From a virus, in the IMG/VR virus record IMGVR_UViG_3300042876_000626, positions 1 through 40,883 of that record: 40,883 nt of DNA; one strand, given 5' to 3'. The position numbers and the translations under genes are program-made. Below the pieces are notes generated by a model. That model saw only the letters and a program-made list of their open reading frames with translations. It had not been told where the DNA came from and made no database searches. Within the stretch, counting starts at the first letter, position 1. Every line of letters begins with the position of its first letter. Shown piece by piece: positions 1-40,883 of the stretch.

Positions 1-24
1 GGCGGCGCGCCCAGCTGGGCCAGC
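1..24. repeat. Terminal direct repeat closing the contig (left copy)
   Basis: The first 24 bases are identical to the last 24 (40860-40883). A coding frame on the minus strand reads through the join without interruption (...VLIDRWPSWARRLELW...). This shows the molecule is circular, circularly permuted, or was assembled as a circle. At 24 bp it is more likely an assembly overlap than a biological terminal redundancy. Confidence 0.9.
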
Positions 25-1393
25 GATCGATCAGCACGCGCTTCAGGGCGGCACCCTTGCCGCGCCAGACATCGGCCCGCAAGGCCGGGGCGGTGCTGCC
101 TTCGGGCAGGGCAGAGAGGCTCAGGATGATCAGGCGCGACAGGTCCTGCGGCTTCAGCTCGCCCGGGATCAGGATCGAGCTGAAGAAGAACGTGCTGTAG
201 ACGTTGCCGCCTGCGCCTTTCTGGTCGCTGGATCCCCGGAACCACTGGCCGCCAGAGCTGGCGACGCGGGCCAGGGTGATGATGTCCTTCTCTTTCGACG
301 ATCGCTCGTCGCCGGGCTCCAGTTCGTCCAGGGCGACGGGCAGGGATCCGTGGCCGATGCGGCTGGTGAGGCCGGACTTGGTGGCGTCGTTCGACTGCAC
401 CAGGCCCTTCTCGCCGCCGTGCACATGCTTGATCAGGTTCTGCAGGGTGGACTTGCCCGAGGCCTTGCCGCCGGTGATCCAGACGGTCGGCCGCCAGTCA
501 AGCGCCCCGCCCAGCATCTGCGTGCCGATCACGCCCAGCATCACCTGGGCATCGATGTCGCGCTGCCAGTTCCAGGTCGACAGGGTCTCAAGGATCTGCG
601 CGCCTGGTGCGGCCCCGTCCTTCACGGTCAGGGCGGGCTTCGGGATCGGGGGATAGGCCGGGTAGATCCGGCCGTGATGGGTGGCAGGCTCACGCTCGCC
701 CTCGGGCGTGATCAGCACGTCGCCGGCGTGGTAGATGAGCGATCCGTCATCATCGACCCAGGCACCGACGCCCCGGATCGCGCCCTCGGGATCGAAAAGG
801 CCCAGCTCGCCACAGGCAGCCATCATCGCGAAGGCAGCCTTGTCGGCCTCGAAGTCGTCGGGCTTGCGGCGGACGGCCCCGGTGTCCTTGTCGACGGTCA
901 CCTTGGCAAAGGCGTGAAAGAGGGCAGGCAGCCGGTGCGCGAAAAGCTGGGCGATGGTCTGCCGCTCGTGCTTGCCGATCGCGCGCAGCTGGCCCAGGGC
1001 GTCGAGGTAGTAGCAATGCCCGCCGTTCACGCCCAGGGGCTTGACGGGGCAGCCGTCCCAGATCTCGCCCTTGGGGCGTGACGGCCTGCCCCGTGGGGGT
1101 GCGGGGCCGTCGGTGCCTTGGTCGGGTGACGGGCCGGGATCCCCCGATCCAGTCGGGGGCAGGCTCTCGCCGGGCGGCGGCGGCGGGTCGTCCTTGGGCT
1201 TGCGCGAGGCCTTGGGCTTTGGCCCGGGCTCACCCGCGACGGGCGGCTCCTCGATCTCGGCCGCCAGGGCCGCGACGGGGCGCAAGGGCGTGACCTTGCC
1301 GCGCGCCCTGGGCTTGGCCACGGGCACCGGGCTGGCCGGCACATCGGGCAGCCAGTCGTCGACCGAGGAAGGGATGTCGGGGTCAGTGGTCAA
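1..1393 (-). CDS. P-loop ATPase, helicase/primase-associated (N-terminal part; continues across the contig join)
   Basis: This is the first 464 codons of a 690-residue protein whose remainder is at 40180-40859. The start is TTG at 1393, overlapping the upstream TGA (TTGA), with AGAGGTG just upstream. Residues 1-110 are proline-rich and probably disordered. A conserved-looking block follows (GCPVKPLG..GGHCYYLDALGQLR, about 114-137). A Walker A motif GGKASGKST has its lysine at residue 314, a Walker B VALDE ends at D356/E357, and a candidate arginine finger lies in DLSRLI (R420). It sits downstream of the primase-like gene and directly upstream of the iteron region. I infer a replicative helicase or initiator ATPase. 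Similar prophage proteins are often labelled 'bifunctional primase/helicase', but I see no Toprim or AEP primase motif in it. Confidence 0.8.
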   Translation of the reverse strand, partial: MTTDPDIPSSVDDWLPDVPASPVPVAKPRARGKVTPLRPVAALAAEIEEPPVAGEPGPKPKASRKPKDDPPPPPGESLPPTGSGDPGPSPDQGTDGPAPPRGRPSRPKGEIWDGCPVKPLGVNGGHCYYLDALGQLRAIGKHERQTIAQLFAHRLPALFHAFAKVTVDKDTGAVRRKPDDFEADKAAFAMMAACGELGLFDPEGAIRGVGAWVDDDGSLIYHAGDVLITPEGEREPATHHGRIYPAYPPIPKPALTVKDGAAPGAQILETLSTWNWQRDIDAQVMLGVIGTQMLGGALDWRPTVWITGGKASGKSTLQNLIKHVHGGEKGLVQSNDATKSGLTSRIGHGSLPVALDELEPGDERSSKEKDIITLARVASSGGQWFRGSSDQKGAGGNVYSTFFFSSILIPGELKPQDLSRLIILSLSALPEGSTAPALRADVWRGKGAALKRVLIDRWPSWARR

Positions 1394-1578
1394 GCCTGCA
1401 CCTCTGACGGGGCAAGGCAGGTCCAGGTGACGGTGAGGCCGGGGTTGGATGTCTCCAGCGCGGCGGTCATGCCGATGCCGGCAACGTTGCAGGTCTGCTC
1501 GTCACGCATCAGGCCGACAGGCACCTGGACGGACGGGCGATCGGCAACGCCCAAGGTCAGGATGAGAAGCCATTCCAT
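1390..1578 (-). CDS. Small hypothetical protein (62 aa)
   Basis: Short protein with a weakly hydrophobic N-terminus (MEWLLILTLGVA) and two cysteines (about residues 30 and 54). The hydrophobic stretch is too short to call a membrane segment with confidence; a signal-peptide-like start is possible. It lies 3 nt after the MazG-like gene and overlaps the TTG start of the ATPase, so it is translated within the replication operon. No family recognised. Confidence 0.6.
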   Translation of the reverse strand: MEWLLILTLGVADRPSVQVPVGLMRDEQTCNVAGIGMTAALETSNPGLTVTWTCLAPSEVQA

Positions 1579-1581
1579 GGG

Positions 1582-1848
1582 TCAGGCCCGCCCCAGCGGG
1601 TCGAGGCCCTTGGCGGTGCGCCAGTCGGTCAGGGTGGCATCGCCGTCCAGGACTACGCGGATCGCCATGACGGCCACCTGCACGGCCTCCTTGCGGACGG
1701 CTGCGGCCGGCTCCTCGAAGGTGGCCTTGGCCAGCTCTCCGACCTCCTCCATCAGGGCCAGCATGGTCACGTTGTCGCCGGGAAACTTGGTCCGGGCGCG
1801 GATAAGCTCGTTCCGAATGTCCCGGATCAACTGGTCAAGATCGCTCAC
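1582..1848 (-). CDS. MazG-like nucleotide pyrophosphohydrolase family protein (88 aa)
   Basis: Starts at GTG 1848, overlapping the primase stop as GTGA, with AGGAGGGGG upstream. An in-frame ATG further upstream (1932) lies inside the primase gene and is not needed. The all-helical protein has the MazG-type metal motif EEVGELAKA (E34, E35, E38) followed by KEAVQVAVMAIR and a closing LDGD. The family hydrolyses NTPs to NMPs and is common in phage nucleotide-metabolism modules. Whether this copy is catalytic is not clear, because the second motif reads ExxQ rather than ExxD. Q is common in short phage members of this group. Confidence 0.75.
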   Translation of the reverse strand: MSDLDQLIRDIRNELIRARTKFPGDNVTMLALMEEVGELAKATFEEPAAAVRKEAVQVAVMAIRVVLDGDATLTDWRTAKGLDPLGRA

Positions 1849-3026
1849 GCTGCCCCCTCCTGCTGTTGTTCTTCGGCCTGCGCCCGCATCAGGGCATCGT
1901 TCAGATCCTCGCCGGGCCGGTCGGATCGCCACACCCTCACGGTGCGGCCCTTGGCCTGGTGCTGGCGGATCGCCTCGGCCAGCTGCTCCTGCGCCTGGTC
2001 GCCCAGGTCGTGGTCGGTGATCAGCACAACCTCGGACACTTCCGGGGGCAGGCCGACCTTGCCCATGTTCGACAGGCTGTAGGCCGCCAGGACGCGGGCA
2101 TCGGGGCGCAGGATCCGGGCGCTTAGCGCGGTCTCGATCCCCTCGGCGATGTAGACGCGGGTGCCGGGCGGGCAGCGGTTCAGGGGCGCGCCCTTGCCGC
2201 CCTTGGGCCCCAGGCCGGAGGACAGGCGGATCGCGCAGCCGTCGCCCCAGGCGTAGACCTTCTTTGCCGGCAGGACCTGCCCCTCGGCCGACGGGTGAGG
2301 CACGCGGATCTTGGTCCAGCGCCCGGTGTCGGGGTCGATCCGCAGCCAGGTGCGGTGCACGGCCACGATCCGGCCCTGCAGGTTTGTCATCGCGGCCAGC
2401 ATGGCGGGGGCGTCGAACTCGATCACCTCGCCGGTGGTCTTGTCCTCAAAGCTGTAGCGGCACTTCGCCATGTAGCGCAGCGCGCGGGGCTGGTGGCCGA
2501 TGGTGGCTAGGTCGATGCCCCGGCCTTTGAGGTAGTAATCGACCGGCGTGCCGGCGATCTTCGGCTCGGCCGACAGCCACATCGCCTCGGCCCGGCGGGA
2601 TGCGCGGTCCTGGTCGCGGCGGGCGGCGGCTTCGGCCTCGGCCCGGCGGGCGCGGGCAGCGGCAAGGGCCACCTCACGCTGGCGCGCCTCGGCCGGGCTG
2701 TCGGTGGCAAGGCCAAGGAAGTGCCGCGCCTCGCGTAGCTGGTCGACCATGTTGGCCAGGCCCAGCCGAAGGCCGATCAGGTCGAAGACGTCGCCATGCT
2801 GGCCGGTGGCAAAGTCTTCCCACTTGCCGGCCTTGCGGCCAGAGGTGTGGATGCAGAAAGACCCGACCGACTTGTCGGCCCGGCCCGGGTTCAGGGTGAA
2901 GTATTTCCCCTTGTCCTCATAGCTGCCCTTGGCGGGCGGGGCGTAGTGATAGGCGAACTCGCCCATGCGGGCGACCAGCATCTCCTTGATCTCCTCGATC
3001 GAGTATGTCTGGCGCTGCCCGCTCAT
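1845..3026 (-). CDS. Toprim-domain primase-like protein (393 aa)
   Basis: Starts at ATG 3026; the longer upstream frame is low-complexity read-through. The C-terminal half has the Toprim signatures: YIAEGIETALS (E295) and VVLITDHD (D338, D340), then GEDLNDAL. The N-terminal region (KYFTLNPGRADK..., KWEDFATGQHGD) resembles the part before Toprim in DnaG/P4-type phage primases, but the CHC2 zinc cysteines are absent. Residues 115-148 form an Arg/Ala/Glu-rich helix, probably a linker. It is expected to lay primers at phage forks together with the downstream P-loop ATPase. Loss of the zinc finger suggests template recognition is handled differently or by a partner. Confidence 0.85.
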   Translation of the reverse strand: MSGQRQTYSIEEIKEMLVARMGEFAYHYAPPAKGSYEDKGKYFTLNPGRADKSVGSFCIHTSGRKAGKWEDFATGQHGDVFDLIGLRLGLANMVDQLREARHFLGLATDSPAEARQREVALAAARARRAEAEAAARRDQDRASRRAEAMWLSAEPKIAGTPVDYYLKGRGIDLATIGHQPRALRYMAKCRYSFEDKTTGEVIEFDAPAMLAAMTNLQGRIVAVHRTWLRIDPDTGRWTKIRVPHPSAEGQVLPAKKVYAWGDGCAIRLSSGLGPKGGKGAPLNRCPPGTRVYIAEGIETALSARILRPDARVLAAYSLSNMGKVGLPPEVSEVVLITDHDLGDQAQEQLAEAIRQHQAKGRTVRVWRSDRPGEDLNDALMRAQAEEQQQEGAA

Positions 3027-3030
3027 GGCG

Positions 3031-3351
3031 TCAGGCCCTGCCCTGCGGGGCCGGAAAGGCCTGGGCGGCCTGGTAGGTTGCGACAAAGGCCTTGGCGGCC
3101 TGGTCAAAGGCCTGCCGTGCATCGGCCTGCGGCTGGCCGTCGCCGGGCCCGGCCTCGATCACGGCGGCATAGGCGCGCATCAGCTGCGCGGTCTCGGCCG
3201 GGGCGATGCCGGCCAGCGCGGATGCGGTGATCTGCAGCAGGCAGGTGGCGGTGGTGATCGGGGGCAGCCCCAGGCTCGTCCCGGCGGTCAGCACCTGGGA
3301 CAGCTGGGCCTGCGCGAAGTGGATGACCATGGCTTGGGCGGACAGGTCCAT
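3031..3351 (-). CDS. Hypothetical early protein (106 aa)
   Basis: Starts at ATG 3351 in a TGATG overlap with the upstream gene; a GTG one codon earlier is also possible. The sequence is Ala/Gln-rich and mostly helical (LSAQAMVIHFAQAQLSQV...). No motif recognised. It lies between the SANT-like gene and the primase gene, so a replication accessory role is possible by position only. Confidence 0.65.
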   Translation of the reverse strand: MDLSAQAMVIHFAQAQLSQVLTAGTSLGLPPITTATCLLQITASALAGIAPAETAQLMRAYAAVIEAGPGDGQPQADARQAFDQAAKAFVATYQAAQAFPAPQGRA

Positions 3352-4721
3352 CACGCGGCACTCCGGGATTTCAGGGCCTGCAGGGCGAAGAACACGGCCT
3401 CGCGGGTGAAGCGGCGGACCTTTTTGCCCGTGGCGTCCTCGTAAAGCCCGGTCAAGAGATCAAAGCGCGGCTTGATCAGGTTCGCGGGCATGGTCAGCTG
3501 CAGGGCGATCTCCTGCGGCTGCCAGCCGGCGATCGACAGCTCCATCAGCTCCAGGTCGCGGTCCAGCGTCCAGCCGCCCTTGTCGGGCAGGGTCATCAGG
3601 TGGGCGGTGACCGGGTCGGCCCCCGCCTTCGCGGGGGCAGGCTCGTCGGGCTGGTTCCAGGCCTTCGCGGGGGCAGGCTGGTCGGTATGGGTGCCATGTG
3701 CGATGGCCGTCTCGCGCGACCTGGCGTCAAGGTCGGACGGTTGAACTGCCGGCGAGGTGGGGGCCTCGCCGGCAGCGTCCCCGTCGGAGGCCGTTTGTCC
3801 ATCTGTGGCATCAGCCTGGGCGGGACCTTCGGGGATAGGGTCGGGTTCGGGCTGGGCCAGAGTGGCGACACCCTGGGCCAGCGCCGCGTCCAGGCGGTCC
3901 CTCAGCTTGTTGTAGCACCGGAACACGGTGCCGTCTTCCGGGCGGCCCAGCTCTTGCGCTGCGGCCCTCACGGCTGCGCGCTTGGTCAGGCCCAGCCGGG
4001 TCACGCCACTGACCACAAGGGCGATCAGCCGGTCGTCTTCCCCGGTCGTCCATCCCGGTGCCCGCGCAAGCGCACTGGCTGCCATGGCGCTGGCCGATCC
4101 GGCGGGAGGTGCGCCGGGAGGTGCGGCGGGGGGTGCGGCGGGGGGCGTTGCCGCTGCCATGACCTGCTGCCCCCCGCCGCTTTCCGCCACGCCCTCGGAT
4201 GACGCTGCCTCGGCCAATGGGGGGGGAGTGGCCTCGGCGACTGCGGCCCCCGGACGAAGGTCCGGTTCTTGATCCAGCGGTGCAGCCTCGTCACCCGATC
4301 TGCTCGGGGCGGCGGAAAGGGTGCCCCCGGCGCTCTGGACAGCGGCCGGGGGCTCCACGGGCTCAAGCGCCGCCTCGGTCGGCGCGGCCTCGGTGGATGG
4401 GGTGTCCTCCATGATCTGGCGCACCAGATCGGCGGTCTGGGCAGGCCTGGTCATCGGCTGCGAAAAGTCGAGATCAGCCAGCCGCCGATCGAGCTTCAGC
4501 TCGATGCGCGCGACGTCCTGCAGGGTGGCCTGGTTCGGGGCGAACGGCATGCGGAAGTTGGTGGTGATCGTCACCGCCTCGCCCGGGGTCAGGTCAAAGC
4601 GCGGGGCAAGGCCCTGGTCGTCCAGGTCGCGGCCGACGGCTTCCAGCGTGACAAGGGTGCCTGAAAGGTCGGTCAGGTCGGCAAGGGACAGGTCGTTGAG
4701 GGTTCGGTCAGGCGGCGGCAT
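3351..4721 (-). CDS. Two-domain SANT/Myb-like putative DNA-binding protein (456 aa)
   Basis: Starts at ATG 4721, overlapping the upstream gene by 14 nt. Residues 1-105 form an ordered N-terminal region (PGEAVTITTNFRMPFAPNQ). Long Ala/Pro/Glu linkers separate two similar compact helical blocks. Block 1 is at about 224-283 (GWTTGEDDRLIALV...AAAQELGR...NKLRDRL) and block 2 at about 383-450 (GWTLDRDLELMELS...LIKPRFDLL). The W-x4-D/E-D layout and spaced helices resemble SANT/Myb or Trihelix-type DNA-binding folds. I infer a DNA-binding early protein that could bridge two sites; a regulatory role is an alternative. The linker holds an in-frame 36-bp duplication giving two PAPAKA units. Confidence 0.7.
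   Translation of the reverse strand: MPPPDRTLNDLSLADLTDLSGTLVTLEAVGRDLDDQGLAPRFDLTPGEAVTITTNFRMPFAPNQATLQDVARIELKLDRRLADLDFSQPMTRPAQTADLVRQIMEDTPSTEAAPTEAALEPVEPPAAVQSAGGTLSAAPSRSGDEAAPLDQEPDLRPGAAVAEATPPPLAEAASSEGVAESGGGQQVMAAATPPAAPPAAPPGAPPAGSASAMAASALARAPGWTTGEDDRLIALVVSGVTRLGLTKRAAVRAAAQELGRPEDGTVFRCYNKLRDRLDAALAQGVATLAQPEPDPIPEGPAQADATDGQTASDGDAAGEAPTSPAVQPSDLDARSRETAIAHGTHTDQPAPAKAWNQPDEPAPAKAGADPVTAHLMTLPDKGGWTLDRDLELMELSIAGWQPQEIALQLTMPANLIKPRFDLLTGLYEDATGKKVRRFTREAVFFALQALKSRSAA
3625..3679. repeat. 36-bp-period tandem duplication inside the SANT-like gene
   Basis: GCCTTCGCGGGGGCAGGCT occurs at 3625-3643 and again at 3661-3679. The 36-bp period is a multiple of three, so it encodes two related 12-residue units (DQPAPAKAWNQP and DEPAPAKAGADP) in the flexible linker. 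Confidence 0.85.
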
Positions 4722-5082
4722 GCGGCGTCTCCGTGGCTGGCGGGGTTTCGGGCAGGGTTTCGGGCAGGGTGTTCTCATCCGGCCAGCAGGCCGCGCAGGC
4801 GGCGGCCCCACGGGCCATGAAGACGGCGGCCAGGGCTGCGTCCAGATCCAGCCGGGCAAAGGCCTGGTCGGTGCTGGCGGGGTTTGCGGCGGCATCGGCC
4901 ACGGCTTGCGCGGCATTGGCCAGGGGGGCAATCAGCGGGTGGGCGTGGTTCACCTGCGGGACCAGGCGGCGGATCTGGGCCAGCATCATGTCGCGGTTCG
5001 GGTCGGTCCAGCGGGTGCAGGCAACCCAGCCGCACAGGTTGATCAGCGCCTGGTCCCAAAGGGTCAGCCGGGGCGCGGTCAT
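4708..5082 (-). CDS. Hypothetical early protein (124 aa)
   Basis: Starts at ATG 5082, in an ATGA overlap with the TM-peptide gene. Helical protein (LTLWDQALINLCGWVACTRW, then MMLAQIRRLVPQV) with five cysteines overall, a CAACW motif near the C-terminus and a Pro/Thr/Glu-rich tail. No family recognised. It is co-translated with the SANT-like gene. Confidence 0.65.
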   Translation of the reverse strand: MTAPRLTLWDQALINLCGWVACTRWTDPNRDMMLAQIRRLVPQVNHAHPLIAPLANAAQAVADAAANPASTDQAFARLDLDAALAAVFMARGAAACAACWPDENTLPETLPETPPATETPHAAA

Positions 5083-5222
5083 GTCAGCACCGCGACGATC
5101 AGCTTGGCAGCGCCAAAGGCGGCCAGCGCCAGGAGCCACAGGATGACCAGGACGACAACGCCCTTGAAAAAGGGGTTGACCGGCGGGATCGGATCCCAGT
5201 CCTGATCGTTGCGGTCACCCAT
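5079..5222 (-). CDS. Single-pass membrane peptide (47 aa)
   Basis: Starts at ATG 5222, overlapping the upstream gene by 8 nt. After a charged N-terminus (MGDRNDQDWDPIPP) comes one clear hydrophobic helix (VVVLVILWLLALAAFGAAKL) reaching almost to the C-terminus. It is probably an inner-membrane peptide. Function unknown; it is in the early lytic operon, not next to the lysis genes. Confidence 0.65.
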   Translation of the reverse strand: MGDRNDQDWDPIPPVNPFFKGVVVLVILWLLALAAFGAAKLIVAVLT

Positions 5223-5508
5223 CGATGTCGGCCCGGAACGGCAGGGTGGGGGCGACAGGCGCGACGGCCAGGCGGATCCCGCGCTCCAGGTCATCGCCTA
5301 AGGAGCGCAGGGCAGCCGGGTCGCGCCGGTTGACCTCATACATGGTCGCGAAACTCATGATCAGCGGATAGGCCGGGTGATCGCGGCGAAGCAGTTCCTC
5401 GGCCTTCACGCGCATGTCCTCGACCGCATGCTCGGTCAGCTGGCCGGTGCGGGCCGACAGGGCCACGGCGAAGGCCGCCATCAGGGCGGGCAGATGCTCG
5501 TCACCCAT
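5215..5508 (-). CDS. Hypothetical early protein (97 aa)
   Basis: Starts at ATG 5508 with GGAGG 8 nt upstream. Helical, moderately charged (EDMRVKAEELLRRDHPAYPL). No motif recognised. Confidence 0.7.
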   Translation of the reverse strand: MGDEHLPALMAAFAVALSARTGQLTEHAVEDMRVKAEELLRRDHPAYPLIMSFATMYEVNRRDPAALRSLGDDLERGIRLAVAPVAPTLPFRADIDG

Positions 5509-5713
5509 GGCGCGCCTCCGGGCAAAGGGTCGGGGGTGTGATGGTCGGGCCGGCCGCCCCGCTTGCCTGCTTGCCAGCGGCCGGCCCTGGCCCCGGCGGC
5601 CAAGCCGGGGATCTGATGAAAGCGGCGGGCAGCGTGACGCCACCCGCCAGGCGCGCAGCCCGGTCTGTTGAGGCAGATGCCATGGCGTATGGCTGGGCCG
5701 CGGGGAACGTCAT
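5501..5713 (-). CDS. Small hypothetical protein (70 aa)
   Basis: Its ATG (5713) overlaps the Cro-like gene's TGA as ATGA, and its stop overlaps the next gene, the same junction style seen throughout. That is the main support. The composition is Pro/Ala/Gly-rich with no recognisable motif, so it could be a chance frame in GC-rich DNA. Confidence 0.45.
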   Translation of the reverse strand: MTFPAAQPYAMASASTDRAARLAGGVTLPAAFIRSPAWPPGPGPAAGKQASGAAGPTITPPTLCPEARHG

Positions 5714-6111
5714 GCCGACACCCCGGTTTGATCGGGGGCGGGATGGCGGATCGATGTGAGGGGCGCGGTCATGGCGGCGTCGGCCGCGATCGCACGCGCG
5801 CCCTCGGACAGCTTGCGCAGGGCAAGGATATCCTCGACCTCCGCCTCGCTCGCGCCCCAGATCAGATGCTCGGCCCTGAGGCCAAGGTTGTGGGCGGCGG
5901 AATGGGCGAGGAGGCGGCGCAGCACCTCGACCGAGGGCAGGTCTCCAGGACGGCGGCCGTCACGCTCTCGCCGCCAGTGGTAACCGGCCTTCATGCCATA
6001 GCCGATGGCCGGGCCAAGAACTTCGGGCGGGCCGATCAGCCGCTCACAGACCTGCATCGGGGTCAGAAACGTGGGCGCTGCGGCGCTATCTGGTGCGTGG
6101 TTATGTGACAT
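5710..6111 (-). CDS. Cro-like putative HTH regulator (133 aa), first gene of the lytic operon
   Basis: Divergent from the repressor gene. Residues about 18-55 (QVCERLIGPPEVLGPAIG, then YHWRRERDGRRPGDLPS) look like the YdaS/Cro-type helix-turn-helix found opposite prophage repressors: a 'GYGMKAGYHWRR' recognition region followed by 'GDLPS'. The likely role is to open the lytic programme and repress the repressor promoter. The ATG at 6111 abuts a perfect 8-bp palindrome and has no obvious Shine-Dalgarno, so the message may be leaderless. An internal ATG at 6057 is the alternative start. Confidence 0.7.
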   Translation of the reverse strand: MSHNHAPDSAAAPTFLTPMQVCERLIGPPEVLGPAIGYGMKAGYHWRRERDGRRPGDLPSVEVLRRLLAHSAAHNLGLRAEHLIWGASEAEVEDILALRKLSEGARAIAADAAMTAPLTSIRHPAPDQTGVSA

Positions 6112-6130
6112 GACGCTAGATGTAGCGTCA
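6111..6130. promoter_or_regulatory. Palindromic operator over the leftward promoter
   Basis: TGACGCTA-GATG-TAGCGTCA is a perfect 8-bp inverted repeat with a 4-bp spacer. It touches the Cro-like start codon. On the minus strand, TACATC (6124-6119) inside it could be a -10, with TTGCTC (6148-6143) as -35 at 18 bp spacing. Binding here would block leftward lytic transcription. Which protein binds it is not shown. Confidence 0.7.
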
Positions 6131-6207
6131 ATTGAACTGACGGAGCAACAGAAATTTTCAGTTAAACCGACATTCGTTTCAGGTTACGCGGCCTTACCTA
6201 ACTGAAA
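6131..6207. promoter_or_regulatory. Divergent immunity control region with TTTCAGTTA half-sites
   Basis: The region is AT-richer than the rest of the genome. TTTCAGTTA (6156-6164) is repeated inverted as TAACTGAAA (6199-6207), the latter overlapping the first base of the repressor ATG. A shorter copy, GAACTGA, is at 6134-6140. These look like operator half-sites for the repressor or the Cro-like protein. Repressor translation also lacks a visible Shine-Dalgarno, so both divergent messages may be leaderless. Confidence 0.6.
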
Positions 6208-6821
6208 TGGATATTCTGTGGTTCAAACAGCAGCAAAAGCGGGTCGGCGTCACTGCTGATGAGATCGCCCAGAAGATGGGTCGGGCTCGCTCCAATGTGT
6301 CTCACATCCTTAACGGGCATCAGCGGATGTCTCTGGACTGGGCCAAGGCCTTTTCGGAGGTGCTGCAGGTGCCGCTCGCGACGGTGCTGGAAAAGGCTGG
6401 CGTCACCGATGCGCCCACGGTTCAGGCCGTGACGCCGGGCTTTGCCGAAAGCGACGCAGCCCCTTGGGTGCCGGGGCCGGAAACGTCAGGCGCGCGGGAG
6501 GTTTCGACCGTGGCCTCCGCCCTTGGCGGCGGCCGGCCTGGCGTCGATGTGTGGCGGGTCAAGGGGCAGGCCATGGCCCTGTCGGGCCTGCTGGCCGGGG
6601 ACTTCATGCTGGTCGACACGCACCAGGCCGAACGGGTGAAGCCCGGCGATGTGGTGGTGGCCCAGGTCTACAACCCGCGCGGCGCGACCACGGTGCTGCG
6701 GCGGTACGAGCCTCCGGTGCTGATTGCCGCGACTGCCGATCCGGCAGAGGGGCGGGTGCATGTGGTGGACGGGATCAACGTGGTGATCCGGGGCAAGGTC
6801 GTGGCCAGCTGGAGGGTGTGA
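6207..6821 (+). CDS. XRE-family phage repressor with degenerate S24/LexA-like domain (204 aa)
   Basis: The N-terminal helix-turn-helix (about 15-45: VTADEIAQKMGRARSNVSHI) is XRE-type. The C-terminal half (about 113-204) follows the S24 peptidase fold: VWRVKGQAMALSGLLAGDFM, then KPGDVVVAQV and VVDGINVVIRGKVV. The catalytic serine of the usual GDSM box is alanine here (GQAM, A122). The lysine expected in the TVKR box is leucine (TTVLRR, L164). The domain should dimerise but not self-cleave. The likely role is maintenance of lysogeny from the 6111-6207 operators, with an induction route other than RecA-stimulated autoproteolysis. Confidence 0.85.
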   Translation: MDILWFKQQQKRVGVTADEIAQKMGRARSNVSHILNGHQRMSLDWAKAFSEVLQVPLATVLEKAGVTDAPTVQAVTPGFAESDAAPWVPGPETSGAREVSTVASALGGGRPGVDVWRVKGQAMALSGLLAGDFMLVDTHQAERVKPGDVVVAQVYNPRGATTVLRRYEPPVLIAATADPAEGRVHVVDGINVVIRGKVVASWRV

Positions 6822-7480
6822 TGGACCAGCTTCCAATCAACCCATTCGAAAAACTCATTTACGACAGGGCCTTCGCGCGCTGGCAGACGTACGGCCTAGT
6901 GCTTAGCATGTTCGGCTTGGTGCCAGTGCTCTGGCCCTTTTGGGATCAGATCGTGGAGACGTTGACCTTCGAAATTGCGGCAGGCCTCGTTTCTCTGGTA
7001 CAAATCGGACTGGTGGTTGCAATCCCTTATCGATTGGCAGCCTACATGGCGGCCCGCGAACTGGCCGACGCGCGACGGGGTGGAACAATTCCTAACTGGC
7101 AGCCGCCCGAGCAGCCGAAACGAGAAAAGCGCCCAGTCCTGTATTTGCCACTTCAGTCTGATCTGGCGGCTTCTTGGGACAGGGATGCAAAGAGGTTCGT
7201 GGTCAAGCGCGATGGCCAACCCGATCGAATAGCGGGCCCTGACATGCACCAGAAGCTTGAAGCAACCCGCCTGCGGATCGTCTGCGCTGATGGCTACACC
7301 GACGAACAGCGGGAGTTTCTCCTGTATCGCGTTCACCTTGCCATTGCCTTGGCGGTCGAAGGGCAAGAGCCTGCAACCACCTTGGTCAAGGGAAATTCTG
7401 CCGAAGATCTGGCCAACAAGATCGCCACCGATGGCGCGCGGACGAACTATCGAGACTGGCGGCGGGCGCAAAATTTCTGA
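6821..7480 (+). CDS. Two-pass membrane protein co-expressed with the repressor (219 aa)
   Basis: Starts at ATG 6821 in a TGATG overlap with the repressor stop, with GGAGGG upstream. Two hydrophobic helices (about 22-42 and 51-73) are followed by a ~145-residue soluble, charged domain with no motif I recognise. It is clearly less GC-rich than its neighbours and uses different codons, suggesting recent acquisition. Being expressed from the repressor promoter, it would be made in lysogens. A superinfection-exclusion or lysogenic-conversion role is a reasonable inference. Confidence 0.75.
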   Translation: MDQLPINPFEKLIYDRAFARWQTYGLVLSMFGLVPVLWPFWDQIVETLTFEIAAGLVSLVQIGLVVAIPYRLAAYMAARELADARRGGTIPNWQPPEQPKREKRPVLYLPLQSDLAASWDRDAKRFVVKRDGQPDRIAGPDMHQKLEATRLRIVCADGYTDEQREFLLYRVHLAIALAVEGQEPATTLVKGNSAEDLANKIATDGARTNYRDWRRAQNF

Positions 7481-7497
7481 AAAGCTGAAAATGTCAG

Positions 7498-7527
7498 TTG
7501 ACAGTTTAGGGGCCTAACCCCTAACTC
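7498..7527 (+). promoter_or_regulatory. Candidate promoter/operator for the rightward small-gene operon
   Basis: A consensus -35 TTGACA (7498-7503) is followed after 18 bp by a weak -10 TAACTC (7522-7527). The spacer contains the inverted repeat TTAGGGG-CCTAA-CCCCTAA (7506-7524), and CAGTT motifs (7495-7499 and 7502-7506) match the immunity half-sites. No long T-run follows, so regulation fits better than termination. The next gene has AGGAG at 7548-7552. Confidence 0.45.
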
Positions 7528-7558
7528 TTGTGCACAGCCCTATGCACAGGAGATGCGC

Positions 7559-7819
7559 ATGCCTGCCTTTGCTCCCCCGGCCGATTTCCCGTTCATCCCG
7601 AACGCCCGGCCCGCCTCGATCGACGATCGCCAGCTCGCTCAACTTGCCCAGCTGGGCGATGATGCCCGCATGGGCAACTGCACCGGGGCCGAGGCCGAAT
7701 GGCTTCTGGTCAGCTGCGGCCCCCTTCTGCGCGAACTGCAGATGCGCCGCGCCGCCATGGCCCGCGCCGGTCTGCCGGTCGACGCCTCGAACGTGGTGGT
7801 CATCGGGCAGGTGCGCTGA
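7559..7819 (+). CDS. Hypothetical accessory protein (86 aa)
   Basis: The ATG at 7559 is preferred over 7553 because AGGAG ends 6 nt before it. It is a small soluble protein (DDRQLAQLAQLGDDARMG...) with a helical core resembling spacer proteins in alphaproteobacterial prophage left arms. No motif recognised. First gene of a tightly overlapping operon. Confidence 0.65.
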   Translation: MPAFAPPADFPFIPNARPASIDDRQLAQLAQLGDDARMGNCTGAEAEWLLVSCGPLLRELQMRRAAMARAGLPVDASNVVVIGQVR

Positions 7820-8067
7820 TGGGCCAGTTTCTGACTGTCTACGTTGACAACAGCGAGATTGCGCAGCACTTCCGCGAGGAACCGCAGGCTCTTCTGAACG
7901 TCCTGTCCATGCTCATCGACGGCATGACAGAAGACGGGGCCATGAGGTATTGCCACAAGGTCGCCGGTGGCCATGAAGGCACGGTAGGCGACAGCGCCGT
8001 CGCGCCCTTTTTGGGGGTTCTGCGAAGGGCCTTGGAGGCTGAGGCTGCAGCGATAGGGGCCGCATGA
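7819..8067 (+). CDS. Hypothetical accessory protein (82 aa)
   Basis: Starts at ATG 7819 in a TGATG overlap. Begins MGQFLTVYVDNSEIAQHF and continues as an acidic, helical protein. No family recognised. Confidence 0.65.
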   Translation: MGQFLTVYVDNSEIAQHFREEPQALLNVLSMLIDGMTEDGAMRYCHKVAGGHEGTVGDSAVAPFLGVLRRALEAEAAAIGAA

Positions 8068-8246
8068 TGGCCGCCCCCGCCCGCCGGGCCGGATACCTTC
8101 TGGCCGTCCTGTCCGAAGTCTACGGCTTGCCCGTCAGTGACCTGCGCCTGATCACCGCCGCCGCGCGGGATCTGACCTCGGCGCTGGATCTTCGGCGCCA
8201 GGACACGCCGCTCATGCTGATCCCCGAAATGCGGGTGGCGGCATGA
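8064..8246 (+). CDS. Small hypothetical protein (60 aa)
   Basis: Starts at ATG 8064, overlapping the upstream stop. Helical (GYLLAVLSEVYGLPVSDLRL), with a Leu-rich pattern suggesting a small helical bundle or dimer. No motif recognised. Confidence 0.6.
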   Translation: MMAAPARRAGYLLAVLSEVYGLPVSDLRLITAAARDLTSALDLRRQDTPLMLIPEMRVAA

Positions 8247-8536
8247 GCAAGGCACCGTCAATGGCAGCCCTCGCGTTCCACGCCCGGCTTGCCGCAATGG
8301 TCAATGACCTGCCCCGGCATCAGGACGATCCGACCGGCTACGCTGCGGGCATTGCCCGGATCAAGCTGGCGATCGTCGAGGCAGGCGGCGCGGTCAGGGA
8401 TGACTGGAACGGCGCGCGGGTTCGTGTGCACGGGTTCAGCGCCACCTCGACCATGGGCGTGGCCATGGCCTGCCGGAACTGGATGACGCAGGTCACGATC
8501 AAGGCGGCGGCGGCGAACATGGGATCCCTCACATGA
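8243..8536 (+). CDS. Hypothetical accessory protein (97 aa)
   Basis: ATGA overlap with the preceding gene. Contains GGAVRDDWNGARVRVHGFSA, a short strand-rich segment between helices. No motif recognised. Confidence 0.65.
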   Translation: MSKAPSMAALAFHARLAAMVNDLPRHQDDPTGYAAGIARIKLAIVEAGGAVRDDWNGARVRVHGFSATSTMGVAMACRNWMTQVTIKAAAANMGSLT

Positions 8537-8826
8537 TCGGCCCCCGGATCATCAGCCGTCACATCCTGCCGCCCGGCGGCATGACGCCGGATGAGGCGCG
8601 GGGGTTCCGCATGGCCTGCGCCTGCTTTGCCACCTGGGGCATGCAGCTGGCCGCCGAACCCACGTTGCCCGGCCCGCCGCACATCGACCAGGTGCGGGCA
8701 AGGTTCCGCGCGCATGGCCGGGTCGTGGCCGCCATGGCCTCGGCCCTTGACCGCCAGCTGGGGCGGCCGCCCGCCCCCGCCGACATTCCCACCGAGGCGC
8801 TGACCGAGATCTCCGCCTCCACCTGA
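8533..8826 (+). CDS. Hypothetical accessory protein (97 aa)
   Basis: ATGA overlap at its start. Helical with three cysteine/aromatic-rich turns (RMACACFATWGMQLAAE). After its stop comes about 105 nt without a gene (8827-8931), containing only long-spaced GGGGCCGT/ACGGCCCC arms (8836-8843 and 8903-8910). Confidence 0.65.
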   Translation: MIGPRIISRHILPPGGMTPDEARGFRMACACFATWGMQLAAEPTLPGPPHIDQVRARFRAHGRVVAAMASALDRQLGRPPAPADIPTEALTEISAST

Positions 8827-8931
8827 CCGCTGGCCGGGGCCGTCCGTGTCGACCTGCTCGCCGACACCCCCGGATACGCCAACCAAGGGCCGCAGGGACG
8901 GCACGGCCCCAAGGAACAAAGGCATCGAGGT

Positions 8932-9102
8932 ATGGACACACTGGCACTCTGGTCCGGGATCGTGATCGGCACCGTCATCGTCTTCGTGACGCTCATGCGC
9001 CCGCGCGCCCCGAAGCCGCGCAGCCGGGCGGACATCCGCCGCGAATGGACACATGCCCGCCCGAACTGGCAGGGCCACGAAGGCTGGGGGGGCCGGGAAT
9101 GA
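8932..9102 (+). CDS. Single-pass membrane peptide (56 aa)
   Basis: ATG at 8932 with GAGG just upstream. An N-terminal hydrophobic helix (LALWSGIVIGTVIVFVTLM) is followed by a basic tail (RPRAPKPRSRADIRREW), which predicts a small N-out inner-membrane protein. Its TGA overlaps the next ATG as ATGA, supporting it despite its size. Confidence 0.6.
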   Translation: MDTLALWSGIVIGTVIVFVTLMRPRAPKPRSRADIRREWTHARPNWQGHEGWGGRE

Positions 9103-9359
9103 CCCGCATGTTCCTCAACTCCGCCGAAGTGGCGCAGCTCCTCGACCTGCCGTCCTCGGTCAGCTTCCTCGCCCGCCGCGCGGCGCTGGAAGATCAGGGG
9201 TTTCCGCTGCCCTGCAGCTGGTCCGCGCGGCCACTGAAATGGAGACGTGAGCTGGTCGAAGGCTGGATCGCCGCCCAGGGCCAGCCCCGGGACATGGGCC
9301 AGCGGCCCCGGCTGGTCGTGTCGAACGGTCACTACATGGCGAGGGCGGCGACGGCATGA
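9099..9359 (+). CDS. Excisionase/AlpA-like winged-helix DNA-binding protein (86 aa)
   Basis: Starts at ATG 9099, overlapping the upstream stop. FLNSAEVAQLLDLPSSVSFL is a MerR/excisionase-type HTH opening, followed by a strand-turn (GFPLPCSWSARPLKWRRELV) typical of Xis/AlpA proteins ('FP.P...g....W....v..W'). It ends in an ATGA overlap with the integrase gene, the usual xis-int arrangement. I infer a directionality factor for excision or control of int. Confidence 0.75.
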   Translation: MTRMFLNSAEVAQLLDLPSSVSFLARRAALEDQGFPLPCSWSARPLKWRRELVEGWIAAQGQPRDMGQRPRLVVSNGHYMARAATA

Positions 9360-10576
9360 CCCGCAAGCCCAAAGGCCCCGTGTCTGCCGCGCTGCGCGGC
9401 GATCTGCCCCCGCGCCTTCGGGAACGTCAGCGGACTGACGGCACCTGGCGCGTCTGGTGGGAATGCGAGGCCGCCGTCAAGAAGCTCGGCTTCACCTCGG
9501 TCGACCTGGACGCGAAGGCCCCGCTCAAGGCCGCGCGAGAGGCGCGGAAGCTGAATGAGGCGGTCGACGAGGCGCGCCTGACGGGCTCTGCCCCGAAGGT
9601 CAGGCGCGGGCCGGTCTGCATCGAGGATGTGGTCGGCGACTTCCGCCGCTCGGTCCAGTGGGACCAGCTGGCCGCAAAGACCCGCGACAGCTACGGCAAG
9701 GGGTTCCGCCTGATCGTCAGCAAGTGGGGCGACGTGCCGGTGCAGGAGTTCACCAAACCGATGGCGCGCACCTGGTACGAAAGCCTCTACCGCGATGCCG
9801 GGCACTGGCAGGCGGCGGCGCTGCTCCGGCTTCTGTCGATCCTGATGGCCCATGCCGAACTGCGCGGCTGGCGGCCGGAAATGTCGAACCCCTGCTACAG
9901 GCTGGGTGTCAGCATCCCCAAGGGGCGTGACCGCGTGGCGACGTGGGATGAGTATGACGCGCTGCAGGCGGCGGCGGTCCGCGTCGGCCTGCCCTCGATC
10001 GGCGTCCTGGTGGCGCTGTCGATGCTGGCAGGTCAGCGGGAAACCGACTGCATGGCCGCCCTGCGCGGTGACTTCTCGGCCCGCCCGGTTCTCTGGCCGG
10101 GGGCTTCTGCGCCGGTGGATGTCTGGGTCTGGGATCTGTCGCGGTCCAAGACCGGGGCCTCGGGCACGATCATGCTGCACCCGGATCTCGCGCCCATGGT
10201 GGCAGAGATCCTCAAGCGCCCCGCGCCTGCCGATGCCCGCCTGGTGATCGAGGAACGGATGCTGCGCCCCTATGACGAGGATCTGTTCCAGTCCCGCTGG
10301 GGCGAGGTGCGCGCGGCGGCCGTCGCCGGCGGCGGCGGCATGGCAGCCTGCCCGTCGGTGGTCAGCCTGCAGTTTCGGGATCTGCGCCGGTCCTTCTCGG
10401 TCAACGCCCGGCGCGGCGGGGCCTCGGTCGACGATGCCGGCGACGTCCTGGGCAACTCGGCCGCGAAGAACGCCCGGATCAAGGGCACCTACATGCCGCC
10501 GGAGTTTTTCACGGCCGCCCGCGCGGTGGCCGCCGCCGGACGGCCCGAGGTTCAAGAGGAAAGGAAAGAGGCATGA
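9356..10576 (+). CDS. int: Tyrosine recombinase, phage integrase (406 aa)
   Basis: The N-terminal arm-binding region (1-85) is followed by a SAM-like core-binding domain (about 88-190) and a catalytic domain. Catalytic Arg I is R228 (LAGQRETD), the lysine is K265 (SRSKTGASG), Arg II is R344 in FRDLRRSF, and the nucleophile is Y379 (GTYMPP). Two usual histidines are changed: the HxLR histidine is R341, and the LGH histidine is N367 (DVLGNSAA). Both positions tolerate substitution in this family, so activity is still expected. It should recombine the tRNA-Lys attP at 12582-12630 with the host tRNA gene. Confidence 0.9.
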   Translation: MTRKPKGPVSAALRGDLPPRLRERQRTDGTWRVWWECEAAVKKLGFTSVDLDAKAPLKAAREARKLNEAVDEARLTGSAPKVRRGPVCIEDVVGDFRRSVQWDQLAAKTRDSYGKGFRLIVSKWGDVPVQEFTKPMARTWYESLYRDAGHWQAAALLRLLSILMAHAELRGWRPEMSNPCYRLGVSIPKGRDRVATWDEYDALQAAAVRVGLPSIGVLVALSMLAGQRETDCMAALRGDFSARPVLWPGASAPVDVWVWDLSRSKTGASGTIMLHPDLAPMVAEILKRPAPADARLVIEERMLRPYDEDLFQSRWGEVRAAAVAGGGGMAACPSVVSLQFRDLRRSFSVNARRGGASVDDAGDVLGNSAAKNARIKGTYMPPEFFTAARAVAAAGRPEVQEERKEA

Positions 10577-10854
10577 GCGCAGACAACATCTGGGATCGTC
10601 CGGACGTGGCGGCTGCTGTCGAACATCTGAAAGCCACGGTTTTTCAGGCAGTCGGCCAGCCTGCTGATGGGTCGCCGAACGTCATGATTTCTGTCGTCAC
10701 CGACAAGTCGGAGATGGAGATCTACTACGAAGGGTGCAACTGCCCGAAGTGTGCGACGGCAACCATTAGAGCGATCTCTCAGGAAGTTTTCGGGATCAAG
10801 TCAGAGGTAGTGAGGACGCCGAAGACCAATGCTCGCCCCTCACGGGTGCACTGA
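10573..10854 (+). CDS. Hypothetical accessory protein with CxCxxC cluster (93 aa)
   Basis: Starts at ATG 10573 in an ATGA overlap with int, preceded by purine-rich AGGAAAGGAAAGAGG. The centre has EMEIYYEGCNCPKCATAT, a possible metal site with only three cysteines. It is slightly less GC-rich than its neighbours. No family recognised. Confidence 0.65.
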   Translation: MSADNIWDRPDVAAAVEHLKATVFQAVGQPADGSPNVMISVVTDKSEMEIYYEGCNCPKCATATIRAISQEVFGIKSEVVRTPKTNARPSRVH

Positions 10855-11156
10855 TGCTGCCGTCGTGCCATCGCATCCCGGAGCTTTCCGCCCTCGTCTT
10901 CCCGGCCGAAACCCGCCCGGGCATGGAACCCTGCCCGCGCTGTCAGGGCGTCAACCTCTGGCCCGAGGTCAGCTTCGATGACTACGGGATCTACTGCGCG
11001 ACCTGCGACTGGGTCGGCCCGCGCGCCTCCGCCGGTGGCGGGGATCCCGATGAGGCGATCGCTGCCTGGAACCGCGAGGCGCGCCAGGTGCGCGAGGCGC
11101 GGGACCTTGGGCTGACCATCAACCTGGTGCAGCCAAAGGAGGAAAGCCTTGGCTGA
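10854..11156 (+). CDS. Lar-like (restriction alleviation family) zinc-ribbon protein (100 aa)
   Basis: Two CxxC knuckles (PCPRCQG at about 27-33 and YCATCDW at about 47-53) are followed by GDPDEAIAAWNREAR. This is the layout of Lar-family proteins (PCPFCGG...C..CG...A...WN.R). Phage Lar/Ral proteins relieve host type I restriction, but many small family members have unknown roles. An internal ATG (MEPCPRC) could also serve as start. Placement in an accessory operon fits a host-interaction role. Confidence 0.7.
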   Translation: MLPSCHRIPELSALVFPAETRPGMEPCPRCQGVNLWPEVSFDDYGIYCATCDWVGPRASAGGGDPDEAIAAWNREARQVREARDLGLTINLVQPKEESLG

Positions 11157-11376
11157 CCTCACCATCACCGGCAAGGGCCTGTCGAACTGGATCACCTCGC
11201 GCCTGCGCACGGTGGCCGGCCCCTACACCAGCCACCAGAACGCGGTCGCCGCCCTGCGCGGGGTCGAGGCGCGGCAAAGGCCGGTCACGATCCGCCGCTG
11301 CCTGTGCTGCAGCAATCACTTCCCATCCACCGGGCCAGGCCATCGCCTCTGCCCCCCATGCCGGAGAGACGCATGA
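11149..11376 (+). CDS. Small protein with C-terminal four-cysteine zinc knuckle (75 aa)
   Basis: The start is TTG 11149, decided by a near-perfect AAGGAGG (11136-11142) 6 nt upstream; no ATG is available. The C-terminal third has CLCC...CPPC (IRRCLCCSNHF, then GHRLCPPCRRDA), a likely zinc-binding pair. Similar small proteins are common in Rhodobacteraceae prophages. Role unknown. Confidence 0.65.
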   Translation: MADLTITGKGLSNWITSRLRTVAGPYTSHQNAVAALRGVEARQRPVTIRRCLCCSNHFPSTGPGHRLCPPCRRDA

Positions 11377-11552
11377 AGGACCTCAGCGACACAGATCTGT
11401 TCAAGCCACTGTCGGCCAAGGTGGGCCGCAAGGAATACGCCCCCGGCGGCCGCGAGAAGACGTCTCAGCGGGCCGGGCAGGGGCGCAAGTGGCAGGCCTT
11501 CCTGCGCCGCCGGGACAAGGATGCGGAACGCCGGGCGAAGGGTGGCTCCTGA
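11373..11552 (+). CDS. Small basic protein (59 aa)
   Basis: Starts at ATG 11373 (ATGA overlap). Lys/Arg-rich (SQRAGQGRKWQAFLRRRDKD), highly positively charged, probably nucleic-acid binding. No motif recognised. Confidence 0.6.
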   Translation: MKDLSDTDLFKPLSAKVGRKEYAPGGREKTSQRAGQGRKWQAFLRRRDKDAERRAKGGS

Positions 11553-11758
11553 TGAGCGCCCCGGTCGTCGCCGTCACCAGCCTTCTGGTCGATGTCCTGT
11601 CCCGCATGGATGGGCGCGAGGATCTGTCCCCGGCCGAGGCGGCGTTCTTCGATCACTTCTGGCCGCAGGTGCGGGATCTGATCAGCCTGCAGCGTCAGGC
11701 AATGATCGAGATGCAGGCCCTGGCCCCGGCGCTTCTGGCCCAGGGGGACGCGGCATGA
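11552..11758 (+). CDS. Small acidic hypothetical protein (68 aa)
   Basis: Starts at ATG 11552 (TGATG overlap). Helical (VVAVTSLLVDVLSRMDGRED...PAEAAFFDHFWPQVRDLI). No family recognised. Confidence 0.6.
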   Translation: MSAPVVAVTSLLVDVLSRMDGREDLSPAEAAFFDHFWPQVRDLISLQRQAMIEMQALAPALLAQGDAA

Positions 11759-11898
11759 GCTGGCTCTGGCTGATCCCCGCCTTTGCCCTCGGTGCTGTGG
11801 CCGGCGCGCTGTTCATGGCCGCCGCCCTGGTCGACGTGGTCATGAAGATCCAGGACACCCGGGCGCGGGGCTACGGCTACGATCCCCACCGCCCATGA
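11755..11898 (+). CDS. Single-pass membrane peptide (47 aa)
   Basis: Starts at ATG 11755 (ATGA overlap) and ends in an ATGA overlap with the HNH gene. Most of it is one hydrophobic helix (LWLIPAFALGAVAGALFMAA) with a short polar tail. Second small membrane peptide of the rightward operon. Confidence 0.6.
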   Translation: MSWLWLIPAFALGAVAGALFMAAALVDVVMKIQDTRARGYGYDPHRP

Positions 11899-12551
11899 AG
11901 TCCCCCGTTGCGCCCGAAGTGTTGCGCCAACTGCTCCGATACGAGCCGGAGACTGGCAAGCTTTACTGGTTGCCAAGGCCCGTTGCGTTCTTCGGTGACA
12001 CCGAGCGCAGGAGGTCGGCGGCGAACCAGTGGAACGCGCGCCACGCTGGAAAAGAAGCCTTCACTGCTGATAACGGTGAAGGCTATTTGCAAGGCAGCAT
12101 CTTCGACCGACTGTACCGCGCCCACCGTGTCATCTGGTGCCTGATGACTGGCGAATGGCCAACTGCGCTGATCGACCATCGGGACGGCGATCGCGGAAAC
12201 AATAAGTGGAAGAACCTTAGGGCGGCGACGCGCTCCCAAAACAACCGAAATACGTGCAGCCGTCTTGGTTCCTCAAGCAAGTACCTTGGGGTGTACTGGG
12301 AAAAGCAGCGCGGCAAATGGGTGGCAGCCATTAACATCGGGAAGCGCCCTAAGGTCCTTGGGTGCTTTGCTTCCGAGGAAGAAGCCGCCCGCGCCTATGA
12401 TCACGCGGCCAGCCGCGAGTATGGTGACTTTGCTCGGAGCAACTTTGCAATCTCACCGCGCCCCGGCCTTTCGAGGTCGGGGCTTTTTCATTCCGAAACA
12501 GCGTCCGATTCGGACGCAGTCGGACAGTCGGACGGACCCCGAAGGGCCTGA
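11895..12551 (+). CDS. HNH endonuclease with AP2-type DNA-binding domain (218 aa)
   Basis: An HNH core lies at about 76-118: YRAHRVIWCLMTGEWP, then IDHRDGDRGNNKWKNLR and SQNNRN. A C-terminal AP2-like domain follows at about 123-185 (SKYLGVYWEKQRGKW..., GCFASEEEAARAYDHAA, EYGDFARSNF). This is the classic stand-alone homing endonuclease layout of phages. It is less GC-rich than its neighbours, consistent with mobility. The last ~30 residues run through a strong intrinsic terminator and look unrelated to the family; the ancestral stop was probably near codon 187. Confidence 0.85.
   Translation: MKSPVAPEVLRQLLRYEPETGKLYWLPRPVAFFGDTERRRSAANQWNARHAGKEAFTADNGEGYLQGSIFDRLYRAHRVIWCLMTGEWPTALIDHRDGDRGNNKWKNLRAATRSQNNRNTCSRLGSSSKYLGVYWEKQRGKWVAAINIGKRPKVLGCFASEEEAARAYDHAASREYGDFARSNFAISPRPGLSRSGLFHSETASDSDAVGQSDGPRRA
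12461..12488 (+). terminator. Strong intrinsic terminator of the rightward operon
   Basis: CCCCGGCCT-TTCG-AGGTCGGGG forms a 9-bp stem (one G-U pair) with a UUCG tetraloop, followed by CTTTTT. It lies inside the HNH reading frame, about 63 bp before its stop codon. Confidence 0.9.
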
Positions 12552-12581
12552 TCTCTAACCGCCTGCTTTCCTTGGGTTTCA

Positions 12582-12630
12582 TGGTGAGCCGGACAGGATT
12601 CGAACCTGTGACCCGCTGATTAAAAGTCAG
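12582..12630 (-). other. attP core: 3' half of a tRNA-Lys(UUU) gene
   Basis: The minus strand reads anticodon stem-loop (CTGA-CTTTTAA-TCAG), variable loop, a perfect T-arm (ACAGG-TTCGAAT-CCTGT), acceptor 3' strand CCGGCTC, discriminator A and CCA. The D-arm and 5' acceptor strand are absent upstream. The base at tRNA position 27 would mismatch (C-C), so identity with the host gene probably starts at position 28. Phage integrases commonly use exactly this segment, so that the host tRNA is restored on integration. It lies 2 kb from int, between the two convergent operon ends. Confidence 0.85.
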
Positions 12631-12664
12631 GTCGGTATTGCGTGATTTCAATGGGTTGGCAATC

Positions 12665-12693
12665 GGCCAACTGCCGAATTGGCCCTTGTTTTT
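12665..12693 (+). terminator. Possible backup terminator after attP
   Basis: GGCCAA-CTGCCGAA-TTGGCC is followed by CTTGTTTTT on the plus strand. The stem has only 6 bp and it overlaps other short inverted repeats (TTGGC/GCCAA), which might instead be integrase or excisionase arm sites. Confidence 0.4.
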
Positions 12694-12713
12694 GGGTGGG
12701 TCGCGATGCTTTT

Positions 12714-12890
12714 TCAGGGGCGGCAGGCGGCCGTCATGGCGCTGTCGGTCACGGCAATCCAACGGCCCGACGGGTCGTTGGGCAGGGGGTCTGGCATGGC
12801 CGGGCGCTGCAGGCCGTAGGTCACGCAGCCCTTCTCTGGCATGCATCCGGCCAACAGGGTCAGACACAGAAGGCTAATCCCAGCGCGCAT
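12714..12890 (-). CDS. Rz1: Rz1-like outer-membrane spanin lipoprotein (58 aa)
   Basis: Starts at ATG 12890, inside the end of the Rz gene in another frame (17-nt overlap). A signal peptide with lipobox (ISLLCLTLLAGC, lipidated Cys at about 16) is followed by a short proline-containing periplasmic stretch. Size, lipobox and nested position next to Rz are diagnostic of o-spanins, which fuse inner and outer membranes in the last lysis step. Confidence 0.85.
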   Translation of the reverse strand: MRAGISLLCLTLLAGCMPEKGCVTYGLQRPAMPDPLPNDPSGRWIAVTDSAMTAACRP

Positions 12891-13113
12891 CGTTTGCCCT
12901 CCTGATCTCGTCCGGTGTCTTGCCGTTCTGCAGCTCGCGCTGCGCCTGGGCCGCGCCCCTGGCACCGCGCTCGATCGCCTTCACTGTCGCCTCGGCCTCG
13001 TCGGCCCGTTCGGCCAGGCGGCCCTGCTGCAGCTTGACCTTGCCGAAGGTCAGGAAGAAGACAAGGCCGGCCAGGATGAGGCCGGCCCAAAGCTTCAGCC
13101 GGGGCCCGATCAC
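12874..13113 (-). CDS. Rz: Rz-like inner-membrane spanin (79 aa)
   Basis: One N-terminal membrane helix (LWAGLILAGLVFFLTFG) is followed by a long charged coiled coil (LQQGRLAERADEAEATVKAI...). That is the i-spanin architecture: anchored inside, with a periplasmic rod meeting Rz1. The start overlaps the holin stop as ATGA. It is short compared with lambda Rz. Confidence 0.85.
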   Translation of the reverse strand: MIGPRLKLWAGLILAGLVFFLTFGKVKLQQGRLAERADEAEATVKAIERGARGAAQAQRELQNGKTPDEIRRANDARWD

Positions 13114-13421
13114 TTGATGGCCCTCGGGTCGATCGTGTATGGCCGCGCGGCGTGCATCCGCTGGTAGCCAACGATCATGGCATAGACCGGGGCCAGGGCC
13201 GTCATTGCCCTGTGCACGGCGTCGGGCGTGGTCTGCAGCACGTCAAGCCAGGGCAGGCCGGACAGCGTGTTCAAGACCGCAGCGATCACGCTGGCTGCGG
13301 GCACCGCCGTCTCGGTCGTGGTGAAGAGGTTGAAGAGCGTGTCGACGATCGTCAGCAGGGCCGGGAAGATCCCCAGCCAGAAGCTTCTGGTCCAGGCAAA
13401 GAAGATCGGCTTCGGGTCCAT
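13110..13421 (-). CDS. Putative holin (103 aa)
   Basis: Starts at ATG 13421, with AGGAG upstream. Two or three hydrophobic helices (about 11-33, 41-56 and 74-88) have a soluble basic C-terminus ending in DPRAIK. Its place between endolysin and spanins supports a holin that permeabilises the inner membrane at lysis. No family-specific motif is visible, so the call rests on topology and context. Confidence 0.7.
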   Translation of the reverse strand: MDPKPIFFAWTRSFWLGIFPALLTIVDTLFNLFTTTETAVPAASVIAAVLNTLSGLPWLDVLQTTPDAVHRAMTALAPVYAMIVGYQRMHAARPYTIDPRAIK

Positions 13422-13422
13422 G

Positions 13423-14175
13423 TCAGTCTCCTGTGCTGACCGCAGCAAAGGCTGCGGCACGGTTGCGGTTGTGGCGCGCCTGGCCCAACAGGGCGATGAC
13501 GGCGATCAGGGCAATTGCGGCAACGACGACGATGGCCCAGTCGGGGATCCCCTCCAGGCTCAGGGCTCCGCCGCCGGCGGCCGCCGGGGTGGCGGGCGCG
13601 GCGGCGGTCTCACGCTGGGCGGCCTTGCGGGCCGGTTCGATCTCGGCCCTGGCGGCGGGCTTGCCGGCGGCCAGCACGATGGCGAAGGCCTCGACCTCGG
13701 CCACGCGGCGCGACCAGCCCTTGCCAAACGTTCCCCAGGTGCGAAGGCCCCGCAGAAAGCCCATGCGGATGGCAGAGGCACGCTTGATCACGGCGACAGG
13801 CTCGGCCGCGCGGGCGGCGGCGAGGGTGCCATTGCCGATCTTTCCGTCGGCCGCGACGCCCAGGGCCTTCTGCAGCCACTTTGCCCCGCGTGAGGGGCCC
13901 GAGTTCACCGCCGGATCGAAGGCCACATAGTCAAGGCCGGATGGCAGGGCATCGCCGGCGACCTGGTCCCAGTAGAGGCGCTTGTAGATCTCGGCCACTT
14001 CGTGGTCGGGGATGGCGCGCAGCTCGGCCTTGGTGACGGAGCGACCCTTGAAGTCGCGATAGGTGCCGATGGTGATGCCCTTCATGGTGGCACCGCCCGG
14101 ATCTTTCGGGTGATCGGCCCAGCCGCCTTCGTGCACCAGCACCTTTGTCAGGGAGATGGCGAAGTTTGCTTTCAT
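13423..14175 (-). CDS. GH108-family endolysin with C-terminal membrane anchor (250 aa)
   Basis: Starts at ATG 14175 with AGGAG upstream. The N-terminus has the glycoside hydrolase 108 signature: VLVHEGGWADHPKDPGGATM (catalytic E16), then KGITIGTYRDF. A peptidoglycan-binding-3-like region with DPAVNSG and LQKALGVAADGKIGNGTL follows. The last ~35 residues contain a hydrophobic helix (WAIVVVAAIALIAVIALL) and a basic tail. It should cleave the glycan strand of peptidoglycan. The C-terminal TM is unusual for a simple endolysin and suggests membrane retention until holin triggering, in the manner of SAR endolysins but at the other end. Confidence 0.85.
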   Translation of the reverse strand: MKANFAISLTKVLVHEGGWADHPKDPGGATMKGITIGTYRDFKGRSVTKAELRAIPDHEVAEIYKRLYWDQVAGDALPSGLDYVAFDPAVNSGPSRGAKWLQKALGVAADGKIGNGTLAAARAAEPVAVIKRASAIRMGFLRGLRTWGTFGKGWSRRVAEVEAFAIVLAAGKPAARAEIEPARKAAQRETAAAPATPAAAGGGALSLEGIPDWAIVVVAAIALIAVIALLGQARHNRNRAAAFAAVSTGD

Positions 14176-14474
14176 TTCTGGCTCCTGTCGTGGAAATACT
14201 CGCGCAGCAGGGTGTTGGTGGCACGCTGTTCGGACTTCAGCTCGTCGATGCTGTCGCCGATTGCCTCCAGCCGGGCGGACATGTTGGACTGCCCGTTCTC
14301 GACCGCGCGCAGGCGGGTGTCGTCGTCCCTGGATGCCGCCTCCATGGTGTCGAGGCGGGTGTCGATCGCCTCGACGGCATTGGTCAGCCTGCCCCAGCCG
14401 ACCGCGATGGCGATGGCCATTGCCCCGAGGGGGATGAGGGTGGCCAGGTTCCATTCGACTTTCACTGCCGCCAT
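14172..14474 (-). CDS. Membrane-anchored coiled-coil protein of the lysis cassette (100 aa)
   Basis: ATG 14474 (TGATG overlap) is preferred over a GTG one codon upstream. One membrane helix (LATLIPLGAMAIAIAVGWG) is followed by a heptad-rich charged region (IDTRLDTMEAASRDDDTRLR...). The topology resembles XhlA-type or other lysis accessory proteins, though the order is reversed. Placed directly before the endolysin; a second holin or anti-holin is possible. Confidence 0.65.
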   Translation of the reverse strand: MAAVKVEWNLATLIPLGAMAIAIAVGWGRLTNAVEAIDTRLDTMEAASRDDDTRLRAVENGQSNMSARLEAIGDSIDELKSEQRATNTLLREYFHDRSQK

Positions 14475-14911
14475 CACGCTGCTCCGTAGGCGTTGAAGAA
14501 TGTTTCCAGCTGCGCCGGCGTCTTGCCCTGGCTGGCGGCAAGGGCTTGCACCAGCGGATCCGACAGCAGGACCGATGTCGGGTTCAGCGCCCGCGCCTCT
14601 GCGAAGATCTGCTGCTCCTCAGGCAGCTGAGCGATCAGCGCGGTGACCTGTGCGGGAAGGGTGCCCCGCAGCCAGGCCTGGCCTTCTGCTTTCGAGATCC
14701 AGCCTTCGGTCACCAGCCCGCCGATCAGCTGGGCAAAGCTGATCTCCACCGTCTGCGGGGCGGGCACGGGGTCCGGCGCGGGCTCGAACGGTGCCTCGGC
14801 CCCGGCGGCTGCCGCGTCTTCAAACAGCGGGTCGTCCATCAGGACATGATAGGGAAACCCCTTGTGCAGGATGACAAAGGTCCCATCGGGGCGCTTGAAC
14901 AAGACGTTCAT
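14474..14911 (-). CDS. Hypothetical protein downstream of tail fibre (145 aa)
   Basis: ATG 14911 overlaps the tail-fibre stop (TGATG). The N-terminus is strand-rich (VLFKRPDGTFVILHKGFPYH), the middle is a Pro/Ala linker, and the C-terminus is helical (ALIAQLPEEQQIFAEARAL). Its position suggests a tail-fibre accessory or chaperone, but no family is recognised. Confidence 0.65.
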   Translation of the reverse strand: MNVLFKRPDGTFVILHKGFPYHVLMDDPLFEDAAAAGAEAPFEPAPDPVPAPQTVEISFAQLIGGLVTEGWISKAEGQAWLRGTLPAQVTALIAQLPEEQQIFAEARALNPTSVLLSDPLVQALAASQGKTPAQLETFFNAYGAA

Positions 14912-16098
14912 CAGTTGATCCTCCAGGCCCAGCCGGTCCATGCAAAGGTTGCGCCCGGGGCTCCGAACGCGGTTCCACCGGCCAGGATGTTGAAGCCGTG
15001 GGCGAAGGCGTAGTTGCCGCTCGTTCCGTATTGGGCACGGAACGTCAGCCACGATCCGCCTGCCGGAAGCGTGTAGTTGGCCCCGAAAGCAGCGGCGATG
15101 AAGACGATCTGCCCCACCCCGGCACCGGCCTGGGGCATCGGGGCGAAGCGGGTGTCGACGTAATCCGTCACCGCCTTTGCGACCGGCACAGCATTGGCGA
15201 CCTTGTTGGTGGCCAGCGTCTCGACGTCGGTGATGATGGCCGCAGGGTCAAGGTCGGCAAAGGCGGCCAGCGCTTTCGTGGCCAGGGCACCGAGGGCAAG
15301 GTTCGTGCGCGCCAGCGGGACGTTGGTCAGCCCGCTCAGGTTTTCAGACTTCAGCATGTCGCCGCTGCCGGAACCGGCGGCGCCCCTGTCGGCGAAGATG
15401 CGGATCCGGTTGGCGGCCAGGTCGGCCGCGACGGTGGTGGCAAAGTGCCCGGTCTGGGTGATGTAGGCAGCCCCGCCGAAGGTGAAGATGTCGGACGGGG
15501 AATAGAAGATGCCGCCCGCCCAGGCCCCACGGTCGCGCAGCATGCTGTTTTCCTTGGCCAGCGCGGCGGCGGCACTGGCGGCGGCGGCAAGGGCGGATGC
15601 GGCAGCCTCGGTCGCGCGGGCCTGGGCGCTGGCGATCTCGGTCACCGTGGGCCCGCTGACCACGCGCGCGCCGTCGCGGACGGGCACCGTGCCATCGGCC
15701 CATTCCATGGGTGCCAGCAAGCCCCGGATGCGCAAGGCACCGGCAGCACCGGCGCGCAGCTCCTGCACGGCCTGGACGATGCGGTCCAGCTGCACCTCAA
15801 GCCCCGCCTCGCGTTCGCCCTGGACGCCTAGCCAGCCCTGCTCGTCCGGGGTGATGCGATCGATGATCAGCTTTCGGCCGGCATGGGTGGCGGCGGCGGT
15901 GGCGGTCAGGAAGAGGTTGCCGGTGGTGGCACTTTCAAGCGGGGTCACGGTGAAATCGGCGACGGTCAGCGCGGTCCGGACGCCGCTGATCACCACGAAG
16001 GCGCGGATCGCGTCCTGGGCGTAGGGGTGCGTGATGGCATAGGGACCGATGCCCGCCACGGTGTATTCGGGCGTGACGCTCCAGGCTTCGACGGTCAT
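14911..16098 (-). CDS. Tail fibre protein with T7 gp17-like N-terminus (395 aa)
   Basis: Starts at ATG 16098 with AGGAGGTGA. The N-terminal ~120 residues (AIRAFVVISGVRTALTVADF..., GRKLIIDRITPDEQ, LDRIVQAVQEL) match the particle-binding domain of T7-like tail fibres. A helical Ala-rich stalk follows (about 155-190), and then a C-terminal receptor-binding region rich in Gly/aromatics. It attaches to the tail and determines host adsorption. At 395 residues it is shorter than T7 gp17 (553). Confidence 0.85.
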   Translation of the reverse strand: MTVEAWSVTPEYTVAGIGPYAITHPYAQDAIRAFVVISGVRTALTVADFTVTPLESATTGNLFLTATAAATHAGRKLIIDRITPDEQGWLGVQGEREAGLEVQLDRIVQAVQELRAGAAGALRIRGLLAPMEWADGTVPVRDGARVVSGPTVTEIASAQARATEAAASALAAAASAAAALAKENSMLRDRGAWAGGIFYSPSDIFTFGGAAYITQTGHFATTVAADLAANRIRIFADRGAAGSGSGDMLKSENLSGLTNVPLARTNLALGALATKALAAFADLDPAAIITDVETLATNKVANAVPVAKAVTDYVDTRFAPMPQAGAGVGQIVFIAAAFGANYTLPAGGSWLTFRAQYGTSGNYAFAHGFNILAGGTAFGAPGATFAWTGWAWRIN

Positions 16099-18608
16099 TG
16101 GTCACCTCCTAGTGATCCGAGGGCGTTGGAAAGGTCGGGCATGCGCGCGGTGCCGCCGGTGCCGCGCACGGGAATGAAGGGCTGGGTGCCGTAGTCCTTG
16201 GCCATGCGCTTGATCCGGCGGCGGAACAGAAGCTCGGCCTCGGGATCGAGGAAGGCCTGCAGGTTGTCGGCGACCAGCCGGCTGTAGGCCGTGCGGGCGT
16301 ACCAGGCGGATGAGAAGAACGGGGTGTTCTGGCGGACGAAGCCGGCGACGTCGCGGCCGATCAGCGTGTCCTCGCCATTGATCGCGCGGGTCAGGTTGCT
16401 TGCGACAGGGCCGATGACATCACCGGCCAGCCCTGCGACCGGGCCGGCCAGCGCCTCGCCGATACCGCCCCCGGTGCGGCTCGTTTCCGACTGGAAGAAG
16501 TCACCGAAAAGACCAAGGCCGCCGCCCTGAAAGAGGGCTCCCATCCAGAACTTTCCGGTGTCCATCGGGCGCGGATCGTTGCCCTTGACCAGCTCCTTCA
16601 GCTGGATCGCAAGGCCGCCCAGGACCAGAAGCATGCCGCTCACCTTTGCGGCATAGCCCCAGCGGTTCATGCCCCAGCTGTCGGCCTCGGCAAAGCGGCG
16701 GTACTGGTTCAGCATCAGCGACAGGCTGAAGGACTTGTAGGCGGTGGAGCTGCGGGCCAGCTCGCCCAGGAAGGTGCCGGGGGCGGCTGTGCCCTGCAGG
16801 GCCGTCTTGCCCTCCAGGCTGGCGCTGGGGATCGCCATTTCCAGCTGCTCCTGGATCGCCATCTGCCAGCGCATGGCCAGCCCCTCGGCCTCGACCCTTG
16901 GCATGCTGGTCTGGGTTTCCAGCCAGTAATGCGGGGTCATGAAGTCGGGGCCGCCCTGCCCTTGCGGGTTGAACCGCGTGGCCGGATCCCGCATCAGGTC
17001 CCAGTCCCTGGCGGTGATGCCCCGCCGCTCCAGCATCATGCGGGTGTTGGCCTCTATGTCGCCCCAGGCGCGGTTGCCCATGTCGGCCAGGTGCCCGGCG
17101 AATTCCATCTGGAAGGCGATCTTGCGCATGTCGGTGACCAAGCTCAGCCCTGTCGCGCGCAAGGTGAAGCTGGCCAGCCGGTCGGGCAGGCCGGTGCCGA
17201 AGGTCTTGCCGAAATAGCGCGCCATGGTGCTGCCGCTGTCGGCCAGCGTCTCGGCGACATAGCCCATGCGGGCGGCGGTTTCGCGCGTGGCCTGGCTGGC
17301 CATCAGCTTCACCGATCGGCTCATGACGTTGGTGCCGCTCATGCCGATCGTGCGGGCAGCGGCGCTGATCGTCGCCGCGTCGGTGACCGAAGACACGACG
17401 GCGCTGCCCAGCTGGATGCCCACGAGGGTGGACCGAACCCCGCCGAAAAACCGCGCCCAGCCGACGTGATGCGGGATGTTGGCGCTGCCGTTCTGGTGGG
17501 CCAGCATGGCCATGGCGGATTTGCCGGCGCGGGTCACCCGTTCGGCCAGCTTGCCGTCGCCGGTCTCGGCCGCCAGCTTTTCGGCGACCTGGGTGGCATA
17601 TTGCAGGCCGGTGCGCGGGTTCGGCCCCAGGACGCGCATCAGGGCGACGTCGCCCGCCAGGCTGTGCAGGCCACCGATCATCGCGCTGAAGGGGTCAGAG
17701 GTGCCGAACTCGCGGTTGTAGTCGATCCAGGCGCTGCCGTCCCGAAAGTGCAGGACGCGGTGTTCCGCCCGCTGGTTGGCCAGCGCCCTGCCGCCCATGC
17801 TGAGGCTGGGGTCACGGTCATCCCAGCCGCGCGTGATGATGCCGTCATAGACATCCTGCAGGAAGGTTTCCACGTCGGCCCGGGCCGGGGTGCTACCCTT
17901 GGCGGCAAAGGGCTTGCCGGTCGAAAGATCGATGATCCGGTCCCAGGCCAGAAGCGGGGTGATCTTCTCGGCCCAGGCGTCAAAGCCCTTGAGGCGCAGC
18001 TGGCCCGCGTCGTGGCTGTGGCTCACGCCAAAGTCGGCCAGGTCGCCGATGTCGCCGCCGTAGCTGTTGAAGGCCCGGCGCATGCGCTGCTGCTGGGCGC
18101 GGACGGTGGCGGCCAGGGTCCTGGCCAGGGTGTCGCCGGTGGCCTCGTCATGCAGCTCGCGGATCAGGTTTTCCAGAAGGCGCGGGTTGCGGGAATTGCC
18201 GACGACGTTTGTGCCGGTCTCCTTAAGGACCTTCTCGATCGCAGCGTTGATGGAGCTGACATAGGCCTCGGTCAGGGACCGGACGCTTTCGGCCTTCGAC
18301 CCGGCGTTGGGGTTGTATTCCAGAAGGCCCTTGATCGCGGCGGCGGGATCCCTGGCGGTCAGGATGGTCTGACGCAGCCGGGCCATGGCCTGCATCTGGT
18401 TCAGGACCACATGGCGGCGGCGGGCGGTCTTGGCCTTGTTGGCCTCCTTCAGGTCGGCGGCGGCCCGGGCACGGGCCTGGGCCAGCGGCATGGCCGTCTG
18501 GTACCGCGCGACCAGCTGGTCGAACTCGGCGATCATGGCAATGCCGCGCTGGCGGTCGATCTCGCCAAAGTCGATGGCGCGCTGCAGGCAGTCGGCAATG
18601 TTGGTCAC
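16095..18608 (-). CDS. Large internal virion/ejection protein (837 aa)
   Basis: The start is GTG 18608 (GTGA overlap, GGGAGG upstream). The long helical protein carries several hydrophobic or amphipathic stretches (WGYAAKVSGMLLVLGGLAIQ and the Gly-rich LFQGGGLGLFGDFF). It follows the SLT-bearing gene, where T7 has the C-terminal part of gp16. I infer it is ejected with the DNA and helps form the transenvelope channel. No catalytic motif seen. Confidence 0.75.
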   Translation of the reverse strand: MTNIADCLQRAIDFGEIDRQRGIAMIAEFDQLVARYQTAMPLAQARARAAADLKEANKAKTARRRHVVLNQMQAMARLRQTILTARDPAAAIKGLLEYNPNAGSKAESVRSLTEAYVSSINAAIEKVLKETGTNVVGNSRNPRLLENLIRELHDEATGDTLARTLAATVRAQQQRMRRAFNSYGGDIGDLADFGVSHSHDAGQLRLKGFDAWAEKITPLLAWDRIIDLSTGKPFAAKGSTPARADVETFLQDVYDGIITRGWDDRDPSLSMGGRALANQRAEHRVLHFRDGSAWIDYNREFGTSDPFSAMIGGLHSLAGDVALMRVLGPNPRTGLQYATQVAEKLAAETGDGKLAERVTRAGKSAMAMLAHQNGSANIPHHVGWARFFGGVRSTLVGIQLGSAVVSSVTDAATISAAARTIGMSGTNVMSRSVKLMASQATRETAARMGYVAETLADSGSTMARYFGKTFGTGLPDRLASFTLRATGLSLVTDMRKIAFQMEFAGHLADMGNRAWGDIEANTRMMLERRGITARDWDLMRDPATRFNPQGQGGPDFMTPHYWLETQTSMPRVEAEGLAMRWQMAIQEQLEMAIPSASLEGKTALQGTAAPGTFLGELARSSTAYKSFSLSLMLNQYRRFAEADSWGMNRWGYAAKVSGMLLVLGGLAIQLKELVKGNDPRPMDTGKFWMGALFQGGGLGLFGDFFQSETSRTGGGIGEALAGPVAGLAGDVIGPVASNLTRAINGEDTLIGRDVAGFVRQNTPFFSSAWYARTAYSRLVADNLQAFLDPEAELLFRRRIKRMAKDYGTQPFIPVRGTGGTARMPDLSNALGSLGGDQ

Positions 18609-21600
18609 TGTGCACCTCCCTGGGTAATGCCGCAGGCCTGCAGCACGGCGTCGGCGCTGCGGTCGGCATCGATGTCGTCAAGGATGTCGCCGGCCCGGAC
18701 GGTGGTGCCGTCGGGCAGATCGATGTCGATTGCCGCGAACTCGCCCAGGTCGCTGCGCGCCCGGTCAATGGCAAGCGCGTCCATGTCGATGGGGGCCAGC
18801 GCTTCGCCAGCGGGCCGGGAAAGGGGCATGTCGGGGGTTGCGGCGGGGACGATAGCCGCAGGGGTGCCAGTGGCTACGCCTTGGCCCGCTCCTGTAGCGG
18901 GCGGGTCGGGCGTCAGGTCGCCGGCTTGTCCTTGATCACCCCGTCCTTGATCAGGTCCTCGCGCAGCTCCGCCAGCTGGCGCATTTCGATCTCGTGCATC
19001 TCTGCGACCGAAAGCATGTAGGATTTCGTCGTCGTCTTCGAGGATGCCTCGGGGCTCTCCCCGGTCGGGGGTGTTGTCGATCCTTGCGTAGCCATCTGCG
19101 GCTCCCTTCTCTTTCAACAGTTGGTAGGTCTTCGGCGCGCCGTCAATCCCGTCGGCCATCACCTCGGCCGGAATGAAGCGGCCCGTCTTGTCGCCCCGGG
19201 TCATCATGCGGTCCATGGCAACCGCTTCCGGCACAACCACTTCGACCAGGTCAACGCGGTAGCCGGCATCTTTCAAGCCCGAGATCAGCCCATCGATGCT
19301 GGCCGCGTTGCCACCGACCTTCGGCAGGACGAGGTTGTCGCCGTCGCGGATCAGTCGGCGAAGGGCCTGCTTTGCCAGCTCGCCGCTTTCCGCATGCACG
19401 GCATTGGAGCCTTCGCCCTTGCCGTATTCCGGGATCAGCTTCTTGGCCTCGTCCGCGTCCAGGATCGCGGCACCCCGGCTGCGGGCCAGGGGGTTTGCGA
19501 TCGAGGATTTGCCTGCCGCCGGCGCGCCGATCAGGATGACGGCTTCACGGTCGCGGCGGATGGTTCCGGGGGGAAGGCCGTCTTCGCTCCAGGCGAGTGC
19601 ACGGCTTACCTGAGTGAGATGGTCAACCGCTGCGGGAAGTCCAGCGATCTCCGTGCCGTCATGCGCGATATAGCGGCGCTGTTGCCAGAATGCATCGGTG
19701 CCGTAGCCAGGCAGGTCGGTCGTCGGCGGGATCTGGGCCTGCCGCTCTATCGCTGCGACATAGGCCGGGTCGGCCTGCAGGCGGGCCTCGATGGTCTGGG
19801 TCTGGGCTGGCCCGCGCAGCTCTGCCTCGATCTCGGCATGCACCGCCTCGGCGGCGGGCGATGCTGCGCCCTGGTCGAAGTCTTCGCCCTGGCGGTCGGC
19901 CACGGCCTCGGGCGGGGCTTCGCTGCTGGCCCGGGTGGCAAAGCCGCGCGCCTGGCCGAAGTCCTCGGGCAGGTCGCCGAAGGTGTCGGGGTCGATCGTG
20001 CGCAGAACGTCGCGCGGGGTCGGGGCGTCGAACATGCCGCCCGCCTTGCCTGCGGTGCGCGCCTCGTCGGCGTAGCGGGTCAGGAAGGCCGCGATCTCGT
20101 CGGCCGGGGCGGCGCGCTTGCCCTGCCACATCTTGCGGACCAGCGCGGCGGTCAGGGGGCTGATCGCACCCTGCAGAAGGTCGACCTCGTCCACCAGCTC
20201 GGCCACGGCTTTGGCGATCGGCATGCCCTGCCTGGCTGCCAGCTCTCGCGCCGCGCCGATCAGGCGCATGGCGTCCAGGACATACCCGCTGATGTCCATC
20301 TCGGGCGTCACCAGCCCGGCCTCGATGTCGGCGCGCAGCGCGGCCTGGGCGGGGGCAGCCGTCTCCAGCGCCTCGATCAGCGACTTCAGCTCGGCCGGCG
20401 CGCCTTCGGTGTAGCGGGCCAGAATGTCGGCATCCGGCCAGGCGCGGGCGAAAAGGGCCTCCTTCAGCTGGCGCTGGCCCAGGGCGTTCAGGGCACCGCC
20501 CGGATCGAACATCGCGTTGCGCGCAGATCTGGGCAGGGTGGCCAGGGCCGCGCGGACAAAGCCGCCGTTGGCGTCCGATGCCAGCGGGGCGGACGGGTCA
20601 AGGCGCGACAGAATGGGGGCCTGCAGATTGCGGGCCGTGGCGCGGGCAACCTCGGTCGGGGTCATCTGCGCCACGCCGCTGTCCTGGGCGTCGACAACCA
20701 TCTGCCGGCGCTGATCGGGCGTCAGTTCGGTGCGGCGGCGGGCGATCAGGACGGGCTGGTCGACGCCTTCGGGGATCTGGTAACCGGCGGCCTCGATGGC
20801 ACCGCGATAGGCCTGGGCCCGGTCGGGGTGGCGCTCATAGGCGCGGGCGATCGCCATGCTGCGGCCGTTGCCGCTTTCTATCACGTTGTCGGGGCCGACG
20901 ATGGGCGTGCCCCGGTCGGCGGTGGGCGAGGGCATCAGCTGCGCGGGGTCGAGGCGCGCGGCGGTGGCGGCGACCCATTCGTCGCTGTTGATGCGGCTGC
21001 GGTCGCGGGGCTGCAGGTCACCACTGGCGCGGATCAGGGACCGGTAATCGACAACCTCGTAATCCACTTCGATGCGCGTGTCGTCACCGACGGCGACCTG
21101 ACCCTGCCCGGTGAAGCCGCGCGAGGTCGCCTCGAAAGTCGGCATGTCTGTGCTGGCGTTCGGGTCATAGGCCGCCTGCATCTTGCGGCGCGCCCAGGCA
21201 CGCAGATCTCCGGCTGTGAAATTGCGGAAAGACTTGCCGTTAAAGCGGATGCCGGCATTTGCCGCGATGGCGTCGGCCGACATGATGCTGCTGATCGGGG
21301 TGTCGGGCGTGACCGTCAGCGCCTTGACCGCGCCGCCTGGCCCCATGAAATGGGCAAGGTAAAGCTCGCCGGGGGTGGTGGGCAGGCCACGGTCGCGCAG
21401 GTGCGCGTAATTCTCGCGCGTGTACATCGCCGTCATTTCGGCGTTCAGGGTCGGGTCATCGCGCAGGGCAAGGATTTGCCCGGGCGTGCGCCCTTCCATC
21501 AGGTCCGGGCGATACTTCTCGATCATGGTCAGCCATGTTTTCGAGATGAACTGCCCCAGCCCGCGCGCGCTGCTGTTGGGGTTCTGGGCGTTGGCCACGC

Positions 21601-22828
21601 CGCCGCTTTCGACCCCGATGATTGATCGAAGGACGGCAGCCTCGTTATAGGGCAGGTCAGCTTCCGGCAGGTTCAGCGTGGCGGGCTCGTCCAGGATGTC
21701 GCCCATGGTGCCCGGTGCCGGGGCAACCTCGGCCCGTGCGCCGCCTTTCAGGCGTTCCTTGACGGTCTGGTCGCCGCGCAGGGCTGCCTCTGCGGCCTCG
21801 ACCCCGGCCTCGTGGTCCATCCGGTCCACGCCCGGGGGGATCGTTTCGTTGAGGCTGGCACGACGGGCCTCGGCCCGGGCCTGCAGGGCGCGGGCGCCCT
21901 TGGCAACGCCGGCTACGGCCCCGGCAAAGCCGCCCCCCAGGGCCGCGCCCAAAGCAATGCGCTGCACCGCGTTCGGATCGGGATTGCTCAGGGCCTCGGC
22001 CGCGCGGAACTCGCCGGGCAGACTGATGGCCTCGGCGCTGCCGTTAAGGAACGCCTCGGTCAGGACCATGCGGGCAACGTTGCCGCTGCCTCCGCCCATG
22101 AACGTCAGAGCGATGTTTTCCGGCGTGGTCATCGACCGGGCGGCTCCGCCAAGGAACTCGGCCCAGCCGCCATTGGGCTGATCCAGGATTGCCTGGGCGG
22201 CGTCGTCCTCGGCCTGCATATCCGCGATGATGCGCTGGCCGAAAGCTTCGGGTGTCAGGGGATAGCGCGCCCAGCGGGCGGCGTCGTCCGGGCTGCGGGC
22301 GGCGGCACCGGATGCCGATTTCAGGACCTCGGTCATGAAGGTCTGCCAGGGCATGACACCGCCCTTGCCTCCTCGCGGCCGGCGCTGGTCAAGCGCGGCT
22401 TGCTCGGTGGGGCTGAGAAGCCCGTACATCTCTTCGACCAGGGCGCGGCTGTAGTCGCCCCGCGCTTTCTCGAAGGTTTCGTTAAGGGTGCCCTTTTGCC
22501 AGGCCGCGCCGGCAACATCCCAGAACCCGCCGTCTTCGGCGGGCCATGCGGGCAGGCCGGTCTCGCCGGGGGTCAGGCCAAGCTCGGCGTCGATCTCAGC
22601 TGGCGTCTTTGGCGGCGGGGCGTTCGGGCGGGGAACGGGCGGCGCTGCGGGCGCGGGCGGATCGGCCGTGACGCCGGTCTCTCCCACGACGGACGGTGCG
22701 GGGTCAGGCTTTGCCAAGGGGACGTCGATCCCCGGGGTGAAGGGGTCGGTGTAGAGCCCGGCGGGGCCCATGTCGCCCCTGAGACGCGCGCGCTGCTCCT
22801 GCTTCAGCTGATCTTCAAGCGTCGTCAT
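18605..22828 (-). CDS. Polyvalent ejected virion protein: SLT transglycosylase + ParB/ddrB-like + zeta-toxin-like kinase (1407 aa)
   Basis: Domain order: disordered Pro-rich N-terminus (1-95); a helical region; a lytic transglycosylase at about 395-505 (IIGVESGG with catalytic E407, SSARGLGQF, YLAHFMGPGG); a ParB-superfamily/ddrB-like region at about 585-880 (GTPIVGPDNVIESGNGR); and a P-loop kinase at about 1095-1255. The kinase has Walker A GAPAAGKSS (K1107), LDADEAKKLIPEY (D1124/D1126) and DNLVLPKVGG, matching zeta-toxin/UDP-GlcNAc kinase-like folds. The gene occupies the T7 gp16 position. The transglycosylase should open peptidoglycan during ejection, and the other domains would be delivered into the host cell. 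This is the 'polyvalent protein' architecture known from phages and conjugative elements. Confidence 0.85.
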   Translation of the reverse strand: MTTLEDQLKQEQRARLRGDMGPAGLYTDPFTPGIDVPLAKPDPAPSVVGETGVTADPPAPAAPPVPRPNAPPPKTPAEIDAELGLTPGETGLPAWPAEDGGFWDVAGAAWQKGTLNETFEKARGDYSRALVEEMYGLLSPTEQAALDQRRPRGGKGGVMPWQTFMTEVLKSASGAAARSPDDAARWARYPLTPEAFGQRIIADMQAEDDAAQAILDQPNGGWAEFLGGAARSMTTPENIALTFMGGGSGNVARMVLTEAFLNGSAEAISLPGEFRAAEALSNPDPNAVQRIALGAALGGGFAGAVAGVAKGARALQARAEARRASLNETIPPGVDRMDHEAGVEAAEAALRGDQTVKERLKGGARAEVAPAPGTMGDILDEPATLNLPEADLPYNEAAVLRSIIGVESGGVANAQNPNSSARGLGQFISKTWLTMIEKYRPDLMEGRTPGQILALRDDPTLNAEMTAMYTRENYAHLRDRGLPTTPGELYLAHFMGPGGAVKALTVTPDTPISSIMSADAIAANAGIRFNGKSFRNFTAGDLRAWARRKMQAAYDPNASTDMPTFEATSRGFTGQGQVAVGDDTRIEVDYEVVDYRSLIRASGDLQPRDRSRINSDEWVAATAARLDPAQLMPSPTADRGTPIVGPDNVIESGNGRSMAIARAYERHPDRAQAYRGAIEAAGYQIPEGVDQPVLIARRRTELTPDQRRQMVVDAQDSGVAQMTPTEVARATARNLQAPILSRLDPSAPLASDANGGFVRAALATLPRSARNAMFDPGGALNALGQRQLKEALFARAWPDADILARYTEGAPAELKSLIEALETAAPAQAALRADIEAGLVTPEMDISGYVLDAMRLIGAARELAARQGMPIAKAVAELVDEVDLLQGAISPLTAALVRKMWQGKRAAPADEIAAFLTRYADEARTAGKAGGMFDAPTPRDVLRTIDPDTFGDLPEDFGQARGFATRASSEAPPEAVADRQGEDFDQGAASPAAEAVHAEIEAELRGPAQTQTIEARLQADPAYVAAIERQAQIPPTTDLPGYGTDAFWQQRRYIAHDGTEIAGLPAAVDHLTQVSRALAWSEDGLPPGTIRRDREAVILIGAPAAGKSSIANPLARSRGAAILDADEAKKLIPEYGKGEGSNAVHAESGELAKQALRRLIRDGDNLVLPKVGGNAASIDGLISGLKDAGYRVDLVEVVVPEAVAMDRMMTRGDKTGRFIPAEVMADGIDGAPKTYQLLKEKGAADGYARIDNTPDRGEPRGILEDDDEILHAFGRRDARDRNAPAGGAARGPDQGRGDQGQAGDLTPDPPATGAGQGVATGTPAAIVPAATPDMPLSRPAGEALAPIDMDALAIDRARSDLGEFAAIDIDLPDGTTVRAGDILDDIDADRSADAVLQACGITQGGAQ

Positions 22829-24900
22829 GGCTGGGCCCCGCGCACCAGGTCCCTCAGTTTGAAGCGGTAGACGATGTCGCGGCCTTTCTCTTTTACCTTG
22901 GTGATCCGACCGCCCTCTTCACGGCCAAGCTCGTAGATCTCGCTCTCGTCGACGCGAAGCAGGATTAGTGTTCCCAGTCGTCCACCGGGGTCGGTGCCCA
23001 GGTCGGGCAGTCCGCCGTAGTGGCTGGCTGCCTTGAAGGCCTGCATTGGCAGCGCCGCCGGATCCGTCGGGGCGGCGTCGAACTGGTCCGCCAGGGTTTC
23101 CCAGGCGGTCTCGACCGCCGTCACAGGCAGCCCGACGGGCAGCACGGTCAGGCTGCCGTTCACCTCTTGCAGGCCGCCGATCGTGTAGCTGCCGTTGCGG
23201 TCGGGCTGCGCGCCCATGACGCGGACCAGCGACTGCTCGAACAGGGCCGCTGCATCGTCTGGCTGGTCAGCCGGATCGATCCCGGTTGCCCCGTCTGCAT
23301 AGACGGCGGCGGAAGCCGCCATCAGCTCCTCGCGCACGGCGACGGGCGCGTCAAGGAAGACGCCACCCGTGATCTCGTCGAAGATCCGGATCTGGTCGGC
23401 ACGGGGAAGCTTCAGGACCGTGTCGGTGTCCATCTTCTGCTGGCCGCGCAAAATGGACTGGGCAAGCCCGGTGTCTCCGGTCAGGCCCAGAACCTTGACC
23501 GTACGGCGGAAAGTCGGGTCAGCCTCCAGCGCAGAAAGGACCGGGGCAGCGTTGCCGCCGGTGCCCTGCAGGATTGCCACGGCAAGGGCTGCCTTGGCGT
23601 CCGCGTCCGCGCCGGGTGCGAGGATGGCCTTCAGCTCGGCCTTCTGATCCTTGGTGAAAATCGCGCTCTGGTCGCTGTAGCCCTTGTCGCGCTGGAAGGC
23701 GTCGAAGCTCAGGCTTTCCTGCAGCGCGGCGACGAAGGGTTCGGGGTTGGCGGGATCGAACGCCGGGATCTCGGGGACGGGCAGGCCGGACGCGGCCAGC
23801 GCGGCCTTCGGGTCGGTTGCCAGGGCCGTGGCCTTCTTGTCGCGCATCTCGATCAGGACGGGCAGGCGCTCGTTTTCCCAGGGCTCGACGATCTCGCGGG
23901 CCCTCTCGGCCGTGATGAGCTGGTCCAGCTGGGCCGGGGTCATCAGGTCAAGGTTCGGGATCTCCTGCCCCAGCTTCACGCGCGCCAGGGCGCGGGGGTA
24001 TTTGGGGTTGGCCTTCACCTCGTCGGGGGCGTTGAGGACAAAGTCGACATCGGGCACCTTGCGGCCGGCGACGGTCAGCTCGCCGATGGTGTCCAGGCGC
24101 TTGCCGATGTCATCGGTGCGCTTCTTGGTCTCGGCCTCGGCGGCCGTTGCCGCCGCTGCCGCGCGACGGTCGACCTCGGCCTGGGCGGTGGCGCGGCGCT
24201 GCGCGACGGCCTCGGCCCCAAGGGCGTTGTAGGTGCCGGCGTCGATTGCCGCGATGGTGGCGGCGGGATCCTGGTCCATGGCGGCAATCAGGCGGGCGTT
24301 CATCACCTCGGCCTCATAGGCCTGCTGTTCGGCAACAATCTGCGCAGGCATCTTGCCCGTCTGCTTGCCCAGCTGGTCGATGGCGGCCTTGCCATAGTCC
24401 AGATAGGCCGCAAGGCTGTCAGGGTCGGCTCCGGCTGCGGTGGTGACGATGTCGGTGCGCGCTTCCAGCCATGCGGCCTCGGCCTGGCTTTGGGTCAGCT
24501 TGACGGTGCGCTCGCCCAGGGCGAGGGCGTGGCGCTGGCTGAGGTTCTGAAAACTCAGGCCAAGGGCGTCGGCCTCGTCGGGCGTGAAAAGCGGGTTTCC
24601 GTTTGCGTCCTTCTGGTTGACATACTTGTCGCGGATCGCCGCCTCGACCTGCGGCCATTGCTGGTCAATCTCGGCCGGGTCGGTCATCTGCTCAAAGCGC
24701 AGGCGCTCCTGCCCCAGCTCCTTGGTCATGTCGAGCTGGGTCTTCTGGGTCACGACGGCGCGCTGCTGATCCTTGATCTGCCCCATCTTCTGCGCGACGG
24801 CCGCCCCGGCCTGGGCGACAAAGCCGCCGATGTCGGGCCGCTCGATGCGGATGTCGGCGGACCGGCCGCCGACGATGCCTGCTTCCGGGACCGTGATCAT
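22825..24900 (-). CDS. Internal virion protein, T7 gp15-like (691 aa)
   Basis: Long, mainly helical protein rich in Ala/Gln/Glu with coiled-coil segments (AAAATAAEAETKKRTDDIGK). It sits between the gp14-like and the SLT-bearing protein, the order of T7 genes 14-15-16. Length is close to T7 gp15 (747). It is expected to form part of the internal core and the ejected trans-periplasmic tube. Assignment is by position, length and composition. Confidence 0.75.
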   Translation of the reverse strand: MITVPEAGIVGGRSADIRIERPDIGGFVAQAGAAVAQKMGQIKDQQRAVVTQKTQLDMTKELGQERLRFEQMTDPAEIDQQWPQVEAAIRDKYVNQKDANGNPLFTPDEADALGLSFQNLSQRHALALGERTVKLTQSQAEAAWLEARTDIVTTAAGADPDSLAAYLDYGKAAIDQLGKQTGKMPAQIVAEQQAYEAEVMNARLIAAMDQDPAATIAAIDAGTYNALGAEAVAQRRATAQAEVDRRAAAAATAAEAETKKRTDDIGKRLDTIGELTVAGRKVPDVDFVLNAPDEVKANPKYPRALARVKLGQEIPNLDLMTPAQLDQLITAERAREIVEPWENERLPVLIEMRDKKATALATDPKAALAASGLPVPEIPAFDPANPEPFVAALQESLSFDAFQRDKGYSDQSAIFTKDQKAELKAILAPGADADAKAALAVAILQGTGGNAAPVLSALEADPTFRRTVKVLGLTGDTGLAQSILRGQQKMDTDTVLKLPRADQIRIFDEITGGVFLDAPVAVREELMAASAAVYADGATGIDPADQPDDAAALFEQSLVRVMGAQPDRNGSYTIGGLQEVNGSLTVLPVGLPVTAVETAWETLADQFDAAPTDPAALPMQAFKAASHYGGLPDLGTDPGGRLGTLILLRVDESEIYELGREEGGRITKVKEKGRDIVYRFKLRDLVRGAQP

Positions 24901-25421
24901 GCCAGCTGCCTTTCGCGGAAGAGGCCGGGCCAGACATCAGGACCCATGGTCACAAAGTCGCTGGCCGCACCGACAACTCCCTTGATCAGGCCGGCCGTCG
25001 CGCTGGACCGTGCGATCTGGCCCTGCGTCGTCAGCTCGGCCACGCGGGCCTGACCGCCCGACCGGATGGCCTGGCTTTCAAAGCTCAGCTCTTGTGCTGC
25101 GGTCTGGCCCAGGTAGATGGCGGTGGGGCTGGACAGGTCGATCCCACGGGCGGCGATCTCGCCCCGCTGCGTGGCAATGGCGCTTTCCATCTTGCCCCGC
25201 GCGCGCTGGTCCTGCACGGCGGTCAGCTTTGCCTCGGTTTCGGCCTGCTGCATCAGGGCAGCCTCTTGCGCCTTGCCGGTCTGGTAGGCCGAGATCCCGG
25301 AGTAAAGCGTGCCGCCGATCGAGGCGACGGTGGCAAGCGTCTGCAGGGCACCGACGGCGGTGGCACCGGCTCCACCTGCGCCTGCCAGTCCGGCCAAAGC
25401 TCCCAATCCAAAGACACACAT
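24897..25421 (-). CDS. Internal virion protein, T7 gp14-like (174 aa)
   Basis: A hydrophobic Gly/Ala N-terminus (LGALAGLAGAGGAGATAVGAL) is followed by an amphipathic helical body with EAALMQQAETEAKL, GEIAARGIDLSSPTAIY and AQELSFESQAIR. These features match gp14-like ejection proteins, which form a pore in the outer membrane. Length is close to T7 gp14 (196). Confidence 0.8.
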   Translation of the reverse strand: MCVFGLGALAGLAGAGGAGATAVGALQTLATVASIGGTLYSGISAYQTGKAQEAALMQQAETEAKLTAVQDQRARGKMESAIATQRGEIAARGIDLSSPTAIYLGQTAAQELSFESQAIRSGGQARVAELTTQGQIARSSATAGLIKGVVGAASDFVTMGPDVWPGLFRERQLA

Positions 25422-27640
25422 CAGCGTCCTGCCTCCTGCACAATGGGGATAAGGGCCGTCACGGTCATGGGCGCGCCTCCGAACGGGAAGAACCGGATGG
25501 CCAGCTCGGATGCGTGCCCGCTGGGTTCTGGCACCTGGTGCACGCCGGACCAGGCAGCCTGGCCCAGCGTGGCGGCCACGGGCTGCGGCACGATCCGGCG
25601 CTTGTCGCCCACCCGCTCGGCCTGGGCAAAGTCGCGCTCGACCACCTGGATCAGGCCCTGGGCCGTGTTGTGCAGCCCGATGCCGAACTGGGCATGCAGG
25701 CGCTTCCTGCGGCCCATTGTGTTGCCGTCGGCGGCGGCGGCCTGCACGTCCAGCGTTTCGGCGAAATGCGTGTCATCGAAGAGGCCGATAAAGGCATGCG
25801 CGGCCGCGCTCGGCAGGGCGATGATGCCATCCGGGGGCACGCTGATCGGGCCGAACTGGCCGACTTCGGTCCAGGCATAGACCTGCTGCCCGATCAGGTG
25901 CGGCACGGTGAAACTGGCCGTCGGGACCGGGGGCGTGACATCCAGCGCAGCGAAGAAATGGCAGGCCTCGCTGATGGGTTGCGTTCCGCTCAGAAGCCCG
26001 AAGATCGGGGTCATCGTCTCGACGAAACGGACCGTCGCGCCGTTCACCGTGCGCCGCACGATCATCATCACATCATCGGCTGTTCCGTCCGCGTTGGGCG
26101 TCACGGCCAGGCTTTCGCAATGGCCACCGGCCAGCGGCACCGTGGCCCAGCCCAGAACCTCTTCGGCGGCGTCAAAGATCATCACGGCCAGGTCGCCGCT
26201 GGCACGCCGGATCCAGGCCATGGGCTCGGGCGAGGATTGCCAGACAACCTGCTCGAAGAGGTCATTGCCCAGGTGCTGACTGGCGCGGCTCAGGATCACC
26301 GGGCGGTTGGCATCGGCCTCGAAACTGTAGTTCATCATGATCAGCCGGCGGCGGTCGCGGCTGATGAACATCGGGTTTCCGCCGGGGGCGATCGGCCGGG
26401 AGGTGTGGGACCCGAAGGCGGAGTTGGAGTTGAAGACGGTGGTGGTCGGCCCGATCACCTGGCCGCGATTGTCCGACCGGGTGCTGTATTCCTCGCCAAG
26501 GGCCAGGATGTGCAGGCCGGTGGCCCCGCGCCGCAGGTGCAGGATCCGGTTGACGGTGTTGTCGCCGGCGATGGAATAGGCAAAGCTGCTGTCGGCCTCG
26601 GCCCCGGGGGCGAAGTCGCTGAAATCACCGGCGGTCGAAAACCAGATCGTGCGGGGTTCGGTGGGGGTCGCGGCGGCACAAAGCCGCTGGTCGAAGATCT
26701 CGATCGAGGACGGGTAGCCATAGCGGGCGGACCAGGCCCCCTCGGACCAGCGATAGGTCGGGTCGGTCACAACGGCCAGCGGCAAGGTCTGCACGACGGT
26801 GGCGGTCACGACGGTGGGCGAGGTGTAGCCGGTGATGCGGACGATGCCGATGTCGGTGCTGACAAACCGCCACCGGGTGAAGTTGTCGGTGATTGCGACG
26901 CCCTCCTCATGGATGGGCGGATTGTTCCCGGTGACGCCCGAGGCGATGACGTTCTCATAGGTGCGTCCGCCAACCCGCCGCAGGTCACCGACCGCGACGG
27001 TTTCGTTGGACCGCCAGACACCGACGGCGGTGTTGTTCAGGGGCTTCAGCTCCATCAGACTGCCGACGTGGTTGGGCGCAAAGGTCGCAACCGAGGCGGT
27101 CAGAGTGATCGTGCCGGTCGTGGCGCTGGCCTGTATGGTCTTGCTCTTGTCCAGGTTCTGCACCCGGAAGGGGCCCGTGGGGGGGTCAAGGGCCGTGATG
27201 GTCCAGTTGTCCAGCGCAAAGCGCGAAAGCACCTGGATGGGCCGCAAGCCGTCGGCCAGGTAGATCACGTCGGCCGACTGCACCCACTGCAGGCGGGACA
27301 GCGAGGCCAGCGGATAGGGCGTGGTCAGCTCATAGGGTGACCCGCCGCTTTGCACCAGCTGGCCATAGCGCCAGACGCGCATTCTCAGGTTGGTGAACTC
27401 GAGCACCACGGCGTCATTGACGGCGAAGGTAAAGGGCAGAAGCACCCCCTCGGCATTGCCCGGCGTCGCCCCCCGGTGCAGGGTGCCCGGCGCACGGGTG
27501 AAACCGCCCTGGGCCAGGGGCAGAAAGCCCTTGCAGACGGCCAGGCCGGTCTGGAACCGCTGGTAGTCAAACCGGCGGTGCAAGAGGGGGTCGATCTCGC
27601 CTGACCCGAAGCTCACCTGTGGCGGGCTGGTGCGGGTCAC
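25421..27640 (-). CDS. Tail tubular protein B-like (nozzle) protein (739 aa)
   Basis: GTG 27640 (GTGA overlap, GGAGG 7 nt upstream). It opens with SPPQVSFGSGEIDPLLHRRF and LAVCKGFLPLAQGGFTRAPG, the typical start of TTP-B/gp12-like proteins in podoviruses of Proteobacteria. The rest is beta-rich, as expected for propeller-type nozzle proteins. It closes the tail channel and anchors the fibres. Length is close to T7 gp12 (794). Confidence 0.8.
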   Translation of the reverse strand: MTRTSPPQVSFGSGEIDPLLHRRFDYQRFQTGLAVCKGFLPLAQGGFTRAPGTLHRGATPGNAEGVLLPFTFAVNDAVVLEFTNLRMRVWRYGQLVQSGGSPYELTTPYPLASLSRLQWVQSADVIYLADGLRPIQVLSRFALDNWTITALDPPTGPFRVQNLDKSKTIQASATTGTITLTASVATFAPNHVGSLMELKPLNNTAVGVWRSNETVAVGDLRRVGGRTYENVIASGVTGNNPPIHEEGVAITDNFTRWRFVSTDIGIVRITGYTSPTVVTATVVQTLPLAVVTDPTYRWSEGAWSARYGYPSSIEIFDQRLCAAATPTEPRTIWFSTAGDFSDFAPGAEADSSFAYSIAGDNTVNRILHLRRGATGLHILALGEEYSTRSDNRGQVIGPTTTVFNSNSAFGSHTSRPIAPGGNPMFISRDRRRLIMMNYSFEADANRPVILSRASQHLGNDLFEQVVWQSSPEPMAWIRRASGDLAVMIFDAAEEVLGWATVPLAGGHCESLAVTPNADGTADDVMMIVRRTVNGATVRFVETMTPIFGLLSGTQPISEACHFFAALDVTPPVPTASFTVPHLIGQQVYAWTEVGQFGPISVPPDGIIALPSAAAHAFIGLFDDTHFAETLDVQAAAADGNTMGRRKRLHAQFGIGLHNTAQGLIQVVERDFAQAERVGDKRRIVPQPVAATLGQAAWSGVHQVPEPSGHASELAIRFFPFGGAPMTVTALIPIVQEAGR

Positions 27641-28332
27641 AGGGTCGCCTCCAATGCCCAGTCATCCTCGTTGCCATAGGTCAGCCCTGTGCCTTGCACC
27701 TCGGACCAGGACGCGCGGCTGGCCTGCACGCCGTCCTCGCGCATGGCCTGCTTCAGGGTGGTGGCGGCGGCCTCCTCGATCCCTTGCGGATCAAAGCCGG
27801 ATCCGGCCCAGCGACCGCCCAGACGCAGGGCGATGTGCAGGGACAGGGCCGTGCGGAAGGTGGCCGGCAGCGCCTCTTCGCGCGTCACGCGGGCGGTGTA
27901 ACGCAGGGTCACGGCACTTGGGGCATCGTGGCGCAAGGTCTGCCCGTCGATCCGCCAGCGCGCGCCCTGCGGCCAGATCTGGCGCGGGCGGACCAGGTCG
28001 GCCGGCAACATGGCCGTGCCGGTCAGAAGATCGTCGGATGCCACGCCCAGGGGCAGGGCCGACGGTGGCAGGACGGCAAGGGTCGAGGCGAAGGACCAGT
28101 CGCAGGACGCCAGAAGGTCACTGATCGACTGGTTGAAGGCGTCGGTCAGCGCGGGCAACAGGTCCGAGGCCGGATCATGCCGCGCGATTGGCGACAGGCG
28201 CATGAAACGCAGCGCCTGGCCGATGATGCCGGACGCGGCCAGGCTGACCGGCGGGGCCCAGTCATAGGGCGGCTCGGCCGGGATGATCGGCCCGCCGGAG
28301 TTTTGCCAGATGGAAAGCCAGAGTGTCAGCAT
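27637..28332 (-). CDS. Tail tubular protein A-like adaptor, copy 2 (231 aa)
   Basis: Helical gp11/TTP-A-like protein with RFMRLSPIARHDP, CDWSFASTLAVLP, LPADLVRPRQIW and LRYTARVTREEALPATFR. It is clearly paralogous to the protein at 29628-30227. Adaptors of this type form the ring between portal and nozzle. It is immediately upstream of the nozzle gene, as gp11 is in T7. Confidence 0.8.
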   Translation of the reverse strand: MLTLWLSIWQNSGGPIIPAEPPYDWAPPVSLAASGIIGQALRFMRLSPIARHDPASDLLPALTDAFNQSISDLLASCDWSFASTLAVLPPSALPLGVASDDLLTGTAMLPADLVRPRQIWPQGARWRIDGQTLRHDAPSAVTLRYTARVTREEALPATFRTALSLHIALRLGGRWAGSGFDPQGIEEAAATTLKQAMREDGVQASRASWSEVQGTGLTYGNEDDWALEATL

Positions 28333-29618
28333 CAGGGGGCCGTGTAGCCTTGAGCGTTGACACGCACGGTCCCGGCCAACGAAAGGTTGACGTTCAGGGC
28401 GGTGTTGACTGTGGTCACCAGCTCGGTCGGGAAGGGGACAGACACAACGACGTTCGGCGGCAGAGGCAGTCGCCAGCGCTCGGCCGCGCCGTCAAGGATG
28501 ATCAGGTCGACCGCCGATGCTCCGGTGTTGATCGCCTGCAGGGCGGTGATGTGGCGCTTGTTCCCGGCAAGGGCAGCCTGCAGCGCCTGCGCAGTCGTGG
28601 TCGTCAGCGCAAGGGAGACATTCCATGCCGCTTCCGGGATAGCATAAGGCTTGGTCACCTGCGCCCCGACCAGCGTTGTCAGAAAGTCTGCGACATCCCC
28701 GGACGCAACGGCTGCATAGTTGGCGGTTTGCGCCCGGCCAGCGATGCGGACAGGGTTGTTGACGATTGCCGCGTCATGCGCGGCAGCCCCAACGGCGGCC
28801 ACAGTGCCGGAAACCGGCTGCGTGCCACTGACCTGCGCGCCGGGGATGGGTTCGGTCGCATAGGTGCCAGGAACGAAGGTCCAAACCTGCGTGCCAGAAG
28901 TCCAGGCCGTGGCGCGAACCCTGAACCACTTCAGAGCGTTGACCGACAACTCCCAAGCATAAACCGGGGCCGCTGCCAGAACGCCCGTCGTCGTCTCGAT
29001 GGTGTTGGCATTCGACCGGATCGCCTGCACTGTGAACCAGTTGCCGTCGATGCCGTTCGTGCTGTTCAGCGAACCTTCGAAGATGCAGTTGACGCCCGCG
29101 AAGGTTCCGGCGCAATGGATCATCAGGTTGGACAGGCGTTCAACGTTTGTCGGGATCGTGCTGGTGGCCGAGGTGACGTTGCCGGTAATGGCCGCATAGC
29201 TGGCGGGCTTGGCCGCAACCTTCAGCCGCCCTTCCTCGTCCAGGTTGAGCGTGTTCAGGTCGCCATCGGCAACCAGCGTCGTGTCGCTGTCACGGCGCTT
29301 GCCCAGGATCAACAGGCCGGGCGATCCATCCACGAAGGGCGCGTTGTGATTGTAGACTGTATCGGCCAATACCGCCAAGGAAGCCTCGGTCGCGGCACCG
29401 TCTGGCAGCGGCAAGTCGGCCACCGCTACCAGAACGGCCGCCGCGCGAAGCTCTTCATCCGTCAGGCCCAGGGTGACCGGCAGCGGCGCGCCCGAGTTGA
29501 CATCGACATAAGCCCCATCGACGCCAAAGCCGATCTTGGTCCGGGGGTAATGGATGCCGACGATCTCGTCGGTGGCGAAGGTCTCGTTCGTCGCCGGGGC
29601 AGTGATGTTGTCAGCCAT
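28332..29618 (-). CDS. Putative beta-rich virion surface protein (428 aa)
   Basis: Thr/Ala/Val-rich, strand-rich protein (ETFATDEIVGIHYPRTKIGF, GVDGAYVDVNSGAPLPVT..., EGSLNSTNGIDGNWFTVQ...). Central and C-terminal parts look like repeated beta-sandwich modules (VTLGL..., RVNAQGYTAP). It lies between the two tail-adaptor genes, so it is probably a structural protein exposed on the head or tail. No specific family recognised. Confidence 0.7.
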   Translation of the reverse strand: MADNITAPATNETFATDEIVGIHYPRTKIGFGVDGAYVDVNSGAPLPVTLGLTDEELRAAAVLVAVADLPLPDGAATEASLAVLADTVYNHNAPFVDGSPGLLILGKRRDSDTTLVADGDLNTLNLDEEGRLKVAAKPASYAAITGNVTSATSTIPTNVERLSNLMIHCAGTFAGVNCIFEGSLNSTNGIDGNWFTVQAIRSNANTIETTTGVLAAAPVYAWELSVNALKWFRVRATAWTSGTQVWTFVPGTYATEPIPGAQVSGTQPVSGTVAAVGAAAHDAAIVNNPVRIAGRAQTANYAAVASGDVADFLTTLVGAQVTKPYAIPEAAWNVSLALTTTTAQALQAALAGNKRHITALQAINTGASAVDLIILDGAAERWRLPLPPNVVVSVPFPTELVTTVNTALNVNLSLAGTVRVNAQGYTAP

Positions 29619-29627
29619 GCCGTGCCC

Positions 29628-30227
29628 CTACCAGGTGGCCGACTGCGACCAGTCGCCGCTGTCGGTCAGGTCGTTGTCGTATCGCGCCCCGCTGGCGCTG
29701 CGGCTGTCCTGCTTCCTGGCCTGGGCCAGCTCGGTCTCGAACCGGCGCTCCAGTTCGCGCAGCTTGGTGGCGGTGCCCAGCCAGCGGGGGCCCAGAAGCG
29801 TGGCCAGGCGCAAGGCCACGGCGGTCTGGAACGCGGCGGGAAGGATGGCCTCGTTCGTGGTCAGCCCGGTGTAGCGGATGCGAAGGGGCCCGGGCGCGTC
29901 GGACCGCAACCCGTCACGGTCGCGCCGCCACAGGGTGCCGGGCTCACCGACCTCCAGAAGGCGCACCAGGTCGCCGGGGACCTGGTAGAAATAGGGCAGC
30001 TCGGGATCTTCGGCCACGGTGGCGGGCAGCACTGCCTCTGGCAGGTTGGCGATGGCGCTGGCAAAGGACCAGTCGGCCCGGGACAGGCACTCGCGCAGGG
30101 CGTTGGGGTACTGTTCGGCGGCGGAACGGGCCTGTTCGGTGTCGTCGGCAAAACTGCTGATCGGCGACAGTTCCATGAAGCGCCAGGCCTGGGCAACGAT
30201 GGTCGATGTGGCGACGGGGCTGGGCAT
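29628..30227 (-). CDS. Tail tubular protein A-like adaptor, copy 1 (199 aa)
   Basis: Shares its main blocks with the 231-aa protein at 27637-28332: RFMELSPISSFAD, ADWSFASAIANLP, VPGDLVRLLEV and IRYTGLTTNEAILPAAFQ. gp11-like adaptor. T7-like phages normally carry one; the pair may form different rings or one may have been specialised. Confidence 0.8.
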   Translation of the reverse strand: MPSPVATSTIVAQAWRFMELSPISSFADDTEQARSAAEQYPNALRECLSRADWSFASAIANLPEAVLPATVAEDPELPYFYQVPGDLVRLLEVGEPGTLWRRDRDGLRSDAPGPLRIRYTGLTTNEAILPAAFQTAVALRLATLLGPRWLGTATKLRELERRFETELAQARKQDSRSASGARYDNDLTDSGDWSQSATW

Positions 30228-30248
30228 CGGTTCACCGGGTTCGGGAAA

Positions 30249-30276
30249 GGCCGGGGCCTGGTGTCAGGCCCCGGCC
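30249..30276 (-). terminator. Strong hairpin/terminator between capsid and tail gene groups
   Basis: GGCCGGGGCCTG-GTGT-CAGGCCCCGGCC is a perfect 12-bp stem with a 4-nt loop. In the minus direction it is followed by TTTCCCG. The short T-run suggests partial termination, letting the high-copy capsid genes upstream outproduce the tail genes. Confidence 0.7.
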
Positions 30277-30300
30277 GGGGGGTTCGCGGCCAGGCAGGGC

Positions 30301-30762
30301 CTAGCGGTAGGCGTAGTGGATGGCGAAACGGCTGGTGCCGGCACCGGTCGCGGTGGCGATGGCGTGGTAGAACAGGCCGATCTCGCCGCCCGGGTCGGCC
30401 GCAAGGCCCAGGGCCTGCCACAGGGGCTGGGCGTGGCGCGCGTCACCCTGCACGATGGGCTGCTGGATGGCAGCGGCGGACCGCAACACGCTCAACAGCG
30501 CGGCGGGGTCGCTGAAGGTGCCGATGCGGATGTCGGCGAAGCCCCAGGTGCTGACCGCAAAGAAGGTGGCCGGCAACAGGATGCAATCCGACGGCAGGTT
30601 GATCAGGTGGTAGCGCGACCCGGCCAGTTCGCCGACGCCATTGGCGACGACGCCCTGGGCGACGATGGGGTTGCCACGGGCAAGCTCAGGCCGGACTTCA
30701 GGGCCAAGCGGGTCAGCGACGGGCTTGAAAAGGCTGGATCTGACGTTGACGACAGTGGTCAT
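30301..30762 (-). CDS. Hypothetical structural protein downstream of major capsid (153 aa)
   Basis: ATG 30762 with AAGGA upstream. Strand-rich (RYHLINLPSDCILLPATFFA, FADIRIGTFSDPAALL) and ending FAIHYAYR. It lies between the major capsid gene and a strong hairpin, so expression should be high; a head decoration or minor head protein is plausible. No family recognised. Confidence 0.65.
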   Translation of the reverse strand: MTTVVNVRSSLFKPVADPLGPEVRPELARGNPIVAQGVVANGVGELAGSRYHLINLPSDCILLPATFFAVSTWGFADIRIGTFSDPAALLSVLRSAAAIQQPIVQGDARHAQPLWQALGLAADPGGEIGLFYHAIATATGAGTSRFAIHYAYR

Positions 30763-30778
30763 GGGGGTGGTCCTTTTT

Positions 30779-30808
30779 CAGGAATGGGAAAGGCAGGAAT
30801 GGGAAGGG
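30779..30808. repeat. 15-bp tandem repeat, two units
   Basis: CAGGAATGGGAAAGG (30779-30793) is followed at once by CAGGAATGGGAAGGG (30794-30808). It lies in the 86-bp gap after the major capsid gene, next to the 30809-30831 hairpin. Confidence 0.8.
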
Positions 30809-30831
30809 CAGGCGGGGGCTGGCCCCGCCTG
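30809..30831 (-). terminator. Hairpin after the major capsid gene
   Basis: CAGGCGGGG-GCTGG-CCCCGCCTG is a perfect 9-bp stem. In the minus direction it is followed by pyrimidine-rich CCCTTCCCATTCC rather than a pure T-run, so it is probably an attenuator or mRNA 3'-end stabiliser. Confidence 0.6.
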
Positions 30832-30848
30832 TCAGCTCAGGTCCGGCC

Positions 30849-31766
30849 TTACGGCTCGTTGCACTCGATGATGACGACGCCCCGGTCCTGCGCGCGGGCA
30901 ACGTCCAGGCGGGCCCAGACGCGGGCGTAGGGCAGGTTCTTGGCGCTGGTGTCGTTCCAGAGGTCGCCCTGGATGCCTTCCCACACGCCGGCCACCACGT
31001 TGTTCTTCGACCAAACCGGGCAAAGCCGGGTGGTGCCGACGCGGGGCAGGCGGTTGGTGTAGATCCAGTTCACGCCCAGCAGCATCGTCGGCTTGCCGTC
31101 GATCAGCTGCTGGATCTGGAAGGCGTTCAGCGGGGTGGCGCTGGCCTCGGCGATGGCCAGAAGGTTGTCCTTCTGCCGGGACCCGATGGCGCAGTACAGG
31201 ACGTCGCCGTCATCCTCGAGGCCGAACTCCGCCTCGTTCAGCAACAGCTGGGCCGCACGCAGCTTGGCCACGGTCATGCCGGTGCCGGCCACGGGGATCG
31301 TCTGGCTGCCCGGCAGGGCGACGGGCGCACCCGGCGTCTTGCCTTCGCGGCTGAAGCCCATGATCCCGCCGTCGGTCACGACGAAGGCGTTGCCCTGGCG
31401 GCGGACGCCCAGGATGCGGTCGCCCCAGCCGCGCGTGACGGCCATGGTGTGGCCGGCCACGAATTTCGAGGTCGGGTCGACGGCCATGTCGAGCTTGTCT
31501 TCGACGTCGATGTACTGGCCGCTCTCGATGCAGTCCGGGCGGACCAGCCAGCGGGCGGAACCGGTGATCGGGTTCTCCACGTTGCGGCGGCTGCGGCCTT
31601 CGCCGTAGACGTATTCGACCTGGTTCAAGAGGTCGGCCACGCGGACCGCCTCGCCCTTCACCATCATCTCGGTGACGGCACCCATGAACGGGTTTCTCTT
31701 CTGCTGCGCGACCATGATCACATTGTCGCGGTAGGTAAGCTTGTGGTGCTGTTCGACGGCGGACAT
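30849..31766 (-). CDS. Major capsid protein (305 aa)
   Basis: Starts at ATG 31766 with AAGGAGGGG, the strongest ribosome binding site in the late region, and is flanked by hairpins. Contains blocks typical of podovirus coat proteins with a HK97 fold (LTYRDNVIMVAQQKRNPFMG, DLLNQVEYVYGEGRSRRNVE, ending RGVVIIECNEP). Directly follows the scaffold gene, as T7 gene 10 follows 9. No frameshift site for a minor form seen. Confidence 0.8.
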   Translation of the reverse strand: MSAVEQHHKLTYRDNVIMVAQQKRNPFMGAVTEMMVKGEAVRVADLLNQVEYVYGEGRSRRNVENPITGSARWLVRPDCIESGQYIDVEDKLDMAVDPTSKFVAGHTMAVTRGWGDRILGVRRQGNAFVVTDGGIMGFSREGKTPGAPVALPGSQTIPVAGTGMTVAKLRAAQLLLNEAEFGLEDDGDVLYCAIGSRQKDNLLAIAEASATPLNAFQIQQLIDGKPTMLLGVNWIYTNRLPRVGTTRLCPVWSKNNVVAGVWEGIQGDLWNDTSAKNLPYARVWARLDVARAQDRGVVIIECNEP

Positions 31767-32054
31767 CTGGGTCCCCTCCTTTGCGAAAAATCACGGGTGG
31801 TCTTGTGAGTTTTCGGAGGGGTTGCCCGTTACCGGACCCGTCCTCAGGGAAGCACGTTGGCCGTCATGCCGCTCCCCTGTGGGAGGCCGTTCTTTCCGGC
31901 TGTCATCTGGACCCGAGGCAAGGCGGGTTATCCGTCAGGGGCCAGAAAAGACACACTTCGCCTTGTGGGTCAAGAGGGGCCTGATACAGGATATGCCCGC
32001 CCCTTGGGAAAGGGCGGGCATATTTTTCGCTTGACAGCGGGTGCGGACGGTGCG
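31767..32054. other. 288-bp gene-free leader before the major capsid gene
   Basis: I see no convincing gene here. It contains a long hairpin (31991-32023), a small CTCCC-CTGT-GGGAG hairpin (31872-31885), a possible minus-strand -35 (TTGACC, at 31971-31966), and a 7-codon minus-strand reading frame (MTANVLP, ATG at 31866) after GGGGAG. Late genes elsewhere overlap, so this gap probably holds a capsid promoter or leader control. Confidence 0.6.
31991..32027 (+). terminator. Hairpin with T-run on the plus strand, opposing the late genes
   Basis: ATATGCCCGCCC and GGGCGGGCATAT form a perfect 12-bp stem around a 9-nt loop, then TTTTT (32023-32027) on the plus strand. On the minus strand no T-run follows. 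Structurally it is an intrinsic terminator for rightward transcripts, although no plus-strand gene precedes it. Confidence 0.7.
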
Positions 32055-33050
32055 TCAGCCCCCCGCCGCGATGCGGGTCAGGCGGTCGATGGTGGGCTGC
32101 ACACGGGCGATCTCGTTGCGGTTGCCGCTCTTCACGGCCTTGAAGTACTCTCCGTCGGGGGATCGCAAACGCGCGAGTTCGGCCCGCGCCTCGGCCGGGG
32201 TGGTGGTCAATCCGCCGCCCTTGCCCAGGCCGACGGCGGTGTCGTCGCCCAGCATCTCGCCGATCACCCTGAAGGCGCGGATCGCGTTGGCATCGCCGAT
32301 CTTGTCGGTCAGCACGTCCGACAGGTTGGCAATCGCTTCGGTGGTCAGGCCAGCCTTCTCACCGATGAACTGCGCCCCAAGGCGCGCCTGGTGCAGGACC
32401 TTGGGCGTCTGGTCGCCATAGTCCTTCTCCAGCTCACTCATGAGCTGGCGCTTCGCCGTCTCACCCAGGGCGGCGGCGTCGCCCCAGGTCTGCATCGCGC
32501 TGGCCGCCTGCAGGTTGATCATCTCCTGCAGGGCTTCCTTGGGCACGCCGTACTTCACCGCGATGGCCTTGGCGGCGGCTTCGGCCTTGTCGTCCCAGGG
32601 CGCTTCCTTGGGCCAGTTTTCCGGACGGGCGACCTCATACCCCGCCTCGTCCTTGGGCAGGCCCAGGGCGTCACGGTTCTTTGCCACCCAGTCCGTATAG
32701 GCCTCGCCCTTGGCCGGCTTGTCGATGATGCTGTCCAGCCCCTTGCCGATGCGCTTTTCGGCATTGGCAGCGATGTCCACCAGCTTCGGCATGGCTTCAA
32801 GCGGATCATCGACGGTCAGGCCCTTGGCGGTCAGGTACTGCCGGGCCGGGTCGGCGAAGCGGTCGCCCTCCCACCATTTCGCGGTCGTGGTTTGCGTCGT
32901 GGTCTGGCCGGTCGTGTCGCCACCGGTCTGCGTCGTGGTGTCGCCGCCGGTCGTGGTCGTGGTGGTGTCACCGCCGCCCCCCGCGCCGTCGCCCTCGGGG
33001 GCAAAGGCGCGGCGGTCGCGGGCGAAGTCAGTCATCGAGGTCGGGTCCAT
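32055..33050 (-). CDS. Capsid assembly scaffold protein (331 aa)
   Basis: ATG 33050 is chosen because AAGGAG lies 7 nt upstream; a second ATG at 33035 is possible. After MDPTSMTDFARDRRAF comes a Gly/Thr-rich low-complexity stretch, then a helical charged body (LEAMPKLVDIAANAEKRIGK, EALQEMINLQAASAM, ARLRSPDGEYFKAVKSGN). This and the place between portal and coat genes match T7 gp9-type scaffolds, which shape the procapsid and leave before DNA packaging. Confidence 0.8.
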   Translation of the reverse strand: MDPTSMTDFARDRRAFAPEGDGAGGGGDTTTTTTGGDTTTQTGGDTTGQTTTQTTTAKWWEGDRFADPARQYLTAKGLTVDDPLEAMPKLVDIAANAEKRIGKGLDSIIDKPAKGEAYTDWVAKNRDALGLPKDEAGYEVARPENWPKEAPWDDKAEAAAKAIAVKYGVPKEALQEMINLQAASAMQTWGDAAALGETAKRQLMSELEKDYGDQTPKVLHQARLGAQFIGEKAGLTTEAIANLSDVLTDKIGDANAIRAFRVIGEMLGDDTAVGLGKGGGLTTTPAEARAELARLRSPDGEYFKAVKSGNRNEIARVQPTIDRLTRIAAGG

Positions 33051-33363
33051 AGTCAGGCTCCTTGGCAAGGGTGTTGAGTTCGGTGGGGGTGAGGTTCATC
33101 AGCGCCAGCAACTGCAGCGCCAGATCTCGGCGGCCGGCCTGGTAGGCCAGCATCTGGGTTTCGGGCAGGTCCGGCGTCGGCCAGCCGTCCTGCAGGCGGG
33201 CAGGCTGGCCGGCCAGGACACCGCCCAGCCGGATGAGGTCCTCGGCAAGGCGGCTGTCATCGCGCGCCGCCTTGCCCCAGCGCCGGGCCAGCCGCAGCCC
33301 CTCGCGCCGCGCCTCGAAGGGCAGGAAGGCCTGGATGAGGGACAGGGGATGCCAGATCCTCAA
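33028..33363 (-). CDS. Hypothetical protein between portal and scaffold (111 aa)
   Basis: TTG 33363 overlaps the previous TGA (TTGA) and has GGAGG 7 nt upstream. No ATG is available at the N-terminus. The protein is helical and basic in its first half (RREGLRLARRWGKAARDDSR), with an acidic C-terminus (EPDYGPDLDD). No family recognised. Confidence 0.65.
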   Translation of the reverse strand: MRIWHPLSLIQAFLPFEARREGLRLARRWGKAARDDSRLAEDLIRLGGVLAGQPARLQDGWPTPDLPETQMLAYQAGRRDLALQLLALMNLTPTELNTLAKEPDYGPDLDD

Positions 33364-33539
33364 CGGCAATCCTCCGCGTGAATGCGGCGGCTGATCAGGT
33401 GCCCCTCGTGCCAGTACTCGACCAGGTAGAACGGGCTGTCCATGTGCCGGCAGTAGACGACTTCCTCGATCGTGGCGGGGATCCCGTCGCCGATCGTGAC
33501 GCGGTCCCCTGGGCTGCGGGCAGGGCGACCGACCATCAT
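33360..33539 (-). CDS. Small hypothetical protein, possible SH3-like fold (59 aa)
   Basis: Starts at ATG 33539 (or the next codon), overlapping the portal stop. GDRVTIGDGIPATIEEVVYC and FYLVEYWHEGHLISRRIHAE suggest a small beta-barrel. It may be a head-completion or small virion protein; inferred only. Confidence 0.6.
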   Translation of the reverse strand: MMVGRPARSPGDRVTIGDGIPATIEEVVYCRHMDSPFYLVEYWHEGHLISRRIHAEDCR

Positions 33540-35218
33540 GCCGGCACCCCCTGCCCTTGCGCGGCCATAGCCGCCTGCGCCCCGGCCAGGTCCTTGACCA
33601 TGCCGGTCCCGGCCTGCATCGCGCCGATGGTCTGGGCCTGTTGCTGCTGTTCCTGCCGGGCCTGTGTCCGGGCGTCGGCCTCTTCGCGGGACCGGATCAG
33701 CCGGGCGGGTGCACCGCGCGCCTCGATCAGGATCTCCAGCGCCCCGTCGGGGTCGAGACGGTCGCCCAGGCGCTGCGCGGCCTCGGGGCTGATCTGGGCC
33801 AGCGGCGTGATGTCCTGCAGGATCCGCAGGACCGCGTTGCCCTCGACCGATCGCTGGGCGGCGGCGGCGGCGGATTTGTAGATCACCTGCAGCTCCTTGC
33901 CCGCCAGGCCCTTCGGCGGCGGCGGGATCTGGCCCGCCTTCCACAACATGGCGAAACGCCGGGCCACCTTCGGGGCCAGGTATTCCTCCTGCACACGGCC
34001 CTGATGCGGGGCCCAGAGGCGCTGGCGCTCCTCGGTGATCGCCATGACCTCGGTCGCGGTCATGCCGGTGCGCCCGGCCAGGTTCATCAGGCTGTAGTGG
34101 AAGGCGTCGCGGATCTCCTGCATCACCTCTTGCCGCTCCTGCAGGGTCAGCTGCAGGCGCCCGGCGACGTCCAGGGGCTGCAGCATCTGCTTGCCCTGCA
34201 GGTTCATCGCGCCATAGACCACTTCGCCCGGCCGGATCTTGCCGTTCAGGGGCCAGTCGCCCCGATCGGGCGCAAGGATGGTGGGGTCGGCGGCGCGCTG
34301 CGCGGCCCGGATGGTGGCATCGGTCATCCGGTGGTGCAGGCGGGCCGATGCCAGGGCCGCAAAGGCCGGGCCGGTGCCGTAGGTGTGGCCGGTGTCCACG
34401 TCCCAGCGGGGGGCGTAGAAGGGCATCTCGTCATAGCCCTTGACCCTGATCAGGGTGTTGTCGATCTCGGTCGAATAGCGCGAATACCAGCGCTTGCCGT
34501 CCGGCCCGAGGCGACCTTTGCGCCAGCTCTCGTTGCGCCCGACGCGGTGGTAGAAGGCATGGCGGGTCTGGTCGCCCTTCTCGGCCATCTCCTTCAGCTT
34601 CGGGGGCAGGTTGTCGTCGGCCCCCCGGAACATGCCCAGGGCCTGCGCGGGACGCAGCATGAAGCGGCGCACGACCTCGACGACCATGCCATAGGCGTCG
34701 ATCTCCATCACGATCTCCGACAGGCTGACCGTGATGTCCAGGATCTTCCGCTCGTTCACGACGATCTCGTCGTACTGGGCCGCGTTGCCGAAGGCGGCAA
34801 GGTCGCCGTAGATCTGCTGGGCCGCCGTGTAGAACGTCGACACCGACGGCTGAAAGCTGGCCAGGACGCGGGCGCTGGCGGTGTCCAGCCACAGGCGATG
34901 CTCGTGGTTTTTCAGGTCATCGGGATCGTTGGTCGACAGCCCGCACCACTGGTTTGCCGGGTTGGTCAGCGTGCCATAAAGCCCGGCGGCAAAGTTGCTG
35001 TGCGCATGGATCGGGGCACTGGACAGGGGCTTTTCCAGCTGGCGGCCGGCGGGGTCGGTCAGCCCGAAACCGCCGCGTTGCGGGCGGATCAGGCGGGCGA
35101 TGTCCTCCCACATCTGCTCGTGCTGCGACCGGTCGGTCTTCAGCTCGGCCCAGCGGGCCATATCGGCCTCGGCGCGGCTCTTGCCGTCCTCAAAGGCGGC
35201 GGGGTTCAGGGCGTTCAT
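33536..35218 (-). CDS. Portal (head-tail connector) protein, T7 gp8-like (560 aa)
   Basis: Hallmarks of podovirus connectors: WEDIARLIRPQRGGF, PIHAHSNFAAGLYGTLTNPA, NQWCGLSTNDPDD, IYGDLAAFGNAAQY and GMTATEVMAITEERQRL. A Gln-rich C-terminal tail (ARQEQQQQAQTIGAMQ) follows. Length is close to T7 gp8 (536). It forms the dodecameric ring through which DNA is packaged and ejected. Confidence 0.9.
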   Translation of the reverse strand: MNALNPAAFEDGKSRAEADMARWAELKTDRSQHEQMWEDIARLIRPQRGGFGLTDPAGRQLEKPLSSAPIHAHSNFAAGLYGTLTNPANQWCGLSTNDPDDLKNHEHRLWLDTASARVLASFQPSVSTFYTAAQQIYGDLAAFGNAAQYDEIVVNERKILDITVSLSEIVMEIDAYGMVVEVVRRFMLRPAQALGMFRGADDNLPPKLKEMAEKGDQTRHAFYHRVGRNESWRKGRLGPDGKRWYSRYSTEIDNTLIRVKGYDEMPFYAPRWDVDTGHTYGTGPAFAALASARLHHRMTDATIRAAQRAADPTILAPDRGDWPLNGKIRPGEVVYGAMNLQGKQMLQPLDVAGRLQLTLQERQEVMQEIRDAFHYSLMNLAGRTGMTATEVMAITEERQRLWAPHQGRVQEEYLAPKVARRFAMLWKAGQIPPPPKGLAGKELQVIYKSAAAAAQRSVEGNAVLRILQDITPLAQISPEAAQRLGDRLDPDGALEILIEARGAPARLIRSREEADARTQARQEQQQQAQTIGAMQAGTGMVKDLAGAQAAMAAQGQGVPA

Positions 35219-35403
35219 GCTGCGGCTCCCCCCATGGTCGGGGTGGCGGGGATGCCGCTGGGGCCGGTCAGCACATTGGCGGCCGCGCCCCGGCGGCGGC
35301 GGCGCAGCATCGCCTCCTGGTCAGCCTGGGCCAGCGCCTCGACGTTGTCGGGGGCCGCAATCATCGGCTGCGTGGGCATCTTGGGGGCTTTCATCTTGCA
35401 CAT
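35215..35403 (-). CDS. Small virion-associated hypothetical protein (62 aa)
   Basis: Starts at ATG 35403 with GGAG 7 nt upstream. Sequence MCKMKAPKMPTQPMIAAPDN, then EAMLRRRRRGAAANVLTGPS. Short proteins of this type precede the portal gene in several proteobacterial podoviruses; role unknown. Ends in overlap with the portal ATG. Confidence 0.7.
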   Translation of the reverse strand: MCKMKAPKMPTQPMIAAPDNVEALAQADQEAMLRRRRRGAAANVLTGPSGIPATPTMGGAAA

Positions 35404-35404
35404 G

Positions 35405-35953
35405 TCACGTCTCCGTCGTGGGGGTGGGGTGATCAGGCGCGGCGGTTGGGGGCACGGTGGCGGGCCGAACCCAGGCGAACTGGCGGAAGGTCTGCGTGCC
35501 ATCCCGGGCAAAGCCGGGAAGGTCGGTCTCATGCCGAAACCCCATCGCGGCCAGCAGGCGGGACGCGGTGGGGTGGCCGGCCCAGCACCGGGCCTCGATC
35601 CGGTTGATGCCGGTCTCGGCCATAAAGGCGGGCAGGCGCTGGCGGATGGCCACGGCAAGGCGCGCCAGGGCCATGCGGTGGCGCAAGTGGTCGGCAGCCA
35701 GAAGCGCCCCTTCGGCGACGCCGGCCTGGCCGGTGTTGCCCAGGGCAAAGACGGCAAAGGGCTTGCCGGATGGTCCCGTGGTCGCGACCAGCGACACGGG
35801 GCCTTGCGCCTGGGCCGCCCGCCATTCGGCAAACAGCCCAAGCGCTGTGGTGGGTGCACCCCTCACAAGCTCGGCCTCGATGTGGTCATGCACATCCAGC
35901 CGGCTGAAGACGGCCATGGCGGCAAGGTCCTCGAAGGGGTGCACGCGGATCAT
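35405..35953 (-). CDS. GNAT-like protein, possibly T7 gp13-related (182 aa)
   Basis: The C-terminal half has GNAT-like elements: INRIEARCWAGHPTASRLLA and AMGFRHETDLPGFARDG, resembling the 'A..ll..lGF..e...p.y...G' end of acetyltransferases. Acetyltransferase-fold proteins of the T7 gp13 type occur in podovirus virion modules, usually nearer the ejection proteins. Whether it binds acetyl-CoA cannot be judged; the Q/RxxGxG loop is not clear. Confidence 0.6.
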   Translation of the reverse strand: MIRVHPFEDLAAMAVFSRLDVHDHIEAELVRGAPTTALGLFAEWRAAQAQGPVSLVATTGPSGKPFAVFALGNTGQAGVAEGALLAADHLRHRMALARLAVAIRQRLPAFMAETGINRIEARCWAGHPTASRLLAAMGFRHETDLPGFARDGTQTFRQFAWVRPATVPPTAAPDHPTPTTET

Positions 35954-35957
35954 CGGT

Positions 35958-36605
35958 TCAGCCCGCTGCCGCTGCGATGGTGCGGCGCGCCGCGTTGGCC
36001 CAGTTGGTCAGGGCGTTTTCCACCGTGTCGGACAAGGGCGACGTGATGTCCTCGCAGGCGACCGTCACGCCTTCCTCGGCTTCCGTGATCTCCATCCGGT
36101 AAAGCTGGGTCAGCTCATCGATCAGACCCAGGCGGTGGCCAGTGGTGTTCAGCATGTCGATCTGGCGGGCGCAGTAGGTCAGCGCCTGCAGCTTCTGCTC
36201 GGGCAGCGGGTTGGCATCGGCGAACGTCTCAAGCGCCGTTTTCTCGCCTGCCTCTGCCGCCGCTGCAGCGTCCGCCTCGGCCCGCGCCTTTTCGGCCGCC
36301 TCGGACGCCGCCGCAGCCTCTGCCGCTTCGGCTTGGGCCAGCGCCTCTGCCTTTTCGGCCACCTGGGCGGCGGCATCGGCCTCGTTGGCCTCGCTGTCCG
36401 CCTTGGCCTGGGCTTCAGCTGCAGCTGCTGCCAGATCCTCGGCGCTGGCCGGGGTCTCACCGCTGGGCGGGTTGCCGTCCGGGTCCTTTGCTGCCGGTGT
36501 GGATGCGTCCGCACCCGGCTGATCGGGTGCCCCGGGCTGGCCGGTAAGGGGCAGCGCGGGATTTTCGGTGGTGGCCTCGGGGGCCGGGCTCTTTGCCTTG
36601 GTCAT
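35958..36605 (-). CDS. Ala/Glu-rich coiled-coil protein (215 aa)
   Basis: Pro/Ala/Asp-rich N-terminus, then a ~75-residue nearly uninterrupted Ala/Glu helix (about 55-125: EAQAKADSEANEADAAAQVA...), then a compact C-terminal domain (QALTYCARQIDMLNTTGHRL..., YRMEITEAEEGVTVACEDIT). Possibly a minor head or packaging accessory protein. No family recognised. Confidence 0.65.
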   Translation of the reverse strand: MTKAKSPAPEATTENPALPLTGQPGAPDQPGADASTPAAKDPDGNPPSGETPASAEDLAAAAAEAQAKADSEANEADAAAQVAEKAEALAQAEAAEAAAASEAAEKARAEADAAAAAEAGEKTALETFADANPLPEQKLQALTYCARQIDMLNTTGHRLGLIDELTQLYRMEITEAEEGVTVACEDITSPLSDTVENALTNWANAARRTIAAAAG

Positions 36606-36648
36606 GTCAGTCCTCTCTGCCCCTCTCAGGGGCGGTTGGGGGGGGTGG

Positions 36649-37008
36649 TCAGATCTTGCTCAGTGCGTCCAGCTCGCGGTGCAGGATGGTCAGCTGGTCG
36701 CGCAGCTCGAACGCCCGGTGATAGGCTTCGCCCAACTGGCCGTCGGACGAAAAGCGCAGGCCCTCCCGCACCTCGGCAGTGTTTTCGCTTGGTAGTCTGA
36801 GCCCGATCAGACGTTGGTGCAGATCGACCACGCGGCCGATTGCCATCATGGCCATTTCCTGAGCTTGCACCTGCATGGTGGCGATTTCCTGCAGGATGGT
36901 AGGCTCAGGGGCGGCGACGGGGCCTTCGAAGGGCGCGAGCCTGGTGGCGTCGACGGGCATGCCAATGCCAACTTTGGCGCTCAAGGGGTGCATGGGTTCA
37001 ATCTCCAT
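36649..37008 (-). CDS. Hypothetical protein downstream of large terminase (119 aa)
   Basis: Starts at ATG 37008, overlapping terL by 11 nt. Helical (ILQEIATMQVQAQEMAMMAI, AFELRDQLTILHRELDALSK). Its C-terminal heptads suggest a dimer. No family recognised. A 43-bp gap with a small CCCCT/AGGGG hairpin follows. Confidence 0.65.
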   Translation of the reverse strand: MEIEPMHPLSAKVGIGMPVDATRLAPFEGPVAAPEPTILQEIATMQVQAQEMAMMAIGRVVDLHQRLIGLRLPSENTAEVREGLRFSSDGQLGEAYHRAFELRDQLTILHRELDALSKI

Positions 37009-38695
37009 AGGGGTTCATCGGGTCATACCGGGCGGACAGCCCCCCGGCGGGCTCCATGGGGCGACCGTGATCGCCCTCTCTCCCCGAGGCCTCGCGGGCC
37101 CCGTGGGGGAAACTGATCGGGCTCAGCCCGTTGGCCTTGTGCTGGCTCAAAAGCAGGTATTCCAGGGCGTCCATGACGTTGGCCTCGGTCATCCGCTTGT
37201 CGGGCACCTTGCGCTTGTCGCCACTCGCATCGACCTCATCGGTCCAGACATAGCGGGCCTCAAACCCCCGGATCAGGAACTTGGCACTCGGGTCGATGAT
37301 CAGGCCCGGCTTGCCGCCCTGGACGAACTCCAGCGGGGCCCGCACGGCCTCCAGGCGCGGCTGCAGGCGGTTGGTGCCCAGGCGCTGCGGCCGCACGCGG
37401 AACCCCGCGGCCTGCCCCACGATCTTGTTCCAGGTCGCGTTTTCGTCCGCCGCCTGGCTGGCCCCGTGTTCGCCCGCCATGTCGCCCCAGCCGTCGCCTT
37501 TGCGCAGGTGCGAAAACCGCGCGGCGATCAGCTCGTCCAGGCGGCGGCCGAACTCGGCGGCCATCAGCCGCTCCTTGTCGAAGTGCAGCTCGGCCAGGAT
37601 GGTCCAGTGGAAGGGGGCCGCGAACTGGCCGATCACCGCCGCGCCCTTGAAGCCCTGGTCAAGGCCGAACAGCAGGGGCAGCGACGGGTCCGGCTGGATC
37701 GTCGTCTCGGCCACGTGGATCCGGCGGTTGAACTCGCGGGCAAAGACCGGCTCGCCGGCGCGCAGATAGGTGGTCCGGTTGTAGACCATGCGGCTGGTGA
37801 CGTCGGACTTGCCTGCCAGCTTGTTCAGCGCGATCTGCAGCTCGTAGTAGCCCGGGGCCAGGTTGGCCATGTTCTCCAGCCCGGGCTCGCCATAGCCCGG
37901 CTGCCGGTGGAAACTGATGCGGATCTCGCGCGCGCCTTCGGGCTGGCTTGCCGTCAGCTGCTTGGCGATCTCCGCGCGGCCCTTTTCGTCGTGAAAGACC
38001 TTGAAGGTCCAGTTGTCCTCGTCCGGGGCGTTGAAGTCGCAGTCGATCTGTCCGTAGCTCCGCACGTCGTCGGCATAGCCCTCGAAATGCTTGCGCCCCG
38101 GGTAGCGGTTGATCCGCCCGACGCCGAAGGTCAGGCTGTCCAGCGGGTTGGTGTCGGCCTCGCTGATGTCGAGGTCGGTGCATTCCAGGCCGCGCATCGA
38201 GGCCGCCACGTCGTCGCCGAAGGCCATGAACTCGGCCACCCAGTCGATCTCGCCATGCTCGTCGGCAAAGCGGATGTGGTGGCGCACCGGATCGCCCCGG
38301 CCGCCGGACCAGGTGCCCAGCGACTTCGGGTAGGTCTCCAGGTAGGACGGGATCACCGTGGCCCATAGCTGGCGGTAGGTCTCGCGGGTGAAGAGAACCT
38401 TGTAATACCGGACCCCGTCGATCACCGACCGGGGCATCATCACGGCCCGGCGCAACTTGCGGCGCATCTTCGTGGTGGTCTTGCCGCTGCCGACCGGCCC
38501 CTGGATCGCCACGACGGACGCATCGTCCCAGTAATAGGCCTCGGCGACCGGGCCCGGAAAAACGAAGGTGGCCAGATCTGGCATCTTGCCATCGGCAAAG
38601 TTTCCGTCCAGGCTATCGATCGCCTCGCTTGCCGACAGTCCTGCCAGCATCTCCGCGCGTGCATCGACACCATCGGCGTTCCGGGTCGCGGTCAT
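36998..38695 (-). CDS. terL: Terminase large subunit (565 aa)
   Basis: Start ATG 38695. ATPase domain: Walker A GPVGSGKTTTKMRRK (K72) and Walker B region CTDLDISEAD (E179). Nuclease domain: first acidic residue in LLFGLDQGFKGAAVIG (D346), and further acidic residues near LIIDPSAKFL and NVMDALEYLL. It packages DNA into the procapsid through the portal. The ATPase resembles podovirus P22/T7-distant terminases rather than the classical T7 gp19 signature. Confidence 0.9.
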   Translation of the reverse strand: MTATRNADGVDARAEMLAGLSASEAIDSLDGNFADGKMPDLATFVFPGPVAEAYYWDDASVVAIQGPVGSGKTTTKMRRKLRRAVMMPRSVIDGVRYYKVLFTRETYRQLWATVIPSYLETYPKSLGTWSGGRGDPVRHHIRFADEHGEIDWVAEFMAFGDDVAASMRGLECTDLDISEADTNPLDSLTFGVGRINRYPGRKHFEGYADDVRSYGQIDCDFNAPDEDNWTFKVFHDEKGRAEIAKQLTASQPEGAREIRISFHRQPGYGEPGLENMANLAPGYYELQIALNKLAGKSDVTSRMVYNRTTYLRAGEPVFAREFNRRIHVAETTIQPDPSLPLLFGLDQGFKGAAVIGQFAAPFHWTILAELHFDKERLMAAEFGRRLDELIAARFSHLRKGDGWGDMAGEHGASQAADENATWNKIVGQAAGFRVRPQRLGTNRLQPRLEAVRAPLEFVQGGKPGLIIDPSAKFLIRGFEARYVWTDEVDASGDKRKVPDKRMTEANVMDALEYLLLSQHKANGLSPISFPHGAREASGREGDHGRPMEPAGGLSARYDPMNPYGD

Positions 38696-39021
38696 GTCCG
38701 CACCCCCATGGTCAGGCCACCCCGGCACCCTCTGCCGGGGAAGGGCAGGGCCGCACCCCCCACCCCATTTGCGCCGAACCCCAGTCGCGCCCCAGACAAG
38801 CCGGTCGGGCCGGAATGACCGCATGGGGTCACAGAAGGGGGGAGAGAGACTGGCGCGCGGACGCCCCCCCGGGGGTCGCGGCGGGCGGGCGAGGCCGCCA
38901 GGGCGCGAAGGGGGGTGGGGGTCGGGGCGGCCACCAGGACGCGCCCGATCGGCCCGGCCTGGTCGCGGGACCGCTGATTTTTGATCAGCCGGGCGAGGGT
39001 GGAAAGGGTCAAGGATTTCAA
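38692..39021 (-). CDS. Possible small protein between terminase genes (109 aa)
   Basis: A TTG at 39021 overlaps the small terminase stop (TTGA) with GGAAGGGA upstream, and the frame ends in overlap with the large terminase ATG. These junctions favour translation. The protein, however, is Pro/Gly/Arg-rich after residue 30, with no motif, as expected of a chance GC-rich frame. The alternative is a 320-bp spacer that might hold the packaging site. Confidence 0.35.
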   Translation of the reverse strand: MKSLTLSTLARLIKNQRSRDQAGPIGRVLVAAPTPTPLRALAASPARRDPRGGVRAPVSLPPSVTPCGHSGPTGLSGARLGFGANGVGGAALPFPGRGCRGGLTMGVRT

Positions 39022-39036
39022 CGGCTTGTCCCTTCC
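39009..39036. repeat. Direct repeat flanking the small terminase gene (copy 1)
   Basis: This stretch (core AAGGATTTCAACGGCTTG) closely matches 39681-39708 (core AAGGATTTCAAGGGCTTG), with only a few differences. The copies sit at the end and just upstream of the small terminase gene, 672 bp apart. Confidence 0.75.
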
Positions 39037-39662
39037 GTCCGACTGGCGCTGTCCGACTGGACCGGCGCGGCTTCGCTAACCCCTTGATTTCGTTGGACCT
39101 GTGCAGGCATCGGCGGCGGGCCGATCCGGGACGGTTGCGGGGTGATGTCGCGCGCCTGGTCGCCTGCCCTGACCGCTGCCTGACCCTGCGGTGCCGCGAC
39201 GAAGACCTGCACCGGCGGCGCGGCCACCACGTCCGGCGTGACCTTGCCCAGGCCGTAGCCCACCAGCGCCTCGGCCGCGCGCAGCTGGGCGGTGAAGACG
39301 AACTGGAACGCCGCCAGGCGCTGGCCCATCGACGGCTTGACCGGCGCGCCCTTGTAGCCCGTGGCCCCGGCCTCGGCCCAGGCCAGCACCTGCTCGGTCC
39401 GCGCCAGGGCGGTCAGGAAGGCATCCTCGGTCGAGGCCATGCCCGCCATCTCGATCAGCACGTCCTCGGGCATCCGGTAGCCCTTGGCCGCGCACCAGTC
39501 GCGCAGCTGGCTGGTGGCCTTGCCCCTGCCGCGCGCCGGGCGGCCAGATCCCGGTGCAGGCTCGTCCGGCATGAAGGTCAGCTGCTCGCCCGCCGCCCGC
39601 GCATCCTCGATCCGCTGGGCGGCCTGCCGGGCCAGATCGTCAAACTGGGTGCCCTTCGGCAT
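39018..39662 (-). CDS. Putative terminase small subunit (214 aa)
   Basis: ATG 39662 is preferred to the TTG at 39668 because GAGGGGG lies 8 nt upstream. A helical N-terminal region with GRPARGRGKATSQLRDWC resembles the DNA-binding start of small terminases, with a central helical oligomerisation core (EDAFLTALARTEQVLAWAEA) and a flexible Pro/Gln-rich tail. Position directly before terL supports the call; sequence evidence alone is moderate. Confidence 0.65.
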   Translation of the reverse strand: MPKGTQFDDLARQAAQRIEDARAAGEQLTFMPDEPAPGSGRPARGRGKATSQLRDWCAAKGYRMPEDVLIEMAGMASTEDAFLTALARTEQVLAWAEAGATGYKGAPVKPSMGQRLAAFQFVFTAQLRAAEALVGYGLGKVTPDVVAAPPVQVFVAAPQGQAAVRAGDQARDITPQPSRIGPPPMPAQVQRNQGVSEAAPVQSDSASRTEGTSR

Positions 39663-39680
39663 GGTCAAAACCCCCTCAAA

Positions 39681-39709
39681 TCGAAGGATTTCAAGGGCTT
39701 GACCCTGCC
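39681..39709. repeat. Direct repeat flanking the small terminase gene (copy 2)
   Basis: Second copy of the 39009-39036 repeat, lying between the small terminase start and the first AGCAACG heptamer. Confidence 0.75.
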
Positions 39710-40011
39710 AGCAACGGCACCAGCAACGCCTGACGACAGGACCGTTGCTGGTCCAGCCAGCGAAACCCCCTGCTTTTCTTCTTTCTTTTCAGGAAGATAG
39801 AGGAAGAGAAGAGAAAGGGAGCAACGCAGCAACGCAGCAACGGTCGCGCATGTGATCGCGCAGGCGCGCACACACGAGTGGTGCGCGCGCCTGTACGTGT
39901 GCGCGCGAGAGGCGTTGCTCCGTTGCTGTTCGGCTAAGCGACTGATTGGGAAGGGAAAAACCAGCAACGGCGGCAGCAACGGTCGAAGGTCGTAACCGTT
40001 GCTGCGTTGCT
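39710..40011. repeat. Array of twelve AGCAACG heptamers: candidate origin or packaging site
   Basis: Forward copies start at 39710, 39722, 39820, 39828, 39836, 39963 and 39975. Reverse copies (CGTTGCT) start at 39743, 39913, 39921, 39997 and 40005. Several adjacent pairs have exact 8-bp spacing. The array surrounds a pyrimidine-then-purine tract (39771-39820) and a GC-alternating inverted repeat. It fills a gap of about 517 bp without a convincing gene (39663-40179) between the replication ATPase and terminase. This looks like iterons for a replication initiator, or sites for the small terminase. Confidence 0.8.
39851..39910. other. Alternating purine-pyrimidine inverted repeat inside the heptamer array
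   Basis: CAGGCGCGCAC (39861-39871) is inverted at 39881-39893 as GTGCGCGCGCCTG (2-nt bulge), and GTGTGCGCGCGA (39897-39908) can pair instead with the same left arm. Long CG/CA alternation favours cruciform or Z-form DNA. Confidence 0.6.
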
Positions 40012-40179
40012 GGTCATTTGCGACATTCCGGGCGTCGGAAACTGGATAGACAGGCCATCTGGCCCCGAACCCTTGGCCGCAGGAAGCCCCGCGCAGCGCA
40101 ATGATGGCACCAAACAGGGTCCGGGAAAAGGGTCGCGAAAACCCGTGGCCGATCAGGCCGTTATCCGTGTCAAGCGTTT

Positions 40180-40883
40180 TCATGCGAAGTCTTCGGCCTC
40201 GATCGGGGGCAGCGTGGCGGGGTCAGGGACGCGGTCGCGGTCCATCGGGAACGACAAGAGGCCAGGCATCGACTTGAACGGGATGTACCAGCCGCGCGTC
40301 GGCACTCCGGCAAGCCTGGTGTTGGTGTCAGACGCCCGTGCACCGCTCACTCGGGCGGCGGATTGCTTCCAGACGGTCTTGGCCCATTCGGACTTCTGGA
40401 AGAGGTCCAGGAGGCCCTGGATCGGCGCGTTGGCGACGAAGAGCTCGGCCTCCTGGCCGCTGCCGTAGACGCGCAAGCCTGCGCTCGCCAGCTTGGCGTT
40501 CACCGCCTTGGCATACTCGGCCTTGTCGGCCCAGCCATCGCCGCCCAGAAGGCCCTCTGGCGCGCCGGGAAGCTGGGCTGCGGCCATCAGCCACTGCGCG
40601 ACGGTGTATTGCTCGCCCCGGCGGTAGATGTCGTATTTCTGGGTCAGAAGGTGCATCAGCATGCCGTCGGCGTCGCTCCCGAGCTCGGCCACGTCGGCGC
40701 GAATCAGCTTGGCCACACGGCGCGACCAGCTGGTCAGGGTTTCGGCGTCGGGCTGGCCCTCGTTCAGCGCCATGTCGGCCATGGCAAGGGTGGTGGCCCA
40801 GTTGTCGCCGTTGCGCCCCGAGATGCCCTCGGCCGCGAAGGCCTCACGCCACAGCTCCAGGCGGCGCGCCCAGCTGGGCCAGC
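40180..40883 (-). CDS. P-loop ATPase (C-terminal part; begins at 1393 on the other side of the join)
   Basis: This holds the last 226 or so residues of the ATPase, in the same frame once the 24-bp terminal repeat is collapsed. The segment is helical (MADMALNEGQPDAETLTSW...) and contains no second nucleotide-binding motif. A helical C-terminal domain in this position could bind DNA or contact a partner; that is inference. It ends at TGA 40182-40180, immediately before the gene-poor repeat region that may contain the origin. Confidence 0.75.
   Translation of the reverse strand, partial: WPSWARRLELWREAFAAEGISGRNGDNWATTLAMADMALNEGQPDAETLTSWSRRVAKLIRADVAELGSDADGMLMHLLTQKYDIYRRGEQYTVAQWLMAAAQLPGAPEGLLGGDGWADKAEYAKAVNAKLASAGLRVYGSGQEAELFVANAPIQGLLDLFQKSEWAKTVWKQSAARVSGARASDTNTRLAGVPTRGWYIPFKSMPGLLSFPMDRDRVPDPATLPPIEAEDFA
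40860..40883. repeat. Terminal direct repeat closing the contig (right copy)
   Basis: Exact second copy of bases 1-24. Collapsing the two copies gives a circle of 40,859 bp. Confidence 0.9.

Follow-up and report, generated by a model that had tools for sequence, protein, structure and literature searches.

A heptamer array covarying with the C-terminus of an adjacent helicase-like ATPase is a probable phage replication origin

Classical iteron plasmid origins of the Rep_3/RepA/TrfA type consist of direct iterons of ~17-22 bp in one orientation, and the ori of phage lambda has few and longer iterons, which lie next to a low-GC region inside the initiator gene O. The closest described system is SaPI Rep, which recognises iterons immediately 3' of the gene that encodes it by means of its C-terminal domain and appears to load as two rings (PMC7581432). 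Both the SaPI Rep-ori (SaPIbov1/SaPI5 type) and SCCmec Cch/Cch2 combine an initiator helicase that has a C-terminal DNA-binding domain with iterons directly downstream and a primase partner (PMC7581432). In the PLE satellites of Vibrio cholerae, initiator and iteron origin form modules that are swapped, with covariation between the origin and the part of the initiator that binds DNA; diversity may be favoured there by a nuclease that targets the origin (PMC8263062). A related way of reading short repeats is found in TcpK of plasmid pCW3, a winged-helix protein whose beta-wing in the major groove reads 9-nt tandem repeats at oriT (PMC6137059).

Here, we describe an array of short words in a viral sequence of 40,883 bp (the window, i.e., the whole stretch of DNA that was analysed) and in its relatives. 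The array is very probably the replication origin of a temperate phage, with iterons that would be bound by the C-terminal beta-wing of the adjacent helicase-type initiator in an arrangement like that of SaPI Rep-ori. Judged by analogy, the mechanism is most likely that of SaPI Rep and its ori: a primase and a putative initiator helicase with a predicted C-terminal DNA-binding region are encoded here as well, and the array lies directly 3' of the helicase gene in 55 loci. Unlike SaPIs, the replicon is an alphaproteobacterial phage with its own terminases and not a satellite, the ~12 sites are 7-8 bp long and form a dyad of fixed layout, and close relatives have different words. As in lambda, the iterons are placed beside a low-GC region, within an open frame and near the initiator gene, but this frame is a separate one without protein constraint and the candidate initiator is an ATPase. 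The difference from the classical plasmid origins lies in the words of 7-8 bp, which occur in both orientations. Covariation of an initiator DNA-binding domain with its origin was already known from the PLE satellites (PMC8263062), in which there are two allele groups, a RepA_N initiator and ~30-bp iterons, whereas the present family has 23 words, another type of initiator and differences that can be traced to single residues. TcpK, in turn, is a conjugation accessory protein rather than a helicase. Three aspects are new: the range of word alleles within a single phage family whose dyad layout is fixed, the rule based on a single residue, and a frame that is kept open in the absence of protein conservation; no paper describing this phage ATPase-array family was found in the open-access literature.

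The following course of initiation is proposed. The winged-helix-like C-terminal region of the ATPase would bind each word of 7-8 bp, mainly via the beta-wing (residues ~670-694), and two helicase rings would be loaded at the paired dyad sites, on opposite sides of the centre and in facing orientation. Opening may then occur at the low-GC tract, which lies in one half of the array, after which the Toprim primase encoded upstream would make the primers. The word would act as a tag of replicon identity, with the initiator and all of its sites having changed together many times; therefore, as we propose, related phages and plasmids in one cell would not fire each other's origins.

Genomic context and layout of the array

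The features of the window are as follows.

1845..3122, minus strand: Toprim primase, upstream of the ATPase (domain matches DUF7146 and Toprim_3)
1..~1400 (start approximate), minus strand: 5' part of the ATPase, across the circular junction (Walker A GGKASGKST in frame)
40180..40883, minus strand: 3' part of the ATPase (candidate initiator helicase), cut by the contig end (phrog_21086; SF3/D5-like fold match)
40183..40860, minus strand: C-terminal region of the ATPase (putative DNA-binding), residues 501-726 of the 726-residue open frame (AlphaFold pLDDT 87.7)
40279..40353, minus strand: putative specificity hotspot, ATPase residues 670-694 (beta-wing; covariation with the word)
40315-40317, minus strand: codon of ATPase residue 682, inside the hotspot
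39665..40183, minus strand: open frame of 172 codons (the "corridor") across the array; its ATG overlaps the ATPase stop and it ends just before the TerS start
39710..40011, both orientations: putative iteron array, 12 x AGCAACG (exact word count; layout kept in relatives)
39843..39908, no strand: dyad centre, a GC-alternating palindromic stretch between two inward-facing 8-bp-spaced sets
39770..39819, no strand: poly-pyrimidine/poly-purine tract, candidate unwinding element (lowest-GC part of the array)
39018..39662, minus strand: putative small terminase, TerS (position and co-occurrence with TerL in relatives)
36998..38824, minus strand: terminase large subunit, TerL (phrog_2)

The two ends of the window share an exact overlap of 24 bp (positions 1-24 and 40860-40883) in frame within the ATPase gene and, because the ATPase frame continues through it, the genome is a closed circle of 40,859 bp. 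Since a CI/S24-type repressor, an integrase and an endolysin are all encoded, it most likely belongs to a temperate phage. An HNH endonuclease with an AP2 domain is also found at 11895-12551 (phrog_99, PF13392; AP2 below the cut-off). Along the minus strand, the array follows the genes for the Toprim primase and the ATPase and precedes those for putative TerS and TerL, which agrees with the location that a preceding sequence-only reading had given, i.e., 3' of the primase and ATPase genes and 5' of a small terminase. The array thus separates the primase-coupled ATPase gene from putative terS, whose product had no family match.

The word AGCAACG starts at 39710+, 39722+, 39743-, 39820+, 39828+, 39836+, 39913-, 39921-, 39963+, 39975+, 39997- and 40005-. 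All 12 exact copies in the window fall within these 302 bp (~0.7% of the sequence) and none outside, while in 100 dinucleotide shuffles the entire window contained 5.3 copies on average and never more than 11. The count and density reported by the sequence-only reading were therefore reproduced, the shuffles being the comparison that it had suggested, and the same is true for the grouping of the copies in sets of two to three (four intervals of 8 bp and two of 12 bp), the tract and the palindrome. The GC content of the tract is 0.30 at 39780-39799 and averages 0.34 at the same place in 45 loci, i.e., a dip at +60 to +80 from the dyad centre, for which the average is 0.72. This composition makes the tract a candidate DNA unwinding element. 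GC skew, which had been proposed as a means of mapping an origin, was of no help, as the detrended extremes in the window were at 15.1 and 31.2 kb and left the array unmarked; Rfam gave no match in the array region.

Relatives were collected from viral contigs and genome contigs using searches with TerS, the ATPase tail and ATPase alignments. Related loci are mostly prophages, those with names belong mostly to Rhodobacterales, and the primase-ATPase-gap-TerS-TerL synteny is kept. A survey of 397 genomes of one family returned mostly prophages that were already in the locus set. The words were found by counting k-mers spaced 8/12 bp in each gap; an EM motif search per gap was dropped in favour of this count because it picked low-complexity tracts. 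In 55 distinct loci, the gap between the ATPase and TerS holds 6-13 copies (16 in the low-complexity L018), and the 6-mer core of the word is scarce elsewhere in each locus. The copies inside one phage agree, and 23 different 7-mers occur among the loci, such as AGCAACG (window), TGCAACG, CGCAACG, CACAACG (the commonest), CACGACG, CACTACG, CGCTACA, CCCTACG, CGGTACA and GGGTACA. When the word is numbered as letters 2-8, letters 6-7 (AC) are invariant, and letters 2, 3, 5 and 8 are the most variable. The sites follow a common layout, ++8, --12, ++8, centre, --8, ++12, --, which is a mirror image around the GC-rich alternating centre; in 45 centred loci, they lie at ~-130/-122 (+), -100/-88 (-), -45/-37 (+), +42/+50 (-), +90/+102 (+) and +125 to +145 (-). 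When exact array patterns were used to look in viral contigs for satellites or plasmids with the words but without the ATPase, two known relatives and one chance match were obtained.

Close pairs reveal how the word changes and how tightly it is otherwise kept. In L015, all 12 sites differ from those of the window in letter 2 and the remaining six letters are identical in all 72 comparisons, while the spacers are only 74% identical. A natural exchange is seen between L012 and L019: their words differ, and the two loci are nearly identical (97% in the ATPase core and 96% in TerS) except mainly in a single block that comprises the array together with the C-terminal part of the ATPase. An 11-residue insertion after residue 107 of the window TerS (P0003 numbering) was seen in the TerS of L010, L014, L015, L017 and L018 and was absent in the window and the others. 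The window ATPase is closest to those of L014, L015 and L010, yet its TerS does not have their insertion, and so TerS seems to have been exchanged separately from the ATPase.

Covariation of the word with the ATPase

The register of the word was fixed on the AC anchor before any comparison with protein residues. Word distance was tested with the ATPase-core distance removed in 222 windows of 15 residues from four proteins (ATPase, TerS, primase and TerL) using 2000 permutations. The correlation peaked at ATPase residues 674-688 with r = 0.58, a value reached in none of the 2000 permutations (p = 0.0005), relatedness being corrected through the core distance only. Away from the hotspot, the best values were 0.26 for the ATPase, 0.18 for TerS, 0.24 for the primase and 0.24 for TerL. 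No such signal was found in the ~30 ATPase residues that are nearer to the array than the hotspot or in TerS on its other side, which makes linkage a poor explanation for the covariation. The coevolution that the sequence-only reading had wanted examined in related prophages was thus observed with the ATPase C-terminus and not with TerS or TerL. Of the cognate proteins it had listed, the ATPase is now well supported, as is its iteron-origin reading, through this covariation, which can be followed residue by residue, and through the plasmid module described below.

At the level of single positions, residue 682 and letter 3 had a normalised mutual information of 0.74 (z = 9.3 over all columns), compared with 0.38 for the next best column. 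Threonine or serine at this residue goes with A (39 loci), arginine, lysine or histidine with G (11) and tyrosine with C (4), so that 54 of the 55 loci fit, the exception being L080. Arginine or lysine facing G is a textbook protein-DNA pairing. On the ATPase-core tree, the base at letter 3 changes at least 10 times, and the residue changes with the base in seven of seven independent pairs (p = 0.016, a conservative test). Residue 682 of the helicase therefore largely predicts letter 3. The top columns for letters 2 and 5 (685/682 and 687, respectively) are in the same hairpin as 682 but are weak, and letter 5 is weakly explained by residues. The rule was correct in 8 of 10 family members that were found later (one with a tied word and one with only five copies) and wrong in L123 and L141. 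In several homolog families at ~35% identity it fails: R/K-to-G often still holds, while S/T-to-A does not. Taken together, the comparison of sequences strongly supports the view that the helicase C-terminus sets which iteron is used.

The structure of the C-terminal region was predicted with good confidence (pLDDT 87.7). Residues 682 and 687 correspond to residues 182 and 187 of the C-terminal model, in the short strands 181-183 and 186-188 of the predicted beta-wing, and 685 is in the turn. The full-length model (of L015) matched NrS-1, SaPI5 Rep and D5/E5 helicases (E 5e-7 to 1e-4, prob 1.0, TM ~0.3 on the query), with SaPI5 Rep 7ola at E 2e-5, prob 1.0 and TM ~0.3 on the query in Foldseek. 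Because E and prob are good but TM is ~0.3, the label SF3/D5-like helicase is fair but not firm. At the sequence level, the ATPase matched no solved structure, and Pfam DUF927 scored 16.5 bits, which is under its curated cut-off of 22.6. The C-terminal domain model alone had no PDB match at E <= 0.001, its most relevant one being the TcpK-oriT DNA complex 5vfx, which is weak (E 0.39, prob 0.38). Its matches in BFVD were a protein of cyanophage S-CAM8 (E 2e-6) and a second viral protein, neither with a named function.

It has long been asked how specificity can change jointly in a DNA-binding protein and in a dozen scattered sites. In this family, the question can be approached through several closely related pairs whose words differ, with the sites in a constant layout and with a residue-to-base rule that is testable by single point changes.

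A second, stand-alone ATPase C-terminal domain is encoded by a 259-aa frame of Pseudogemmobacter bohemicus (G004:C4:447700-448480; L238 ~2203-2979). It shares the hotspot residues (SRYLEGIQTRG) and lies beside an integrase-like frame, ~7 kb from the prophage ATPase. It may be an origin decoy or inhibitor, or a remnant.

The same module on Arsenophonus plasmids

The ATPase and array recur on plasmids of Arsenophonus nasoniae. In these replicons of 8-12 kb, a homolog that is ~26% identical to the ATPase is the only recognisable replication gene among 5-9 genes. The plasmids are mostly recorded as linear, most of them with an annotated protelomerase, and paNv_CAN17 is recorded as circular. Directly 3' of the plasmid ATPase, a word is repeated 11-13 times in an arrangement that closely resembles that of the phage arrays, with 12-bp sets outside and 8-bp sets around the centre. 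The recurrence of this module on small plasmids supports a replication role for the array.

Co-resident plasmids have different words: GGTAACA on paPv15 and CTAACAA on paPv13 in strain aPv, and TACAACC on paNv_CAN17 and ATTACAA on paNv_CAN18 in strain aNv_CAN. The ATPases of the Arsenophonus plasmids are 73-92% identical overall and 33-52% in the last 30 residues, and it is in these residues that those of the co-resident pairs differ most. This pattern suggests that the word may keep co-resident replicons apart. If this is true, the family would represent a set of small, mutually orthogonal origin/initiator pairs, and sequence alone could tell which of the related prophages and plasmids are able to coexist in one cell. 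The residue-682 rule does not extend to the Arsenophonus plasmids.

In the Phaeobacter/Leisingera phage-plasmids (ATPase ~27% identical), the gap has 4-5 copies of CGTAAC/CGTTAC-like words, which were not counted as support. The Phaeobacter phage-plasmid pP24_g and the Arsenophonus plasmid paNv_CAN17 (L243 3611-4844; L249 7037-8677) both encode an acyl-homoserine-lactone synthase. Both also carry a LuxR-type or autoinducer-binding regulator alongside the ATPase homologs.

Alternative explanations and the open frame

Initiators often autoregulate, and the array could be a set of operators at which a DNA-binding protein, be it the C-terminal part of the ATPase or a different one, would repress either the operon that encodes it or the late genes. 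The array is indeed situated between early and late genes in one direction of transcription, and a -10-like GCCATTATT/GCCTATAAT element recurs ~70 bp into the gap in several relatives. Nevertheless, the covarying protein is a helicase-like ATPase, and the ~12 dyad sites with their conserved 8/12 spacing and low-GC tract exceed what an operator needs. On the Arsenophonus plasmids, moreover, there is little to regulate, since the array is situated on the 3' side of the ATPase gene and is usually followed by a gene in convergent orientation. We therefore consider this explanation very unlikely.

Packaging was the other possibility raised by the sequence-only reading, which named the small terminase among the candidate proteins. 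The array would then be a pac or cos region, in which TerS binds the words to start packaging. Such pac sites are often in or near terS, and the array is directly 5' of putative terS; however, TerS does not covary with the word, with its best window at the r of 0.18 given above and a partial r of -0.07 given the ATPase C-terminus. The 96% identity of TerS between L012 and L019, despite their different words, speaks against it as well, and paNv_CAN18 and paNv_CH14 have the array without an annotated terminase gene. We regard a packaging site as highly improbable, and binding of the words by the small terminase as not supported.

That the region is simply a gene for a small protein, with the repeats as a by-product, is scarcely credible: the frame is open over the whole gap and its start and stop dovetail with the neighbouring genes, but the three codon positions differ equally with no amino-acid constraint to be seen, the spacing of 8 bp puts tandem copies into different frames, which is incompatible with a protein repeat, and each sense frame of the Arsenophonus arrays is interrupted by 6-14 stops.

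The open frame itself is a real feature of the family. The gap had been called gene-poor, which was wrong as worded since the 172-codon frame spans it, and one sense frame is stop-free over the full gap in 47 of 48 loci (window included), compared with 4.6% expected per locus from dinucleotide shuffles. In these 48 loci, the other two sense frames have 4 and 6 stops on average, and all antisense frames are interrupted. The start codon of the open frame is ATG, GTG or TTG and lies at the ATPase stop or at most ~10 bases from it; except in L077, the frame ends at most ~16 bases from the TerS start. Additionally, all of nine further family members had a frame that stays open for the 380 nt following the ATPase stop codon. 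The 172-aa product (P0001) had no Pfam or PHROG match. Outside the words, the differences by codon position were 459/1990, 449/1998 and 460/1993 (0.231, 0.225 and 0.231), and because the three positions differ equally, there is no detectable conservation of a protein sequence. Judged by these counts, the reading frame is kept open and the protein is not conserved. A conserved protein across the region had been named as the finding that would speak against an origin; the array is indeed crossed by a frame, but no constraint on the encoded amino acids is seen and, since arrays without such a frame exist in Arsenophonus, the reading of the array as an origin survives.

The frame may reflect selection for uninterrupted translation between two co-directional genes, either for translational coupling or for protection from Rho. 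A broader proposal has two parts that have to hold together. The word would be a fast-evolving identity tag set by a few beta-wing residues, such that a new compatibility group would arise when a single amino acid and, in parallel, ~12 sites change; the frame, for its part, would be selected only to stay open for the passage of ribosomes, which would couple terS or block Rho-dependent termination, with no protein made. We consider the arguments for and against this joint proposal to be evenly balanced. If true, it would provide a clear case of a reading frame that is kept open without a conserved protein product.

A GCC(A/T)TAATT or GCCTATAAT-like element, which resembles a promoter -10 box, was observed ~60-75 bp after the ATPase stop and upstream of the array in L005, L008, L012, L019, L020, L025, L049 and L083.
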